The notes below the pieces were generated by a model. That model saw only the letters and a program-made list of their open reading frames with translations. It had not been told where the DNA came from and searched no databases. Both the position numbers and the translations under genes were made by a program. From Flavobacterium degerlachei (GTDB lineage: Bacteria; Bacteroidota; Bacteroidia; Flavobacteriales; Flavobacteriaceae), in contig NZ_FNMV01000002.1 in NCBI RefSeq assembly GCF_900106645.1, forward strand, positions 299,690 to 363,689: DNA of 64,000 bases, read 5' to 3'. Below are positions 1 through 64,000 of this stretch, one piece after another (positions within the stretch are counted from its first letter, which is position 1; every line of letters starts with the position of its first letter).

Positions 1-50
1 AGTAGTAAATAAGAGTCGAAAAAGCAAAACAACCTTATCTAAAACAAAAA

Positions 51-81
51 AAACTACCCCAAGCATGATTAGAGGTAGTTT
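51..81 (-). terminator. Intrinsic terminator of the polysaccharide operon
   Basis: An AAACTACC / GGTAGTTT stem is followed, read on the minus strand, by a run of eight T. It lies just beyond the stop of the flippase gene, the last gene of the minus-strand operon. The T-tract on the plus side is weaker, so minus is the likely direction. Confidence 0.7.
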
Positions 82-157
82 CTTTATTCATTCACAAAAA
101 ACCTATAAGCAGGCTGTTTAGTGCATGAATTATTTAGTCATATTAGTGAGTGACTAA

Positions 158-1627
158 TTATAATGTAATTTTCAATCTTTTTAAAACAGTATCAATAACC
201 TGATTAATCTCAGTAGAAATTTTAAACTTATAATTGAAATAAAAGTATGAAGCTGTTACTAAAATTGACTTTAGTCCGATTGCAATAATTGGGTTAAAGG
301 GAAAATACCAAAAATAAAACAACAAAAACAGAGCAAATGTTAATGCCATAGAATATACTGTTTGTTTTGAAAATGGGTATAAATGCAATCTCTTTACAAC
401 AAACATTAGTTTAGCTAAGCTATATAATGTTATTGACAATAAAGTGGCAAAGGCAGAACCTAGAATACCAAATATTGGAATAAAAATCATATTTAATCCT
501 ATGGTTAAAAATACTAAAACCACACCCAAAAATAATACAGCTCGATAGTATTTTGTATTAAATATTATGGCGTTATTATTCCCTAAGATTAAATCAAAAT
601 ACTTTGATAGTCCTATCATAAAAACGACTAATATTCCTCCCCCATATTCCTTAGGGACCATTTCATATAGTTGGCTGATGTTGACAAAAATACACAACAT
701 CACAAAACCACCCACTACTTGTAAATTGATAGAGGTTTTCTTATATAAATCATTCAACTCATCGTGTTTGTTATCATGCATTAATTTTGCGGTGATAGGA
801 TACACAATCTGATGCATTGCACGACTTGGAACTGAAATAACTAATGCAATATATGTTGCAACTGAGTAGTAGGCTATATTCTCGATTTTGATATACTGAT
901 TCAACATTATTTTATCAATGTCTAACAGCAAAGTGGCGACACTTCCTGATAAAATAATAAAAAAAGTATATACCATAATATCTTTAGCATTATGGGGAAC
1001 TGAAAATTGAAATTGTGGCTTTTTTAGGTAAAAAGCGTACAACATAGTCACAATAAAAGCTAAGAAATAAATAGCGGCAGTTACATAAACAAATTCAATA
1101 ACTGTAATCCACTTAAAATATACACCAACCAAAGCCAGTAAAGAAAAAGCACGCAAAGCAACTTCTTTAATAAAATTTCCAAAAACTGAATGCATATGAA
1201 CCCGAGCCCAGGCGTAGAATATTTCGAAATAAGCCATACTCAATCCCGTGAATGGAATCAACCATAAATAATCCTTCACTATGGGGTTTTTCTTCGATAA
1301 ATAAAGTGAAATATCATCAAAAAAATATAGCCCAATTAACAATAAAGGAATTGATAATAAAAGTGGCAGTAAAACTGTAAAAGACAAAAATTGAGATTCT
1401 TCCTGTTCTGTTTTACATTGGGAGTAGAATTTCACCAATGAATTTTGCATACCAAAAGCGAACAATGGCATCACAATACTAGCCGCAGACAAGATATAAT
1501 TAGTTAATGCGTAATACGTTGCACCAAGAAAAAAAGGATATAAATATATTGTATTAATTGCACCAATACCAAAACCGATATAGGTAATTATTGTATTTTT
1601 TAAAGACTGATTTAAAACTATTCCCAT
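158..1627 (-). CDS. Polysaccharide flippase (Wzx/MATE-like oligosaccharide exporter)
   Basis: The 489-residue protein is almost entirely hydrophobic, with about 12-14 predicted membrane segments from residue 10 to the C-terminus, as in lipid-linked oligosaccharide flippases of the MOP superfamily. Family members move undecaprenyl-linked sugar units across the inner membrane; the substrate here is unknown. It starts at ATG and is the last gene of a four-gene minus-strand run that includes a glycosyltransferase and a YfhO-type protein, which supports a role in surface glycan assembly. No soluble catalytic domain is visible. Confidence 0.82.
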   Translation of the reverse strand: MGIVLNQSLKNTIITYIGFGIGAINTIYLYPFFLGATYYALTNYILSAASIVMPLFAFGMQNSLVKFYSQCKTEQEESQFLSFTVLLPLLLSIPLLLIGLYFFDDISLYLSKKNPIVKDYLWLIPFTGLSMAYFEIFYAWARVHMHSVFGNFIKEVALRAFSLLALVGVYFKWITVIEFVYVTAAIYFLAFIVTMLYAFYLKKPQFQFSVPHNAKDIMVYTFFIILSGSVATLLLDIDKIMLNQYIKIENIAYYSVATYIALVISVPSRAMHQIVYPITAKLMHDNKHDELNDLYKKTSINLQVVGGFVMLCIFVNISQLYEMVPKEYGGGILVVFMIGLSKYFDLILGNNNAIIFNTKYYRAVLFLGVVLVFLTIGLNMIFIPIFGILGSAFATLLSITLYSLAKLMFVVKRLHLYPFSKQTVYSMALTFALFLLFYFWYFPFNPIIAIGLKSILVTASYFYFNYKFKISTEINQVIDTVLKRLKITL

Positions 1628-1664
1628 CCTTTGTCATTGAGAGGCACGAAGCAATCTCTTTATA

Positions 1665-2951
1665 TTATTTATTAAGAAGTTCAACTAATTCCTTCGTCAA
1701 ACTTTTTCTTGAATATTTTTGCAAACCTACACCATTCGACTGAAGTTTACCATTCAAATATTGATTATAAAATTCCCCAATTACTTTTTTAAGCTTCTCC
1801 TTCTCAGAATAATCAAAAAATACTCCTGTATTCGTATTAGTAATTATTTCAGCAAAGTCAGAACCGTTAGGCCCGATGGCAATAATAGGTCTATTAGACA
1901 CCATATATTCAAATAATTTACCTGGAATAATACTACGTGTTTCCTTAGAATTAATTTCAATCAGTAATAAAACTTGCGATTTTTTCTGATGGGCAATTGC
2001 CTCACCATGTGAGACATATCCCAAATTATTCAAATAAGGGTTTAGGCCAAACTCAGCAACGGCCTCTAACACTTCCTGACTGACAGCCCCAATCAATTTG
2101 ATCTCTAAATGTTTTTTGAAATCCGGAATTTCAGATAGCAATTCCACTAAGCTCTCCCATAGAATACTAGGATTTCTTTCGGAAAGGAAAGACCCTATGT
2201 GCGCCAAACTGAATTTAGAGTCCAAAACTTGCTTCTCTACATTCTCATTATCGTAGCCATTAGTTATAACGGCAATTGGCCTGCTTGTTATCGCTTCAAA
2301 TTCGGTTTTCGTAGTTTTACTCGTTACAATGATTGTATCCGCCGTATTCAAGACTTTATGTTCTAAAAATTTGTGCTTTTTAGAAGCGTAATTTGACAAC
2401 CTTAAAGATTTATGGTATCCTATTGTCGTCCATGGATCTCTAAAATCAGCTATCCACTTAACACTAAGTTTTTGTTTTAGTTCAAGTCCAATAAGATGTA
2501 AACTGTGCGGAGGACCTGAGGTAACTATAGTGTCAATATTATTTTCAACAATATACTTCTCCAAAAAACGTACCGACGGTTTCACCCAAAATACCCGCGC
2601 ATCAGGAATAAAAAGATTCCCGCGAATCAGAAGAAACAGTTTATCTAAAAAAGATTGCTTTTTTTGATTTGGAATAATCCCAGAGCTTATTTTTTTAGTT
2701 TTATTTTTCGAAAAAAAAGAAGCCAGTTGATACGGTTCAAATATTTTATGTTTTAAAATAATAGCATTATCTGATACTTCCTTTACTAAATTTTCATCAA
2801 TAATTGGGTAAGTCGGATTCTCAGGAATATAAACAATAGGCTGAATTCCGAAATCAGGTAGGTATTTCACGAATTTCAACCAACGTTGCACACCTGGACC
2901 TCCTGCTGGTGGCCAATAATAGGTTATGATTAAGATTTTCTTTGATTCCAA
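1665..2951 (-). CDS. Family 4-type glycosyltransferase
   Basis: A 428-residue GT-B-like glycosyltransferase. The N-terminus has the glycine-rich YYWPPAGGPGVQRW segment common in Bacteroidota GT4 proteins (about residues 11-24). The C-terminal half has the acceptor/donor-binding region with PGKLFEYM (about 340-350), the usual GT4 ExxK-like site. It probably transfers a sugar to a lipid-linked or surface glycan in the cytoplasm. The start is TTG: no in-frame ATG occurs near it, and it sits one base after the stop of the upstream small gene, so translational coupling is likely. The sugar donor cannot be predicted. Confidence 0.85.
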   Translation of the reverse strand: MESKKILIITYYWPPAGGPGVQRWLKFVKYLPDFGIQPIVYIPENPTYPIIDENLVKEVSDNAIILKHKIFEPYQLASFFSKNKTKKISSGIIPNQKKQSFLDKLFLLIRGNLFIPDARVFWVKPSVRFLEKYIVENNIDTIVTSGPPHSLHLIGLELKQKLSVKWIADFRDPWTTIGYHKSLRLSNYASKKHKFLEHKVLNTADTIIVTSKTTKTEFEAITSRPIAVITNGYDNENVEKQVLDSKFSLAHIGSFLSERNPSILWESLVELLSEIPDFKKHLEIKLIGAVSQEVLEAVAEFGLNPYLNNLGYVSHGEAIAHQKKSQVLLLIEINSKETRSIIPGKLFEYMVSNRPIIAIGPNGSDFAEIITNTNTGVFFDYSEKEKLKKVIGEFYNQYLNGKLQSNGVGLQKYSRKSLTKELVELLNK

Positions 2952-2952
2952 A

Positions 2953-3180
2953 TTATGCTTTTTCTTTAATTGATTTTAAATCTATAAAGAACATTTTTCC
3001 GTTTTTATACAATCCTTTGGAAATAAAATAAAACAAAGGAAGCGAAGGTATGAGTAAAATAAAACTATAACCTTTAGAATTGGCAATGTATAAATAAAGC
3101 TGAACCCCAAGAATAAACCCAAGCATAAACATCCAAAAAAATATTTTCTGAAATGATTCCAACCTATAAAATTGTTTCAT
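2953..3180 (-). CDS. Small two-helix membrane protein in polysaccharide operon
   Basis: A 75-residue protein with two hydrophobic segments (about residues 12-31 and 36-54) and a basic C-terminal tail. An earlier in-frame start would overlap the upstream YfhO gene; the ATG chosen here begins one base after the YfhO stop codon, and the stop is followed one base later by the glycosyltransferase start. This tight packing supports a real gene co-translated with its neighbours. No family is recognised. It may anchor or modulate the glycosyltransferase, which is inference only. Confidence 0.7.
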   Translation of the reverse strand: MKQFYRLESFQKIFFWMFMLGFILGVQLYLYIANSKGYSFILLIPSLPLFYFISKGLYKNGKMFFIDLKSIKEKA

Positions 3181-3181
3181 A

Positions 3182-5599
3182 CTATTTTTTTTTTCTTTCA
3201 TAGTAAACCCCACCAACCAAAAGCAACAACATTCCAGCAACACTAATTAGTGTAATTGTGCTTCCCGTTTTTATGACTTGAGGTTCAAATTTGAATTCAA
3301 CAGTATGTTCACCACCTGGTACAATTAATGCTCTCAGTACATAATCTACTGGAAAATGCTCTGTTTTTACTCCATCAATGTAAGCATTCCAACCGTTTTC
3401 ATAATAAATTTCAGAGAAAACCGCCAAACCTTCATTTGGATTATTAGAAATATATTTAATGTAATTAGGCTTATATTCTTGGATTTTGATAGTTCCTGTT
3501 GTATCCAAATTTCTTTTTAAGCGAGCATTTTTGAATTTATCTCCATAGATATGAATATTGAAAATAGCTGCTTTTTTAGTATCAAATTTATCCAACATTT
3601 TCATTTCGTCATTGGCTTTATTTACCAATTTAACGTCATGAACAAACCAAGCATTTCCATTGGCATTCGGATTTTGAGTAGGGAATACTTTTCCCTCTTT
3701 ATCTGTTTGAATGATGTATTTAACATTCAACATATTCAAAACTTCCATGTTATTTTTAGAAATCTGGTAATCGAATAGTTGCTGAACTCTTCTCGGTTTT
3801 GCAGCATGATAACCACCAATTGATTTATGGAAATAAGAGGCTCTAGCACTAGAGAAATTACCGCTTACCTCAAAGACACGGTATATTGAGGTATCCTTAA
3901 GAATCTCCATATCTGAAGGAGTTTCCTGAAAAGGAACTTCTATTTCCCTACTACTTACAAAATCCTTTCCTGAAACATAATTCTTATCAACAAAAAACAA
4001 ATCGGCAACCATAAATACACCTACAAGAATGATAGCGGTATTTTGGGCAATTCTATTTTTGATAAACAACCATAATATCCCTGCCACTACTAATATAAAG
4101 AAACCAGAACGCAACAAATCAGCGCTATATAAACTCATTCTGTCGCCTTTCAGCGCATCAACGAATTCAGGTCCGTAACTCTCTAAATAATACCCATCAT
4201 TAACTCCTGAAAAACTAAATAGCCCTTTGCTGAAAAACAAAACTACTATTAGCCCAAGTGCTACAGAACCAGCTTGTTTAAGAGCTTTCCACTGTTGTTC
4301 TTTATCTAATTTAAAAAAGGATTGCAGTCCCATAATAGCTAATACAGGAAAACACAGTTCCAGTATTACTTGTATAGATGATACAGCCCTAAATTTATTA
4401 TACATTGGAATGTAATCGATAAAAAAGTCTGTCAGTATAGGGAAGTTTTTACCCCAAGATAGTAATAGTGCAGTGATGGCTCCAGAAAGAAAAACATATT
4501 TTATTTTTCTCTCATCTATAAATAAGGCCAAAATTGCCAAAAAGAAAACTACGACTCCAATATAAGCAGGTGCAGCTACAATAGGCTGGTCTCCCCAATA
4601 GGTAGGCATTCCGCTTACAAAATCACTGGCTTGATCAGCTGGCACCCCTTTTCCAATCATGAACTCGTACATATTACTGTCTGTCCCTACAGCTTCGTGA
4701 TTTGAACCTCCAAAAAGTCTTGGAGCAACAAGATTAAGGCTTTCCGCCACTCCATAACTGTATTCCGTAATATATTCACGGCTCATCGCGGTGGAGTTCG
4801 TATTACTTGAACCATCTGGATTGTAACTCAATTCACTTTTTCCTCTAGTACTAAAGCTGGCATATTCTGCCGTAGCCAAAAGATTAGTAGCATTCGCGCC
4901 AATAGCAAGAATCCCTGCAATGGCTAATACCCCAAAAGCTCTTAAAAGTGATTTATTGTCTTTCTTTTTTATGTCTTGGTAAATAAAATAACCCGAAAGT
5001 ATCAATAAGAATATTAATAAATAATAGGTCATTTGAAAGTGATTGGCATTAATTTCCAAGGCCGTGGCAAACATCGTCACTAAACCTCCCAGCACGTATT
5101 TCTTCCTGAAAACCAATATAAAACCAGCAATCACAAGAGGCATATAGGCAATGGCATGCGCTTTGGCATTATGCCCAACACCCAATATAATTATCAAATA
5201 GGTCGAAAAACCAAAAGCCAAAGCACCAAAAAATGCTTTCAGCGGGTCAACTTTCATTACCAATAGTAAACCGTAAAACCCTAAGAAGTATAAAAACAAA
5301 TAATCTGCTGGACGAGGTAAAAATCGTAACGCATCGTCAATAGCACCTATATAATCGTGTGGATATTTTGCACCTAGCTGGTACGTTGGCATTCCACCAA
5401 AGGCCGAGTTTGTCCAAAAAGGCTCTACATGCTCTGAAGCTCTAAAGTCGTTTTGCTCTTTAGCCATACCAGTATACTGAGCAATATCAGATTGAAAAAT
5501 CTGTTTGCCCTGCAGAACAGGATAAAAATAAAGGAGTGAAATGAATACAAAACCAAAAATGGCAAGCGCGTGCGGGTAAAACTTATTTATTATTTTCAA
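3182..5599 (-). CDS. YfhO family membrane protein
   Basis: An 805-residue polytopic membrane protein with about 12-13 transmembrane segments, a large extracytoplasmic loop, a C-terminal soluble region (about 560-770) and a last membrane helix before the basic tail KKK. This matches the bacterial YfhO family, thought to be GT-C-like glycosyltransferases that modify teichoic acid or other surface polymers in Gram-positives; the Bacteroidota role is not established. The N-terminal loop with SDIAQYTGMAKEQND is typical. The start codon is TTG, with no better ATG upstream. It is the first gene of the polysaccharide operon. Confidence 0.85.
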   Translation of the reverse strand: MKIINKFYPHALAIFGFVFISLLYFYPVLQGKQIFQSDIAQYTGMAKEQNDFRASEHVEPFWTNSAFGGMPTYQLGAKYPHDYIGAIDDALRFLPRPADYLFLYFLGFYGLLLVMKVDPLKAFFGALAFGFSTYLIIILGVGHNAKAHAIAYMPLVIAGFILVFRKKYVLGGLVTMFATALEINANHFQMTYYLLIFLLILSGYFIYQDIKKKDNKSLLRAFGVLAIAGILAIGANATNLLATAEYASFSTRGKSELSYNPDGSSNTNSTAMSREYITEYSYGVAESLNLVAPRLFGGSNHEAVGTDSNMYEFMIGKGVPADQASDFVSGMPTYWGDQPIVAAPAYIGVVVFFLAILALFIDERKIKYVFLSGAITALLLSWGKNFPILTDFFIDYIPMYNKFRAVSSIQVILELCFPVLAIMGLQSFFKLDKEQQWKALKQAGSVALGLIVVLFFSKGLFSFSGVNDGYYLESYGPEFVDALKGDRMSLYSADLLRSGFFILVVAGILWLFIKNRIAQNTAIILVGVFMVADLFFVDKNYVSGKDFVSSREIEVPFQETPSDMEILKDTSIYRVFEVSGNFSSARASYFHKSIGGYHAAKPRRVQQLFDYQISKNNMEVLNMLNVKYIIQTDKEGKVFPTQNPNANGNAWFVHDVKLVNKANDEMKMLDKFDTKKAAIFNIHIYGDKFKNARLKRNLDTTGTIKIQEYKPNYIKYISNNPNEGLAVFSEIYYENGWNAYIDGVKTEHFPVDYVLRALIVPGGEHTVEFKFEPQVIKTGSTITLISVAGMLLLLVGGVYYERKKK

Positions 5600-5646
5600 T
5601 TTATCGAGAGTTTTTTTTGAATAAAAGACTGTAAACTACGGCAAAT

Positions 5647-5928
5647 TTAATCTATTTCTTCGTAATCAACATATTCTCCTACTTTTTTAGTTTCTCGAGG
5701 ATTTTTATCGTTTTTTGTATCGTAAATCACTTCATCTTTAGATTGTGTATTACCCCATGAAGTAGATTGCGAGCGTTGTTGTTGCTGCTGAAAATTTTCC
5801 CCTGCTTTTTGTACTACTTTTTTAACTATTAATGGCAAAAACAGTTTAGCCAAAAATTTAAAAATGTAATAGAAAGCAAGTATATAAAATACTATTCTTA
5901 TAAAACCCGTAAAAGAGGCAGTTTGCAT
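5647..5928 (-). CDS. DUF4834 family small membrane protein
   Basis: A 93-residue protein with one hydrophobic N-terminal segment (about 8-35), a glutamine run (about 47-51) and a charged tail ending in YVDYEEID. This arrangement matches the DUF4834 family of Bacteroidota, which has no assigned function. It is separated from the YfhO gene by 47 bases, so it may be the first gene of the same transcript or independent; a TAATTTTG box lies just upstream of its ATG. Confidence 0.72.
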   Translation of the reverse strand: MQTASFTGFIRIVFYILAFYYIFKFLAKLFLPLIVKKVVQKAGENFQQQQQRSQSTSWGNTQSKDEVIYDTKNDKNPRETKKVGEYVDYEEID

Positions 5929-6008
5929 AATTTAATAATTTTTTCCAAAATTAATAAATCCTACGCTCAAAATTAAACTATCATTCTTAAATAAATAATA
6001 AATTATAG

Positions 6009-6016
6009 TACATTTG
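6009..6016 (+). promoter_or_regulatory. Bacteroidota -7 box (TACATTTG)
   Basis: TACATTTG matches the Bacteroidota TAnnTTTG -7 element and lies 36 bases before the ATG of the outer-membrane-type protein. A TTG inside the box could be misread as an upstream start codon. No clear -33 TTG is visible. Confidence 0.5.
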
Positions 6017-6052
6017 AAAAGCGTTATTACTTTTAAACTCAAAAAAAATAAT

Positions 6053-7018
6053 ATGTCAAAACTTAAAATCGTCTTCCTTTTTGCTCTAATTATTCTACCT
6101 AACCTTCATTATGGGCAACATACAGATCAAATTAATTCCAATAGACCTGGAGAAACGATGTCCGCATTTGCCGTTGGGAAAAATGTGATTCAAGTGGAAA
6201 CTGGAATTTATGGAATCAAAGAAAACCACAGACTATTAGAATATGATGCTAATGGCTACGGATTAGATTTGACCTTAAGATGGGGATTATTTATGGAAAA
6301 ACTCGAATTGATAGCTGATATACAGTATCAAAACGAAGATTTCACAACTCAATACAGCAGCATCAATAAATCCGCATTAAAGCAAACCGTTTTGGGAGCT
6401 AAATATTTAATTTACGATCCTTTTAAAAATTACGAGAAAAAAGTAAATGTATACAGCTGGAAAGCAAATCAAGCTTTCGACTGGCACAAATTAATTCCTG
6501 CAGTTTCCGTTTTTGCGGGTGCCAATTTCACAATGGCTGACAATCCGTATTCTTTTTCTCCTTATGCTAATATCTCACCAAAAATCATGTTAATCACGCA
6601 AAACCATTTAGGTGACGGTAGCTGGGTTTTTGTAACCAATATTATTGCTGATTATGTTACAACTGATTATCCAAGTTACGGTTACGTATTAACTTTAACA
6701 AAGGGTTTCTCAGACAAATGGTCAGGTTTTGTTGAGAACCAGGGCTTTAAAAGTGATTTTTATAGCGATGCTATTGTTCGTGGCGGTGCCGCTTATTTAT
6801 TGAATAACGACATGCAAATTGACGCATCCATCAGTAGTAATTTTAAAGATACTCCAACGGTTCTGTATGGCGGAATTGGATTCTCCTGGCGTTATGATGC
6901 CAATTATAAAGAAGTGAGAATGAGCCTAGACAATGGAGGCAACAAAAAATCAAAATCTCAAAAAAAGGCAGAAAAGAAAAATAAAAAACGCAAAGAAGCG
7001 TTAGAAAACACACTATAA
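6053..7018 (+). CDS. Outer-membrane transporter-like beta-barrel protein
   Basis: A 321-residue protein with a Sec signal peptide (cleavage near LHYGQ, about residue 22), the motif INSNRPGETMSAFAVG just after it, and alternating amphipathic strands through residue 300. This resembles the phenol-degradation MetA-like or generic transporter beta-barrels of Bacteroidota. The C-terminus departs from a barrel: it ends in a strongly basic tail rich in KKKSKSQKKAEKKNKK, probably periplasmic or surface-exposed. The ATG is preferred over an upstream TTG because the latter lies in the promoter box and the signal peptide begins at this ATG. It may be co-transcribed with the next gene, 9 bases away. Confidence 0.7.
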   Translation: MSKLKIVFLFALIILPNLHYGQHTDQINSNRPGETMSAFAVGKNVIQVETGIYGIKENHRLLEYDANGYGLDLTLRWGLFMEKLELIADIQYQNEDFTTQYSSINKSALKQTVLGAKYLIYDPFKNYEKKVNVYSWKANQAFDWHKLIPAVSVFAGANFTMADNPYSFSPYANISPKIMLITQNHLGDGSWVFVTNIIADYVTTDYPSYGYVLTLTKGFSDKWSGFVENQGFKSDFYSDAIVRGGAAYLLNNDMQIDASISSNFKDTPTVLYGGIGFSWRYDANYKEVRMSLDNGGNKKSKSQKKAEKKNKKRKEALENTL

Positions 7019-7027
7019 AATTCCACA

Positions 7028-8146
7028 ATGATTACAATTAAAGAAGCTACTACCAAAAACGAATTAACTGATTACATAAAATTCCCTTTTTCACTATACA
7101 AAGACAACGAATTCTGGGTACCACCAATCATTGCAGATGAATTGGAGTCCTTTGACAAAACAAAAAACCCAGCTTTCGAGAATGCTGAAGCTTATTTTTA
7201 CATTGCCTACAATGGCAGAGATATCGTGGGAAGAATCGCTGCCATCATTAATTGGAGCGAAGTAAACAATCAACAAAAAAAGAAAGTCCGTTTTGGCTGG
7301 TTTGATGTTATTGATGATATTGAAGTAACCAAAGCATTACTTGAAAAAGTATATGAATTAGGCCGAAAAAACAATTTAGAACATGTTGAAGGTCCAATGG
7401 GATTTTCTAATCTAGATAAAGTAGGAGTTCTTACTGAAGGTTTCGATCAATTGGGAACTATGATTACCTGGTACAATCACCCGTATTACGCTAACCATTT
7501 TGAGCAATTGGGCTATGTAACTGAAAAAGAATACATAGAAAGTAAATTCCCTTTTGAAAATGTAAAACCGGAGTTTTTCGAGAAAGCCAATGACTTGGTA
7601 AAAAGAAGATATCAATTAAGTCCTCTTAATTTCAAGACCACCAAAGAGGTGATGCCTCATGTAGACAAAATGTTTGATTTATTCAATGAGTCTTATGCTT
7701 CATTATCTTCTTTTGTCGCTATTTCAGATACTCAAAAAGAATATTTTAAGAAAAAATATATTAGCTTAATCAATCCGGAATACATTAAGTTTGTAGAAGA
7801 CAAGGACCATAATATCGTTGCTTTCAGCATCGTTATGCCATCATTTTCTAAGGCATTGCAAAAAGCAAAAGGAAAATTATTCCCTTTTGGATTTATCCAT
7901 TTATTAAAAGCAAAGAAGCAAAGTAAGGACATGATTTTTTACCTCATCGGTGTGCATCCTGATTTTCAAAACAAAGCGGTTACAGCAATCATTTTTAATG
8001 AATACTACAACACTTTTACTGAAAAGGGAGTTATAAACTGTTTCAGAACGCCGGAATTGGCTGATAATATTGCCGTTCATAATTTGTGGAAACACTTTAA
8101 ACCTGAAGTTCACTGCAGAAGAAAAACTTTTAGAATCGAACTTTAA
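7028..8146 (+). CDS. GNAT-fold protein of the YghO type
   Basis: A 372-residue protein resembling the large YghO-like family, often mislabelled GTP cyclohydrolase in Bacteroidota. The N-terminal part (about 1-130) has the FPFSLYKDNEFWVPP signature and the GPMGFSNLDKVGVL motif. The C-terminal half has a GNAT-like core with IGVHPDFQNKAVTAIIF (about 311-327), where an acyl-CoA-binding loop would be expected. The substrate is unknown. It follows the barrel gene by 9 bases and ends at a strong hairpin. Confidence 0.7.
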   Translation: MITIKEATTKNELTDYIKFPFSLYKDNEFWVPPIIADELESFDKTKNPAFENAEAYFYIAYNGRDIVGRIAAIINWSEVNNQQKKKVRFGWFDVIDDIEVTKALLEKVYELGRKNNLEHVEGPMGFSNLDKVGVLTEGFDQLGTMITWYNHPYYANHFEQLGYVTEKEYIESKFPFENVKPEFFEKANDLVKRRYQLSPLNFKTTKEVMPHVDKMFDLFNESYASLSSFVAISDTQKEYFKKKYISLINPEYIKFVEDKDHNIVAFSIVMPSFSKALQKAKGKLFPFGFIHLLKAKKQSKDMIFYLIGVHPDFQNKAVTAIIFNEYYNTFTEKGVINCFRTPELADNIAVHNLWKHFKPEVHCRRKTFRIEL

Positions 8147-8181
8147 AAAAGATCGGTTTTTGAAATTCTTATAAAAACAAA

Positions 8182-8211
8182 AATATCCATTAGCCTAAAC
8201 TAATGGATATT
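8182..8211. terminator. Bidirectional hairpin terminator
   Basis: A 12-bp stem (AATATCCATTAG with its complement) around a 6-base loop, with T-rich sequence on the plus side and A-rich sequence on the other. It lies between two convergent genes and can serve both. Confidence 0.75.
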
Positions 8212-8238
8212 TTTTTATTTTGTATTTATTGACAATTA

Positions 8239-8712
8239 TTATTTACAATCAATTTTATTGTAAACTACATTTCCGTCAAATTTAATATTGCTTTTGTCTT
8301 TCAGTGCCATTTTTCCGTTAGTTTCTAAAACTTCACCGTGTCCTTCAATAATAGTATTTGAATCTTTTTTTAGAAAAACCAATTCTCTTATTGACGTAAT
8401 TCCTTCGGACTGAAAAGTGTAATCAGCAAAAATAGTATCGCCTTTCATATTCCCTAAAAGAGTTCCAAAGCTTTTATCCTTTTGATAGTAAGAATAATTT
8501 AATTCCCCTTCAAATTGATTTACATTATTGACATCAACAGTTAGCGTGATAGTATCTTTTTCAATTATGGCTTGATAGCATTCTTTGACTGTTGTTTCCA
8601 TCGGTGCTTCAACTTGTAATTTAGGCACACCCTCCACTTCTTTTTTACTATTCATACAAGAGCTTGATATAGCTATTAATATAACGGCTGAAAATAAATT
8701 TACTTTTTTCAT
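8239..8712 (-). CDS. Hypothetical lipoprotein
   Basis: A 157-residue protein with a lipoprotein signal peptide (MKKVNLFSAVILIAISSSCM; lipobox cysteine at about residue 19). The mature part reads as short beta-strands, with a repeated pattern of small hydrophobics and charged turns such as GELNYSYYQKDKSFGTLLG and MKGDTIFADYTFQSEG, typical of small beta-sandwich envelope lipoproteins of Bacteroidota. No known family or catalytic motif is recognised. Confidence 0.75.
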   Translation of the reverse strand: MKKVNLFSAVILIAISSSCMNSKKEVEGVPKLQVEAPMETTVKECYQAIIEKDTITLTVDVNNVNQFEGELNYSYYQKDKSFGTLLGNMKGDTIFADYTFQSEGITSIRELVFLKKDSNTIIEGHGEVLETNGKMALKDKSNIKFDGNVVYNKIDCK

Positions 8713-8765
8713 AATTGTTTCTATTTATGGTTAATACATTGGTAAAGTTACCTAAAAACAAAAAA

Positions 8766-8788
8766 ATCCATTCATACAATGAATGGAT
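8766..8788 (-). terminator. Intrinsic terminator after the alpha-oxoamine synthase gene
   Basis: ATCCATTCA pairs with TGAATGGAT around a 5-base loop. On the minus strand it is followed by a T-tract, and it sits 45 bases after the stop of the PLP enzyme gene. Confidence 0.7.
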
Positions 8789-8832
8789 TTTGTTATATAA
8801 TTCTCACATGGAGAAATTAAGATTTTATAATA

Positions 8833-10095
8833 TTAAGCGTCTAAATCAACAGTAGTTTTTGATGCTATTTCTTTATAAGTTCCGTTTTCTAATTTCTCAC
8901 GAATCGCTTCAAAAGCAACTAGTGTTTCATCAATATCTGATAATGAATGTGAAGTTGTAGGTATCATTCTCAATAAGATAATTCCTTTTGGAATTACAGG
9001 ATAGATCACGATCGATAAGAAAATACTGTAGTTTTCTCTTAAGTCGTTTACCATAATCATAGCTTCTGGCACACTTCCTTCAAGATATACTGGTGTAACA
9101 CAAGTATTAGTATCTCCAATATTGAAATTTCTAGAACGCAATCCGCTTTGTAATGCATTTACGTTTTCCCAAAGTTTGTCTTTCAATTCTGGATGATTAC
9201 GTAACAATTCCAAACGTTTCAACGAACCAATTGTTTGAATCATTGGTAATGATTTAGCAAACATTTGAGAACGCATGTTGTATTTAAGGTAATCAATAAT
9301 GTCTTTATCAGCAGCTACAAATGCACCAATGTTAGCCATTGATTTTGCAAAAGTTGAAAAATAAACATCAATATCATCCTGAACTCCTTGTTCCTCACCT
9401 GCTCCAGCACCTGTTTTTCCTAGTGTTCCAAAACCATGTGCATCATCTACAAGTAAACGGAAATTGTATTTTTGCTTCATAGCAACAATCTCTTTCAATT
9501 TTCCTTGTTGTCCACGCATTCCAAAAACACCTTCAGTAATGAATAAAATTCCTCCACCGTTTTCTTCAGCTAATTTCGTAGCACGTTGCAGGTTTTTTTC
9601 CATACTTTCAACGTCATTATGACGGTAAGTAAAACGTTTACCCATGTGCAAACGAACACCATCAATAATACAAGCATGTGCATCTACATCATATACAATA
9701 ACATCGTTTTTTGTAACCAAAGCGTCAATGATAGACACCATTCCTTGGTAACCAAAATTCAATAAATAAGCAGATTCTTTCATTACAAAAGCAGCCAATT
9801 CTTGTTCTAATTGCTCATGATATTTAGTTTGTCCACTCATCATTCGCGCTCCCATTGGGTAAGCCGCTCCGTATTGAATTGCCGCATCTGTATCCGCTTG
9901 TCTCACCTCAGGGTGATTCGCTAAACCTAAATAGTCATTCAAACTCCAGTTCAAAATATCTTTTCCACCAAACTGCATTCTTGGACCTAACTCACCTTCT
10001 AATTTAGGAAAAACAAAATAGCCTTCAGCCTGTGAAGCCCATTTTCCTAATGGTCCTTTATTGTTTTGAATCCTTTCGAATAAATCTTTTACCAT
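8833..10095 (-). CDS. Alpha-oxoamine synthase family PLP enzyme (serine palmitoyltransferase or cysteate acyltransferase candidate)
   Basis: A 420-residue fold-type I PLP enzyme. Family residues are visible: His140 in DAHACIIDG (stacks on PLP), Asp217 and His220 in VDDAHGFGTLGKTG, and the Schiff-base lysine Lys251 in STFAKSMANIGAF. Enzymes of this family condense an amino acid with an acyl-CoA or acyl-ACP and release CO2. In Bacteroidota the likely candidates are serine palmitoyltransferase (sphingolipids) and cysteate fatty-acyl transferase (capnine sulfonolipids needed for gliding in Flavobacterium johnsoniae). Sequence alone does not separate these. It is transcribed alone, with its own terminator and a -7 box upstream. 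Confidence 0.83.
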   Translation of the reverse strand: MVKDLFERIQNNKGPLGKWASQAEGYFVFPKLEGELGPRMQFGGKDILNWSLNDYLGLANHPEVRQADTDAAIQYGAAYPMGARMMSGQTKYHEQLEQELAAFVMKESAYLLNFGYQGMVSIIDALVTKNDVIVYDVDAHACIIDGVRLHMGKRFTYRHNDVESMEKNLQRATKLAEENGGGILFITEGVFGMRGQQGKLKEIVAMKQKYNFRLLVDDAHGFGTLGKTGAGAGEEQGVQDDIDVYFSTFAKSMANIGAFVAADKDIIDYLKYNMRSQMFAKSLPMIQTIGSLKRLELLRNHPELKDKLWENVNALQSGLRSRNFNIGDTNTCVTPVYLEGSVPEAMIMVNDLRENYSIFLSIVIYPVIPKGIILLRMIPTTSHSLSDIDETLVAFEAIREKLENGTYKEIASKTTVDLDA

Positions 10096-10132
10096 AATAT
10101 ATTTAAGTAATAATTTTAACTTTAAGAAGCTG

Positions 10133-10140
10133 CAAAAATA
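10133..10140 (-). promoter_or_regulatory. -7 box (TATTTTTG) of the alpha-oxoamine synthase gene
   Basis: Reading the minus strand, TATTTTTG matches TAnnTTTG and lies 37 bases before the start codon. No convincing -33 TTG is seen. Confidence 0.4.
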
Positions 10141-10205
10141 AAAATTTATATTTTATAAAGGGTTTTAAAGTAAATTTATTTTTATAAGTACCTCTTTTTG
10201 ACTGT

Positions 10206-10273
10206 TAGGAGCTATTCCTGCTCTACACTATATCCACGCAAAAAAGCGTGGGATGCCGTTTCGATCAGGGCTA
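10206..10273 (-). repeat. Interspersed repeat, copy 1 (conserved arms, hairpin core)
   Basis: Read on the minus strand it runs TAGCCCTGATCGAAACGGC, then ATCC, a hairpin core (CCACGC / GCGTGG), then ATATAGTGTAGAGCAGG and AATAGCTCC. The outer arms match two other intergenic copies in this window (near 22.9 and 55.8 kb), while the core hairpin is unrelated. It lies in the intergenic space before the NYN gene and has no coding content. Confidence 0.65.
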
Positions 10274-10300
10274 AAAAGTCGATTTCATCAATAAACTTTG

Positions 10301-10308
10301 TACCTTTG
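10301..10308 (+). promoter_or_regulatory. -7 box (TACCTTTG) before the NYN gene
   Basis: TACCTTTG matches TAnnTTTG, 24 bases upstream of the ATG. The -33 element is not clear. Confidence 0.5.
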
Positions 10309-10332
10309 ATTAAATAAATCAATTATTCATTT

Positions 10333-11136
10333 ATGGCACAAGATACAAAAGAACTAAAATTAGCTGTTCTAATAGATGCAGACAATGTTCCTTATAGTAA
10401 TGTAAAAGGAATGATGGAAGAAATAACCAAATTTGGAACACCTACAACCAAACGTATTTACGCTGATTGGACGAAACCAAATGCTGGCGGTTGGAAAGGA
10501 GTTCTACTAGAACACGCCATTACTCCTATTCAGCAATACAGCTATACAGTAGGTAAAAATTCTTCTGATTCAGCGATGATTATTGATGCCATGGATTTAT
10601 TATACTCTGATAAAGTAGATGGTTTTTGTATCGTATCCAGCGATAGTGACTTTACTCGTTTAGCCATACGTCTTCGGGAATCTGGTATGAAGGTCATTGG
10701 AATAGGTGAGCAAAAAACACCCAACTCGTTCATTGTAGCCTGTGATAGATTTATTTACATTGAAGTTTTAGATGGTCACATTAAGAAAAAGAAGCCAAAA
10801 AGAGCTTCAGCTACTGAAACAAAAAAAGTAATTGATAAGAATACGCCAAAAGTTGTTGAAAAAGCACCTCAAAAGCCCCTTAATAAAATTGACGAACCCA
10901 CTATTGATCTCATTGAAGACTCAATAGATGACATTGCTGATGATAGTGGTTGGGCATTCCTTGGTGATGTAGGAAACCTTATCGTGAAGAAAAAACCGGA
11001 ATTCGACCCTAGAAATTACGGTTTTCCAAAACTAACACCCATGCTAAAATCCTTAACTGACATTCTTGAAATCGACGAAAGGGATTCTGACAAAAAAGGA
11101 ATCAAGCATGTTTATGTGCGCTTGCGTTATACCTAG
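10333..11136 (+). CDS. NYN (LabA/DUF88) domain protein with C-terminal OST-HTH/LOTUS domain
   Basis: A 267-residue protein in two parts. Residues about 9-145 form a PIN-like NYN nuclease domain with acidic residues in AVLIDADNVPYSNV, NSSDSAMIIDAMD and IVSSDSDFTRLA, the expected metal-binding aspartates. Residues about 205-267 (WAFLGDVGNLIVKKKPEFD onward) resemble an OST-HTH/LOTUS winged helix, which binds RNA (G-quadruplex RNA in some cases). A charged, proline-rich linker joins them. An RNA-processing or RNA-decay role is inferred. Its stop codon shares a CTAG palindrome with the stop of the convergent histidine kinase gene. Confidence 0.82.
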   Translation: MAQDTKELKLAVLIDADNVPYSNVKGMMEEITKFGTPTTKRIYADWTKPNAGGWKGVLLEHAITPIQQYSYTVGKNSSDSAMIIDAMDLLYSDKVDGFCIVSSDSDFTRLAIRLRESGMKVIGIGEQKTPNSFIVACDRFIYIEVLDGHIKKKKPKRASATETKKVIDKNTPKVVEKAPQKPLNKIDEPTIDLIEDSIDDIADDSGWAFLGDVGNLIVKKKPEFDPRNYGFPKLTPMLKSLTDILEIDERDSDKKGIKHVYVRLRYT

Positions 11137-13514
11137 ACTAAGTTTTTTATTACCTGAAACAAAGTTTCTTTATTAATTGGCTTAGTTAGATAATGATTCA
11201 TTCCTATTTCTGCTACTCGTGACTTGGTGCTTTCCATAACATCAGCCGTTAGAGCAATAATAGGAATGTTTGAATTATCCTGTCCCACTTCACCATTTCT
11301 GATCGCAATGGTAGCTTCATAACCATCCATAACCGGCATTTGTAGATCCATTAAAACAACATCTATTGCATTCGTTTTAAAAGCATCTAAACCCTCTTGA
11401 CCATTATTTGCATATATAACGGTAGTATTCAGCCATTTTTTAGTGATCATTTTGATCACCATCTGATTCATCGAATTGTCTTCGACCACCAGAATCGTTT
11501 TTCCTCCTAAATCATATACTACAGCTTCTGTAGCAATGGTTTCAAGCTTTTTTTGTTCAACAACATCAAAATCAATCGTGATGTTGCAGCTTGTTCCTTT
11601 TCCTACATAACTATTCATGGCTATTGTTCCGTTTTGCATATCCACAATGGTTTTTACAATGTAAAGCCCCAGTCCCAGTCCGCCAAACTTTCTCTTGTTA
11701 TCAATACTATTTTGAGAAAAAGAATCAAAAATACTATCTAACTTTTCTTTCGGGATACCTACACCGGAATCAGTGACTGTAATTATTAAACTTGCCCTAT
11801 TATTCTCTTTAATTTGAGTTTCTATTTCAAATTTTACAAATCCTTCCGAAGTAAATTTAATCGCATTGCTCAATACATTGTTTACTACTTGGCTCAGTCT
11901 GTTTTCATCTCCCATCAGTAAAGCAGGAAAACCATCTCGTTTTGTATAATGAAACTCTAACCCCTTGTCCTGAGCTCTAATTTCAGCATTTCTAGCTATT
12001 CTTTCCAAAAGTTGCAGCGGATTAAAAGCAGCATTCTCTAATTTCAATTCCTTTTTCTCAATTTTTGAAAAGTCTAAAATATCATTCACAGAACTCAATA
12101 AACCATGTGATGAATATTTAATAACCTGACAATTCTTTTTAATCTTCTCGTCTTCTACTTCACTAGATATGGAATCAATCAAATTCATAATAGCATTTAA
12201 CGGAGTTCGTAATTCATGACTGATATTAGATAAAAAGTATGTCTTTAAGTCATTCATTTCTTCTGAACGAACTAGGGCGATGCGATTCAACTCATTTTTT
12301 TCATTTTTAAGATTCCTGATTAAATTGGACATGGAAAGCGAAAGAAAAATAATCTCCAAGCCTGTACCGAGCTTAGAACTGTTTTGTGTTAAAAAACTAT
12401 GAGGCAACAATCCAAAATTATACAATATAAATACTCCGAAACCCAATATCAGAGACAGAAATCCAACGGTAAAAAAAGGGTCTACTGGTTTTCTTTTATA
12501 ATATAGGTAGATTATCGAATATACAATTAGAATCAAGAATACAAGCGTAAGTACATTTATCGCGATATAACTCATTAACAAGATGGATGGAAAAAAGATC
12601 ACACACAAAAGCAATAAGAACAATGATACATAAGCGATATTAAATAATCGGTAAATACTCTTGCTGTGTTTCTTTATATTCAAAAATACTTCACTGTATT
12701 TTCCAGATAGAAAAACGGCGATTATGGCGATTAACAATACTGAATGATTTGAAAACCAACCCGCAGAAGGAGTCACGAATTCATAAAAGAAACCATCTAA
12801 TGCAAATTGTAATAAACCAACAAAAACTACATATAAACTATAATATAAAAAGGTAATTTCTTTAAGGGCAAAGAAGAAAAAAAAGTAGATAATTGCTACA
12901 ATTGCCAAAATCCCATAAAACAAACCAAAAATTAACTGCTCAAAAGAAAGCGTCGATATAAGACTATCCGCTGAGTATAAATTCACTGGCAGTTTTATAT
13001 TTTCTCCGTCGCTCCTTAAGTGCAAAAATAATTTCAGCTTTGAATTAGACTGGATATCAATTTTAAAAAGAGTTTTTCGATTATCATAGGTTCGCTCTGC
13101 AAAAGCCAAATTATCTCCGCTTATGGCTTTAGTAACCTTTCCTGAGGTTTCATCTACCGTGTATAGTTCAACTAAATCAGTTATAGGACGTGCCGTTTCA
13201 AGGTAATAATGTAAATCTAAATCAGTTGCATTTTGAAGTTCTAATTTTGCCCAAAAATTATTTTGGTTAAAACCCAAATCATCATTCTCCGTTTGCAGCG
13301 GTCTTGGCTTCAAGGATTCGAAATTAGCAATTACATATTTAATTTCTAAATCTCTCTCCCCTACATCAGCAACCGTCGTATATTCATGTAAGGAAATTTT
13401 ATCAGGCATAGTATTCACCTGAAAAACATATTGTGAATACGAACTTGTAAAAACTAAAAAGAGTAACAAAATCTTTGTAACACTAAAATATGGAAGGCAT
13501 TTATTTATATTCAT
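11133..13514 (-). CDS. Hybrid sensor histidine kinase with 7TMR-DISM sensor
   Basis: A 793-residue membrane kinase. After a signal peptide (about 1-28) comes a 7TMR-DISMED2-type extracellular beta domain (about 35-175), seven transmembrane helices (about 190-395), HisKA with phospho-accepting His433 in ISHELRTP, an HATPase domain with N, G1 and G2 boxes (NNVLSNAIKF, DSGVGIP, GGLGLGLYIV), and a receiver domain (about 672-793) with phospho-acceptor Asp723 in LMDLQMP and Lys778. It should sense a periplasmic ligand, possibly carbohydrate, and signal through the attached receiver. No separate response regulator is adjacent, so the output partner is encoded elsewhere. Confidence 0.92.
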   Translation of the reverse strand: MNINKCLPYFSVTKILLLFLVFTSSYSQYVFQVNTMPDKISLHEYTTVADVGERDLEIKYVIANFESLKPRPLQTENDDLGFNQNNFWAKLELQNATDLDLHYYLETARPITDLVELYTVDETSGKVTKAISGDNLAFAERTYDNRKTLFKIDIQSNSKLKLFLHLRSDGENIKLPVNLYSADSLISTLSFEQLIFGLFYGILAIVAIIYFFFFFALKEITFLYYSLYVVFVGLLQFALDGFFYEFVTPSAGWFSNHSVLLIAIIAVFLSGKYSEVFLNIKKHSKSIYRLFNIAYVSLFLLLLCVIFFPSILLMSYIAINVLTLVFLILIVYSIIYLYYKRKPVDPFFTVGFLSLILGFGVFILYNFGLLPHSFLTQNSSKLGTGLEIIFLSLSMSNLIRNLKNEKNELNRIALVRSEEMNDLKTYFLSNISHELRTPLNAIMNLIDSISSEVEDEKIKKNCQVIKYSSHGLLSSVNDILDFSKIEKKELKLENAAFNPLQLLERIARNAEIRAQDKGLEFHYTKRDGFPALLMGDENRLSQVVNNVLSNAIKFTSEGFVKFEIETQIKENNRASLIITVTDSGVGIPKEKLDSIFDSFSQNSIDNKRKFGGLGLGLYIVKTIVDMQNGTIAMNSYVGKGTSCNITIDFDVVEQKKLETIATEAVVYDLGGKTILVVEDNSMNQMVIKMITKKWLNTTVIYANNGQEGLDAFKTNAIDVVLMDLQMPVMDGYEATIAIRNGEVGQDNSNIPIIALTADVMESTKSRVAEIGMNHYLTKPINKETLFQVIKNLV

Positions 13515-13680
13515 TATAATTCTTTACTATTTAACTACCTACGTTAAAAACAACTAATCGGTTTCAACATAAGCCTTATTTACTGTGCGAAATATAAAGT
13601 TAATTTTTTCTTTTTTTTAAGGTTTAAATACAAATAATACCATATTCTTTCTAATTTAGTTGAAAACTAATATTTTCGAC

Positions 13681-15189
13681 ATGAGAAAACAATTTTTTAC
13701 TTTTGGAATTATAGCATTCATTATATCCTTGGTATTCTTTTTCTATTTTAAAACCAGTATTCTTATCCCATCCGCTATAGTAGTCCTACTACTTATTGGA
13801 CTTATGAATAGTCTACAGCACAGACATGCCATTCTTAGGAACTTCCCCGTTCTGGGATATTTCAGGTATATTTTTGAAGGAATTGCTCCAGAAATTCAGC
13901 AATATTTTATCGAACGAACAACTGACGGTAAACCTTTCTCGAGAAACGAGCGCTCCCTTGCTTATCAAAGAGCTAAAAATATTGATGCCACAACTCCTTT
14001 TGGAACACAATTAGACATCAACCAATCCAATTATGAAGGGATTAGACATTCTATATTTCCTGCAAAAGTCAATGATGAGTTACCACGTGTCCTAGTGGGA
14101 GGACCTGATTGTAAACAGCCTTATTCCGCTTCAATACTAAATATCTCAGCAATGAGTTTTGGCTCATTGAGCGAAAATGCTATTATAGCACTCAACAAAG
14201 GAGCTCATAAAGGTAATTTCTATCACAATACTGGAGAAGGCGGACTTACAGAGTTTCACTTGCAAGGTGGTGATGTCACCTGGCAAATAGGAACCGGGTA
14301 TTTTGGTTGTCGCAATGACGAAGGGAGTTTTGACGCAGATAAATTCACAGATAAATCCAAGCATCCTTCTGTAAAAATGATTGAAATAAAATTATCACAA
14401 GGTGCTAAACCAGGTCATGGAGGCGTACTACCAGCTTCGAAAAACACGGAACAAATAGCTAAGATAAGAGGTGTGAAACCACACACAACCATTCTTTCCC
14501 CGCCAAGTCATACTGCTTTTCACAATCCGGAAGGCCTAATCAAATTTGTAGCTCAGCTACGTGAACTATCAAATGGAAAACCCATTGGCTTCAAATTATG
14601 TATTGGTCAGACCAGCGAATTTGAAATGATTTGCCAAGAAATGATTTTGCAAAATTGTTTCCCTGATTTCATAACAATTGACGGTGCCGAAGGAGGAACT
14701 GGAGCAGCACCACTGGAGTTCTCTGATGGTGTGGGTATGCCATTTGAACCCGCACTAATATTTGCAAATAAGACATTAATCAGATTAAATATTCGTGATA
14801 AAATAAGAGTGATAGGGAGCGGAAAAGTAATTTCGGGCTATTCTATACTTCGAGCAATAGCAATGGGAGCTGACATGTGTAATAGCGCCAGAGGCTTTAT
14901 GTTTTCATTAGGTTGTATTCAAGCTTTGCGCTGCAATACGAACAACTGTCCTACAGGGGTTGCTACCCAAGACAAAATGCTAATGAAAGGTCTTGTTGTT
15001 ACTGACAAATCGGAACGAGTTTTTCACTACCACAAAAACACCCTGCATGCCGCCAATGAACTTCTCGCAGCAGCTGGAAAATCTAGTTATAACGAAGTCG
15101 ACGGCTCAATTTTTATGCGTGGTGATGAATTTACGCATTTAGCCGACTTATATTTTCCAGATAATCTGACAAACGTAACAAAGTATTAA
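13681..15189 (+). CDS. FMN-binding glutamate synthase family protein
   Basis: A 502-residue protein with two N-terminal membrane segments (about 8-45), then the FMN-binding TIM-barrel domain of the glutamate synthase large subunit (about 110-470). Visible signatures are ISAMSFGSLSENAIIALN, GEGGLTEFH, the KPGHGGVLPASK segment, TIDGAEGGTGAAPLEFSD, and a cysteine cluster near CIQALRCNTNNCPTG that would hold an iron-sulfur cluster. It lacks the glutaminase domain of full GltB, as in the archaeal-type stand-alone family. Its substrate is uncertain. The ATG is preferred over an upstream TTG because the membrane segment begins here. Confidence 0.85.
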   Translation: MRKQFFTFGIIAFIISLVFFFYFKTSILIPSAIVVLLLIGLMNSLQHRHAILRNFPVLGYFRYIFEGIAPEIQQYFIERTTDGKPFSRNERSLAYQRAKNIDATTPFGTQLDINQSNYEGIRHSIFPAKVNDELPRVLVGGPDCKQPYSASILNISAMSFGSLSENAIIALNKGAHKGNFYHNTGEGGLTEFHLQGGDVTWQIGTGYFGCRNDEGSFDADKFTDKSKHPSVKMIEIKLSQGAKPGHGGVLPASKNTEQIAKIRGVKPHTTILSPPSHTAFHNPEGLIKFVAQLRELSNGKPIGFKLCIGQTSEFEMICQEMILQNCFPDFITIDGAEGGTGAAPLEFSDGVGMPFEPALIFANKTLIRLNIRDKIRVIGSGKVISGYSILRAIAMGADMCNSARGFMFSLGCIQALRCNTNNCPTGVATQDKMLMKGLVVTDKSERVFHYHKNTLHAANELLAAAGKSSYNEVDGSIFMRGDEFTHLADLYFPDNLTNVTKY

Positions 15190-15208
15190 AAAGGAATATA
15201 ATATCCAT

Positions 15209-15345
15209 AAAAAAAGGAGGGCTTTAAAAGCCCTCCAGTTGTAAGTTCTGATTTACCATTATCAACTCATACTGAATTTGTATAGCTGAATATTGCGCTA
15301 TCAATCTTATGTGAAGATTAAAAACACAAGTAATTAATCAAAACC
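15209..15345 (-). ncRNA. Candidate small RNA A (paralogue of small RNA B)
   Basis: A transcription unit of about 135 nt on the minus strand. A TATCTTTG -7 box lies at 15351-15358, so the start is expected near 15345. The unit ends in an intrinsic terminator whose stem GGAGGGCTTT (15216-15236) is followed by seven T. The same sequence from the box to GTTTTG recurs 342 bases away in small RNA B, and a block just before the terminator is also conserved. A possible 9-codon frame starting at ATGGTTTTG is not conserved in length, so a non-coding RNA is favoured. Exact ends are inferred. Confidence 0.6.
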
Positions 15346-15350
15346 ATACT

Positions 15351-15358
15351 CAAAGATA
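15351..15358 (-). promoter_or_regulatory. -7 box (TATCTTTG) of small RNA A
   Basis: The box and the bases after it (AGTATGGTTTTG) are identical to those at small RNA B. An ATTGTTT block 27 bases upstream of the box is conserved at the same spacing in both, but the usual -33 TTG spacing is not met. Confidence 0.5.
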
Positions 15359-15553
15359 CAACTAACAAACACGTAAATACATCATAAACAATAGATTAAC
15401 TGATATTTAACTCAATATCATATAGAAACTGAACTATTTTCATCTTATTCCACAAAAGACTCTATTTTTCAAAATCAGCTCCCTATTTTTATGAACATCC
15501 CATAAATAAGTGAAAATTTTAAAAAATATAATCCTGAGGTTAGTAACCACAAT

Positions 15554-15687
15554 AAAAAAGGAGGCCTTTTTACAGGCCTCCAATTATCGACTTTGGTTTA
15601 TCATTTTCAACTTATACCTTACGATACAAATGACTATCTAATACGCTACTCTTTGCAGATGGCCATATTCGAAAACAAACCAAAACC
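15554..15687 (-). ncRNA. Candidate small RNA B (paralogue of small RNA A)
   Basis: A second minus-strand unit of about 134 nt, starting near 15687 after a TATCTTTG box (15693-15700) and ending in an intrinsic terminator with GGAGGCC / GGCCTCC stem (15560-15581) and six T. Conserved blocks shared with small RNA A are the first bases after the box, a central TAGCG block, and AGTTGA-AATG-TAAA just before the terminator. The terminator stems differ in sequence while keeping the GGAGG base. A 25-codon frame (MVLVCFRIW...) exists but has no counterpart of equal length in A. Confidence 0.6.
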
Positions 15688-15692
15688 ATACT

Positions 15693-15700
15693 CAAAGATA
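15693..15700 (-). promoter_or_regulatory. -7 box (TATCTTTG) of small RNA B
   Basis: Identical in sequence to the box of small RNA A, with the same ATTGTTT block 27 bases upstream. Confidence 0.5.
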
Positions 15701-15893
15701 CGAATAATAATTACTTAAAACACTGTAAAACAATTAATTAACCACTATTTAACAATTATACGTACCGCCTAGAAAGATTAATCAAGAAATAAATTTTAAA
15801 CAAGTAACTATTATCAAAATCACCTAATTCATTTGACAATTCTGCAATTCCGATTCTGTCTAATCTATATTATTTAGGAAGTTTTAAAAAATG

Positions 15894-15901
15894 TATCTTT
15901 G
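15894..15901 (+). promoter_or_regulatory. -7 box (TATCTTTG) before rdgB
   Basis: TATCTTTG lies 25 bases before the rdgB ATG. It falls inside an apparent N-terminal extension of the reading frame, which argues that the shorter start is the true one. Confidence 0.5.
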
Positions 15902-15926
15902 TATACTCTATTTAAACCTAAAAGAA

Positions 15927-16505
15927 ATGCAACTAGTTTTCGCTTCCAATAATAAAAATAAAATAAAAGAAATCCAGCAAATACTTCCTCAATCGATAAC
16001 AATTCTGAGCCTCGAAGATATTGGTTGTCATGAAGAAATTCCCGAAACTTCAAATACAATAGAAGGAAATGCGATTTTGAAAGCCAATTATGTGACTCAA
16101 AAATACGGTTATGATTGTTTTGCTGATGATACAGGATTAGAAGTAGAAGCATTAAATGGAGAACCTGGTGTTTACTCTGCTAGGTATGCGGGCGAACAAC
16201 GTAATTCTGAAGACAACTTAAACAAACTTCTAGACGTTTTAACTGGGGAAACTAATAGGAATGCACAGTTCAAAACGGTAATAGCCTTAAATACCAATGG
16301 CAAACAGCATCTATTTACTGGTATTGCTCCTGGGAAAATCAGCTTAGAAAAATCTGGCGCTGAAGGCTTTGGTTACGACCCTATCTTCCAGCCAGAGGGC
16401 TATCAGGAAACTTTTGCCGAAATGGCATCAGATCTTAAAAATAAAATAAGTCATCGAGCTATTGCAACCCAACAATTGATTTCCTTTTTTGAAAACCAAA
16501 AATAA
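15927..16505 (+). CDS. rdgB: RdgB/HAM1 non-canonical purine NTP pyrophosphatase
   Basis: A 192-residue ITP/XTP/dITP pyrophosphatase that cleans deaminated purines from the nucleotide pool. Family signatures are FASNNKNKIKEIQ at the N-terminus, FADDTGLEVEALNG (about 65-78), GVYSARYAG, and GFGYDPIFQPEGY (about 146-158) followed by SHRAIA. The length matches the family. The ATG at the FASNN block is chosen because an earlier in-frame ATG overlaps the TATCTTTG promoter box and would add 12 residues absent from the family. Confidence 0.93.
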   Translation: MQLVFASNNKNKIKEIQQILPQSITILSLEDIGCHEEIPETSNTIEGNAILKANYVTQKYGYDCFADDTGLEVEALNGEPGVYSARYAGEQRNSEDNLNKLLDVLTGETNRNAQFKTVIALNTNGKQHLFTGIAPGKISLEKSGAEGFGYDPIFQPEGYQETFAEMASDLKNKISHRAIATQQLISFFENQK

Positions 16506-16680
16506 TCTTTGAAATTTCAATAGTTTTTGATTAAATTTCATAGAGACACGCCAACTTTTGGATCGTTAAATCTAAAAATAGCACAGAAAGTATTCAATGA
16601 AAAATATAACTTTCTGATAATCAAATAGTATTAAAACGACGAAACTTGAAACACCATTAGTTTATCTCGATAATTTAGAG

Positions 16681-16688
16681 TACTTTTG
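16681..16688 (+). promoter_or_regulatory. -7 box (TACTTTTG) before the DEAD-box gene
   Basis: TACTTTTG lies 21 bases before the ATG, and a TTG within it would give a false upstream start. The transcript leader would be only about 15 nt. Confidence 0.5.
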
Positions 16689-16709
16689 CACCCTATTTTA
16701 AAAATACAT

Positions 16710-18635
16710 ATGAACAAATTTGAACAATTAGGATTGAGTGAATCGTTACTGAAGGCGATTTTAGATCTAGGATTTGAGAATCCGACCGAAGTACAGGAGA
16801 AAGCGATTCCCCTATTATTGGAAAAAGACACAGATATGGTTGCGTTGGCTCAGACAGGGACAGGGAAAACGGCAGCATTTGGTTTTCCAGTTATCCAAAA
16901 GATTGATGCTAACAACAGGAATACTCAAGCATTAATTTTATCTCCAACACGCGAACTTTGTTTGCAGATTACCAACGAAATTAAAAACTACTCTAAATAC
17001 GAAAAAGGTATTAATGTGGTAGCAGTTTACGGTGGGGCTAGCATAACAGACCAAGCAAGAGAAATTAAGAGAGGCGCACAAATTATTGTGGCAACTCCAG
17101 GAAGAATGCAAGACATGATTAATAGAGGATTGGTAAACATTTCTCAAATTAACTTTTGTATTCTAGATGAGGCTGACGAAATGTTGAACATGGGTTTCTA
17201 CGAAGATATCGTAAACATCCTATCAACTACTCCAGACGAAAAAAACACATGGTTATTCTCGGCTACAATGCCAGCAGAGGTTGCTAGAATTGGTAAACAA
17301 TTCATGAAAGACCCTATTGAAATTACTGTAGGAGCTAAAAATTCAGGTTCTGCAACAGTTTCTCATGAGTTTTACCTTGTAAATGCTCGTGACCGTTACG
17401 AAGCTTTGAAACGTTTAGCTGATGCTAATCCAGACATCTTCTCAGTAGTTTTTTGTAGAACAAAACGTGATACACAAGCTGTTGCTGAGAAATTAGTAGA
17501 AGACGGATACAGTGCTGCTGCATTGCACGGAGATTTATCTCAAGCGCAACGTGATGGTGTAATGAAATCTTTTAGAGGAAGACAAATCCAAATGCTTGTA
17601 GCTACTGACGTTGCTGCACGTGGAATTGACGTTGATAACATTACTCACGTAGTGAATTACCAACTTCCTGACGAAATAGAAACTTACAATCACCGTTCAG
17701 GTCGTACTGGTCGTGCTGGTAAATTAGGTACTTCTATCGTTATTGTAACTAAAAGTGAATTGCGTAAGATTTCTTCTATTGAAAGAATCATCAAGCAAAA
17801 ATTTGAAGAAAAAACAATCCCTTCTGGAATTGAAATCTGCGAAATACAATTATTACACTTAGCTAATAAAATTAAAGACGTAGAAGTTGATCACGAAATT
17901 GACAACTATCTTCCTGCAATAAACAATGTTCTTGAAGCTTTATCGAAAGAAGAGTTAATCAAGAAAATGGTTTCTGTAGAGTTTAATCGTTTTATCAACT
18001 ATTACAAGAAAACTAGAGATATCTCTAATCAAGCTTCAGGTTCTGAAAGACGTGATGACAGAGATGGTGCTCCAAGAGAAAACAATAATGGTGGCGCAAC
18101 AAGATATTTTGTGAACATAGGTTCTAGAGATAACTTTGATTGGATGTCATTAAAAGATTACTTGAAAGAAACATTAGACCTAGGTCGCGATGACGTTTTC
18201 AAAGTAGACGTAAAAGAAGGTTTCTCTTTCTTTAACACAGATCCAGAACACACAGATAAAGTAATGGAAGTATTGAACAACGTACAATTAGAAGGACGTC
18301 GTATCAATGTTGAAATTTCTAAAAATGATGGTGGCGGAAGACGCGACCATAACGGAAGAAGTTCTGGTGGTTTTGGTGGAGGTGGAAGAAGTTCTGCTCC
18401 AAGAAGAGAAGGTAGCTTTGCACCAAGAAGAGAAGGTTCAGGTGGTGGATTCAGAAGCGACAGAAACTCAGCTCCAAGAGAAGGTGGTTTCGGTGGAAGA
18501 AGTTCAGCTCCAAGAGAAGGTGGATTTGGCGGAAGAAGCTCTGCTCCAAGAGGAGAAGGTTCTTCAGATAGAGCTCCTAGACGTTCTGAGAGTTTCGGTG
18601 ATTCATCTAGACCAAGAAGACCAAGAAGAGACTAA
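16710..18635 (+). CDS. DEAD-box RNA helicase (DeaD/CsdA type) with RG-rich tail
   Basis: A 641-residue ATP-dependent RNA helicase. The core has the Q motif (FENPTEVQ), motif I AQTGTGKT, Ia PTRELCLQ, GG and TPGR, motif II DEAD, motif III SAT, and motif VI HRSGRTGRAG, spanning about residues 1-370. A DbpA-like RNA-binding fold follows (about 465-540, RYFVNIGSRDNFDW onward), then an unstructured tail of RGG/SAPREGGFGGR-type repeats. Such helicases assist ribosome assembly and RNA decay, often in the cold. Codon use changes visibly along the gene, being most regular in the helicase core, consistent with high expression. Confidence 0.93.
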   Translation: MNKFEQLGLSESLLKAILDLGFENPTEVQEKAIPLLLEKDTDMVALAQTGTGKTAAFGFPVIQKIDANNRNTQALILSPTRELCLQITNEIKNYSKYEKGINVVAVYGGASITDQAREIKRGAQIIVATPGRMQDMINRGLVNISQINFCILDEADEMLNMGFYEDIVNILSTTPDEKNTWLFSATMPAEVARIGKQFMKDPIEITVGAKNSGSATVSHEFYLVNARDRYEALKRLADANPDIFSVVFCRTKRDTQAVAEKLVEDGYSAAALHGDLSQAQRDGVMKSFRGRQIQMLVATDVAARGIDVDNITHVVNYQLPDEIETYNHRSGRTGRAGKLGTSIVIVTKSELRKISSIERIIKQKFEEKTIPSGIEICEIQLLHLANKIKDVEVDHEIDNYLPAINNVLEALSKEELIKKMVSVEFNRFINYYKKTRDISNQASGSERRDDRDGAPRENNNGGATRYFVNIGSRDNFDWMSLKDYLKETLDLGRDDVFKVDVKEGFSFFNTDPEHTDKVMEVLNNVQLEGRRINVEISKNDGGGRRDHNGRSSGGFGGGGRSSAPRREGSFAPRREGSGGGFRSDRNSAPREGGFGGRSSAPREGGFGGRSSAPRGEGSSDRAPRRSESFGDSSRPRRPRRD

Positions 18636-18722
18636 CATTTATTGTTAATTTTCTTATAATAATATAAGGGACTACAAAATATTTAATCCTGTTTTATTAC
18701 TTTTAAAGTTTTAAACCAGTTT

Positions 18723-19490
18723 ATGAAATATTTTGTAGTCTTCTTTTTTTTAATACTATCCACAGTCGCTTCGGCACAGGATATAGTTCCATCCCAAAAA
18801 GTATCCGGTTATATCTATAACGATAATACTAAATCTCCCCTAATCAATGTCAATATCATTAATATCAACAAGGTACGAGGAGCAAGAACCGATTCACAAG
18901 GTTACTTTGAAATCGATGTACAGCCAACTGATACATTACATATTTCGTTTTTAGGTTTTCAATCTCTAAGGGTTAAAGTCACCAATGACTGGATAAAAAA
19001 CAAAGTTGCCAAAATATTCCTTACCGAAAAAGCTATAGCATTAGAGGAAGTAGTAATCAGACCTTTTAACTTAACGGGATATTTGGAAGTTGATTCAAAA
19101 ACAATTCCAACAAATGAAAACTACCGTTACAGTATTTCTGGATTAACACACGGCTATGAAGCTGGTGAATACTCTCCAAATGCTTTTGGAAGAGTTCTAG
19201 GCTCCATTTTCAATCCAGCCGACATGCTATATAATTTCTTTGGAAATAATCCTAAGGAGCTTAAAAAACTTAAAGAAATGAAAAAGGACGACACTGTTCG
19301 AAATCTTTTGGAATCCAAGTTTGACAGAGAAACAATTGCAGTATTACTTGGTGTAGATAAAAAAGAAATTGCCGAAATATTACAACGATGCAATTATTCG
19401 GAATCTTTTATTAAAACAGCAAATGATTTGCAAATTATGGATGCCATAAGTGGTTGTTATGAAGAATATAAGATTTTGAAAAAAAGATAA
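18723..19490 (+). CDS. Secreted protein with carboxypeptidase-regulatory-like domain
   Basis: A 255-residue exported protein. After a signal peptide (cleavage near ASAQD, residue about 19) comes a CarboxypepD_reg-like beta-sandwich (about 27-110) with KVSGYIYNDNTKSPLINVNI and the typical GYFEIDV and FLGFQSLRVKV strands, as at the N-terminus of TonB-dependent receptors. The rest is predicted helical (about 160-255) with no barrel. It probably resides in the periplasm or at the outer membrane; its function is unknown. Confidence 0.75.
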   Translation: MKYFVVFFFLILSTVASAQDIVPSQKVSGYIYNDNTKSPLINVNIININKVRGARTDSQGYFEIDVQPTDTLHISFLGFQSLRVKVTNDWIKNKVAKIFLTEKAIALEEVVIRPFNLTGYLEVDSKTIPTNENYRYSISGLTHGYEAGEYSPNAFGRVLGSIFNPADMLYNFFGNNPKELKKLKEMKKDDTVRNLLESKFDRETIAVLLGVDKKEIAEILQRCNYSESFIKTANDLQIMDAISGCYEEYKILKKR

Positions 19491-19536
19491 TTATTCTACA
19501 TCGACAACTTACTTTAATAAGTTAACAAAAATATAT

Positions 19537-19566
19537 AATCCTCAATTATAGTCATAGTTGAGGATT
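19537..19566 (+). terminator. Intrinsic terminator
   Basis: AATCCTCAA pairs with TTGAGGATT around a 12-base loop. It follows the carboxypeptidase-regulatory-like gene and precedes the cupin gene. Confidence 0.6.
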
Positions 19567-19610
19567 TCATTTAAAAAATGAATTTAAGTTTTAATTAAAC
19601 TACTCAAATT

Positions 19611-19949
19611 ATGTCTAATATACCTTTCCAATCCATTAATTGGGACAAAATAGAAAAAATTGAAAGTCCAGGAGAAACTGGAACTGTCATATCTCAAACT
19701 ATACAAATAGCTGGACTTAGAATTAGAAAAGTTACTTATTCAGAAAATTATCAGGCTGACCATTGGTGCCAAAAAGGACATATTTTCCACTGCCTCAAAG
19801 GACATCTAATAAGCGAAATGGAATCAGGGGAAGAAACATACATTTCAGAAGGAATGAGCTATGTAGTCTCTGATAATGAAAGCTCGCATCGTTCTATATC
19901 AGTAAATGGAGCTGAATTATTAATCATAGACGGCGATTTCTTGCAATAA
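19611..19949 (+). CDS. DHCW-motif cupin fold protein
   Basis: A 112-residue single-domain cupin. The sequence ADHWCQKGHIFHCLKGHL (about 49-66) supplies the His/Cys-rich metal site from which the family is named, followed by the second cupin motif with SDNESSHRS. Cupins of this group bind a metal in a small beta-barrel; the reaction is unknown. It starts at the ATG following a T-rich leader and has no operon partner. Confidence 0.78.
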   Translation: MSNIPFQSINWDKIEKIESPGETGTVISQTIQIAGLRIRKVTYSENYQADHWCQKGHIFHCLKGHLISEMESGEETYISEGMSYVVSDNESSHRSISVNGAELLIIDGDFLQ

Positions 19950-20017
19950 TATTTAAAATAATCAAAATATTATATACATTTACTTACATTGTAATAGAAA
20001 ACCTTAATACTTATATC

Positions 20018-20128
20018 ATGGCAAAAAGTCAAGACGCGAAGAAAACCGCAAAAAAAGAGCCTCTTAAAACGGCTAAAGAAAAAAAAGACGAAAAAAGAGA
20101 AAAGAAAAACGCTCCTAAAAGAGACTAA
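20018..20128 (+). CDS. Small lysine-rich basic protein (36 residues)
   Basis: A 36-residue peptide, MAKSQDAKKTAKKEPLKTAK followed by more K/E/R-rich sequence and ending NAPKRD. Nearly half its residues are lysine or arginine, and it has no hydrophobic core, so it should be disordered and may bind nucleic acid or ribosomes (inference). It has its own upstream space and is followed 16 bases later by a strong hairpin terminator, which supports a real monocistronic gene. No named family is recognised. Confidence 0.6.
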   Translation: MAKSQDAKKTAKKEPLKTAKEKKDEKREKKNAPKRD

Positions 20129-20144
20129 TTTCTTTAAAATAACA

Positions 20145-20173
20145 AACCCTCGCTTATTTGATAAACGAGGGTT
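20145..20173. terminator. Bidirectional hairpin terminator
   Basis: AACCCTCG pairs with CGAGGGTT around a 13-base loop, with T-rich sequence on both outgoing sides. It separates the small basic protein gene from the convergent pepD. Confidence 0.72.
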
Positions 20174-20201
20174 ACTTATTTTTATTCGTAATAGCTTTCT
20201 A

Positions 20202-21665
20202 TTATTTCATTGGAATATTAGCCAAAATTTCCAGTAAAAACTTCCAGAATTTCTGAGAAGAAGAAATACTAGCTCTTTCATCAGGTGAGTGTGCACCATG
20301 GATAGTAGGACCAAAAGAAATCATATCCATTTCCGGATAATTAGTACCTAGAATACCGCATTCTAATCCTGCGTGACATGCTACCACTCTAGGTTTTTCT
20401 CCAACTTGTTTTTCATAAAGAGGAACTAGAACATCTAAAATTTCTGATTCCGCGTTAGGTGTCCAACCTGGATACGATCCTGAAAGCTCCACTTCACATC
20501 CCATCAATTCAAATGCAGAACGTAAACTGTTTGCCAAGTCAAATTTAGCCGTTTCTACAGAAGAACGTGTTAAGCATTGAATAGAAAGATTCCCTCCTCC
20601 TAATACTACTTTAGCAATATTATTAGACGTTTCTACTAGGTCAGCAAAATCAGCACTCATAGCATAAACTCCATTATGAGCAGCATACATTGCTCTAACA
20701 AAATAAAACTGAGCAATAGAAGGCATTACTTTAGCTGGAGTAACATCTAATTTCTCAAAAACAACCTCTAGATTTGGTTCTGTCGTTTTCAATTCTGTTT
20801 TGATATCATTTACAATTTGCTGCATATCATAAACAAATGCTTCGTCATACACTTCAGCAATCACCACTTTAGCAACGCTTTCTCTTGGAATTGCATTACG
20901 TAAACTTCCTCCTAGAATTTCAGAAATCTGTAATCCAAAATTATCAAAACCATCAAATAACAAACGGTTCATAATTTTATTTGCATTACCTAAGCCTTTG
21001 TGAATATCCATTCCTGAATGACCTCCTTTTAATCCTTTTACAGTAATAGCATAGCCTACTGAACCTTCTGGAGTTTCCTCTTCATCATATTCTGCGGTTG
21101 CGGTAACGTCAATACCTCCGGCACAACCAATATCGATTTCATCATCTTCTTCGGTATCTAAATTCAATAGAATTTGACCTTGAAGAATTCCTCCTTTAAG
21201 ATTTAATGCTCCAGTCATTCCTGTCTCTTCATCAATTGTAAACAATGCTTCAATAGCAGGATGAGGAATGTCAGTACTTTCTAAAATTGCCATAATTGCG
21301 GCAACTCCAAGACCATTATCAGCACCAAGAGTTGTACCTCTAGCACGCACCCAGTCTCCATCAACATACATGTCGATTCCTTGAGTATCAAAATCAAAAA
21401 CAGTATCTGAATTTTTCTGGTGTACCATATCTAAATGCCCTTGCATTACAATGGCTTTGCGACTCTCCATTCCTGCAGTGGCTGGCTTGCGAATAATTAC
21501 ATTTCGGATATCATCTTCAAAAGTTTCTAATCCAAGGTTCTTCCCGAAGTCTTTCATAAATTCAATTACTCGTTCCTCTTTTTTAGAAGGGCGAGGCACA
21601 GCATTTAAATCGGCAAACTTATTCCAAAGTACTTTGGGTTCTAAATTTCTTATTTCTTGACTCAT
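20202..21665 (-). CDS. pepD: Aminoacyl-histidine dipeptidase (M20 family, PepD-like)
   Basis: A 487-residue cytosolic zinc dipeptidase that cleaves Xaa-His and other dipeptides. Metal-binding signatures of the M20 family are QGHLDMVHQ (about 77-85), LGADNGLGVAA (about 117-127), the catalytic TIDEETGMTGA (about 148-158), and GAHSPDERASIS near the C-terminus. The dimerisation lid domain occupies about 200-390. The length fits PepD. It is monocistronic, with a -7 box 35 bases upstream and a terminator 29 bases downstream. Confidence 0.92.
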   Translation of the reverse strand: MSQEIRNLEPKVLWNKFADLNAVPRPSKKEERVIEFMKDFGKNLGLETFEDDIRNVIIRKPATAGMESRKAIVMQGHLDMVHQKNSDTVFDFDTQGIDMYVDGDWVRARGTTLGADNGLGVAAIMAILESTDIPHPAIEALFTIDEETGMTGALNLKGGILQGQILLNLDTEEDDEIDIGCAGGIDVTATAEYDEEETPEGSVGYAITVKGLKGGHSGMDIHKGLGNANKIMNRLLFDGFDNFGLQISEILGGSLRNAIPRESVAKVVIAEVYDEAFVYDMQQIVNDIKTELKTTEPNLEVVFEKLDVTPAKVMPSIAQFYFVRAMYAAHNGVYAMSADFADLVETSNNIAKVVLGGGNLSIQCLTRSSVETAKFDLANSLRSAFELMGCEVELSGSYPGWTPNAESEILDVLVPLYEKQVGEKPRVVACHAGLECGILGTNYPEMDMISFGPTIHGAHSPDERASISSSQKFWKFLLEILANIPMK

Positions 21666-21699
21666 TTATTTATATTTGAATTATATTATTTTTAAAATT

Positions 21700-21707
21700 C
21701 AAAGTTA
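21700..21707 (-). promoter_or_regulatory. -7 box (TAACTTTG) of pepD
   Basis: On the minus strand TAACTTTG fits TAnnTTTG and precedes the pepD ATG by 34 bases. No -33 TTG at the expected distance. Confidence 0.45.
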
Positions 21708-21775
21708 CAAAGTTTAAACTCTTTTTCGGCACTAATAGATATTGTAATTACCTTTACATTTTATAAAACATTGCT

Positions 21776-22843
21776 GTGAAACAAAAACACATTCTTCCGC
21801 TCTTTCTTTTTGTCCAAATAATTATTCTTCAAATTATTCCTTTCTTTCCAGAATATGTGGAACGGTTTTACAGCAACGGATTATACCCTGTTATTACATC
21901 ATTTTCAAGAACGCTATTTGGAGGCATTCCTTTCTCTGTAGGAGATTTTATTTACTTTATTTTAATCTTCCTTATATTGAGATGGCTCTGGATTAAAAGA
22001 AAAACTTGGAAATTAGACTGGAAGGATAATGCATTAACTGTTTTAAGTTTTGTGTCCATCTTTTATTTTATGTTTCATCTGCTATGGGCAATGAACTATT
22101 ATCGCCAACCTCTTTTTGAAAAAATGGCAATCGAAAGGGATTATTCAGATGAGGAATTGCTTCGATTTACAAAAAAACTGATTGTAAAAACAAATGCCAT
22201 CCAAAATCAAATTACAAAGAATAGCAGTGAAAAAGTGGTCTTCCCCTATTCACAAGAACAAGCTTTTCAAATGAATATGAACGGTTATGAAAATTTAGCC
22301 ATCAGCCACCCCTTCTTTTCTTATAGCAATTTGAGCGCAAAAAAATCACTAATCAGTCTGCCCTTAATCTATATGGGTTTTGGCGGTTACCTAAACCCAT
22401 TTACTAATGAGGCCCAAGTGAATTACTTAGGTCCGATGTATAATTTCCCAACCACATCTTGCCACGAAATGGCACACCAATTGGGATTTGCCAGCGAAAC
22501 CGAATGTAATTTTATTGGTTTTCTGGCCTCGGTAAACAATGACAATTTATACTTTCAATATTCTGGATATAGTTTTGCCTTGCGGTATTGTTTAGGCAAC
22601 TGGGAAATGCGCAATAAGCCTATTTTTGACCAACTTGTAAAAACCGTTCATCCCGGGATTTTAAAAAACTATCAAGAAAGCAAAGATTTTAGAGCAGAAT
22701 ATGAAACTGCAATACAAACTGGTTTTCATCTTTTTTACGATAATTTTTTAAAACTAAATCAACAAGCAGACGGAATGCAGAGCTACAGCAAATTTGTCAA
22801 TTTGATGGTGAATTATTATGGCAAAAAAAACCATGAGCTGTAA
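21776..22843 (+). CDS. DUF3810 family membrane protein with metalloprotease-like motif
   Basis: A 355-residue protein with three N-terminal membrane segments (about 7-25, 50-67, 87-106) and a soluble C-terminal domain with SCHEMAHQLGFASETECNF, a HExxH zinc-binding motif with a downstream glutamate. This is the DUF3810 family of Bacteroidota, a putative membrane-bound zincin. Its substrate is not known. The start is GTG; no in-frame ATG lies between it and the first hydrophobic segment. Confidence 0.78.
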   Translation: MKQKHILPLFLFVQIIILQIIPFFPEYVERFYSNGLYPVITSFSRTLFGGIPFSVGDFIYFILIFLILRWLWIKRKTWKLDWKDNALTVLSFVSIFYFMFHLLWAMNYYRQPLFEKMAIERDYSDEELLRFTKKLIVKTNAIQNQITKNSSEKVVFPYSQEQAFQMNMNGYENLAISHPFFSYSNLSAKKSLISLPLIYMGFGGYLNPFTNEAQVNYLGPMYNFPTTSCHEMAHQLGFASETECNFIGFLASVNNDNLYFQYSGYSFALRYCLGNWEMRNKPIFDQLVKTVHPGILKNYQESKDFRAEYETAIQTGFHLFYDNFLKLNQQADGMQSYSKFVNLMVNYYGKKNHEL

Positions 22844-22895
22844 ATATTGGTAAAACTCCTGATAAACAGCTTGTAAAAGAAGTAAACTTGTCAAA

Positions 22896-22977
22896 TAGCC
22901 CCGATGGAAATGAAAATCCTTTATTTTTCTTTTCTTTAAAGAAAAATAAAGATTGTAATGTACAGCGGGACGACTGT
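22896..22977 (+). repeat. Interspersed repeat, copy 2 (conserved arms, hairpin core)
   Basis: It begins TAGCCCCGATGGAAATGAAA and ATCC, has a long AT-rich hairpin core (CTTTATTTTTC with its complement, 22919-22951), and ends TACAGCGGGACGACT. The arms align with copy 1 read on the minus strand and with copy 3, but the hairpin core is unrelated. It sits between the DUF3810 and sigma-factor genes. Confidence 0.6.
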
Positions 22978-23060
22978 TGATTGTGTCTCAAAAAAGCTGT
23001 GCTACAAAATAAAAAAGCAGTACTTTGTAACAAATCTGAATAGAGTCGTACTAATGTATC

Positions 23061-23555
23061 ATGAGTGAAAATCTAGAACATTCTTTTGTAAAGCAATTAA
23101 CGGACAATCAAAATATAATCCACAAGATATGTAGATTGTATACTGATTGTGAAGATGCACACAAAGATTTGTTTCAGGAAATAACCATTCAGTTATGGAA
23201 GGCTTTTCCAAAATTTAGAGGCGATAGCAAATTTTCTACTTGGGCCTATCGCGTAGCATTGAACACGGCCATTACCTTATATCGAAAAAACAAGCGTACA
23301 GTCGCTACTGTAGAGTATGAGGGCCGACAGCACTTCATAAAGGAAGTGGATTACAACTATGAGGAAGAAGAGCAAATTAAACTAATGTACAAAGCCGTAT
23401 ATCAGTTAAATGACATTGAGAAGGCCTTAGTTTTTATGTATCTCGAAGATAAAGACTATCGAGAAATAGCCGAAACTCTAGGTATTAGCGAAGTGAACGC
23501 CAGAGTTAAAATGAACAGGATTAAGGGCAAATTAAAAAAAATATTAAATCCGTAA
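23061..23555 (+). CDS. ECF-type RNA polymerase sigma factor
   Basis: A 164-residue sigma-70 family factor of extracytoplasmic-function size. Region 2 covers about 10-80, with LFQEITIQLWKAFPKFRGDSKFSTWAYRVA as the core-binding and -10 recognition part. Region 4 covers about 105-160, with ALVFMYLEDKDYREIAETLGISEVNARVKMNRIKGKLKK as the helix-turn-helix. It directs RNA polymerase to a small regulon. It is 5 bases from the next gene, a membrane protein that may be its regulator. Confidence 0.9.
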   Translation: MSENLEHSFVKQLTDNQNIIHKICRLYTDCEDAHKDLFQEITIQLWKAFPKFRGDSKFSTWAYRVALNTAITLYRKNKRTVATVEYEGRQHFIKEVDYNYEEEEQIKLMYKAVYQLNDIEKALVFMYLEDKDYREIAETLGISEVNARVKMNRIKGKLKKILNP

Positions 23556-23560
23556 GGAAT

Positions 23561-24193
23561 ATGAAAGAGCTGGATTTATTAAAAAAAGACTGGAAAAAGA
23601 ACGAAAATTCTTTTGAGCAGATATCAGAAATAGAAATTTACAAAATGATTCATAAAAAATCATCTTCAATAGTGAAGTGGATTTTAATTATTAGCGTTTT
23701 GGAGGTATTACTATGGACGTTGATTAGTGTGTGTTTTAACACTGATGAATATTTAAAGAAAATGAATCATATAGAATTAGTGTCTTATTTCAAGGTGCTA
23801 ACCATTTTTAACTATGGAGTGATATTAGCCTTTATATACTTATTCTACAAAAACTACATTAGGATCACTACGACAGTAGCTACTAAACAATTGATGAAAG
23901 ACATTTTAAGGACCCGTAAAACGGTTCAATATTATGTATGGTACAATTTAGGGATGGCCGTTTTGAGTTTGATTATAGGCTTTGTAATCGCTATTGCCTA
24001 CAATCCAGAAACTAGTATTTTAAACGATCAAATCGCACATAATGGAAAAGTAATGGCAATCACAATAGGAGTTTTGTTTTTAACTACCGTTGTGTTCTTT
24101 GGACTTTTTTGGCTTTTTTACAGACTCTTATACGGAATCCTACTCCGAAGATTGTATGCCAATTATAAAGAATTAAAGAAAATAGATTTATAA
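23561..24193 (+). CDS. Four-helix membrane protein, possible anti-sigma partner
   Basis: A 210-residue protein. A charged cytoplasmic N-terminus (1-35, LKKDWKKNENSFEQISEIEIYKMI) precedes four transmembrane helices (about 38-58, 82-101, 125-146, 166-190). The cotranscribed ECF gene immediately upstream suggests it binds and holds the sigma factor at the membrane, but it lacks a recognisable zinc anti-sigma motif. No known family is recognised. Confidence 0.65.
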   Translation: MKELDLLKKDWKKNENSFEQISEIEIYKMIHKKSSSIVKWILIISVLEVLLWTLISVCFNTDEYLKKMNHIELVSYFKVLTIFNYGVILAFIYLFYKNYIRITTTVATKQLMKDILRTRKTVQYYVWYNLGMAVLSLIIGFVIAIAYNPETSILNDQIAHNGKVMAITIGVLFLTTVVFFGLFWLFYRLLYGILLRRLYANYKELKKIDL

Positions 24194-24200
24194 AAGAAAA

Positions 24201-24220
24201 GAGTTCGCCGTGGCGAACTC
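24201..24220. terminator. Bidirectional hairpin terminator
   Basis: GAGTTCGCC pairs with GGCGAACTC around a 2-base centre, with A-tracts before and T-tracts after. It lies between convergent genes. Its centre CGCCGTGGCG is identical to that of the terminator near 32.99 kb. Confidence 0.8.
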
Positions 24221-24232
24221 TTTTCTTTTATA

Positions 24233-25042
24233 TCAATATTCCCATCGACGCAGTTTATTTAATTTTTCCTCTTCTTCTCTTTCCTCGCAAGGGATAACTT
24301 TAAGAAAGGAACTGTGTTGCTCAATAGCGTATTCTACTTTTTCAACAATTTCATCGATAGTGTCATTATCGTAATCAATTTCTAAAGGTTCCTTAATGAT
24401 AAAGGATTGCAAAATCCCTTTCTTTTTCATCCTCAAACCTTTTTTGTCAAATGAGCGTCTAAAACCGTCTATGACAATGGGAACTACAATAGGCCGGTGC
24501 TCTTTGATGATATGTGCCGTTCCCTTCCTTACTGGTTTAAATGATTTGGTTGTCCCTTGGGGGAAAGTAATTACCCAACCATCTTGAAGCGCTATTTTAA
24601 TATTTTCAGTATCATTAGGGTTTACCTCTTTTTTCTCTTTAACATCAACTCCTTTTGAACGCCAGGTTCGTTCTACTGTAATAGCACCAGCATAAGCCAT
24701 AATTCTTGGCAAAATCCCTGATTGCATAGTTTCTTTGGCTGCTACATAATAAATATTCAGCTTAGGGTTCCATAAATACAGTACGTCTTTTATATTGTTT
24801 TCTCTACCTTTCAAACTAGCATTAAAAACGTGAAACATAGCCACGACATCAGCAAAATAGGTCTGATGATTAGATATGAAAAGTACATTCGTATCTGGTA
24901 AATTTCGGATAATTTCAGAGCCTTCAATCTTTAATTCATTAAAACCTCTATACCGCCTATGGGTAATGCCTCCGAACATTCGAATTAACCATTTCTTTAA
25001 AAACAGTATATGACCAAAAGAATTTCTCTTAAATAACCCCAT
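24233..25042 (-). CDS. PlsC-like 1-acylglycerol-3-phosphate acyltransferase
   Basis: A 269-residue membrane-associated acyltransferase. It should add an acyl chain to lysophosphatidate or a related lipid. The catalytic region (about 55-70) reads SNHQTYFADVV and the phosphate-binding motif is FPQGTT (about 159-164), followed by VPIVIDGFRRSF. Compared with the usual HX4D and FPEGTR motifs, there is one extra residue between the catalytic His59 and Asp65, and the Glu and Arg are replaced by Gln and Thr. The specificity may therefore differ from PlsC proper. Confidence 0.8.
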   Translation of the reverse strand: MGLFKRNSFGHILFLKKWLIRMFGGITHRRYRGFNELKIEGSEIIRNLPDTNVLFISNHQTYFADVVAMFHVFNASLKGRENNIKDVLYLWNPKLNIYYVAAKETMQSGILPRIMAYAGAITVERTWRSKGVDVKEKKEVNPNDTENIKIALQDGWVITFPQGTTKSFKPVRKGTAHIIKEHRPIVVPIVIDGFRRSFDKKGLRMKKKGILQSFIIKEPLEIDYDNDTIDEIVEKVEYAIEQHSSFLKVIPCEEREEEEKLNKLRRWEY

Positions 25043-25174
25043 AAAATTGTGTTTATTTTTTGCAAACTTGAATTACAAACTTACGCTTTTTATTTTTTAA
25101 GTTTTCAACTGAAAATCCAGCACAGCGACTGATTACCATAATAAATACAAAACCATTATATTCGTCTTAGAATA

Positions 25175-25825
25175 TTAAAGTCTTGAATTTAACACCTCTT
25201 TCAGCACATCTTTTAACTCACTCAACATCATTGCTGTAGCTCCCCAAACAACATGCCCTTCAATATTGAATGCTGGAACATTAACCTCCTTTGCATAGGA
25301 AGTGGCCATTTTTGCTTCAATGAGTATTTCATCATTCAAGAAAACAGACAACGGTAATTCAATTATGCTTGACACCTCTGTAGGGTCAAGAACAAAGCAA
25401 ATTTCCTCCTTACATATTCCTAAATAAGGATGGACCATAAAGTTACTTGGTGGAACATACACTTCTGTAAAAGGTTTGACTACGTTAATCATAGCAGGAT
25501 TCACACCTACTTCTTCTTGTGTTTCACGCAATGCCGTCCAGGAAAAATCCTGATCCCCTATTTCAAATTTCCCGCCAGGAAATGCAATTTGCCCTGAATG
25601 TACCCCTTCATAGGAGTTACGAACGATAAGCACTAAATGGGTCATTCCTTTTTTAGGGTAAAACAACATCATTACTGCAGCCACTCTTGGATTCTTACTT
25701 TCCAAGCCGATGTTTTTTAGACTTTCGATCCTTTCAAACGGGGCCATTTTTATATGTGCATCTATTGCCGGAAGCTTGGCCTCAGCTAAGTTAGGAACAT
25801 ATTCTAAAAAATATTGAAAATCCAT
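25175..25825 (-). CDS. NUDIX hydrolase, CoA pyrophosphatase type
   Basis: A 216-residue NUDIX enzyme. The Nudix box is GGKFEIGDQDFSWTALRETQ followed by EEVG (about 84-107), and the preceding region has the family's IVRNSYEGVHSGQIAFPGG. CoA-type NUDIX proteins (NudL-like) cleave CoA or its derivatives into phosphopantetheine and 3',5'-ADP. The ATG chosen begins MDFQYFLEYVP; a TTG two codons earlier is less likely. It is monocistronic and lies head to head with the DUF4268 gene. Confidence 0.85.
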   Translation of the reverse strand: MDFQYFLEYVPNLAEAKLPAIDAHIKMAPFERIESLKNIGLESKNPRVAAVMMLFYPKKGMTHLVLIVRNSYEGVHSGQIAFPGGKFEIGDQDFSWTALRETQEEVGVNPAMINVVKPFTEVYVPPSNFMVHPYLGICKEEICFVLDPTEVSSIIELPLSVFLNDEILIEAKMATSYAKEVNVPAFNIEGHVVWGATAMMLSELKDVLKEVLNSRL

Positions 25826-25915
25826 AATCAAAGTCTATTTTTGCAATTAGAATATAATATAAATATAGTTTAGAAAATAGCATTGCGCAAGTTTTCTAAA
25901 ACCAAAACAAACAAA

Positions 25916-26350
25916 ATGTATAGCAAAGAAGAAACTCAAAAGTTAAAGCGAGAATTCTGGGTCACATTCGCAGAGAAGTATCCCCGAAAATGGGTGCTAT
26001 ACGACACTAAAATAAAAGATTTCTCTTTTAAATTTTATGTAGACAACAAAAAAGCACAAGTGTTAATCGATATTGAACATCGTAATGACGACTTGCGAAC
26101 TGGTTATTTTGAAAAACTGGAAGCTCTAAAAAATATTTTAGAAGAAGAGTTTATAAAAGACCTAGTCTTCGAAAAAAATTATGTCCTTGAGAATGGAAAA
26201 ACTATCAGCCGAATTTGGATTGAAAAATTAGGTGTAAGTGTCAGTAATCGCAGTTATTGGGATGAAATATTTTCTTTTTACAACGAAAAAATGAGTGCTT
26301 TAGAGCTTTTTTATTCAGAGTATGATGATTTTATTAAAGATGTAAATTAG
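25916..26350 (+). CDS. DUF4268 family protein
   Basis: A 144-residue soluble protein with the KREFWVTFAEKYPRKWVLYD opening of the DUF4268 family, short beta-strands (FSFKFYVDNKKAQVLIDIEH) and a helical C-terminus. In other bacteria the domain occurs next to nucleases or restriction proteins, but this single-domain version has no such neighbour. The ATG is preferred over an upstream TTG because the family begins here. It ends at a bidirectional hairpin. Confidence 0.75.
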   Translation: MYSKEETQKLKREFWVTFAEKYPRKWVLYDTKIKDFSFKFYVDNKKAQVLIDIEHRNDDLRTGYFEKLEALKNILEEEFIKDLVFEKNYVLENGKTISRIWIEKLGVSVSNRSYWDEIFSFYNEKMSALELFYSEYDDFIKDVN

Positions 26351-26420
26351 ATTCTCAGAACAAAACTCTGGTTTATAAGCGTAAAATTATCATCGTAAAC
26401 CAAAGATATTTCAAATAAAA

Positions 26421-26441
26421 AAAGTCGCGATTAGCGACTTT
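26421..26441. terminator. Bidirectional hairpin terminator
   Basis: AAAGTCGC pairs with GCGACTTT around a 5-base loop, flanked by A- and T-tracts. It lies between the convergent DUF4268 gene and the small exported protein gene. Confidence 0.75.
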
Positions 26442-26454
26442 TTTTATTTATCCA

Positions 26455-26865
26455 TTACATATTGAATATGTTATAGACAATAATCCTATTATTATAATTG
26501 ATATACAACTGCTTCCTGTTGCCTTGATTTTTTCTAGTAATTATAGAAAGTGTACAGTCATCTCCGTTATTGTCTTTACAAGTAAAAGAATAAACAATAT
26601 CTGTATCATTTTCCTCTGCAGGTTGATACTCGACAATTTCAAACAACTGAATAGCTTGTGAGTAAACAATAATTCTACTCTTATCGGTATCCAATGATAC
26701 TAATAGATTCACTAATTTTAAGTCGGACCACTTACCCCATTTACCTCTTTCGTTTTTTTCTAATACACTAAAACCAGAGGTTTTGAATTGATACTTCTGA
26801 CCGTAAGAATGTTGCAAGCCAAGACCTAAAAAAAGCAACACGATATATATTTTAATTTTGTTCAT
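26455..26865 (-). CDS. Hypothetical exported protein
   Basis: A 136-residue protein with a signal peptide (MNKIKIYIVLLFLGLGLQHS YGQ, cleavage near residue 22). The mature part is beta-rich, with GKWGKWSDLKLVNLLVSLDT and a C-terminal RKQLYINYNNRIIVYNIFNM. No family is recognised. It ends near the terminator after the convergent DUF4268 gene and is 12 bases downstream of the oxidoreductase gene, so it may share that transcript. Confidence 0.6.
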   Translation of the reverse strand: MNKIKIYIVLLFLGLGLQHSYGQKYQFKTSGFSVLEKNERGKWGKWSDLKLVNLLVSLDTDKSRIIVYSQAIQLFEIVEYQPAEENDTDIVYSFTCKDNNGDDCTLSIITRKNQGNRKQLYINYNNRIIVYNIFNM

Positions 26866-26877
26866 TATTTATAAAAA

Positions 26878-27822
26878 TTAGAAATCAAACGACTGCACTT
26901 CTTTCCTTGCTTTTTCAAAATCTGTCATCATTTCAACAATGATTTCCTCTGTTGATTTTATCTGATGAATCAATCCTGCAATTTGACCAATCTCTAGCTC
27001 GCCTTCGATTAAATCGCCTTCAAACATACCTCTTTTTGCTCTTGCTCTGCCTAAAAATGTTGATAATTCTTCCTTAGTTGGACATTTTTGATACAAATCT
27101 TGAAGATCCTCGTAGAATTTATTTTTAACCAATCGTACTGGCGCCAATTCTTTCAATGTCAATTGCGTCCCACCTTCCTGCACTTCTATAATTGTTTTCT
27201 TGAAGTTCTCATGAGCCGAAGATTCTAATGAAGCAGCAAACCTACTTCCCACCTGAACACCATCGGCACCCAAGACCATAGCGGCAAGCATTCCACGACC
27301 GTCAGCAATACCTCCAGCAGCAATTACTGGAATCTGAATTTGTTCTTTCACCATCGGAATCAAGGTGAATGTTGTGGTTTCATCTCTTCCGTTGTGACCA
27401 CCCGCTTCAAAGCCTTCAGCAACTATGGCGTCAACACCTGCGGCTTGCGCTTTCAGTGCAAAAACAGTACTACTTACCACATGTACTACCGTTATCCCAT
27501 TTTCTTTCAAATAAGGCGTCCATGTTTTAGGGTTTCCAGCTGACGTAAAAACAATTTTCACCCCTTCCTCTACGATAATTTTCATGATTTCCTCGATGTT
27601 AGGATATAACATCGGGACATTTACTCCGAAAGGTTTTGAGGTTGCTTTCTTACATTTTTGAATATGTTCCCGTAATACTTCAGGATACATAGAGCCTGCT
27701 CCTATTAAGCCCAATCCACCTGCATTACTTGCTGCGCTGGCGAGTTTATAACCGCTAACCCAGATCATTCCTGCTTGGATAATAGGATATTTAATATTGA
27801 AGAGTTTTGTGATTTTATTCAT
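26878..27822 (-). CDS. Nitronate monooxygenase / NAD(P)H-dependent flavin oxidoreductase
   Basis: A 314-residue FMN-binding TIM barrel of the nitronate monooxygenase (2-nitropropane dioxygenase) family. Signatures are PIIQAGMIWVSG at the N-terminus, the AGGLGLIGAGSM loop, EAGGHNGRDE (about 139-148), and VIAAGGIADGRGMLAAMVLGADGVQVGSR (about 162-190), which hold FMN. It could oxidise nitronates or be an enoyl-ACP reductase-like FabK relative; the sequence does not settle which. It is 14 bases from the upstream subtilase gene. Confidence 0.82.
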   Translation of the reverse strand: MNKITKLFNIKYPIIQAGMIWVSGYKLASAASNAGGLGLIGAGSMYPEVLREHIQKCKKATSKPFGVNVPMLYPNIEEIMKIIVEEGVKIVFTSAGNPKTWTPYLKENGITVVHVVSSTVFALKAQAAGVDAIVAEGFEAGGHNGRDETTTFTLIPMVKEQIQIPVIAAGGIADGRGMLAAMVLGADGVQVGSRFAASLESSAHENFKKTIIEVQEGGTQLTLKELAPVRLVKNKFYEDLQDLYQKCPTKEELSTFLGRARAKRGMFEGDLIEGELEIGQIAGLIHQIKSTEEIIVEMMTDFEKARKEVQSFDF

Positions 27823-27836
27823 TAGTAAGTTGAGTA

Positions 27837-29450
27837 TTATTGTTTTATTATTTTACCGCTCTTTGAGAAAGCATCGACTTCTATTTTGTAAAAATAAATC
27901 CCGTTGCTCAATGACTTTAATGAAAAAGTATCCGATTGATTGCTGATGCTTCGTTCCAAAACTTTTTTACCTAATATAGTATAAAAAATAACTTTCCCAG
28001 TATTGAAGCTTTCGGGAAAAGAAACTGAAATCAGATCAGTGGTTGGATTTGGATAGGCTACAAAATATTTTTTGGAAAAATCATCAACAAACAATGTCTT
28101 GTTTAAAGCAAGACTAAAATCCGGAATCCCATAACCATATTGAGAATCGGGCACAGAAAACCTATCTGCTGACTCAATGATTAACTGCCTAATTTCTTTG
28201 TTTGTTTTATTGGGAAAAGCTTGCCATAAGCAGGCCACCATTCCCGCCATAATAGGACTTGAAAATGAAGTCCCATTTGCTGTAATTATATTTCCGAATT
28301 GATCCGATAAAACAGCTGAAGCCCCCTGTGCCATCACGTCTGGTTTTATTCGGTTATCATAAGAAGGCCCAATTGAACTAAACGAAGCTCTTGTTTTACC
28401 TGAATTCACGGCACCAATTGAAAGTACTGAAACCGCATCGGCTGGTGCCCCAATATGAGGTTGTGAGGTAGTTCCTTCGTTACCTGCTGATGTAACCACA
28501 ATAATTCCTCTACTAAATGCAATCTCTGCACCACGCGAAATAAAATTAGTGGTTCCATTCATATCAGCATAACTATGACTGTAAGCCGTGTTATCATATT
28601 CAAAATATCCCAAGGAAGTATTAATGATATCTACACCTAAACTATCTGCTTTTTCGGCAGCTTCTACCCAAAGGGATTCTTCAATAGGGTTTTCAGCAGC
28701 ATCATCCTCAGTTATAAATAAGTAATAAGAGGCGTCTGGCGCCGTCCCTACTAATGAGTTTTCTTTATAACCTCCTATAGAAGAAAGTACGAGAGTACCA
28801 TGAGAACTACCCGTATAAAAATCAGTATTTCTAGACACATAGTCATAGCCACCTAAAATTTGCTTGTTATCTCGGAGTCTCTGGAAAGGTTGAACAGTAT
28901 TCACACCCGGAAAACCAGCGTCCATAATAGCAATTATCTTTCCTGAACCAGTATAGTTTTTTTGATGCAAAACATCCCCATTTAGCATCTGGATTTGATT
29001 AGCTGAAGTACCGTAAGCATAATCTATTTTTGTTTTCTTAGTCTTGCTTTGTTCATTAATCTTAAACGTTTTGGCTGTCTTTCCCGTTTGGTTTAATGTT
29101 TTATTTGCAAAATCTATGTTGTCAACAAAAGCAAACGTTTTTAATGAATTTATCGCAGTTTGAGTTCCTCTTACATGGATCGCATTGAGCCATTTTGATT
29201 TGGCCATCACTGTAATACCTGATGCTAATTTTATTTGACTTATATAGGATTTGTCAATTGGAATATCTTTTAAATCTATGGCAATACTTTGATTTGTTCT
29301 TCGATCCAAAGCCCTCTGCGAAAGCATTTCTAATGGTGAATCAAAATAAAATTGCGAATTATTTTTGGCATTAAAATATACCCAAGCATCTTCTTGCGAA
29401 AAAGCAATTGTAGTGAGAAATAAATAAAAGAAAAGAAAAACTTGTTTCAT
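27837..29450 (-). CDS. Secreted S8 serine peptidase with type IX secretion C-terminal domain
   Basis: A 537-residue subtilase with a signal peptide (about 1-21). An I9-like prosegment region (about 30-130) precedes the catalytic domain. The triad is seen as Asp in IIAIMDAGFPG, His in SSHGTLVLSS and Ser in NGTSFSSPIMAG. The last 75 residues (YFVAYPNPTTDLISVSF to GKIIKQ) form a type A T9SS sorting domain with the PNPT motif and the NGIYFYKI end, so the enzyme is exported across the outer membrane and probably attached to the surface. Start: ATG before KQVFLFFYLFL; a TTG two codons earlier is less likely. Confidence 0.88.
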   Translation of the reverse strand: MKQVFLFFYLFLTTIAFSQEDAWVYFNAKNNSQFYFDSPLEMLSQRALDRRTNQSIAIDLKDIPIDKSYISQIKLASGITVMAKSKWLNAIHVRGTQTAINSLKTFAFVDNIDFANKTLNQTGKTAKTFKINEQSKTKKTKIDYAYGTSANQIQMLNGDVLHQKNYTGSGKIIAIMDAGFPGVNTVQPFQRLRDNKQILGGYDYVSRNTDFYTGSSHGTLVLSSIGGYKENSLVGTAPDASYYLFITEDDAAENPIEESLWVEAAEKADSLGVDIINTSLGYFEYDNTAYSHSYADMNGTTNFISRGAEIAFSRGIIVVTSAGNEGTTSQPHIGAPADAVSVLSIGAVNSGKTRASFSSIGPSYDNRIKPDVMAQGASAVLSDQFGNIITANGTSFSSPIMAGMVACLWQAFPNKTNKEIRQLIIESADRFSVPDSQYGYGIPDFSLALNKTLFVDDFSKKYFVAYPNPTTDLISVSFPESFNTGKVIFYTILGKKVLERSISNQSDTFSLKSLSNGIYFYKIEVDAFSKSGKIIKQ

Positions 29451-29565
29451 AATCAAGTATTACATTAAACCAAACATAAGAGTAATAATGCATTGACTCT
29501 TAAAAAAGAATATTTACAATAATATCAAATTCTGAAATGAAAAATTATTATAGCAAAGCACTAAT

Positions 29566-30753
29566 CTAAGAAATAACTCCCGAACCAACTAATTCATCAT
29601 CGATGTACCATGCTGCAAATTGCCCTTCAGTTATTGCTGATTGCGGTTCTTCAAATGAAACGTACATTCCGTCCTCAAATTGATGTAAAGTAGCTTTTTG
29701 TAAAGGTTGTCTATAACGAATTCTTGCCATAACTTCCATTTGTTCGCCATTTTCCAAAGCCAAATCAGTACGAATCCAATGCACTTCTGATTTTTCTATA
29801 AACAGACCTTTTCTAAACAATCCTGGATGCAGACTACTTAAACCAGTGTAAATCGTATTAGTCTCTACATCTGTTGCAATAATAAATAATGGATCAGTTG
29901 TCCCTCCTACGTTCAACCCTTTTCTTTGGCCGATTGTGAAGTAATGTGCACCCTGATGTTTTCCAACTACCTTACCCATTTCGGGGCTGTATATAATTTT
30001 ATTGGATGCTAACAACAAAGATTCTTTTGCAGACAATTTCTCTTGTTCTTGAGCATTATAAACAGAATGACTCTTGTCTATTTGAATAATAGCACCTTCT
30101 TTTGGCTGTAATTTTTGTTGTAAAAATTCTGGCAAACGTACTTTACCTATGAAACACAAACCTTGAGAATCTTTCTTTTCGGCTGTCACCAATTCCATTT
30201 CCGCGGCTATTTCACGCACTTGTGGCTTGGTTAATTCTCCAATAGGAAACAATGATTTTGCCAATTGTTCTTGCGATAATTGACAAAGAAAATAGGATTG
30301 ATCTTTATTGTTGTCAGCACCGGCAAGTAATTGATATATTGTTTCGCCATTCACCTCGACTTCACTTTTTTTGCAATAGTGACCTGTGGCAACATAATCT
30401 GCACCAAGGCTTAAAGCTATTTTCATAAAAACGTCAAATTTGATCTCACGGTTGCAAAGAACATCAGGATTTGGAGTTCTCCCTTTTTCATATTCCCTGA
30501 ACATGTAATCAACAATTTTATCTTGGTATTGCTCACTCAAATCTACTGTTTGAAAGGGAATACCCAATTTCTCAGCTACAAGCAATGCGTCATTACTATC
30601 CTCTAACCATGGACATTCATTAGAAATTGTTACTGAATCATCATGCCAATTTTTCATAAAAAGGCCTATCACTTCATATCCTTGTTGTTGCAATAAATAA
30701 GCGGCAACACTCGAATCAACACCTCCAGAAAGTCCTACTACAACACGTTTCAT
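29566..30753 (-). CDS. mnmA: tRNA 2-thiouridine(34) synthase MnmA
   Basis: A 395-residue cytosolic enzyme that thiolates U34 of Lys, Glu and Gln tRNAs. The ATP-pyrophosphatase P-loop is [15 protein letters not shown] (about 8-22). The catalytic cysteines are in [15 protein letters not shown] and [12 protein letters not shown], and [14 protein letters not shown] is another family signature. The ATG at [10 protein letters not shown] is chosen; the longer frame adds 11 residues that fall outside the family and overlap the leader. A -7 box TAACTTTG lies 31 bases upstream. Confidence 0.94.
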
Positions 30754-30783
30754 CTTGAAATCTTTAATAATTTTATAAGACTG

Positions 30784-30791
30784 CAAAGTTA
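30784..30791 (-). promoter_or_regulatory. -7 box (TAACTTTG) of mnmA
   Basis: TAACTTTG on the minus strand, 30 bases before the mnmA ATG. A TTG lies 24 bases further upstream, slightly longer than the usual -33 spacing. Confidence 0.45.
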
Positions 30792-30826
30792 CAATGTTTT
30801 ATTAGAGTATCTGTGCAAGGATAAAC

Positions 30827-31543
30827 TTAATTGCGATTGGCCTTAGAGATACTCTGTAGATTACTCATGTCAATTTCTTTTGTTAATTTCCCTTTTTCGA
30901 AAAACTGCCAAATACCTGCTTTCTTCCCCTTTACAAATTGTCCTTTAGAAACCACATTACCATCGGGATCTTTAAATACTGACAACCCGTTGTATTCATT
31001 ATTTTTATAAATTGATTCTTCTAATACAATTCCGTTTTCAGAATATTTCTTGTAGACTCCCTCCTTCAAATTATTTTTATAATTGGTTTCTTCGGCTAAT
31101 TTACCGTTTGGATAAAAAACAGACCGTAATCCTTCCAACTTCCCAGCTTTATAGTTTTCGATAGTCATCACAATTTTTGAAGCCTGATGATAATACTTCC
31201 AAGGTCCTTCAAATAATTTATTTAACACTACACCTTCACTCACTTTGTTCTTAGCCTGATCAAAGAAAATGGTATAAGCTGAATTGTCATTCGCATTAAA
31301 CTCTCTAGTGGCCACTATAGATTTTGCTTTGGTATCATCAAAAAACTGAAACATTCCAATTTCTTTGCCATGCTCAAATGCCCCTTCGTATCTAGGTCTT
31401 TTAGATTCTTCATAAAATCCTTTCCACAAACCATGCTTTTTTTCTTGTGCATCTAATTTATTAAAATCTGTCTGAGCCATTAGAGTTTGACTAAAAAGGA
31501 TAAAAAAGAACACATTAAAAAAACAAAACTTAATTTTTTTCAT
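30827..31543 (-). CDS. MORN-repeat (YwqK-like) exported protein
   Basis: A 238-residue protein with a signal peptide (about 1-25) and tandem MORN-type repeats of the form ....GLWKGFYEESKRPRYEG..., FYPNGKLAEETNYKNNLKEG and YSENGIVLEESIYKNNEYNG, as in the YwqK-like family. The family name antitoxin is historical and no toxin gene is adjacent. MORN repeats often mediate protein or lipid binding at membranes. It carries its own -7 box (TAAATTTG) upstream. Confidence 0.72.
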   Translation of the reverse strand: MKKIKFCFFNVFFFILFSQTLMAQTDFNKLDAQEKKHGLWKGFYEESKRPRYEGAFEHGKEIGMFQFFDDTKAKSIVATREFNANDNSAYTIFFDQAKNKVSEGVVLNKLFEGPWKYYHQASKIVMTIENYKAGKLEGLRSVFYPNGKLAEETNYKNNLKEGVYKKYSENGIVLEESIYKNNEYNGLSVFKDPDGNVVSKGQFVKGKKAGIWQFFEKGKLTKEIDMSNLQSISKANRN

Positions 31544-31992
31544 AACTACCAAATTTTGACTTGAATCTACCCAACTAAAATCATTTCTTATTTTGACAAA
31601 TTTACATTTAATTACAGAAAAAGCATATTCAAATAATTTTATAATTGAGTTGTTTGAAAAAGATCTCCCTTTTTAATTTGCACCGTAGTTTCAACAAAAA
31701 ATAACTAATCTTAATCCTTCCATGATTTTACCTAACCTCTAATAACCTTAACAAAATATCATTTGTAGACTACCAATTAAAATGTTTAACGAAAACGCTA
31801 CTTTCCATGAGAGATAAAAACTCGTTAAATACACAATACGCTATATTACAGCCTATTAATGTCGGCTTTTCAAACCTTAAACAAATAATAAGGAAATCAT
31901 AAACTTTCATTTTGTTTAGACTTTTTACCCAAAACTTAAACAGTTTGTCAATTTTATGTTTTAATTTAGATAAAAATTTAAAACTCTTTATT
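31544..31992. other. Intergenic region between the YwqK-like and fasciclin genes
   Basis: About 450 bases without a supported gene. A minus-strand -7 box TAAATTTG (31597-31604) can serve the YwqK-like gene. The half nearer the fasciclin gene is T-rich and must contain that gene's promoter, but no TAnnTTTG match is clear. No repeat or RNA gene is seen. Confidence 0.6.
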
Positions 31993-32958
31993 ATGAAAAA
32001 TTTATTTAAAATCAAGAATCTGACCCTAATTCTGTCTCTGTTCGTTTTATTAATCTCATGTAATAACGACGACAACACGGTTACTCCAGTTGACAATTCC
32101 ATTACTGGACTTGCGTTAAAAACTCCAGACTTGAGTATTTTAGTCCAAGCTCTACAAAGAGCAGAACTAGCGACCACCTTGCAGACAAGTGGAACTTATA
32201 CCGTTTTTGCACCTACAAACACGGCGTTCACAGCTTTTCTTGCAACAACCCCATATGCAACAATAAATGATGTACCAAAAGAAGCGCTGACTCAAATTCT
32301 ATTGAATCATGTAATTTCAACTAAGCTTATGGCTACTGACTTAACTAATGGCTATATTAAAACCTTAGCAAAGGGAACTGCCTCTTCCACGAATACACTG
32401 AGCATGTATGTAAACACGACTGCCGGAGTAAAATTAAACGGAGGTGCAACAGTAACAACACCTAATGTTTTAGCCTCTAATGGTGTCATTCATGTCGTTG
32501 ATAAAGTTATTGGCTTACCAACCATTGTTACTCATGCAACTGCAAATCCAAATTTCACCTCTTTAGTTGGTGCTTTAACTGGCCAAGGACAACCAGACTT
32601 CGTATCCGTTTTATCAGGAACAGGTCCATTTACCGTATTTGCACCTACTAACGCTGCATTTACTGCATTAAATACTGAATTAGCACCTGGAGGGATAGCA
32701 GGGGTTTCTGCAGCAAATTTGACAAAAGTTTTACAATACCATGTAGTTAGTCCAGCAAACGTATTGGCAGCGACTTTGACAGAAGGACAAATTGTTACAC
32801 CAATTCTAACTCCAGCTCAAACTTTTACGATACAATTAAGCGGAGGTGCAAAAATCAAAGATGCCAACAACCGAATATCAAATATCGTGATTACAGACGT
32901 ACAATGTTCCAACGGTGTGATTCATGCAATAGACAAAGTTCTATTACCCATTTTATAA
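31993..32958 (+). CDS. Fasciclin (FAS1) domain lipoprotein
   Basis: A 321-residue lipoprotein with lipobox VLLISCNNDD (Cys about residue 23) and an acidic linker. Two FAS1 domains follow (about 40-185 and 190-320), each with the family landmarks FAPTNTAF / FAPTNAAF near the start and NGVIHVVDKV / NGVIHAIDKV near the end. FAS1 domains mediate cell adhesion and biofilm contacts. The ATG at the signal peptide is chosen over an earlier start because the lipoprotein signal begins there. Confidence 0.88.
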   Translation: MKNLFKIKNLTLILSLFVLLISCNNDDNTVTPVDNSITGLALKTPDLSILVQALQRAELATTLQTSGTYTVFAPTNTAFTAFLATTPYATINDVPKEALTQILLNHVISTKLMATDLTNGYIKTLAKGTASSTNTLSMYVNTTAGVKLNGGATVTTPNVLASNGVIHVVDKVIGLPTIVTHATANPNFTSLVGALTGQGQPDFVSVLSGTGPFTVFAPTNAAFTALNTELAPGGIAGVSAANLTKVLQYHVVSPANVLAATLTEGQIVTPILTPAQTFTIQLSGGAKIKDANNRISNIVITDVQCSNGVIHAIDKVLLPIL

Positions 32959-32979
32959 AAAATTGCTTTAAAACAAAAA

Positions 32980-33001
32980 AGCTTCCGCCGTGGCGGAAGC
33001 T
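32980..33001 (+). terminator. Intrinsic terminator after the fasciclin gene
   Basis: AGCTTCCGCC pairs with GGCGGAAGCT around a 2-base centre and is followed by a T-tract on the plus strand; the minus side is A-rich and can also serve the convergent yidC. Its core CGCCGTGGCG matches the terminator near 24.2 kb. Confidence 0.8.
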
Positions 33002-33009
33002 TTTTACTT

Positions 33010-34908
33010 CTATTTATTTTTATCCTTTGCCTTTTGAGCTTCGGCCTGTTCCATAACTTCTTGAAGTTTTCGTTGGAACTTACCTTGTTTCTTAGGCTCT
33101 TTCAATTTATTTTCTTGAATTTGAGCGTGAATTTTATCACTATCAATTATATAATTCTTAATAACAAGCATGATTCCGATAGTAATAGAGTTAGATACAA
33201 AATAATACAAACTCAAACCAGATGCATAACTATTAAAGAAAAACAACATCATCAATGGAGAGATATAAATCATCACCTTCATCATTTTAGCCATATCTGG
33301 CATTCCTTCTTGCTGAGGTTGTGCCATTTGTTGATCACCAGTTGTCATTTTCATATAAAAGAAAATTGCGATAGATGCCAAAATTGGAAACAAACTAATA
33401 TGATTTCCGTACGCTGGAATATGAAATGGCAACTCATAAATAGAATCATAAGAAGACAAATCATTTGCCCAAAGAAAACCTTGCTGTCTCAACCCTATTG
33501 CTGATGGGAAAAATTGAAACAAAGCATAAAAGACTGGCATTTGCAACAAACCTGGTACACAACCGGCCATCGGGTTTACTCCAGCTTTATTATACAGCTT
33601 CATTGTTTCTTGCTGTTTTTTCATTGGGTCTTTTTTGAATTTTTCCCCCAATTCATTAATTTCAGGTCTTAATACTTTCATTTTTGCTTGAGACAAAAAT
33701 GATTTATAAGTAATAGGTGATAAAACTAATTTAACCAATATAGTAAACAAAACAATTGCCCATCCATGTTGTATGAACATACTTAAGAAACCATAAATTG
33801 GTATAAATGCATGACGATTAATCCATCCGAAAATACCCCATCCTAAAGCAACAATGTCTTCTATATTTCTATCGTAACTTTTCAATAACTTGTAATCGGT
33901 AGGACCGTAATACCAATTCATTTTTTGGTCAATTTCCCCATTTTTGAATGCTAAAGGGACAACCGCCTTAAATTGTTTAGTAAAAATGGTATCCGTTTCA
34001 GAATCTTTAACCAAATTATTTGAAAACAATTCCGCTTTTTCAAAAGGAGTGTTCGTCAACAAAATAGAAGTGAAAAAATGCTGTTTATATGCGATATAAG
34101 ATACATCTTCAGCCGACTTCGACTCATCACTACCAAGTCCTAAATAGTCGCTTTTTCCATCTTCATGCTCGAAATACATTTCAGAATAACGATTTTCAGT
34201 AGTTATACTTTTTTCGTTAGTATATGACTTCAAATCCCATTCTAATTGTAATGGTTTAGATGCATTCAAAACTTTATTTAATCCTTGAGTATGAATATCA
34301 AAATCAAGCATATAGTCATCAGCTTTCAATACGTATTTATATTCTAAATACTCATTTGCACCCGCTTTCAAACGCATAGCTAAAATTTGGTCTTCACCAT
34401 TTTTAGTCAATGTTGGTTCAAAATAAAGATCTTTAGTATTTAAAGTACGATTGTCACTTGTAAGCAACTGCACATTCAAATTAGCATTGTTGTCTTTTAT
34501 CAAGTCTACTAATTCTCCTGAGCCTTTTTTGAATCTTTCAAAATTCTTTAAAGTAGCCTCTACAATATATCCCCCTTTATTAGCAATTTTCAATTTCACT
34601 AATTTATTCTCAATGGTTGTGTAAGAGTCATTAGCCGAAGGAAGTGTTGCTGAATAAGCAAAATCACCTAAGCTTTTTTGAAGTTGAGCCAACTGTAAAG
34701 TATCTCCCGCAGTGATAACAGCTGGAGTAGCGGCCATTTTCGCTTCCGCTTCTTTAGTTTTGGCATCTTGAATTACCAATTCTTTCTTTACTTTATCAGC
34801 TGCAATATCAGCTTCAGTAGGCTGATTTTGCCACATTATCCAAAGTAATATCCCAAAAATCAATACAAAACCAATTATCGAATTCGGGTCAAATTTTTTT
34901 CCTTCCAT
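33010..34908 (-). CDS. yidC: Membrane protein insertase YidC
   Basis: A 632-residue Bacteroidota-type YidC. It inserts and folds inner-membrane proteins with or without SecYEG. An N-terminal anchor (about 11-27) is followed by a large periplasmic beta domain (about 60-340) and the conserved membrane core (about 365-590) with LFTILVKLVLSPITYKSFLSQ, the KKQQETMKLYNKAGVNPMAGC loop and PVFYALFQFFPSAIGLRQQGFLW. The C-terminal tail is strongly basic and may contact ribosomes. It starts at ATG MEGKKFDPN. Confidence 0.94.
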   Translation of the reverse strand: MEGKKFDPNSIIGFVLIFGILLWIMWQNQPTEADIAADKVKKELVIQDAKTKEAEAKMAATPAVITAGDTLQLAQLQKSLGDFAYSATLPSANDSYTTIENKLVKLKIANKGGYIVEATLKNFERFKKGSGELVDLIKDNNANLNVQLLTSDNRTLNTKDLYFEPTLTKNGEDQILAMRLKAGANEYLEYKYVLKADDYMLDFDIHTQGLNKVLNASKPLQLEWDLKSYTNEKSITTENRYSEMYFEHEDGKSDYLGLGSDESKSAEDVSYIAYKQHFFTSILLTNTPFEKAELFSNNLVKDSETDTIFTKQFKAVVPLAFKNGEIDQKMNWYYGPTDYKLLKSYDRNIEDIVALGWGIFGWINRHAFIPIYGFLSMFIQHGWAIVLFTILVKLVLSPITYKSFLSQAKMKVLRPEINELGEKFKKDPMKKQQETMKLYNKAGVNPMAGCVPGLLQMPVFYALFQFFPSAIGLRQQGFLWANDLSSYDSIYELPFHIPAYGNHISLFPILASIAIFFYMKMTTGDQQMAQPQQEGMPDMAKMMKVMIYISPLMMLFFFNSYASGLSLYYFVSNSITIGIMLVIKNYIIDSDKIHAQIQENKLKEPKKQGKFQRKLQEVMEQAEAQKAKDKNK

Positions 34909-35033
34909 TATAATTTAATTCAAAGTTTAATGCTTTAAGTTTCTTTATTGAAACTCGCCACAATGAGAAATAGTCATTATCATTTTTAGTTATAGTTATA
35001 GTTACACCACAACCAAAGACGTATTACCGTATA

Positions 35034-36755
<1,722 letters not shown>

Positions 36756-36780
36756 TTAACCTATTATCTTGAAAATAAAA

Positions 36781-36809
36781 ACCTCATTAATTTCATAAAT
36801 TAATGAGGT
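36781..36809 (-). terminator. Terminator overlapping the DUF3820 stop codon
   Basis: ACCTCATTAATTT pairs with its complement. On the minus strand the stem begins within the last codons of the DUF3820 gene, includes its stop codon, and is followed by a T-tract. Confidence 0.65.
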
Positions 36810-37033
36810 TTTGGATACCTTTTTTTAATATTCCGTATCAATTCTTCTAGTCCGTTTAGTTTTAACTCATATATAAGTTTTAACTGTTCTCCTAATTCTC
36901 CTTTTGGAAATCCTTTGTTATGATACCACACCACATAGTACTCAGGAATATCAATAAGGTATTTTCCTTCGTATTTGCCAAAAGGCATTTTAGTATGAGC
37001 TAACTTTATGAGTTGCTGTTGATTTTTATCCAA
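36800..37033 (-). CDS. DUF3820 family small protein
   Basis: A 77-residue protein with the DUF3820 landmarks MPFGKYEGKYLIDIPEYYVVW (about 16-36) and a KGFPKGELGEQLKLIYELKLNG helix. The family is found in many bacteria and its function is not defined. Its stop codon is embedded in a terminator hairpin, so it is probably last in its transcript. It lies 55 bases from the OsmC gene and may be co-transcribed with it. Confidence 0.72.
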   Translation of the reverse strand: MDKNQQQLIKLAHTKMPFGKYEGKYLIDIPEYYVVWYHNKGFPKGELGEQLKLIYELKLNGLEELIRNIKKRYPKPH

Positions 37034-37088
37034 GGTTTAAGGTTTTAAAGTTTAAGGTTCAACCTGAAACCGATTACTTATTATTTGT

Positions 37089-37490
37089 CTATTTCCAGCT
37101 GAAAGTGATTCTTTTTTCTATTTCGCTATTCAAACTTAAGAAAACAGGACATGTCATCGCTGTTCTCTCTAGAATAGTTCTATTTTTGAGATCAACATCA
37201 ATATTCATTTGAAATAAAATTTCAATCGCTCCAATTCTCCTTGGTTCCGCATTCATAATCTTAGTAACTGATGCTATAGCTCCAGTCATATCGACATCTA
37301 AATCACGGGCTTTGATTCCCATCACGGTCATCATGCAACTGCCCAACGCATTTGCAACGGTATCCGTTGGCGAAAAAGCTTCACCTTTTCCTTTATTATC
37401 TAAAGGTGCATCAGAAATAATTTCGATTCCGGATTGTAAGTGTATTGATGATGTTCTTAACTCACCTAGATAGGTTACTTTTGATGTCAT
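37089..37490 (-). CDS. OsmC family protein
   Basis: A 133-residue OsmC/Ohr-type protein. Catalytic cysteines are visible in ANALGSCMMTVMGIKA (about residues 47-62) and TAMTCPVFLSL (about 111-121), the pair used to reduce organic hydroperoxides. The start codon overlaps the stop of the upstream LysM gene in the form TAATG, which implies translational coupling although the two functions are not obviously related. Confidence 0.85.
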   Translation of the reverse strand: MTSKVTYLGELRTSSIHLQSGIEIISDAPLDNKGKGEAFSPTDTVANALGSCMMTVMGIKARDLDVDMTGAIASVTKIMNAEPRRIGAIEILFQMNIDVDLKNRTILERTAMTCPVFLSLNSEIEKRITFSWK

Positions 37491-39451
37491 TAGTTTGCTT
37501 CTTTCAAAGTTAAATCAGTATCGTAATACATGATAAATACTCCTTTATTAGTATATCCCCCATCAGGTTTTTTATAATACTCGAATTTATTTTCCACTTG
37601 TTTTGTCGCGGCAGCATTCACGGTTTCTTCAAAAGTCTTGTCTTGTACCAATCGCATCATAGTATCAAATGTCACATCAAAACCACGAGTTGCAAAGTCA
37701 CTTGGATAGATATTATTTATCTTTCTAAATTCTTTATCAAAAATAGCAGCTTCAGCAGAGTCATTATCACGAGTAACCGAAGGATACATTAATTTCAATT
37801 TTGTTAGATTCAAAAATTTAATTTCATCAGTGTCCAAAGTTTCATTTGACTCTAAGATCACTAACTGCACTTGATATCCAGACATTGAACTAACCATAGC
37901 CGAAATTGTCGTTTTTATCATCCAGGTATTCCCGGTTTCCATCACAACATAGTTCATTCTATCTTTAACTAACATGCTTTTCAAGCTTTCAGTAGAAACG
38001 CTACCATTTTCTTTGAATGCCACAAATGGAACATCTTTTTGATATTCTTTAATATACTTAACAATTGATTCTTTCTTTCTGTCAACCACTGCCATAATAT
38101 TTCCATTATGAGCTCTCATATAGTCAAACATAGCATTTTTAATCACTTCGTTTGCAGGTATCGTTTGATATAAATTATTAAAAGGATTCCCTACATCCTT
38201 CGACAATGGCGAAATAACAGGAATATTCCTTTCACTCAATAACTGAGCGGCAGTTTCAGCATTACTTTGGTAAAAAGGTCCAATTAAAGCATTGGCAGTT
38301 GAAAGATTATTATTTCTAATAATAGCAGCTACATTTGAACCATTTTTAGTTTCTTCAGAATCATAAATCTCCACATCAATAGGAAGACCTAAAACTTTAG
38401 CAGAATCAATAGCCATCAAAGCTCCTGCATAGAAATCTAAAGTCATGTTCAAAAACTTATCTTTTTTCAAACGATTTGAAGTTGAATTGATAGTATCGCC
38501 TTCTACCCTAGCGATGTTAAATGGTAAAAGCAACACCATTTTTTTACGCTTACCTAAACTGATTTTTTTAGATAAAGCAGTATACTCTTTTTTATCCTCT
38601 TGCAGAGCAGACATTTTAGAAGGCACCTTCAAAATCATACCTATTTCAACACCGTCCTTAAGCTCAGGATTAAGTGCAATGAACTCTTCCTGAGTCAGAC
38701 CGAATGTCTTAGACAGACTATAAAGAGTTTCTTTGGGTTGAACTTCATAAGTCGTATAAACAATTTCCGTTTTTTCTTTTAATGGCTTCTGAATTGCATC
38801 TTCTTTTTTTACTTCTAGCTGCTCAAGAACTTTAGCCGCCTTAGGTACACTTCCTTTTATTATTAATCTATATCCAATAGGTAAACCCGTTACAATTTCA
38901 GGATTGCGTTTTTCAAGTTCCGCAATTGTAATTCCGTATTTTCTAGAAATAGAGTATTTAGTTTCTTTAGGAAGCACATCATGATAAATCACTTTCTCTT
39001 GCGCTACAGCCACAGCCGCCACAGCTGTATTTACCGTTTTATTTTTTACAGGAATAACCAGCGTTTGCCCTATTTTCAATCCGTCATTTTCGAGAAATGG
39101 ATTGGCTTTTTTCAATTCATCATCTGAAATTCCGTATTGCTTTTCAATACCGTACAAAGTTTCTTTTGGTGTTACTAAGTGCGTAATTGCTTTCGCATTT
39201 ACTTTGGCCGGAAGGCTTGTAACTTTATTAGTCGATTTACTTGGAATCAGCAGAACACTATTTGGCTTCAAACCATTTTGTACGTCTGGATTTAATTGAT
39301 AAATATCAAATGGAGTAACATTATACTTCAATGCAATTTGAACTATCGTTTCCCCTTTTTCCACTTTATGCGTAATCGCTTTTTCTTGTGCAAAAACAGT
39401 ATTGGTCATCAGTACTATGGTAATACAAATCGAAAAAAAATACTTCATCAT
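37490..39451 (-). CDS. LysM-repeat protein with periplasmic-binding-protein-like C-terminal domain
   Basis: A 653-residue exported protein. A signal peptide (about 1-21) is followed by four LysM domains (about 26-70, 89-135, 153-200, 228-275), each with the (V/L).KGET or PKET start and the NP turn, which bind peptidoglycan. The rest (about 300-653) resembles a type I periplasmic-binding (Leu/Ile/Val-type) domain with GKRKKMVLLLPFN and IGPFYQSNAETAAQLLSERN. It probably docks to the cell wall and senses or organises something there. The two adjacent ATG codons (MMKYFF) give ambiguity of one residue. Confidence 0.83.
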   Translation of the reverse strand: MMKYFFSICITIVLMTNTVFAQEKAITHKVEKGETIVQIALKYNVTPFDIYQLNPDVQNGLKPNSVLLIPSKSTNKVTSLPAKVNAKAITHLVTPKETLYGIEKQYGISDDELKKANPFLENDGLKIGQTLVIPVKNKTVNTAVAAVAVAQEKVIYHDVLPKETKYSISRKYGITIAELEKRNPEIVTGLPIGYRLIIKGSVPKAAKVLEQLEVKKEDAIQKPLKEKTEIVYTTYEVQPKETLYSLSKTFGLTQEEFIALNPELKDGVEIGMILKVPSKMSALQEDKKEYTALSKKISLGKRKKMVLLLPFNIARVEGDTINSTSNRLKKDKFLNMTLDFYAGALMAIDSAKVLGLPIDVEIYDSEETKNGSNVAAIIRNNNLSTANALIGPFYQSNAETAAQLLSERNIPVISPLSKDVGNPFNNLYQTIPANEVIKNAMFDYMRAHNGNIMAVVDRKKESIVKYIKEYQKDVPFVAFKENGSVSTESLKSMLVKDRMNYVVMETGNTWMIKTTISAMVSSMSGYQVQLVILESNETLDTDEIKFLNLTKLKLMYPSVTRDNDSAEAAIFDKEFRKINNIYPSDFATRGFDVTFDTMMRLVQDKTFEETVNAAATKQVENKFEYYKKPDGGYTNKGVFIMYYDTDLTLKEAN

Positions 39452-39487
39452 TTATATATTATAAAAATTATTAATTCAAAGACAACA

Positions 39488-39525
39488 AAACGGTATCAAA
39501 TTTTATTCCAAAATCTGATACCGTT
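39488..39525 (-). terminator. Intrinsic terminator of guaA
   Basis: AAACGGTATCA pairs with TGATACCGTTT around a 16-base loop, with a short T-tract on the minus side. It follows the guaA stop codon. Confidence 0.6.
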
Positions 39526-39580
39526 TATATAAAGAACATTTTAAACAAAGATTCTTAAGAAAAGTAAGAAGCTGTAAAGC

Positions 39581-41110
39581 CTATTCCCACTCAATAGTTG
39601 CTGGTGGTTTTGAGCTAATGTCATACACTACTCTATTAACACCTTTTACTTTATTTATGATATCATTAGAAACTTTCATCAAGAAATCATATGGTAAATG
39701 AACCCAGTCAGCTGTCATACCATCCGTAGATTCAACTGCACGAAGCGCCACTACTTTTTCGTAAGTACGCTCGTCTCCCATTACACCTACACTATTTACA
39801 GGAAGAAGGATTGCTCCTGCTTGCCATACTTTATCATACAATCCCCAAGATTTTAGTCCATCTATAAAGACAGCATCAACATCTTGCAGAATACTCACTT
39901 TCTCTGGCGTGATATCTCCTAAGATACGAATTGACAATCCAGGTCCAGGAAAAGGATGTCTTCCTAGCAATTCAGCATCAATTCCTAAACTAGCCCCTAC
40001 TCTACGTACTTCATCTTTAAAAAGCATACGAAGCGGCTCCACAATTTTCAATTTCATATAATCAGGCAAACCACCTACATTATGATGCGATTTTATAGTT
40101 GCTGATGGTCCTTTTACAGAAACAGATTCGATTACATCAGGATATATAGTTCCTTGTGCTAACCATTTTACATCTTCAATTAAATGCGACTCATCGTCGA
40201 AAACTTCGATAAACACACGTCCAATAATTTTACGTTTCGTTTCAGGATCACTAACTCCTGCCAATTCTGACAAGAAACGATCTCCAGCATCAACGCCTTT
40301 AACATTCAATCCCATTCCTTTGTATTGATCCAATACTTGAGCAAATTCGTTCTTACGAAGCAAACCGTTATTAACAAAAATACAATATAGATTTTTACCA
40401 ATCGCTTGATGCAATAAAACCGCTGCTACTGTAGAATCTACACCACCAGAAAGTCCAAGAACTACTTTATCGTCTTGAATTTTTTCTTTTAGTTCGGCAA
40501 CCATATCCTCAACAAAAGCGTTAGGAGTAAAGTTTTGTGGAACTTCAGCAATTTTAACCAAGAAATTCTCTAGCATTTTTGATCCATCTGTGGAGTGAAA
40601 TACTTCAGGATGGTACTGTATCGCATAGGTAGTTTCTCCTTCGATTTTATAAGCGGCAAATTCCACATCATGAGTACTAGCCAACTTCACCCCATTTGTA
40701 GGTAATGCTTTAATACTATCACTATGACTCATCCAAACCTGACTGTTAAGGTCAACTCCTTCAAAGAAAGTTTCGTCTGGTTTTATATAAGACAAATTAG
40801 CCCTACCATATTCTCTGGTGTTTGAAGCGGCTACTTCTCCACCACTAAAATGAGCTAAATACTGTGCTCCGTAACATACGGCAAGCATAGGTAGCTTTCC
40901 TCTAATTTGAGATAAATCAGGGTGTGGCGCATCTTCTCCTCTAACAGAAAAAGGGCTACCTCCAAGAATTACGGCTTTATAAGGGGACAAATCACTCGGA
41001 AAATGATTGTATGGGAAAATTTCGCAGAATATATTTAATTCGCGAACTCTACGCGCAATAAGCTGTGTATATTGCGATCCGAAATCTAAAATAAGTACGT
41101 TGTGTTGCAT
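39581..41110 (-). CDS. guaA: GMP synthase (glutamine-hydrolysing)
   Basis: A 509-residue enzyme that converts XMP to GMP with glutamine and ATP. The glutaminase half has nucleophile Cys in [13 protein letters not shown] and the His-Glu pair in QYHPEVFHS. The ATP-pyrophosphatase loop is [17 protein letters not shown] (about 219-235), and the dimer domain ends [18 protein letters not shown]. The ATG at [12 protein letters not shown] is chosen; a TTG two codons upstream is part of the promoter box. The predicted leader is nearly absent. Confidence 0.95.
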
Positions 41111-41455
41111 GCGCAAAAATACTTTTTATATTCGGAATTGAAAAATTGAATTTTAAAAAAATTTATTTTTTTTCTATCAGTAAATAATGTAGACTTAAAA
41201 ACTCGTAAACTAAAAATAGATTCTCTTCTGCCAGGATCAATTAGTAAATTAGATTAATTGAAAATTATAAGAATTCCCTTCACAACTAAAAACAGCAAAT
41301 CTAAATTCAAAAGCACTCCCAACAAGCTGTTTAAAAACGAATTAACTCAGATCTCGCATTAAACAAAATCATTAAAAAGTAGAAGCGTAAGCAAACAAAA
41401 AAATAATTCCGTTTAATTATCTACTTTTACAAACTCAAATTTTAAAACAACTATT
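41111..41455. other. Intergenic region between guaA and the small lipoprotein gene
   Basis: About 345 bases of AT-rich sequence without a supported gene. It holds the guaA promoter at its left end and, at the right, a TACTTTTA stretch that could be a degenerate -7 box for the lipoprotein gene. No repeat or RNA is recognised in the middle. Confidence 0.55.
41114..41121 (-). promoter_or_regulatory. -7 box (TATTTTTG) immediately upstream of guaA
   Basis: On the minus strand TATTTTTG ends three bases before the guaA ATG. Transcription starting about 5-7 bases after the box would begin at or next to the ATG, giving a leaderless or nearly leaderless mRNA. Confidence 0.45.
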
Positions 41456-41983
41456 TTGAAAATAAAAAAATTTACAGCAATCGCCATTTTTGGTATTTTA
41501 ATTGCTTCTTGTAGCGTAATTGATAGTTTACTGACTTTTACAATATCAAACCAAACTACTTTTAAAATTGCCAGCGGATTCCCCTTAAACATTGCTTCTG
41601 AAATTGTTACACCTGATGTCACCACTAATTCAAGTACTGTTTTTGAGAACAACAATACAAAAGCAGATTTAGTAAAAGACGTAAAATTAGATGAGTTAAA
41701 ACTGACTATAACAGATCCTACTGATAAAACCTTCAGTTTTTTAAAGTCTATACATATATTTATATCAACAGATGCTAATGATGAAATTGAATTGGCTTAT
41801 TTAGAAAACATCAATTCTACTTCAAATACGATAACACTAATTTGCACTTCAGAAAAACTAGATAAATACGTAAAAGCGTCTTCTTATAAATTAAGAACTA
41901 AGGCAACTATAGGGGAAACGGTAACGAAAGATATTACAGTACTTTCAGACATGAAGTTCAAAGTCACTGCAGATCCTTTTTAG
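41456..41983 (+). CDS. Hypothetical lipoprotein
   Basis: A 175-residue protein with lipobox GILIASCSVID (Cys about residue 19). The mature part is rich in Thr, Ser and beta-strands, with FKSIHIFIS-like segments, and looks like a small beta-sandwich surface lipoprotein. No family is recognised. The start codon is TTG: it is the first codon that leaves an intact lipoprotein signal, and no nearby in-frame ATG exists. The next gene is convergent. Confidence 0.6.
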   Translation: MKIKKFTAIAIFGILIASCSVIDSLLTFTISNQTTFKIASGFPLNIASEIVTPDVTTNSSTVFENNNTKADLVKDVKLDELKLTITDPTDKTFSFLKSIHIFISTDANDEIELAYLENINSTSNTITLICTSEKLDKYVKASSYKLRTKATIGETVTKDITVLSDMKFKVTADPF

Positions 41984-42007
41984 TCCATAAAGTATAAAAA
42001 GCAACTC

Positions 42008-42709
42008 TTATTCTTTTATAAATGTAAACTTAGATTTAACTCCTGTATCAAAATTATTCCACAAGTCCGACATTAACATGGTTCCTTCGGCATCATAAAT
42101 ATAAAAGGCTCCTGTATTTCCGCCCAAAGCCCCACGATTCAAAGCTTCTAACTCTAAATAATTCAAACCCTCTTGAAGTTCTATTTTTATGTCTTTAAAA
42201 TTGGTGTCTAGGTATAAATTATTTGCTAAAATAGTACTCTTGTAATTGCGTATAATTGTCGCTTTTATTAAATCGCCATCGATAGCACCATAATCCCGTA
42301 CTCGAATCATTAAAGTTTTTGACTTGGTTCGAATGACTCCAAAATTCAAGTCCTTTACATTAAGATAAGAAGTATCCTCTTTTAGCCCATTATTGACTAA
42401 TGATTTATCAATACTTTTATTCATTTTATCTCGTACCTCATCCCCAGGATTAATAAAATCATTGGTTTGAATCATAGAAATAGGATCAGGATCGCCAATT
42501 TTAAAATTAGTGCTAGGTAGTTTGTATTCCGGTTTTTTAAAAATATCGGGCGCTATAATATCCCGAGGTGCAACCTTTAAAGGCGTTGCTTTTTTGGTTT
42601 TAATACCTATATCTATAGGAGGTATTACTTTAAACTTAGAACTGAACTCGGCTTGAGAATAGCCGTTTATTGTCATGCACATTATAATAACCAATAATAC
42701 CTGTTTCAT
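42008..42709 (-). CDS. Secreted protein, paralogue of the adjacent 190-residue protein
   Basis: A 233-residue exported protein with a signal peptide (cleavage near GYSQA, residue about 19). It shares layout and short motifs with the protein encoded upstream: FSSKFKVIPP, an isoleucine/proline-rich stretch, VRDYGAIDGDLI, FKDIKIELQEGLNYLELEALN, GGNTGAFYIYDAEG and SDLWNN. The C-terminal half therefore looks like the same beta-domain, with an extra insert in this copy. Function is unknown; extracellular or periplasmic by its signal. Confidence 0.7.
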   Translation of the reverse strand: MKQVLLVIIMCMTINGYSQAEFSSKFKVIPPIDIGIKTKKATPLKVAPRDIIAPDIFKKPEYKLPSTNFKIGDPDPISMIQTNDFINPGDEVRDKMNKSIDKSLVNNGLKEDTSYLNVKDLNFGVIRTKSKTLMIRVRDYGAIDGDLIKATIIRNYKSTILANNLYLDTNFKDIKIELQEGLNYLELEALNRGALGGNTGAFYIYDAEGTMLMSDLWNNFDTGVKSKFTFIKE

Positions 42710-42839
42710 ATTATACCACTTTGTTTTTAAATACTCTAAATATCAAGTTGCGACAAATATACCAAGCTTTCTATTTAGAAAACAAAACCTCTGGCGAACA
42801 TTAAAAAAAATTTAACCCTATCCGATTGAAAAACAATAT

Positions 42840-43412
42840 TTATTGCTTGTCTACTATTATGGTAGCCATATAGCCTTGGCCTATATTCCATTGGCTAGTA
42901 GAAATTAACTGTCCTTTATCATCATATACTTTAAATTCGGCTGTATTAGGAGCAGCAAACCCTTCATTCAACGCTTCAAAATCGATTCTATTTACCCCTT
43001 TTTCAAGCTGCACTACAAATCCTTTAAAGTCACCTTCCAAAAGAACATCATAATCTATAACTTTATAATTTACATAAATCCTAATGCGGTCCCCGTCAAC
43101 ATAAGCCCCATCTCGATATTCCACTTTTGCTGTATTAGAATTCGTTTTATAAATCCCTAAATCTTGATTTCTTAGATACGCTTTAGCCCCTACAAAGACT
43201 TCATTTTTAGGTACTTTAAAATTATTTTCTGGAAATACAGACGGAATATAAGGTATAACTGTAGGTGGCCCAGCAATTGATGGAACTACTGGTTTAATTT
43301 TTACCTCTTTACTTTTAGGAGCTATCGCTTTAAATTTAGTACCAATTTCATTCTGGGAATACCCTTGTACAGAGAGTCCTATTATTAATATTAAAAAGAA
43401 AATTCGATTCAT
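42840..43412 (-). CDS. Secreted protein, paralogue of the adjacent 233-residue protein
   Basis: A 190-residue exported protein with a signal peptide (NRIFFLILIIGLSVQGYSQ, cleavage about residue 20). Matching motifs with its neighbour are IGTKFKAIAPKS, the proline-rich PSIAGPPTVIPYIPSVFP, VEYRDGAYVDGDRI, FKGFVVQLEKGVNRIDFEAL, NTAEFKVYDDKG and SQWNIGQGY. An ATG seven codons earlier is possible, but the signal peptide begins at the chosen one. The two genes are 130 bases apart in the same direction. No known family. Confidence 0.7.
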   Translation of the reverse strand: MNRIFFLILIIGLSVQGYSQNEIGTKFKAIAPKSKEVKIKPVVPSIAGPPTVIPYIPSVFPENNFKVPKNEVFVGAKAYLRNQDLGIYKTNSNTAKVEYRDGAYVDGDRIRIYVNYKVIDYDVLLEGDFKGFVVQLEKGVNRIDFEALNEGFAAPNTAEFKVYDDKGQLISTSQWNIGQGYMATIIVDKQ

Positions 43413-43688
43413 AATCCTTGTGTATTGATTCATTAATTTGTGTAATTTTTTTTAAAAATAAAAAACCAATATTATAAAAACATAAAAATGGCATTCTTTT
43501 ACTTTCCTTTATAACTTCATATTTTCGAATTTATTACATTTTGGCTTTAAAACCATCTGATTAAAATCGAACTTTTTTATATAAAATCAGTATTTTTTAT
43601 TTTACTATTTTTCATAAATTGCAAAAAATATACCAATTTTTAAATCAGGCTAAATTACTTTCCAAACAGCCTTAAAAAACAAAACAAA

Positions 43689-44099
43689 ATGAAAAGAGAA
43701 AACATATTATCAGGCTCTCCTTGGGAAGATAAAATGGGGTATTGTCGTGCTGTACGTATAGGAAACAGCATCGAAGTTTCAGGAACAGTTGCAATAGTAG
43801 ATGGTGACAAAGTAAAAGCCACCGATGCCTATGCCCAAACCTTCAATATTCTTGAAAGAGTTGAAAAGGTACTCGAGGACTTAAATACAAGCATGAAGGA
43901 TGTCATTCGTACCAGAATATTCACCACTGACATTACTACTTTTGAGGATGTTGCCAAAGCACATGCCGCTTTTTTCAAGGACATTAAACCTACAACAGGA
44001 TTCTATGAAATCAGTAAATTAGTAGCACCAGAATATCTCGTTGAAATAGAATTTACGGCCGTACTTGCTGAAAAGTACCATAATTTGGATGTATTGTAA
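43689..44099 (+). CDS. RidA family protein
   Basis: A 136-residue RidA/YjgF-type protein. The family deaminates reactive imines and enamines from PLP enzymes. The substrate-binding arginine is in DVIRTRIFTTD (about 74-84), and the C-terminal LVEIEFTAVL completes the family signature. Its trimeric fold is predicted from the family. It is 43 bases before the chloride-channel-like gene and could share its transcript. Confidence 0.85.
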   Translation: MKRENILSGSPWEDKMGYCRAVRIGNSIEVSGTVAIVDGDKVKATDAYAQTFNILERVEKVLEDLNTSMKDVIRTRIFTTDITTFEDVAKAHAAFFKDIKPTTGFYEISKLVAPEYLVEIEFTAVLAEKYHNLDVL

Positions 44100-44142
44100 T
44101 ACTTTAGCAAAATAGTATTTGGCAATTCCCCTAAAGAAAAGA

Positions 44143-45396
44143 ATGATTTCAGAAAAAATTAAAAAAACAATATTGCTCTCCCTCAAATGGATTCTCATTT
44201 GTGTATTGATAGGCTTCTTCTCTGGTTCTGCTTCCGCATTTTTATTAGTGGCCTTAGAATGGGCGGCAGAGTATAGGGGCGAAAATAGCTGGATACTTTG
44301 GCTTTTGCCCATAGGAGGTTTACTTATAGGACTATTGTACCATTATTATGGATCATCTGCAGTAAGAGGGAATAATTTATTGTTAGAAGAATATGAAACG
44401 CCAAAAAAGACGATCCCGTTAAAAATGGCTCCTTTAGTACTCTTTGGAACCATCATTACCCATCTTTTTGGTGGATCAGCAGGTCGTGAAGGAACAGCCG
44501 TACAAATGGGTGGCTCTATTGCTGATCAATTTACAAGGATTTTTAAACTCGATAATTCAGAAAGAAAGACAATCATCATCTTAGGGATAAGCGCAGGATT
44601 TGCTTCTGTTTTCGGTACGCCATTAGCGGGAGCTTTATTCGCTTTAGAGGTTTTGTACTTCAGCAAGGTCAGCTATAAAAGCATAATTTTATCTTTTTTG
44701 GTCGCATTTATCGCCTACTTCACGGTTGAAATTTGGGCAGTAAAACACACGCATTATTCCATCCCCATAGTTCCTGACATTAATATCAATACACTGCTTT
44801 GGATTATTCCAATTAGTATCGTATTTGGACTAACAGCCATGCTCTTTTCCAGAAGCACACATTTTTGGGGCACTTTATTTGCAAAAATCCAATACCCACC
44901 ATTGCGTCCCTTTGTTGGAGGAATTGTGTTTGCTGTAGTAATTTATTTCATTGGCACAACAAAATATCTGGGCTTAGGAGTCCCAATTATCGTGAATTCT
45001 TTTTCGGAACCTAGCGAGTATTATGATTTTTTAGCTAAAATATTATTTACAGGATTTACTTTAGGTGCTGGTTTTAAAGGTGGTGAAGTCACTCCCCTTT
45101 TCTTTATTGGTGCGACACTAGGAAGCACACTGTCGTTATTTGTCCCCCTTCCTATTGCCTTATTGGCAGGAATGGGCTTCGTGGCTGTATTTTCGGGTGC
45201 CACACATACTCCTATTGCCTGTACCGTTATGGGAATAGAGCTTTTTGGAATACAAAGTGGCGCATACATCGGACTTGCCTGTTTTATTGCTTATTTAGCA
45301 TCAGGTTCAATCGGAATTTATCATTCTCAGATCGTTCGTGGACCGAAACATTATTTGTACCAAAAATTAAAAAGAAAAAAACTGGATAATTTTTAA
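44143..45396 (+). CDS. CLC family transporter, possible fluoride-exporting type
   Basis: A 417-residue CLC channel/antiporter with about 10-12 helices. The GREGT(AVQM) motif (about residues 112-120) holds the gating glutamate, and GAGFKGGEVTPLFFIGATLG (about 307-326) is the later pore motif. The first pore motif, usually GSGIPE, is replaced by SAVRGNNLLLEE, and GREGP is GREGT. These replacements resemble the CLC-F clade of fluoride/proton antiporters rather than chloride channels (inference). No fluoride riboswitch is seen upstream. The ATG is preferred over an upstream TTG. Confidence 0.85.
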   Translation: MISEKIKKTILLSLKWILICVLIGFFSGSASAFLLVALEWAAEYRGENSWILWLLPIGGLLIGLLYHYYGSSAVRGNNLLLEEYETPKKTIPLKMAPLVLFGTIITHLFGGSAGREGTAVQMGGSIADQFTRIFKLDNSERKTIIILGISAGFASVFGTPLAGALFALEVLYFSKVSYKSIILSFLVAFIAYFTVEIWAVKHTHYSIPIVPDININTLLWIIPISIVFGLTAMLFSRSTHFWGTLFAKIQYPPLRPFVGGIVFAVVIYFIGTTKYLGLGVPIIVNSFSEPSEYYDFLAKILFTGFTLGAGFKGGEVTPLFFIGATLGSTLSLFVPLPIALLAGMGFVAVFSGATHTPIACTVMGIELFGIQSGAYIGLACFIAYLASGSIGIYHSQIVRGPKHYLYQKLKRKKLDNF

Positions 45397-45463
45397 ATTC
45401 GCAAAACGTGTTATTTACTAAATGATTTCAAACTTTACATTAAAAAATGTAATTTCGCAGACT

Positions 45464-46471
45464 ATGAAAATACAAGACATTCAAGCGATACAGTTGTTAT
45501 TGGCAACACCAAAAAAAATTGCAATAATTCCACATAAAGGTCCTGATGGCGATGCTATGGGTTCCACTTTAGGATTATATCATTTTTTATTGAAAAATAA
45601 TCATAAACCGACCGTCATTGCGCCAAATGAATTTCCCGATTTTCTGGCTTGGCTTCCAGGTTCAGAAACGGTTAAAATATTCGAAAAAGAAAGAGAAAAT
45701 AGTGTAAAAATTCTTGAGGAGGCCGACCTAATTTTTACTTTAGATTTTAATGCTTTACACCGTGTAGGTGGCGGAATGGAAGAGGTATTAGCCGAGATGA
45801 AAGCGCCTTTTATCATGATCGACCACCATCAAAAACCGGATGATTATGCTGCATACACCTATTCAGATACTTCGATTGGATCAACATGCGAAATGCTTTA
45901 TAACTTTATTTCCTTTCTTGGAAAAAAAGAAGATATCGACAAAACGATCGGAACTTGCATTTATACCGGAATTCTTACTGATTCTGGTTCGTTCCGGTTT
46001 CCTGGAACCACAGGAAATACACATCGAATTGTTGCAGAATTAATAGATTTAGGTGTAGAGAACACGAAAATACCTAGCTTACTATTTGAAAACAGCTCTT
46101 ACAGTCGCTTGCAGCTTCTTGGTAGAGCACTTCAAAATCTGAAGGTTTTATCTGAGCATCAAACTGCCTATACCACACTGACCCAAGAGGAACTAGATAC
46201 TTTTGACTATATAAAAGGAGATACTGAAGGTATTGTAAATTATGGTCTGAGTATAAAAGGCATTGTTTTTACAGCTATTTTTATCGAAAACAAAGATGAG
46301 AAAATAATCAAAATTTCATTCCGTTCCCAAGGTGACTTTGATGTAAACCAATTTGCAAGAGATCATTTTCAAGGAGGTGGACATCGCAATGCCGCCGGTG
46401 GAAAATCGGAAGTATCAATGGAGGAAACCATACGTAAATTTGAAGATTTAGTAACAAACCTAACGATATAA
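45464..46471 (+). CDS. nrnA: DHH/DHHA1 phosphoesterase (NrnA-like)
   Basis: A 335-residue cytosolic enzyme related to NrnA oligoribonuclease/pAp phosphatase. DHH motifs are HKGPDGDAMGS (N-terminal metal ligands), FTLDFNALHRVGGG, and MIDHHQKPDD (about 112-121). The C-terminal DHHA1 has GGGHRNAAGGKS (about 310-321). It should clear very short RNAs and/or pAp. The ATG at KIQDIQAIQ is chosen; an earlier in-frame ATG would add 14 residues outside the family. It is the first gene of an operon with gldI and two PPIases. Confidence 0.87.
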   Translation: MKIQDIQAIQLLLATPKKIAIIPHKGPDGDAMGSTLGLYHFLLKNNHKPTVIAPNEFPDFLAWLPGSETVKIFEKERENSVKILEEADLIFTLDFNALHRVGGGMEEVLAEMKAPFIMIDHHQKPDDYAAYTYSDTSIGSTCEMLYNFISFLGKKEDIDKTIGTCIYTGILTDSGSFRFPGTTGNTHRIVAELIDLGVENTKIPSLLFENSSYSRLQLLGRALQNLKVLSEHQTAYTTLTQEELDTFDYIKGDTEGIVNYGLSIKGIVFTAIFIENKDEKIIKISFRSQGDFDVNQFARDHFQGGGHRNAAGGKSEVSMEETIRKFEDLVTNLTI

Positions 46472-46477
46472 TAGATT

Positions 46478-47167
46478 ATGAAATTCAGCCAATATATCGC
46501 AGTTGTATTCTTTATATCCGTTATGCTGACTGGTTGCAAACAGCATCAGGAAGTAAGAAGACCAATTTCTCATACCTCTGGAACTTTTATGAAAAAATCA
46601 GCGGAAAGAAATAAGAAGTTGGTGGCAAGCGAAGAAGACCAGATTAAAACCATAATGAAAAGCAACCCTACTATAGAATATTTTGCTTCGTCAAAAGGCT
46701 ATTGGTATTCTTATGAAACCATGAACGAACTAGACACGCTGACTCCAAAAAAAGGGGATATCGCTTTCTTTGATTATGAAATAAAAGACATTGATGGCAA
46801 TATAATATACTCGCAGCTGGAATTAAGACCCCAAATCTATTATGTAGATAAACAAGAGATTATGATAGGATTAAGGGACGGTATCAAACTGATGCATAAA
46901 AACGAAACGGTAAACTTTTTTTTTCCATCACATATGGGATTTGGTTATCATGGCGACAATAAAAAAATTGGTGTAAACCAGCCTTTACTTTGCACAGTGA
47001 CACTAAATGATTTCATACCTGAATCCGTTTATAAAAAACAAAAGGAATCAAAACCGGCTGTTGTTAAAACACCTTTACAAGCAGTTTCAACGGACAGTAC
47101 GCCAAAACAAGCAGCTGCTGTGAAAAAGCCAATTCAAAACATAAAACCAAAAGACACACTTAAATAG
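46478..47167 (+). CDS. gldI: Gliding motility-associated FKBP lipoprotein GldI
   Basis: A 229-residue lipoprotein with lipobox VMLTGCKQ (Cys about residue 20). The FKBP-type prolyl isomerase domain covers about 75-190, with PKKGDIAFFDYEIKDIDGN, ELRPQIYYVDKQEIMIGLRDG and FPSHMGFGYHGDNKKIGVNQP. This length and order match GldI, which is needed for gliding and for T9SS function in Flavobacterium johnsoniae. A lysine/proline-rich tail follows. It sits 6 bases after nrnA and 19 before the first dual PPIase gene. Confidence 0.87.
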   Translation: MKFSQYIAVVFFISVMLTGCKQHQEVRRPISHTSGTFMKKSAERNKKLVASEEDQIKTIMKSNPTIEYFASSKGYWYSYETMNELDTLTPKKGDIAFFDYEIKDIDGNIIYSQLELRPQIYYVDKQEIMIGLRDGIKLMHKNETVNFFFPSHMGFGYHGDNKKIGVNQPLLCTVTLNDFIPESVYKKQKESKPAVVKTPLQAVSTDSTPKQAAAVKKPIQNIKPKDTLK

Positions 47168-47186
47168 TAAGTTAATTTATATCGAT

Positions 47187-48311
47187 ATGAAAAAAAAGAT
47201 CCTATTCGTATTACTTGTAATTGCAAGCTTTTATTCCTGCAACGAAGAAAACAGTAACCTTCCCGATGGTCTCTATGCTAAAATAGAAACAAGTAGAGGA
47301 GCCATTATTGTGGAGCTGGATTATAAAAAAGCCCCTATAACGGTCGCTAATTTTGTTACTCTGGCAGAAGGAAAAAATGATTTTGTAACCAATGACAACT
47401 TGAAAGGAAAACCTTTTTTTGATGGACTAAAATTTCACAGGGTTATTAAAGACTTTATGATTCAAACCGGAGATCCATTAGGTACTGGATCTGGGGATGC
47501 TGGCTATAAATTTAAAGATGAAATTAATGACTTGCGTTTTGATGGCGGTGGAGTTTTAGCTATGGCAAATAATGGTCCGGCAACTAATAGCAGCCAGTTT
47601 TTCATCACGCACGTTTCAACACCATGGTTAGACGGAAAACACACCATTTTTGGACATGTGGTAGATAATGGAATGAATGTAGTAAACATAGTTGAGCAAA
47701 ATGACTATATCAAGAAAGTTACTATCATTAGAAAAGGTGAGGCCGCAAAAAAGTTTAATGCAGTAAAAACATTCTACGACTACTTCTCAGTAGAATCGGA
47801 AAATCAAAAGAAGAAACTGGCCATTGATGCAGAAAGCAAAAAGGCATACGACGAAAAATACAAAGACGTTCGCGATGACAAGGTGAAATATTTTAATGCC
47901 CTAAGAAGTAAAGCAGTGAAGACCTCTAGTGGTCTTAAATATGTTATCACTAAAAAAGCAGGCGGTAAAAAACCGGAGAAAGGAAGTACAGTATACATTC
48001 ATTATGCAGGTTTCCTAGAAGACGGACAACTTTTTGATACCAGTTTAGAAAGCGAAGCGAAAATATTTGGGAAATTTGACCCTGCCAGAGCAGAACAAAA
48101 TGGTTATCAGCCTATCCCATTTCAAGCAGGTCGTAAAGACGGTATGATTCCTGGATTTATTGAAGGACTGGAAAAATTATCTATTGGAGATAAAGCGATA
48201 CTGTTTATACCTTCACATCTAGCTTATGGCGCAGGTGGTGCAGGAGATGTTATTCCACCAAATACTAATATTGTCTTTGAAGTGGAATTATTAGAATCAA
48301 CAGCTGAATAA
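47187..48311 (+). CDS. Dual cyclophilin-FKBP prolyl isomerase lipoprotein
   Basis: A 374-residue protein with lipobox SFYSCNEE (Cys about residue 18). The N-terminal cyclophilin domain (about 30-180) has FHRVIKDFMIQTGDPLGTG and NGPATNSSQFFITH. A charged helical linker (about 190-250) joins it to a C-terminal FKBP domain (about 255-373) with GSTVYIHYAGFLEDGQLFDTS, KDGMIPGFIEGLEKLS and LAYGAGGAGDVIPPNTNIVF. Such cyclophilin-FKBP fusions fold periplasmic proteins; the neighbour gldI suggests service to gliding or secretion machinery. The next gene is a tandem paralogue. Confidence 0.87.
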   Translation: MKKKILFVLLVIASFYSCNEENSNLPDGLYAKIETSRGAIIVELDYKKAPITVANFVTLAEGKNDFVTNDNLKGKPFFDGLKFHRVIKDFMIQTGDPLGTGSGDAGYKFKDEINDLRFDGGGVLAMANNGPATNSSQFFITHVSTPWLDGKHTIFGHVVDNGMNVVNIVEQNDYIKKVTIIRKGEAAKKFNAVKTFYDYFSVESENQKKKLAIDAESKKAYDEKYKDVRDDKVKYFNALRSKAVKTSSGLKYVITKKAGGKKPEKGSTVYIHYAGFLEDGQLFDTSLESEAKIFGKFDPARAEQNGYQPIPFQAGRKDGMIPGFIEGLEKLSIGDKAILFIPSHLAYGAGGAGDVIPPNTNIVFEVELLESTAE

Positions 48312-48338
48312 AAAATTAGAATTTAAAAATCGTATAAA

Positions 48339-49520
48339 ATGAAACTTAAACTTTTATTTTTGGTTTGCTTGGGCATGTTAAGTGCACAGGCTCAAAGCAT
48401 AAAAAAAACTGTTCCTACACAGAAACAAGTCACAACAACAAAGGCCATTGTTACAAAACCCATTGCTATTGAAGGGATCTTTGCAACAATATCAACTAAC
48501 AAAGGGGATATCACGCTAGAGTTACAATACAAAAAAGCGCCTATAACCGTGGCCAATTTCATTGCATTATCCGAAGGAAAAAACAGTTTTATCACTGATT
48601 CAAAACTAAAAGGAAAACCATTTTATGATGGTTTGAAATTTCACCGTGTCATTAATGATTTTATGATTCAAACCGGAGACCCACAAGGAACTGGTGCTGG
48701 CGGAACTGGATACGCATTTAAAGATGAATTTACCGATTTAAAGTTTGATAAAGCTGGTATTTTAGCTATGGCCAATTCTGGTCCCGCTACAAACTCAAGT
48801 CAATTTTTCATTACACACAAAGACACCCCTTGGTTAAACGGCAAACATACTATTTTTGGTCATGTGACTGAAGGAATGGATATTGTAAATAGCATAGTTC
48901 AAGGTGATGTTATTACAAAAGTAACCATCTCTCGAAAAGGAGCTGCTGCAAAATATTTTGACGCTGCCAAAGTATTTGCAAATTATTATGGCAATAAAGA
49001 GGCAGATGCTAAAAAACAAGCTGCTTTAGAGGAAGAAACAAAAAGAAACCTTGCCGCTAAATATGCAGCTGTAGTAGCCGCAAAAAAGGCCTTTTTTGAC
49101 GTAACAAAAGCAACTGCAACAACTACTGCTTCTGGATTGACCTATAAAATAATTCAAAAAGGTAGCGGAATTAAACCGGTTGACGGCTCTACTTTCTATT
49201 TTCACTATGCAGGTTACTTTGAAGATGGAAACTTGTTTGACAGCAGTTACGAGGACGTCAACAAAGCCTATGGAAAATATGACGAGCGCCGAGCTGCCCA
49301 AAATGGATACCAAGCCTTTCCATTTGAAGCTGGTAAAAAAGACGGTATGATTCCCGGCTTTATTGAAGGCTTAAGTTTTATGTCTTATGGAGACAAAGCC
49401 TTACTGTTTATCCCAGCCAATTTAGCTTATGGCGAAAGAGGTGCTGGAGGAGTAATTCCACCAAATACAACCTTAATTTTTGAATTGGAGATGTTTGATA
49501 AACCTGCAGCCTCAAAATAA
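48339..49520 (+). CDS. Dual cyclophilin-FKBP prolyl isomerase (tandem paralogue)
   Basis: A 393-residue paralogue of the preceding protein, sharing the cyclophilin signatures (FHRVINDFMIQTGDPQGTG, SGPATNSSQFFITH) and the FKBP part (FYFHYAGYFEDGNLFDSS, KDGMIPGFIEGLSFMS, LAYGERGAGGVIPPNTTL). It carries a signal peptide ending AQAQS instead of a lipobox, so one copy is membrane-anchored and the other soluble in the periplasm. The linker (about 220-265) is alanine/lysine-rich and probably coiled-coil. It ends at a strong terminator. Confidence 0.87.
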   Translation: MKLKLLFLVCLGMLSAQAQSIKKTVPTQKQVTTTKAIVTKPIAIEGIFATISTNKGDITLELQYKKAPITVANFIALSEGKNSFITDSKLKGKPFYDGLKFHRVINDFMIQTGDPQGTGAGGTGYAFKDEFTDLKFDKAGILAMANSGPATNSSQFFITHKDTPWLNGKHTIFGHVTEGMDIVNSIVQGDVITKVTISRKGAAAKYFDAAKVFANYYGNKEADAKKQAALEEETKRNLAAKYAAVVAAKKAFFDVTKATATTTASGLTYKIIQKGSGIKPVDGSTFYFHYAGYFEDGNLFDSSYEDVNKAYGKYDERRAAQNGYQAFPFEAGKKDGMIPGFIEGLSFMSYGDKALLFIPANLAYGERGAGGVIPPNTTLIFELEMFDKPAASK

Positions 49521-49545
49521 CAATCAGTAATACTACTAAATAAAC

Positions 49546-49577
49546 AAACCCGACAGATCTTAAAATCTATCGGGTTT
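49546..49577 (+). terminator. Intrinsic terminator of the nrnA-gldI-PPIase operon
   Basis: AAACCCGA pairs with TCGGGTTT, with an extended imperfect stem between, followed by a T-tract. It lies 25 bases after the second dual PPIase gene. Confidence 0.8.
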
Positions 49578-49642
49578 TTGTTTATTACTTATTCTGAGAG
49601 AAAAACTATTTTCAAAGACAAAAAGCCTTCCCTATTGTTAAT

Positions 49643-50083
49643 CTATTTCTTTCCGAATTTCCAGTCAAACTCATCTTTTTGATTGATGATGGCACCAATT
49701 TCAAATTTAACTACCTCATCAAATTCTGTTTGAAAAATGATCCAATTTTCTTCGTTAAAATAATTTTCGAAAGTATCAAATTCTTCTTGAGTGAATTTAA
49801 TGAGGCCTTTTTTTGCCAGTTCTTTCTTTACTTCAGCGATATTTCTATTGATTACTTTGTTCCCAAACAAATCCAATTCAGGACTTGAAGCAACCATATA
49901 TCCTAATTTGAATTCTTCTTCTTTGTAGAAAGTCAAACGAATTTTCAACGTATTGTAAGCAAAAATAACGTTGTCATCTTCGTCCTTATAGTTCCTATCC
50001 GGTTTACCGTAAATTGCGGTAACATCCTTTTGTTTCATTCCGAAAATGAGCTTGTCAATTCCGATTTTTAGATTTATTTTCAT
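49643..50083 (-). CDS. Hypothetical soluble protein
   Basis: A 146-residue protein without signal peptide or membrane segment. The opening IDKLIFGMKQKDVTAIYGKP recalls the short two-helix turn of BLIP/SmpA-like domains, and the rest is alternating strand and acidic helix ending EFDWKFGKK. No family is assigned. It is transcribed alone, convergent with the PPIase operon, and its neighbours give no functional clue. Confidence 0.55.
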   Translation of the reverse strand: MKINLKIGIDKLIFGMKQKDVTAIYGKPDRNYKDEDDNVIFAYNTLKIRLTFYKEEEFKLGYMVASSPELDLFGNKVINRNIAEVKKELAKKGLIKFTQEEFDTFENYFNEENWIIFQTEFDEVVKFEIGAIINQKDEFDWKFGKK

Positions 50084-50416
50084 GTTCTTTTATTTGAACG
50101 CAAAGTTCGCAAAGTTTTTGGCAAACTACACTACATAACGATTAAATAATAGAAAAACACCACAGCATTCTATATCCCTGAAAATGAAAGTCAACATTTA
50201 TAGATACCCTACACCTCAGGATAGAACGTATATTTTATTCTTTAGAACAAAAATATTAACTTAAATTAGCCATACAATACAACTGTTACTTAAACGAAAC
50301 TTCTTTAAAAAGGAAATTGAAAGCATTTGAATTCTCTAGTTCGATTGCTTATTCTTCTATTATATAGAATTCCTGATCATTAAAATTAAAAAAAACAGTA
50401 AAACAAAATCTATTTT
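50084..50416. other. Intergenic region before the P-type ATPase gene
   Basis: About 333 bases without a supported gene. A TTTTCTATTTTATG-like T-rich stretch precedes the ATPase ATG, but no TAnnTTTG box is convincing on either strand. No MerR- or ArsR-type operator palindrome was recognised, although a metal-responsive site would be expected here. Confidence 0.5.
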
Positions 50417-52312
50417 ATGCAACTACCTATCAAAGACAAAAAATTTCTCGTTTTACTTTCCTCAATCACGATAGTTGTTGTCTTAGAAATATTATCCCTA
50501 ATAGGCATTACTATCCCCCTACCCTATGGCCCTTTTGTTTTTGCCGCTTTCATTATTGGTATCGGTTACGAGGTTTTGATAGACGGATTTAAAGCCATTT
50601 ACAAGCTTAACTTTAGCAGTATAAATCTATTGATGACCATTGCGGTTTTTGCCGCTTTCTATCTGGGAGAATATCCCGAGGCGGCTGTAGTAATTGTTCT
50701 ATATGTTTTGGGTGAACGGCTGGAAGACATTGGTCTTGAAAATTCAAAATCAGCCTTGGATAAATTAGTAAGTATCGCTCCAAAAATGGCTTTCGTAAAA
50801 GAGGAAAACAAAAATATTCCAATAAATAAAATACCCGTCGGTACGATTATTCAGGTTAAACCAGGCGAAATGATTCCGCTTGACGGCAAAATAATTTCAG
50901 GAGAAACTACTGTTGACGAAGCTGCGATTACCGGCGAACCTATCCCAAAAGACAAACATCCTGGGGACTATTTATTTGCGGGGACGCTCAACAAAGATGG
51001 CTTTATTGAAATTGAGACTAGCAAACTTTCTATCGACACCACTTTTTCAAAAATTATCCGACTCACCTTTGAAGCTGCGGCAGCTAAAAGTGACACTCAA
51101 AAATTCATTCAACGCTTTTCAAAATTTTATACACCTACAATTATTGCCATGGCAGTACTTGTTTTTGCAATTCCCGTTTTTATACTGCATTTGGATCTTG
51201 ATATTTGGCTAAACCAAGCCATCACTCTTTTAGTGATTGCCTGTCCTTGTGCTTTGGTTATTTCCACTCCCGTTGCAATTTATGCTGCCATTGGAAATGC
51301 TTCCGCAAAAGGGGCTCTAATAAAGGGAGGCAAGCACATCGAGTCCATGGCAAGCATAAAAGCAATAGCCTTAGACAAAACCCGAACAATCACTTATGGT
51401 AATCCAATCGTTTCTGATATATTCCCATTAAACGTAACCACTCGAGAAGAACTGTTGGCTTGTACTGCTGGTACTGAACTTTTTTCTGAGCATCCTTTAG
51501 CACAGGCAATTGTAACCGCCAGCAGAAAAGAAGGTTTTGAACCCCACAAAGCGGAAGCTTTTAAAAGCATTATAGGAAAAGGAGCTATCGCAAAATGTTT
51601 GGTTTGTGAAAATGAAACCGTTTATGTTGGAAAACTTGAATTTATCAAAGAATATCATGAGGTAAATGACAAAGCCGAACAAATAGTGGAGCAGCTTGCC
51701 TCAGAGGGGAAAACAAGCGTCGTAGTCAGTTTTGGTAATGGTGTTGCTGGAATCATTGGTTTAACCGACGAAATTAAACCGGACAGTGCTTCCGCAATAA
51801 AACAATTGCAAAAACTAAATATCAAATTAATAATGCTAACTGGTGACAGCCAGAAAGCAGCTCATTATGTCGCGGAACAAGTGGGAATAGACAAGGTATT
51901 TGGTGGCTTGCTTCCAGAAGAGAAGTCAGATAAAATAAAAGAACTATTAAAGGAATTTGGCTTTGTGGCTATGGTAGGTGACGGTATAAACGATGCGCCG
52001 GCTTTGGCATTAAGTACCGTAGGAATTGCAATGGGAGCAGCTGGGAGTGATACAGCAATTGAAACGGCTAATATTGCACTAATGAACGATAAACTTTCTC
52101 TTATCCCCTTTCTTATTCGTCTTAGCAAAAAAACCTTGGCAAGAATAAAATTTAACACTATCGGAGCAATTGTAGTGAAGCTCGTTTTCATCACTCTAGC
52201 TTTTATGGGCTACAGTAATCTGGTTTTCGCCATTGCAGCTGATGTTGGCGTTACTTTGATTGTAATTCTATTGAGCCTGAATTTGATGAAATTTGAAAAC
52301 GCAAAACAATAA
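50417..52312 (+). CDS. Heavy-metal P1B-type ATPase (Zn/Cd type) with DKTRT motif
   Basis: A 631-residue metal-exporting ATPase lacking an N-terminal HMA metal-binding domain; it begins with membrane helices. Visible landmarks are TGEPIP (actuator), CPC in IACPCALVISTP (about 275-286), HP in EHPLAQAIV, and MVGDGINDAPALA. The TM7 lysine (GAIVVKLVF) and TM8 aspartate (AADVGVTL) fit the Zn/Cd/Pb group. The phosphorylation motif reads D320-K-T-R323-T rather than the near-universal DKTGT, which is odd. It stands alone, with no adjacent metalloregulator. Confidence 0.88.
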   Translation: MQLPIKDKKFLVLLSSITIVVVLEILSLIGITIPLPYGPFVFAAFIIGIGYEVLIDGFKAIYKLNFSSINLLMTIAVFAAFYLGEYPEAAVVIVLYVLGERLEDIGLENSKSALDKLVSIAPKMAFVKEENKNIPINKIPVGTIIQVKPGEMIPLDGKIISGETTVDEAAITGEPIPKDKHPGDYLFAGTLNKDGFIEIETSKLSIDTTFSKIIRLTFEAAAAKSDTQKFIQRFSKFYTPTIIAMAVLVFAIPVFILHLDLDIWLNQAITLLVIACPCALVISTPVAIYAAIGNASAKGALIKGGKHIESMASIKAIALDKTRTITYGNPIVSDIFPLNVTTREELLACTAGTELFSEHPLAQAIVTASRKEGFEPHKAEAFKSIIGKGAIAKCLVCENETVYVGKLEFIKEYHEVNDKAEQIVEQLASEGKTSVVVSFGNGVAGIIGLTDEIKPDSASAIKQLQKLNIKLIMLTGDSQKAAHYVAEQVGIDKVFGGLLPEEKSDKIKELLKEFGFVAMVGDGINDAPALALSTVGIAMGAAGSDTAIETANIALMNDKLSLIPFLIRLSKKTLARIKFNTIGAIVVKLVFITLAFMGYSNLVFAIAADVGVTLIVILLSLNLMKFENAKQ

Positions 52313-52522
52313 TCTCGATTTAAGTACTAAAATCTATTTGCCATCTTAAAAAGCCGCTACATATCCTAAATCACGAACTATTATAAACAGTAGTATTTAA
52401 TTTCTGCTTTGAGGAGATATTTCTTAAAAAACACTACCCTTTTAAATATAATTCACTAACTTTCATATACATAGGTTTTTATATAAATAGTGATTTATAA
52501 ATTAAGTTTAAAAAACAGGGTC

Positions 52523-54709
52523 ATGAAAATTTCTTTTGAAAAAAAAATATTTTTAGGATTTATAATTAATGTTTTAGTAGTTATTGCCTCGGGCTGGATT
52601 TTTATTGCCAGACTCAATAAGCAAAGAGACATGACTATGGACAGCCTATTAAATTGGATAGAAGTTTCGTTATTTATTCTTTCAATCGTTTTATTAGTAA
52701 TTGTTTACTTTATCATTCGTTCCCAATTACGTGCAAAGAAAATTTCACGAGATTTACTTTTCGAAAATAAGCAACTACTGCAGTCTATAATTGACAATAC
52801 CTCCAATCCCATCTTTATTAAAAAATTAAATGGGGAATACTTATTGATTAACAAACAATTTGGTGACTTGTTTAAAATTTCAAATGAAGAAATCCTAGGA
52901 AAAACTGATCATGATTTTTTACCAGAAAAAATAGCTGATACTTACAGAAATTCTGATATTGAGGTAGTAAAAAAACTTAGAGAACTAAAAACAGAAGAGA
53001 CAATCGAGCAACAAGATGGCAAGCATACTTATATAGCCGTAAAATTCCCGTTGTATGATGCAAATGAAAGAGTCTATGCATTAGGAGGAATATTAACAGA
53101 TATCACAGAGAGAAAAAAAATGGAGGATTCATCAAAAGCCGCCAACAAGTTCTTCAATATGTCTTTAGATATTATGGTTATTGCTAGAAATGATAAATTT
53201 GTAAAAATTAACCCATCCCTAAGTAAAACATTGGGATATTCAGAGGAAGAATTAATTAATCACCCTTTTCTAGATTATGTTTTTCCAGATGATAGGGATA
53301 ATACTCAGAAGGAAATTGACAAGCTCAAAACAGGCATTTCAACAATACAGTTTGAAAACCGGTGGGTGTGCAAAAACAAGTCTGTAAAGTGGCTTTTATG
53401 GTCTGCTTCTCCTGATCTGACAACAGGCTTATTATATGCGGTAGCACATGATGTTACTGAACAAAAAGAAATTGAAAATTCCCTGATTGTTGCCGACACA
53501 TTTTTTAATATCTCTTATGATATTTTCGTAGTTGCTAAAGATGGATATTTTCTCAAAATCAATCCTGCTTTTACAAGAACTCTTGGATACAATAAAAATG
53601 ACTTGGAAAATAAACCTTTTATTTCATTAAGCCATCCTGATGACAAAAAGACTTCTCTCGATAACTTTAAAAAATCTCAAAAGAAAAACTCAGTATTAAG
53701 TTATAGGGCTCGTACACTTTGCAAAGATGGCTCCTATAAATGGCTAGATTGGACCAGTACTTTTGATGTTAGAACGGGGGCAATGTATGCTGCCGCACGT
53801 GACATCACAAAATTAGTTGAAAATGAAGCTTCTTTAAAAACGGCAGACCAGTTTTTTAAAATGACATTTGATATACTTACCGTTACAAAAGGAGATGATT
53901 TTGTACAAATCAGCCCTTCATTTACCAAAACACTTGGATATAGTCAAAAAGATATTGCCAAAATAAAATATATGGAGCTGGTCCATCCGGATGATAAAAA
54001 AGCAGTAGCTGAAAGTCTAAGTGCACTTTCAAAGAAAAATCCAGCTACTAATTTTAAAAATCGCATCCTTTGTAAAGACGGTAGTTATAAATGGTTGGAC
54101 TGGAATGTCAATTTAGACATTAAAAAAGACATTTTATATTCAGCAGCGCGTGACATTACTGAAAACGTCAGATTAGAAGAAGAAGAGAAAACCATAATAA
54201 ACAACCTTTATGAAAATGAGGAAAAACTACGCCTCATTGTTGAGAATATAGGCGAAGGTGTCATTGTTGCCAATGCTGATAAGGAAATAATCCTTGCTAA
54301 TTACAGAGCCAACGAAATTCTTGGAATCTATCAAAATGAGAAAATATCGACTTCTTTAACAAATCATTTTGAGCTCTATTTTCCAGATGAAAGAACTATA
54401 TTCCCTTCTCAAAATTTACCTATGGAGCGGGCCTTCAATGGTGAGGTAACAGATGATATAGACGTAATTCTTTGGGATCCAGAAAAACGCGAAAAAAAAC
54501 GTGTTCTTATTAGCGGTAGACCATTGGTTGATCAAGATAACAATGTGGTAGCGGCAGTAATAACCATAAAAGATATCAGTCTTTACAAAAAACTAGAGGA
54601 GGAATTAGAAGAAACAGAATCAAAATACAGACAATTAATTGGTTTTAGGGTTGAAGAGGAGAAAAAGCAAGAAGACGCAACGCAAAATACCGATAAGAAA
54701 ACCTTATAG
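52523..54709 (+). CDS. Membrane-bound multi-PAS protein without output domain
   Basis: A 728-residue protein with two membrane segments (about 9-28 and 46-65) and then five consecutive PAS domains: about 84-205, 210-325, 335-450, 460-575 and 590-705. PAS 2-4 are near repeats of each other (GYSEEELINHP / GYNKNDLENKP / GYSQKDIAKIK and LCKDGSYKWLDW). The C-terminus ends EETESKYRQLIGFRVEEEKK and a short charged tail. No HisKA, HATPase, GGDEF or other output domain is present. The convergent GNAT gene overlaps its end by 6 bases, so no extra exon-like continuation is hidden. It must signal through another protein. Confidence 0.82.
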   Translation: MKISFEKKIFLGFIINVLVVIASGWIFIARLNKQRDMTMDSLLNWIEVSLFILSIVLLVIVYFIIRSQLRAKKISRDLLFENKQLLQSIIDNTSNPIFIKKLNGEYLLINKQFGDLFKISNEEILGKTDHDFLPEKIADTYRNSDIEVVKKLRELKTEETIEQQDGKHTYIAVKFPLYDANERVYALGGILTDITERKKMEDSSKAANKFFNMSLDIMVIARNDKFVKINPSLSKTLGYSEEELINHPFLDYVFPDDRDNTQKEIDKLKTGISTIQFENRWVCKNKSVKWLLWSASPDLTTGLLYAVAHDVTEQKEIENSLIVADTFFNISYDIFVVAKDGYFLKINPAFTRTLGYNKNDLENKPFISLSHPDDKKTSLDNFKKSQKKNSVLSYRARTLCKDGSYKWLDWTSTFDVRTGAMYAAARDITKLVENEASLKTADQFFKMTFDILTVTKGDDFVQISPSFTKTLGYSQKDIAKIKYMELVHPDDKKAVAESLSALSKKNPATNFKNRILCKDGSYKWLDWNVNLDIKKDILYSAARDITENVRLEEEEKTIINNLYENEEKLRLIVENIGEGVIVANADKEIILANYRANEILGIYQNEKISTSLTNHFELYFPDERTIFPSQNLPMERAFNGEVTDDIDVILWDPEKREKKRVLISGRPLVDQDNNVVAAVITIKDISLYKKLEEELEETESKYRQLIGFRVEEEKKQEDATQNTDKKTL

Positions 54710-55300
54710 CTTTTTGATTAGATTAGCCTTAACAGTATCAAACCATTCTGATCTGAGAATGCTTAAAATAATTGTATCCCTACGTAAATCGCTATTAAAA
54801 GTAGGCATATGGTTTCTCAAAACGCCTTCTTCTGTGCAACCAATACTTTTCATGGCAGCGATACTGCGAGCATTATTGTTGTCAGCCCTGAATTCAACTC
54901 GCTCCATGCCCAATTCTTCGAAAGCAAATTGTAGTAGCAAGAATTTGCAGTGTTTATTTAAGCCAGTTCCTCTAAACTGTTTCCCATACCAAGTATAGCC
55001 TAACAGCAGTGTTTTAAAATCTTGATTAATCTCATAGAATCGGCTGCTTCCTCCATATTTTCCACTTTTTTTATCAAAAACAATAAAGGGAAATTGCGTT
55101 TTACTTTCTCTGGCTTTAACAGCCAATTGAATATAGGTCTGCAAGTTTTCCTTTCCATTAGCTTGCACTAAAGAATACTGCCAAGTCTCGGGCTCATTGA
55201 GGGAAATCTCCAATAAATTATCAACATCTGTTATTAGTAGTGGGCGTAGTAAAACCTGTTCGTCTTCAAGAACGAGATCTTGAGAAAAATTGAAATTCAT
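54704..55300 (-). CDS. GNAT N-acetyltransferase (RimJ/RimL type)
   Basis: A 198-residue acetyltransferase. The acetyl-CoA loop is GKQFRGTGLNKHCKFLLLQ and the following strand reads RVEFRADNNNARSIAAMKSI, as in RimJ/RimL-like enzymes that acetylate protein N-termini or small amines. It opens DLVLEDEQVLLRPLLITD, the usual first strand. The 3' end overlaps the convergent PAS gene by 6 bases. The substrate cannot be told. Confidence 0.85.
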   Translation of the reverse strand: MNFNFSQDLVLEDEQVLLRPLLITDVDNLLEISLNEPETWQYSLVQANGKENLQTYIQLAVKARESKTQFPFIVFDKKSGKYGGSSRFYEINQDFKTLLLGYTWYGKQFRGTGLNKHCKFLLLQFAFEELGMERVEFRADNNNARSIAAMKSIGCTEEGVLRNHMPTFNSDLRRDTIILSILRSEWFDTVKANLIKKL

Positions 55301-55345
55301 ATTCGACTATTTAATTACTTATAAACTGGACTTGTACTAAATATA

Positions 55346-55393
55346 AAAGCATTAAGAAAATTAAGAAAAAATACTTAATAAACTTAATGCTTT
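55346..55393 (-). terminator. Intrinsic terminator
   Basis: AAAGCATTAAG pairs with CTTAATGCTTT around a long loop of about 26 bases. On the minus strand it follows the gene for the 119-residue hypothetical protein. The large loop lowers confidence. Confidence 0.5.
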
Positions 55394-55415
55394 ATGTTTT
55401 TAACGAACTAGAAGC

Positions 55416-55775
55416 TTATTCACTCATTTCATCGTAACGCTCAGGAACCTGTGGGTCATAAAGTGGACATTTGAATTCTTCCATTATATTTACCAAGGTA
55501 TCCATTGTCTTTCCTGCGGTACCGTAACAATCAATTTTTATACTTTGCGGAGTGGTTCTAATATGAAAAGCACCTACTCCGTCATTGTTTTTCCAACTTG
55601 AGTCGTCTACTTTTTCCCATTTTGAGAATACGGAAGCGATTCTATTCAAGATGACTTGAACAGGAAGTACTTCTAAACCTTCGATCTCGGCTTGTTCTTC
55701 TGAAATGATTTCATAAACCTCGTGATGGTTTAAATAAACTTCCTCCAGATATTTCCAAAATACTAATTCGTACAT
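55416..55775 (-). CDS. Conserved-looking hypothetical protein
   Basis: A 119-residue soluble acidic protein without signal peptide. It alternates helix and strand (VLPVQVILNRIASVFSKWEK, HIRTTPQSIKIDCYGTAGKT) and ends PERYDEMSE. Its repeated Tyr/Trp and Glu content suggests a folded domain, but no family is recognised. It lies between a GNAT gene and purM, both on the same strand, but is separated by a terminator downstream and a repeat upstream. Confidence 0.55.
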   Translation of the reverse strand: MYELVFWKYLEEVYLNHHEVYEIISEEQAEIEGLEVLPVQVILNRIASVFSKWEKVDDSSWKNNDGVGAFHIRTTPQSIKIDCYGTAGKTMDTLVNIMEEFKCPLYDPQVPERYDEMSE

Positions 55776-55802
55776 ACTATTTATTTTTTAGCATCTATAA
55801 CT

Positions 55803-55884
55803 GGCATCTCCCGATTTAGAAAACAAGGCTTTTTAGCCGTAGTTTTTATTTATCGGGAATACAGCGTAGAGCGGGATTAGCTTC
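55803..55884 (+). repeat. Interspersed repeat, copy 3 (conserved arm, hairpin core)
   Basis: It starts GGCATC, has a core stem TCCCGAT / ATCGGGA, and ends ATACAGCGTAGAGCGGG and ATTAGCTTC. The right arm matches the minus-strand reading of copy 1 (ATATAGTGTAGAGCAGG then AATAGCTCC) with few changes, while the core is unrelated. It sits between the purM and hypothetical genes. Confidence 0.62.
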
Positions 55885-55901
55885 AGGTAAATCAGTTAAT
55901 A

Positions 55902-57080
55902 TTAATATTCAAAAGTTCCGTATTCGCTACTGATCGTCAATTTCTTGCTATCAGCTGCTTCTACTCTACCCACAATTTGCGCATCGACATTGAATGACTT
56001 AGAAATCGCAATAATATCTTGTGCGACAGCTTCAGGAACATAAACTTCCATACGGTGGCCACAGTTGAAAACCTGGTACATTTCCTTCCAGTCTGTTTTA
56101 GATTGCTCTTGTATCAATTGAAACAATGGTGGAACTGGAAATAAATTATCCTTTATGATGTGTAAGTTTTGTACAAAGTGTAAAATCTTAGTTTGTGCTC
56201 CTCCGCTGCAATGTACCATTCCGTGAATGTCATCAGACGAGTATTTATCTAAAATTTTCTTAATAATAGGCGCATAAGTTCTGGTAGGTGAAAGTACTAG
56301 TTGACCTGCGTCTATAGGTGAATTTTCAACGGCATCAGTCAATTTAACTTGACCCGAATAGATTAATTCTTCAGGGACTGCTGCGTCAAAACTTTCTGGG
56401 TATTTAGTAGCCAAATATTTCCCAAAAACATCATGACGTGCTGATGTTAATCCGTTACTTCCCATTCCGCCATTATAGCTTTTCTCGTAAGTAGCTTGAC
56501 CAAAAGAAGCCATACCCACGATTACGTCACCTGCTTTAATGTTTGCATTATCAATCACTTTAGAACGTTTCATGCGAGCTGTTACGGTAGAATCTACAAT
56601 AATAGTACGAACGATATCACCCACATCAGCGGTTTCACCTCCTGTAGAGTGAATAGTTACCCCAAAAGAATCCAGTTCTTTTATCAGTTCTTCGGTTCCA
56701 TTGATAATAGCTGATAAAACTTCACCTGGAATAAGATTTTTATTTCTTCCGATTGTTGAAGAAAGCAAAATATTATCCGTTGCCCCTACACATAATAAAT
56801 CATCAATATTCATGATTAATGCATCTTGAGCGATCCCTTTCCAAACAGAAATATCTCCTGTTTCTTTCCAGTACATATAAGCCAGAGAAGATTTAGTTCC
56901 TGCACCATCAGCATGCATAATCAAGCAATAGTCTTCGTCTTGGGTTAAATAATCCGGAACGATTTTACAGAACGCTTGAGGAAACAATCCTTTGTCAATA
57001 TTTTTTATGGCATTATGCACATCTTCTTTGGATGCCGAAACACCGCGTTGCGCATATCTTTTTGAAGTATCTGAACTCAT
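55902..57080 (-). CDS. purM: Phosphoribosylformylglycinamidine cyclo-ligase (AIR synthase)
   Basis: A 392-residue enzyme of purine synthesis that closes FGAM to AIR with ATP. It is of the longer Bacteroidota type. Signatures are YAQRGVSASKEDVHNAI at the N-terminus, HADGAGTKSSLAYM, NIDDLLCVGATDNILLS, HSTGGETADVGDIVRT (about 142-157) and MVHCSGGAQTKIL. It is monocistronic, with a TATCTTTG box 46 bases upstream. Confidence 0.93.
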   Translation of the reverse strand: MSSDTSKRYAQRGVSASKEDVHNAIKNIDKGLFPQAFCKIVPDYLTQDEDYCLIMHADGAGTKSSLAYMYWKETGDISVWKGIAQDALIMNIDDLLCVGATDNILLSSTIGRNKNLIPGEVLSAIINGTEELIKELDSFGVTIHSTGGETADVGDIVRTIIVDSTVTARMKRSKVIDNANIKAGDVIVGMASFGQATYEKSYNGGMGSNGLTSARHDVFGKYLATKYPESFDAAVPEELIYSGQVKLTDAVENSPIDAGQLVLSPTRTYAPIIKKILDKYSSDDIHGMVHCSGGAQTKILHFVQNLHIIKDNLFPVPPLFQLIQEQSKTDWKEMYQVFNCGHRMEVYVPEAVAQDIIAISKSFNVDAQIVGRVEAADSKKLTISSEYGTFEY

Positions 57081-57125
57081 GTAGTGTAGTTGTGTATGTT
57101 GTTTTTAGGCAACTGGGTTGTGAGG

Positions 57126-57133
57126 CAAAGATA
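57126..57133 (-). promoter_or_regulatory. -7 box (TATCTTTG) of purM
   Basis: TATCTTTG on the minus strand, 45 bases before the purM ATG. The -33 region is A-rich and has no clear TTG. Confidence 0.45.
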
Positions 57134-57220
57134 AATATTTTTTTTGGGTTTCGTGTATTCGCATTTAGGAAGTGTTTAGTGTATGCAGCAGCGCCAATAA
57201 TAAAAATTGAAAATAAAAAA

Positions 57221-57250
57221 AATACCCAAATCGCTAAAGATGGGTATTTT
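57221..57250 (-). terminator. Terminator at the end of the curli locus
   Basis: AAATACCCA pairs with TGGGTATTT around a 12-base loop, with long T-tracts on the minus side. It lies 21 bases after the stop codon of the last gene of the curli locus. Confidence 0.75.
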
Positions 57251-57270
57251 TTTTGTGATAGAGTCTTAAA

Positions 57271-58752
57271 TTACTTCCACTCTGGCATAGAACCTCCAGC
57301 AAATAGTGTGGTACTTGTACCTCCGTTTAAAATACTTGCTTTTTGAACATCTTTAACCGAAATTCCGTCATTTGAAGTATTTGTAAAAATAACTTCTGCT
57401 TCATTTGGAGAAAACTTAACATCTAAATTATTAAAACCATTACTTTTCCCTGTTGCAAGTTCAGTCGAAATATTTGTTGATTTATCATATACAAATACTC
57501 GAGAGTCTAATCGTCTATAAGTTGAATTTTGGAAACCTGAAATATCTCTAGTATATACTATTTTTTGGTTGCTAATCGAAATATTCAAACCACTTACACC
57601 TCCATTTAACCCAGAAAGAACGGAATATAAAACTGTACCTGAAGTATCAATCACATATATTTCAACATTATATCCTGAATTATCATTTACTTTCAGTGCA
57701 ATTTGACTTCCATCCTGACTCCAATCACACTCGGATATAAATTTTCCATTCGGTGTTTGAAATATTTGAGCAAGACCACTTCCATTGGCATTTATGCGAT
57801 ACAATTTATCAAAGTTAGGATATATAATCTGACTCCCATTGGTACTCCAACAATAATTAACATGCTCCATATTAAAACCTGCAATTGCTATAGAACTAGT
57901 CACCTTAGATTTATTTGAACCATCAAGATTCATTGTGTATATCTGATTCTGAGAACCATCTGAGCTTATAAAAGCTATCTTATTGATCTGTAAATTTTTT
58001 CTTGGACGATAACTATTAACCTCAGGAGATGATAATTGCAATTCATTCCCGCTTTCATCAGCAGTAAAAATAACGTTATTGTTATTCTGTTGTTTTACAT
58101 ATAAAAATCTAGGATTTGGAAAAGCTAATGTTGTAAAACTATTTGTAACACTATTTGAAGAAGCATTTATCCCATCAGAAACTGAAACCTGCCAATAATA
58201 TTTAGTACTATAACTAAGGTCACTAATTTCAAGACTTGTTGTTTTGACATCTGAATACGTTTTAACAACGTCTGTTGTTCCATTTTTGACAGTCACTGTA
58301 TACGTTAACACATCAGATTCTTTATCAGTAGCAGTCCAAGTTAAATTCAATTTTAACGCTTGATTAGTAGCATTATTAGCTGGAGCTGTTAAAACAGGAA
58401 TTTCAGGTGGCTTATTATTTGCTGTAGACAACGTCATTTCAAATATAATTTGTGTTGTAATACCAGCTTTTATAACAGCTGGTTCAAATTTAGCTATATA
58501 ACCTTCTTTTTGAGCCTGAAAAGAATATTCTCCTACCAATATTTCTTCAAAGACAAAATACCCATCTTCATCAGTAAAATAAGTACTTGTAGTCGGGTTA
58601 GTTGAAACACGAGCATTTACAATAGGTTCAAATGATTCTGAATCAACGACCCTACCTTTTACTGTGCCTTTAGCATTTGAATCTAATTGTTCCTCGCTAC
58701 AAGAACTCAATATAAAAAAGCAGATAAATAATTTCACAACAATTTTTTTCAT
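57271..58752 (-). CDS. Curli-locus lipoprotein with regulatory-like, FN3 and TolB-like propeller domains
   Basis: A 493-residue lipoprotein (lipobox FILSSCSEE, Cys18). A carboxypeptidase-regulatory-like domain follows (about 28-105, GTVKGRVVDSESFEPIVNARV), then an FN3-like domain (about 112-205, PVLTAPANNATN...YYWQVSVSDG), then a TolB/WD40-like beta-propeller (about 212-493) with repeated DGS/NGS blades such as SSDGSQNQIYTMNLDGS and WSQDGSQIALKV. It is the last gene downstream of csgG, 67 bases away, before the locus terminator. The start is ATG at the lipoprotein signal. A role in binding or anchoring the amyloid at the surface is inference; no such curli component is known to me. Confidence 0.75.
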   Translation of the reverse strand: MKKIVVKLFICFFILSSCSEEQLDSNAKGTVKGRVVDSESFEPIVNARVSTNPTTSTYFTDEDGYFVFEEILVGEYSFQAQKEGYIAKFEPAVIKAGITTQIIFEMTLSTANNKPPEIPVLTAPANNATNQALKLNLTWTATDKESDVLTYTVTVKNGTTDVVKTYSDVKTTSLEISDLSYSTKYYWQVSVSDGINASSNSVTNSFTTLAFPNPRFLYVKQQNNNNVIFTADESGNELQLSSPEVNSYRPRKNLQINKIAFISSDGSQNQIYTMNLDGSNKSKVTSSIAIAGFNMEHVNYCWSTNGSQIIYPNFDKLYRINANGSGLAQIFQTPNGKFISECDWSQDGSQIALKVNDNSGYNVEIYVIDTSGTVLYSVLSGLNGGVSGLNISISNQKIVYTRDISGFQNSTYRRLDSRVFVYDKSTNISTELATGKSNGFNNLDVKFSPNEAEVIFTNTSNDGISVKDVQKASILNGGTSTTLFAGGSMPEWK

Positions 58753-58819
58753 CTTCAGATTATTTTGATAATTATACCAGCAATTAATTAAATATTTAAA
58801 TTTTATCATAGTACCAAAT

Positions 58820-60181
58820 TTACCTTTTACTTCTATTTGGGAAATAATAAGTCATCCCCAGTCCAAATCTCCAATAATAGTCATCTCTAATCCCAGTTTC
58901 AAAGTAGTCTAAATTATCTGAAAAATTCAAATTATGTTCCCCATATAACTTAAGCCCAAGTCTATCCGATACTAAATACTCAAATCCTAGCCCATATTGA
59001 ATTTTCAAACTTTTGTTTTCAAATTTTTTATTAAAATTCATACCTCCTCCAGCAAAAACATAAGGTGTTAATTGACTATTAGGACGGAAAATATATTCTA
59101 GATTTAAATCTAAAGAAGCAAATCCCTTTTTAGTAATGCTTTTATCTCCTAACCAAAAAGCATTTGAAGACGCACTGAAGTTGACATTTTGATTTAAAAA
59201 ATACTTAATCGCTCCTCTTATCATTGGTTCAGGGATGGGGTTTGGATAATCACCTTTCAAATAAGTTGCTCCAGCGCTACCTTCAATACCAACTCTACCT
59301 CTTTTTGTACTACTGCTTATTACAGTTTGTGCATCCGAACTAGTTTCAATTTCATCTCTATCGTAATTATCTACGAATGTTTTAACTTGACTTTCTGAAG
59401 CGTCTGCTTGCCAAATTTTATCTTTTATTCCATCTACAATCATTCCTTCCACAGCTTTCTCAATCGCCTCAGTAACGGCTAATTGTATCGGCTCATTTCT
59501 TGTAAAACCAGTTTCTACTTCTAGCAATCTCTTTATATTCACATACTTAAACAAGTTAGCATCAACACTTTGCGACAATATTGTTTTAGAAACGTAAACA
59601 GTGTTTAAAATCTTACCATTTGACGTAGAAACTAGTCGAAGGTAGATTGTAATTCTATCTTGTCTATATCTGGTAGAGGCTCCGGTCCCAAAATATCTAG
59701 CTCCAAATCCACCAGTAATTATATTAGAATCATATGACACTATACCTCCTTCTAATAAAACTCCAGCAAATAAAAGGGGGGTAAGTTGATTTTCTTTAGC
59801 ATCAGAATTGGATGCGTATTCTTGGCGAGTGGAACGGATAATATTTCTTTCATTCAAAAGGTTTCCTAAATTCTCTCTTTCAATAGGTATGAACCATTTC
59901 GAATCTCCCAATGCTTTAATTAAAATTGAAGTCGCACCTTGGGTAACAGCTGTGCTAAAAGTACTCCCTGACTCAACAGCTTTATATTGTCCCGTCTGGT
60001 CTTTAAACTTATAAACTCCTACGACAACAGGCTCTTTTGGCCTTGGTAGTTTTTTTAAAGAAGAATTTAACGAACTACTTTCACCAAAAGAAGCTTTTTC
60101 AAAACCAACTGGTTGGTTAAAATAAGCGGCGCAACTGGATAATAATAACACAATAAAAAAGCAGAAAACATTCTTAGTCAT
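58820..60181 (-). CDS. csgG: CsgG curli secretion channel with extra C-terminal beta-barrel domain
   Basis: A 453-residue lipoprotein (lipobox LLLSSCAAYF, Cys17). Residues about 45-270 align with E. coli CsgG: VVVGVYKFKDQTGQYK, STFSTAVTQGATSILIKAL, WFIPIERENLGNLLNERNII, GGFGARYFGTGAST and FTRNEPIQLAVTEAIE. CsgG forms the nonameric outer-membrane channel for curlin export. E. coli CsgG ends near residue 277; here an extra 150 or so residues form alternating beta-strands (about 300-453, ending YYWRFGLGMTYYF), like an OmpA-type or porin-like barrel. The constriction loop differs from E. coli (see findings). Confidence 0.87.
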   Translation of the reverse strand: MTKNVFCFFIVLLLSSCAAYFNQPVGFEKASFGESSSLNSSLKKLPRPKEPVVVGVYKFKDQTGQYKAVESGSTFSTAVTQGATSILIKALGDSKWFIPIERENLGNLLNERNIIRSTRQEYASNSDAKENQLTPLLFAGVLLEGGIVSYDSNIITGGFGARYFGTGASTRYRQDRITIYLRLVSTSNGKILNTVYVSKTILSQSVDANLFKYVNIKRLLEVETGFTRNEPIQLAVTEAIEKAVEGMIVDGIKDKIWQADASESQVKTFVDNYDRDEIETSSDAQTVISSSTKRGRVGIEGSAGATYLKGDYPNPIPEPMIRGAIKYFLNQNVNFSASSNAFWLGDKSITKKGFASLDLNLEYIFRPNSQLTPYVFAGGGMNFNKKFENKSLKIQYGLGFEYLVSDRLGLKLYGEHNLNFSDNLDYFETGIRDDYYWRFGLGMTYYFPNRSKR

Positions 60182-60259
60182 AGCTTGTAATTATTTATAA
60201 TTAATAATTTTGAATATTACATCAAAGGCGATTGTTCCATAAATATTTTAAAAAAAATA

Positions 60260-60673
60260 TTAATTTCCAGGAACTATCACTTGACTCTGTTCTCCAGTAT
60301 CTGTATCTAATATATCAACTACTAGCCCCAAATTAGACCGATAAATATCTATTGATAAACTTCCAAAAACATAAGAACCTTCAGTCAATCCGTCTGTACC
60401 AAATTGTGTCTGAAATAATGAACTCGACACTTGATTTAAAATTTGACTATTTAGATTTTCTTTAAATCTTTCCAACTCAGATTGCTGCCCGAAACTTAAA
60501 TCCTGTGTTTCTTTAAATTTATTTTGCGATTCAGCAGAACTTAACAACCATTGATAATTAAATGTATCTCCACCAAAAGCAGGATTTATAGGCTTATACA
60601 CTAAACTCTGAGCATTTCCAGAAAAGAAAATTCCAATAATAAAAATAATTGTCGCTACAATTTTCATATTCAT
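60260..60673 (-). CDS. csgF: CsgF curli nucleation/assembly factor
   Basis: A 137-residue exported protein with a signal peptide (about 1-21, cleavage near GNAQS). The mature N-terminus LVYKPINPAFGGDTFNYQWL matches the CsgF segment that plugs into the CsgG channel, with NPAFGG and the following LLSSAESQNKF helix as in E. coli. The C-terminal part (GLTEGSYVFGSLSIDIYRS) is beta-rich. It couples CsgG to the nucleator CsgB at the surface. Two nearby ATG codons (MNMKIV) leave the start uncertain by two residues. Confidence 0.85.
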   Translation of the reverse strand: MNMKIVATIIFIIGIFFSGNAQSLVYKPINPAFGGDTFNYQWLLSSAESQNKFKETQDLSFGQQSELERFKENLNSQILNQVSSSLFQTQFGTDGLTEGSYVFGSLSIDIYRSNLGLVVDILDTDTGEQSQVIVPGN

Positions 60674-60770
60674 TAATTTAGATATTAATTTTAATTTAAA
60701 AAATATAATACTGTTTTTACGAATCCATTGGAATCAAATTCCGTGTTTTAAAACTCAATTAATTCTGTTT

Positions 60771-61505
60771 TTAATATCGCGTTAAGTAAAGGGCTTGCTT
60801 TTCTAAATTTTTAAAATATTTAAAAACATTATCCGAAGAGACTGTTGCCATATATTTCAAAAACTCATCATCTGGTCTTGCAATAAACTCATCAATAACA
60901 TCTCCATTAACACTAACAATTATCTTGGTAGTTATACCAACTGTTAATTCTTCTCCCACACTAACTACTTTATTTGAATTTATTTTTAACTTTGAATACT
61001 CATAATAAAAATAATCATAAAATTCATTTCCTAACCTAGTTTTAGTCTCATTAGCTACAATACCTATCATTTCAAGACCGTCCTTAGGCTTAACAACACT
61101 AACTTTAGATTCTTCATCTCCTCCAACTACGACTCTGTCTTTTCCTATTATAACATCGTTTTCATCATAAATTAATAACAATAATATTATTTGATCATCT
61201 TTATTAAAATTAATTTGCGTTTTAGAAAGATTGACTTTTTGAATTGGCTTCAATGTAACACGCCCATCTTGCGAATTTTTTGATTTATTAGAATTTGATT
61301 TATTACTTCTAAAGACAGTTAACTTAAATGAGATGTTTTTAAATTCTGAATCTAAATTTTCAGCAGTACCAATTATTGTTAGCATGTTTTCAACTTGTTC
61401 AACATTAATTTTGGCTTTTACTTCCTTATTGCTTTCCTGAGAAAAGCCAACTGAGCAACTCAGTAAGAAAAATAAAAGATAAAAATATAATTTATCGTTT
61501 TTCAT
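60771..61505 (-). CDS. csgE: CsgE secretion factor with extra N-terminal beta domain
   Basis: A 244-residue exported protein with a signal peptide (about 1-23). The C-terminal part (about 145-244) matches CsgE: GIVANETKTRLGNEFYDYFY, TTKIIVSVNGDVIDEF, DDEFLKYMATVSSDNVFKYF. CsgE caps CsgG and guides subunits into it. The N-terminal part (about 25-140) is a beta-sandwich-like segment that E. coli CsgE lacks. Its pattern (FKLTVFRSNKSNSNKSKNSQ, then LSKTQINFNKDDQIILLLLI) recalls the CsgC/CsgH amyloid-inhibitor fold, which is inference. It begins three bases after the csgB-like gene ends. Confidence 0.8.
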   Translation of the reverse strand: MKNDKLYFYLLFFLLSCSVGFSQESNKEVKAKINVEQVENMLTIIGTAENLDSEFKNISFKLTVFRSNKSNSNKSKNSQDGRVTLKPIQKVNLSKTQINFNKDDQIILLLLIYDENDVIIGKDRVVVGGDEESKVSVVKPKDGLEMIGIVANETKTRLGNEFYDYFYYEYSKLKINSNKVVSVGEELTVGITTKIIVSVNGDVIDEFIARPDDEFLKYMATVSSDNVFKYFKNLEKQALYLTRY

Positions 61506-61508
61506 AAC

Positions 61509-62003
61509 TTAATGATTAAAAATATAAATAGTTCCCGAATTTCCTTTTTGATTAATTATCAAATTTTTTGAGATAGAGTTAGAACCATTATTATAAATTT
61601 TTAAATTATTTCCGTTTTGATTAATTGTCATATTAGATTCTATATAACTATTAGAAGAGTAATCACTCACAAAATTATTATTTCCTGATTGAAGAACATT
61701 TTGCACTACAGCAGAGCTTTTTTTATAGATATCTACGTTATTATTATTTCCATATTGATCTACATCTACCTTAGAATTTGAACTTTTAATATAGATATCA
61801 GAATAATTGCCAGCACCAACTTGCTTTAAATTAACCGAGTTACTATTAATTAATTGATTACTACTATTTTGCAATAAAAAATTATTTCCTGAAATATAAT
61901 TAGTATATAGCGTATTTAATTGGATGTTTTCCTCTTGTGCTACTAGATAGCCAGAACAGAAAAACAAACCTATTAACAAGCAAAAATCTTTAATTGTTCT
62001 CAT
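61509..62003 (-). CDS. csgB: CsgB-like minor curlin subunit
   Basis: A 164-residue exported protein with a signal peptide (about 1-22, cleavage near LVAQE). Curlin-type repeats are spaced about 22-24 residues apart, with glutamines at 61, 83, 105, 129 and 152 in QVG, QYG, QSG, QNG and QKG, each followed by an Asn/Ser-rich turn. It is shorter and more irregular than the CsgA-like protein and lies next to csgE, so it is the likely nucleator. It ends three bases before csgE begins. Confidence 0.78.
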   Translation of the reverse strand: MRTIKDFCLLIGLFFCSGYLVAQEENIQLNTLYTNYISGNNFLLQNSSNQLINSNSVNLKQVGAGNYSDIYIKSSNSKVDVDQYGNNNNVDIYKKSSAVVQNVLQSGNNNFVSDYSSNSYIESNMTINQNGNNLKIYNNGSNSISKNLIINQKGNSGTIYIFNH

Positions 62004-62140
62004 GATATTTTTTTTTATAAAAATTAAAAATAATACTACATGAAGATATTCGAAAAATTAAAAGATGAGTACATAAAAATATACTCAAAAACACCTAACC
62101 TCTCTAAAATAAAATCTTAACCTAAATCTTAGTAAAAAAA

Positions 62141-62170
62141 AAGATGGAATCATACAACTCCATCTTTTTT
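62141..62170 (-). terminator. Terminator between the csgA-like and csgB-like genes
   Basis: A stem of AAAAAAGATGGA / TCCATCTTTTTT followed on the minus strand by a long T-tract. It lies 17 bases after the csgA-like stop codon and would end most transcripts there, with partial readthrough into csgB. Confidence 0.75.
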
Positions 62171-62186
62171 TTATAACTATTAAACT

Positions 62187-62939
62187 TTAGTTTGTTTGCA
62201 TAATATAACCAGTGTTCATAGCGCCAGTTTGAAGCACAGTGCTCATATGATCATTACCTAACTGCATTACGTTTGCTGTATTACCATTATTAGTTTGGGT
62301 AATAATAGATGTATTATCCCATCCCATTTGCAACGTATTAGCTGTATTGTTACGACCTGTTTGATTTACATCAGATTCATTATTCCAACCCATTTGTCCA
62401 GTGTTAGCAGTATTATCGCGACCTCTTTGGTACACTTCAGAATCATTACCTATTCCTACCTGTATGGTTAAGGCGCTATTATCTCTTCCTCTTTGGGCTG
62501 TTATTGATTCATTTCCGCCCCCAAATTGCATAGTAGTCGCCTCATTATTTCTTCCATGTTGATCTATAGTAGCGTCGTTAACCCATCCAGCTTGACCAAT
62601 AACAGCATCATTGCTTCTTCCATGTTGATCTATATCTGCAGAGTTAAATGCTCCTACTTGCCCTACGTAAGCATCATTACCTCTACCATATTGATCAATA
62701 GTGGCTAAATCTCTAAAGCCACCCTGATTTACATCAGCTTCATTGCTTCTTCCCTGTTGATTTACAAAAGCTAGATCACCATTTCCTAATTGCAACACGT
62801 CTGAATCATTCATGTACCCCACTTGCAGAACCGCAGCGCCATTATAATCACCACTCTGAGTTAATGTACTCACATTACTTTGTCCGTAGCTTAAAGAAGC
62901 TAATAGCATCGCTGAGACGCTTAAAATTACTTTTTTCAT
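62187..62939 (-). CDS. csgA: CsgA-like major curlin subunit with long repeat array
   Basis: A 250-residue exported protein with a signal peptide (KKVILSVSAMLLASLSYGQ). The mature part is about 21 tandem units of 11 residues of the form A-x-x-x-Q-x-G-x-x-N-x. They alternate in type: one has QHGR-N-D/E (ADIDQHGRSND, ATIDQHGRNNE), the other QAGW/QMGW (AVIGQAGWVND, ANTLQMGWDNT). Two units make one 22-residue curlin repeat, so about 10 full repeats against five in E. coli CsgA. The ATG at the signal peptide is chosen over a longer frame, whose extension lies in the mRNA leader. Confidence 0.85.
   Translation of the reverse strand: MKKVILSVSAMLLASLSYGQSNVSTLTQSGDYNGAAVLQVGYMNDSDVLQLGNGDLAFVNQQGRSNEADVNQGGFRDLATIDQYGRGNDAYVGQVGAFNSADIDQHGRSNDAVIGQAGWVNDATIDQHGRNNEATTMQFGGGNESITAQRGRDNSALTIQVGIGNDSEVYQRGRDNTANTGQMGWNNESDVNQTGRNNTANTLQMGWDNTSIITQTNNGNTANVMQLGNDHMSTVLQTGAMNTGYIMQTN
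62190..62880 (-). repeat. Tandem curlin repeat array in csgA-like gene
   Basis: A tandem array of 33-bp half-repeats forming about 66-bp units, coding for the alternating QHGR and QxGW types. The DNA repeats are diverged (many synonymous and conservative changes), so the array is old rather than freshly expanded. Confidence 0.75.
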
Positions 62940-63076
62940 AATAAATATATTTAATTGGTTATTAATACAAACTATTATGTAGGTTTTAAAAAAGCGATTT
63001 GGGAACCTCCTTTTCATCATAATAAATAACAAGATTTTTAGTATAAATACATACCCCTTATTTGATTATTACATTT

Positions 63077-63108
63077 CAAAGATAGAAAACATATCTTGAA
63101 AAAACCAA
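63077..63108 (-). promoter_or_regulatory. csgA promoter (-33 TTG and -7 TATCTTTG)
   Basis: On the minus strand TTG and TATCTTTG are separated by 21 bases, fitting the Bacteroidota -33/-7 promoter. Transcription would start near 63071, about 130 bases before the csgA ATG, leaving room for leader regulation. This is the best-formed promoter in the window. Confidence 0.65.
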
Positions 63109-63806
63109 GTATAAATACCTGTTTTTCACATACATAATTACATTTTCGATGAAACGCAAGCCTTCTTCGATGAACTACATGTTTTTTTCACATCTGTATA
63201 AGAAAAGAATTACTAAACATTAAAAACCACTTAAAAGAATATGATTTTATTAATTTAACAAGATTACACCCCAATATATTGCTCCTTTTTTTTACGAATT
63301 ATAACTGCTACTGCTCTTGCATTGATAATAAATTTCAAAATGCATTATTGTAGTAAAAACAAAAAACTGTAATACTACAACTAAGGTTGATCCATTTTAC
63401 CTTTTAAAGTCCCATCTACCAATTGCTAATTATTTTACCATTCTGCAATACATTTTATTAATGACGTGGCTAATCATTCTATTCTATTGACCTTGTTAGT
63501 ACCTTTTATATATCGACGGCCAAAAGGCCTAATTTACTAAATCACTATAGTAGTGCTTAAAATTCGTTTTAACACAATACAGCGCAGGATAAACGTTATT
63601 CCGCTTATGATACAGCACACATCTTCAGCGAACACTTTATTCGTTGTAGAAAACATTCATTTTAAGTAAAAAGAATACTGTTTCATACCAATCCATTCAA
63701 CTAGTATAAATTTGAAAAAAAAAGATAGGCTACCCCTAAAACACATAAAAGAAACTGTCTATTTAGCACAGCCACTTTTAGATACTTTGAAAATAGCCCA
63801 TAAAAA

Positions 63807-63833
63807 AATGCCTATCTGAAACAGATAGGCATT
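63807..63833 (-). terminator. Hairpin terminator next to the insertion sequence
   Basis: AATGCCTATCTG pairs with its complement around a 3-base loop. The longer T-tract is on the minus side. It ends 14 bases before the IS end, so it may belong to a minus-strand gene beyond or behind the insertion. Confidence 0.65.
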
Positions 63834-63846
63834 TTATATTAAAATA

Positions 63847-64000
63847 TGTCCCGTCCTGAAATAGCGATACACAAAAAGTATCCTAATGGAAAAACATGAA
63901 GAAACACGCTATGTTAAGCGAACTCAAAAAGATTACTCAATGTCTTTTAAATTACAAATTGTTCAAGAAATTGAACGAGGAGAACTTACAGTTACGAAAT
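63847..64000 (+). mobile_element. Left end of an IS3-family insertion sequence (partial)
   Basis: The element appears to begin with TGTCCCGTCCTGAAATAGCG, a terminal-inverted-repeat-like end starting TG, followed after about 40 bases by a transposase reading frame. It runs off the window, so the right end and target duplication cannot be seen. Confidence 0.65.
63886..64000 (+). CDS. IS3-family transposase OrfA (5' part)
   Basis: The first 38 codons of a transposase are present: MEKHEETRYVKRTQKDYSMS then FKLQIVQEIERGELTVTK, cut off by the window. This is the start of the helix-turn-helix domain that binds IS ends (IS3/IS150-type OrfA). The ATG lies 39 bases inside the IS end. The protein would normally be followed by OrfB, made by frameshift. 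Confidence 0.72.
   Translation, partial: MEKHEETRYVKRTQKDYSMSFKLQIVQEIERGELTVTK

Follow-up and report, generated by a model that had tools for sequence, protein, structure and literature searches.

The csgE gene of the curli locus described here is predicted to encode CsgE joined to a CsgC/CsgH-like domain, a type known to block amyloid, and in 40 related Flavobacterium genomes the same gene is divided between these two parts at an oligo-A run. In the window, which is the whole 64,000-nucleotide stretch of DNA analysed, the csgE product is quite likely an anti-amyloid chaperone tethered at the CsgG gate, with the oligo-A run giving free and tethered forms in the 40 relatives. We further think it fairly probable that Flavobacterium tunes free versus pore-tethered chaperone by programmed A10 slippage in one csgH-csgE gene, that this device has at least two origins, and that it is dispensed with in some lineages, including that of the window, which use one frame. 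Earlier work had this chaperone down as absent from the group; it is probably there, tethered at the export pore. The domain inside csgE and the oligo-A frame junction are new; the gene order is not.

The locus comprises six genes on the minus strand, running from 63.1 to 57.2 kb in the order csgA-like, csgB-like, csgE, csgF, csgG and a lipoprotein gene. Its features, in window coordinates, are the following.

63077..63108, minus strand: promoter-like site TTG-N21-TAnnTTTG before the csgA-like gene, seen in the sequence
62187..62939, minus strand: csgA-like gene, major curlin of 250 aa (Curlin_rpt, E 4.7e-37, ten stretches)
62134..62168, minus strand: terminator-like hairpin and T-run between csgA and csgB (-13.6 kcal/mol)
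61509..62003, minus strand: csgB-like gene, curlin of 164 aa (Curlin_rpt, E 7.7e-6, one stretch)
60771..61505, minus strand: csgE gene, fused CsgC/CsgH-like and CsgE protein of 244 aa in one open frame
61125..61421, minus strand: predicted CsgC/CsgH-type domain, residues 29-127
61065..61124, minus strand: linker, residues 128-147, of low confidence at 132-146, without an A-run; the place of the frame junction in 40 relatives
60774..61064, minus strand: CsgE domain, residues 148-244
60260..60673, minus strand: csgF, 137 aa (Pfam CsgF, E 2.9e-38)
58820..60181, minus strand: csgG, 453 aa (Pfam CsgG, E 7.6e-65)
58844..59293, minus strand: C-terminal eight-stranded barrel of CsgG, residues 297-446 (predicted model, Foldseek)
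57271..58752, minus strand: lipoprotein gene with CarboxypepD_reg and weaker Fn3 and TolB-propeller profile matches
57213..57250, minus strand: terminator-like hairpin with a T-run 3' of the lipoprotein gene, seen by eye

Curlin repeats, CsgE, CsgF and CsgG are each found above the Pfam cut-off, which identifies a curli, or type VIII secretion, system. The preliminary description of this DNA had proposed a complete curli set, and all six genes are indeed present and matched to their families. No curlin repeats were found in the rest of the assembly outside the csgA-like and csgB-like genes. The absence of a csgD-like regulator, also claimed there, agrees with the lack of any LuxR/GerE (CsgD-type) match within the 64-kb window; the closest match on the contig lies 6.3 kb to the left of the window, inside a 939-aa frame. 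The claim that csgC/csgH is absent is correct for a stand-alone gene, but a CsgC/CsgH-type domain is present, fused to CsgE. A CsgH-profile scan of the assembly gave the csgE gene as its sole match and no stand-alone CsgH. The extra domains that had been noticed in the gene set are real, and they are what matters most about it. In the lipoprotein, which perhaps serves as a surface anchor, CarboxypepD_reg scores above its cut-off while Fn3 and the TolB-propeller fall below theirs; its gene lies 3' of csgG in every genus, family and order locus fetched that extends so far. The contig stops at the right edge of the window, and the sequence upstream of csgA is seen only that far. The start of an open frame at 63886-64000, which runs off the contig end, presumably resembles the OrfA of IS3-type transposases.

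The gene order, which had been described as non-standard, is ordinary for its group, because other loci of the genus and family share it and because the absence of csgC, and of csgD outside Spirosoma, was published in 2012. We fetched 53 loci, all picked for the presence of CsgE or CsgF. The proposed check of other Flavobacterium genomes returned the order curlin, csgE, csgF, csgG, lipoprotein in 18 of the 19 genus loci (the exception, L065, is truncated by a contig end after csgF), and a second small curlin gene was recognised 5' of csgE in 16 of the 19. The csgE-csgF-csgG-lipoprotein segment is kept in all 16 family and order loci (L079-L094). Gene order was thus rejected as a novelty. The 2012 survey reports all Bacteroidetes genera as lacking csgC and, except for Spirosoma, csgD, and also describes single-operon curli layouts elsewhere (Dueholm 2012; PMC3521004). 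As in its Pseudoalteromonas csgBAEFG and Bacteroidetes systems, all genes but csgD stand in one run in the window; the difference is that csgC was reported missing in Bacteroidetes, whereas the window has a CsgC/CsgH-type domain. Compared with csgBAC/csgDEFG of E. coli, the locus shares the CsgA/B repeats, CsgE, CsgF, CsgG and a CsgC-fold domain. However, its genes lie on a single strand in a different order with no csgD in the window, the CsgC-type domain is fused to CsgE, CsgG carries an extra eight-strand barrel, and there are an extra lipoprotein and a terminator-like hairpin after csgA. Curli are patchy in these taxa: CsgF was present in 15 of the 61 genomes from the genus, the csgE product in 11 of the 60 from the family and CsgE in 29 of the 296 from the phylum.

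A promoter and a terminator had been placed at the ends of the locus, and sites resembling both do occur there. The promoter-like site follows TTG-N21-TAnnTTTG, which we take to be the Bacteroidetes-type consensus. A pattern scan, however, picked up neither this site nor either terminator-like hairpin and showed no excess (37 promoter-like matches against 40.3 in shuffles; 3 terminator-like against 2.6), and the preliminary description had overlooked the extra hairpin between csgA and csgB. The promoter-like pattern lies near the first curlin gene in five of the 19 genus loci, that of the window included, against 0.7 expected from shuffles; with only five such loci, a conserved promoter was rejected. 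Of the 19 genus loci, 16 have a hairpin similar to that after csgA just past their last large curlin gene, a count made without a chance control. For this reason, the view of a single operon with one promoter and one terminator may be too simple, and the csgA-csgB hairpin could favour or set an excess of csgA.

The predicted model of residues 29-127 of the csgE product has the seven-stranded, Ig-like fold of CsgC and CsgH, and its top two Foldseek matches in the PDB are CsgH and CsgC, the best being the alphaproteobacterial CsgH of R. palustris (2N59). The window protein scores 25.1 bits against the CsgH profile, whose cut-off is 35. With the same NCBIfam profile, the domain occurs above the cut-off as a stand-alone protein in three deeper relatives, L097 (61.6 bits), L105 (55.5) and L113 (56.1), where its gene adjoins the curlin genes and CsgE itself has no match to the CsgC/CsgH-like domain; among split genes, L064 scores 38 bits, above the cut-off, and L061 31.6, below it. 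Charge and cysteines were counted in 88 genus domains (40 from split genes, 47 from fused genes and that of the window; four of the 52 fused genes were left out). The net sequence charge of window residues 56-85, in strands 3-4, and of the stretches aligned to them is positive in 85 of the 88. Cysteines are absent from 85 of the 88, and none has two or more or a CxC motif, so that the disulphide pattern given in PMC4838910 for CsgC/CsgH proper, either CxC or two distant cysteines, is not found. The domain of the window thus differs from the alphaproteobacterial CsgH both in lacking cysteines and in being fused to CsgE. It could instead be an unrelated Ig-like module, serving for example in docking and without an anti-amyloid role: Ig-like folds are common, the profile scores of the window are below the cut-offs and the cysteines are missing. 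Such a module is improbable, given that CsgH and CsgC come out on top in both the fold and the profile comparison, that the stand-alone versions exceed the CsgH cut-off next to curlin genes, and that the positive stretch of strands 3-4 is conserved.

According to a profile of the domain itself, it is fused to CsgE in 33 of the 53 loci, lies in a split gene in two (L061 and L064), is separate in three and is absent from 15. Among the family and order loci it is fused in 16 of 16. In distant relatives of the same phylum, a LysM domain is found N-terminal to CsgE instead, above the cut-off in L100 (6548-7297), L103, L108, L109 and L111, just below it in L104, and absent in L107; the N-terminal partner of CsgE therefore varies between lineages. 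CsgE of L095, L096 and L099 has no Pfam match to CsgC/CsgH, and L096 was nevertheless retained as an alignment row. CsgH-like subfamilies in Bacteroidetes were remarked on in 2016 by Taylor et al. (PMC4838910), whose main text does not contain the word 'fused'; neither 'fused' nor 'fusion' occurs in the main text of the 2012 survey (PMC3521004). Among the papers listed by searches of open-access PMC, none mentions a CsgH-CsgE fusion or a frame junction in csgE in its title or abstract.

A profile search of 398 genus genomes gave matches in 93, one of which (G557) was set aside as a weak match (E 1e-5) in a 563-aa frame of another protein. In the remaining 92 genomes, the gene is one open frame in 52 and is divided at one same place in 40. 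All 40 split genes have an oligo-A run in a short overlap of the two frames, with the same phase and always followed by G. The run is A10 in 39 genomes, in which the CsgE frame is -1 relative to the upstream frame, and A12 in one, in which it is +1. The upstream frame stops 0.3-4.3 codons past the run in 39 of the 40 and 10.3 codons past it in L064. The A12 genome is L159 (G733), with the opposite frame shift, and its near twin L158 has A10. Among 76 named genome records, which overlap in part with these assemblies, the gene is split in 47, every time with A10; F. johnsoniae CI04, F. hibernum and F. frigoris belong to these. Eleven fused records have a run of at least nine A's in the linker (three with A11, and four each with A10 and A9), and 18 fused records have none. 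Similarly, eight of the 52 fused genus genomes have such a run in the linker and 44 have none there. The window belongs to the latter, its csgE being a single open frame with no run of nine or more A's at the junction place.

In the same loci, the csgF, csgG and lipoprotein frames contain no run of ten or more A's in 119,778 nt, with A9 found three times and A8 16 times. Genome-wide, nine of the 40 split genomes have 14-25 runs each of at least ten A's with a following G, both strands counted, against 6-21 for a backwards control; the forward form was the commoner in these genomes, with equality in one. Conserved lysine columns elsewhere in both halves mix AAA and AAG, none of 11 being codon-invariant, and among all invariant residues of the two halves 2 of 30 columns are. 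Short-form relatives end in KKK plus one to four residues in 117 of the 120 listed, out of 215 in the database, as A10 read in the zero frame would give. Sequencing error is unlikely, since the run and its phase recur in 40 genomes and short proteins from genomes and metagenomes end alike.

Both halves of the split genes are under purifying selection, as their substitution rates show. Median dN/dS is 0.118 for the CsgH half and 0.068 for the CsgE half in the 40 split genomes, and 0.102 and 0.071 in 47 fused genomes (five of the 52 were not used). A tree of CsgF and CsgG was built by a quick method with SH-aLRT support; the outgroup was not one clade, L065 had 33% of its columns filled, and L191, whose linker A10 sits elsewhere, was scored as without the run. 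On this tree, 39 split genomes fall in a 44-row clade (support 99) together with four fused genomes with the run and one without. The fortieth, L151, belongs to the 29-row clade of the window itself (support 99), next to the fused L143 (99). Its CsgH and CsgE halves have their closest counterparts among fused genes, at 68% and 67% identity, the best split genes reaching 42% and 49%. The fewest changes between split and fused states on the tree are five. The placement of L151 and its similarity to fused genes thus indicate that the same A10 device arose at least twice, once within the clade of the window.

Slippage of RNA polymerase at the run has precedents in the A9 and A10 dnaX genes (PMC3711429; PMC5009743). 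Thermus dnaX (A9) and the GeneTack dnaX clusters (ten A's) resemble the split relatives in having an oligo-A run, two products per gene and a nearby stop; the gene and purpose are different here, the run belongs to the split genes of relatives and not to the window, and slippage at it is a prediction from the DNA sequence. The run could also be a -1 ribosomal frameshift site of the E. coli dnaX type, which we regard as unlikely while giving it some weight. The heptamer A_AAA_AAG stands in the zero frame in 39 of the 40 split genomes, those with A10, where the run finishes in the codons AAA AAG and CsgE is in frame -1. Moreover, the 60 nt after the run fold more than controls from the same gene (mean z -1.45 against -0.19 and -0.09, with z below -2 in 10 of 40 against 2 and 2 of 40) and more than the same region in 50 fused genes without the run, five of which come from other genera (mean z -1.29 against -0.60, p 0.005). 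An initial folding test that included the A-run and used mononucleotide shuffles had overstated this folding. However, the heptamer requires six A's where ten are retained, the A12 genome requires the opposite shift, and ungapped windows anchored at the run give no consensus structure (alifold energy 0); a conserved downstream hairpin as stimulator was therefore rejected, even though the region folds above controls. E. coli dnaX likewise differs from split csgE in these last respects, the ten A's kept and no conserved downstream hairpin found. A Shine-Dalgarno-like stretch lies upstream of the run in 16 of the 40. Flavobacterium ribosomes are described as making little use of Shine-Dalgarno pairing, which speaks against the ribosomal site, and prfB frameshifting does occur in the genus (PMC8710568). 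Transcriptional slippage is more likely than ribosomal, because there are ten A's and not six, because of the A12 genome and because no consensus downstream fold is present.

Replication slippage could make the run a phase-variation switch that toggles the CsgE half, most isolates having been caught in the off state. Three A11 genomes (L222, L244 and L246) are in frame, and a genome-wide survey of frame transitions names poly-A/T stretches as a potential source of phase variation and counts many surface or secretory proteins among its clusters (PMC3711429). The length, however, is 10 in 39 of 40 and in 47 of 47 split genes, without a spread over 8-14 (in-frame lengths being excluded by definition), the same A10 arose independently in L151, and the downstream half is constrained as in fused genes. 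With no spread of run lengths, phase variation is less likely, and we hold it to be doubtful, yet the three A11 genomes show that run length can change. It is very improbable that the gene has undergone fission, with the CsgE half starting on its own by re-initiation after the CsgH stop. That stop is within a few codons of the run, near enough for coupling, and a possible start precedes the CsgE domain in 13 of the 40 split genomes, nine of them with ATG. But in 27 of the 40 the downstream frame has no ATG, GTG or TTG before the CsgE domain (no ATG in 31), the A-run would be superfluous, and the product would probably lack a signal peptide, yet CsgE works in the periplasm. Crude hydropathy separates the halves in part only, with a minimum of 1.93 for the N-half against a median of 1.54 and a maximum of 2.44 for the C-half.

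In the mechanism that we propose, the fused csgE product of the window, predicted to be exported to the periplasm, would assemble through its CsgE part on the CsgG pore as in E. coli, where CsgE is reported to cap CsgG as a nonamer (PMC6050966). Several chaperone domains would thus sit at the pore entrance. Delivered by CsgE to the CsgG gate, the CsgH-like domain would keep curlin subunits unfolded until their passage. In the split relatives, ordinary zero-frame reading would yield a free CsgH-like chaperone, and a slip at the run, of RNA polymerase or less likely of the ribosome, would yield the tethered form, so that the proportion of the two forms would be fixed by the run. The lineage of the window would carry a hard-wired, always tethered version. 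Within this scheme, we infer the inhibition of amyloid by the domain, the CsgE ring on CsgG in this organism and the role of the oligo-A run as a programmed slip site. If true, the proposal would explain the apparent lack of a periplasmic anti-amyloid chaperone in the curli systems of Flavobacteriales, and would supply a naturally occurring, tethered chaperone-gate protein with which to examine the protection of amyloid subunits ahead of their export. It would also provide an example, open to experiment, of programmed slippage that adjusts the ratio of chaperone forms. As far as searches of open-access PMC show, no recoding event in the assembly of functional amyloids would precede it.

In annotation, a split gene would come out as two, and its CsgE half would be a short frame lacking the export signal. 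The database holds the CsgH half as a separate protein, and NCBI already labels some short Flavobacterium proteins CsgH.

CsgG of the window has a further domain. An OMP_b-brl match of 28.6 bits falls just below the cut-off of 28.7, and the predicted model (mean pLDDT 72 over the whole protein) has eight strands at residues 297-446, whose closest Foldseek matches after CsgG chains are NspA and OmpA. Up to nine extra small barrels may surround the pore if CsgG is a nonamer. In each of the 51 loci with a CsgG, this C-terminal barrel shares its frame with the core.
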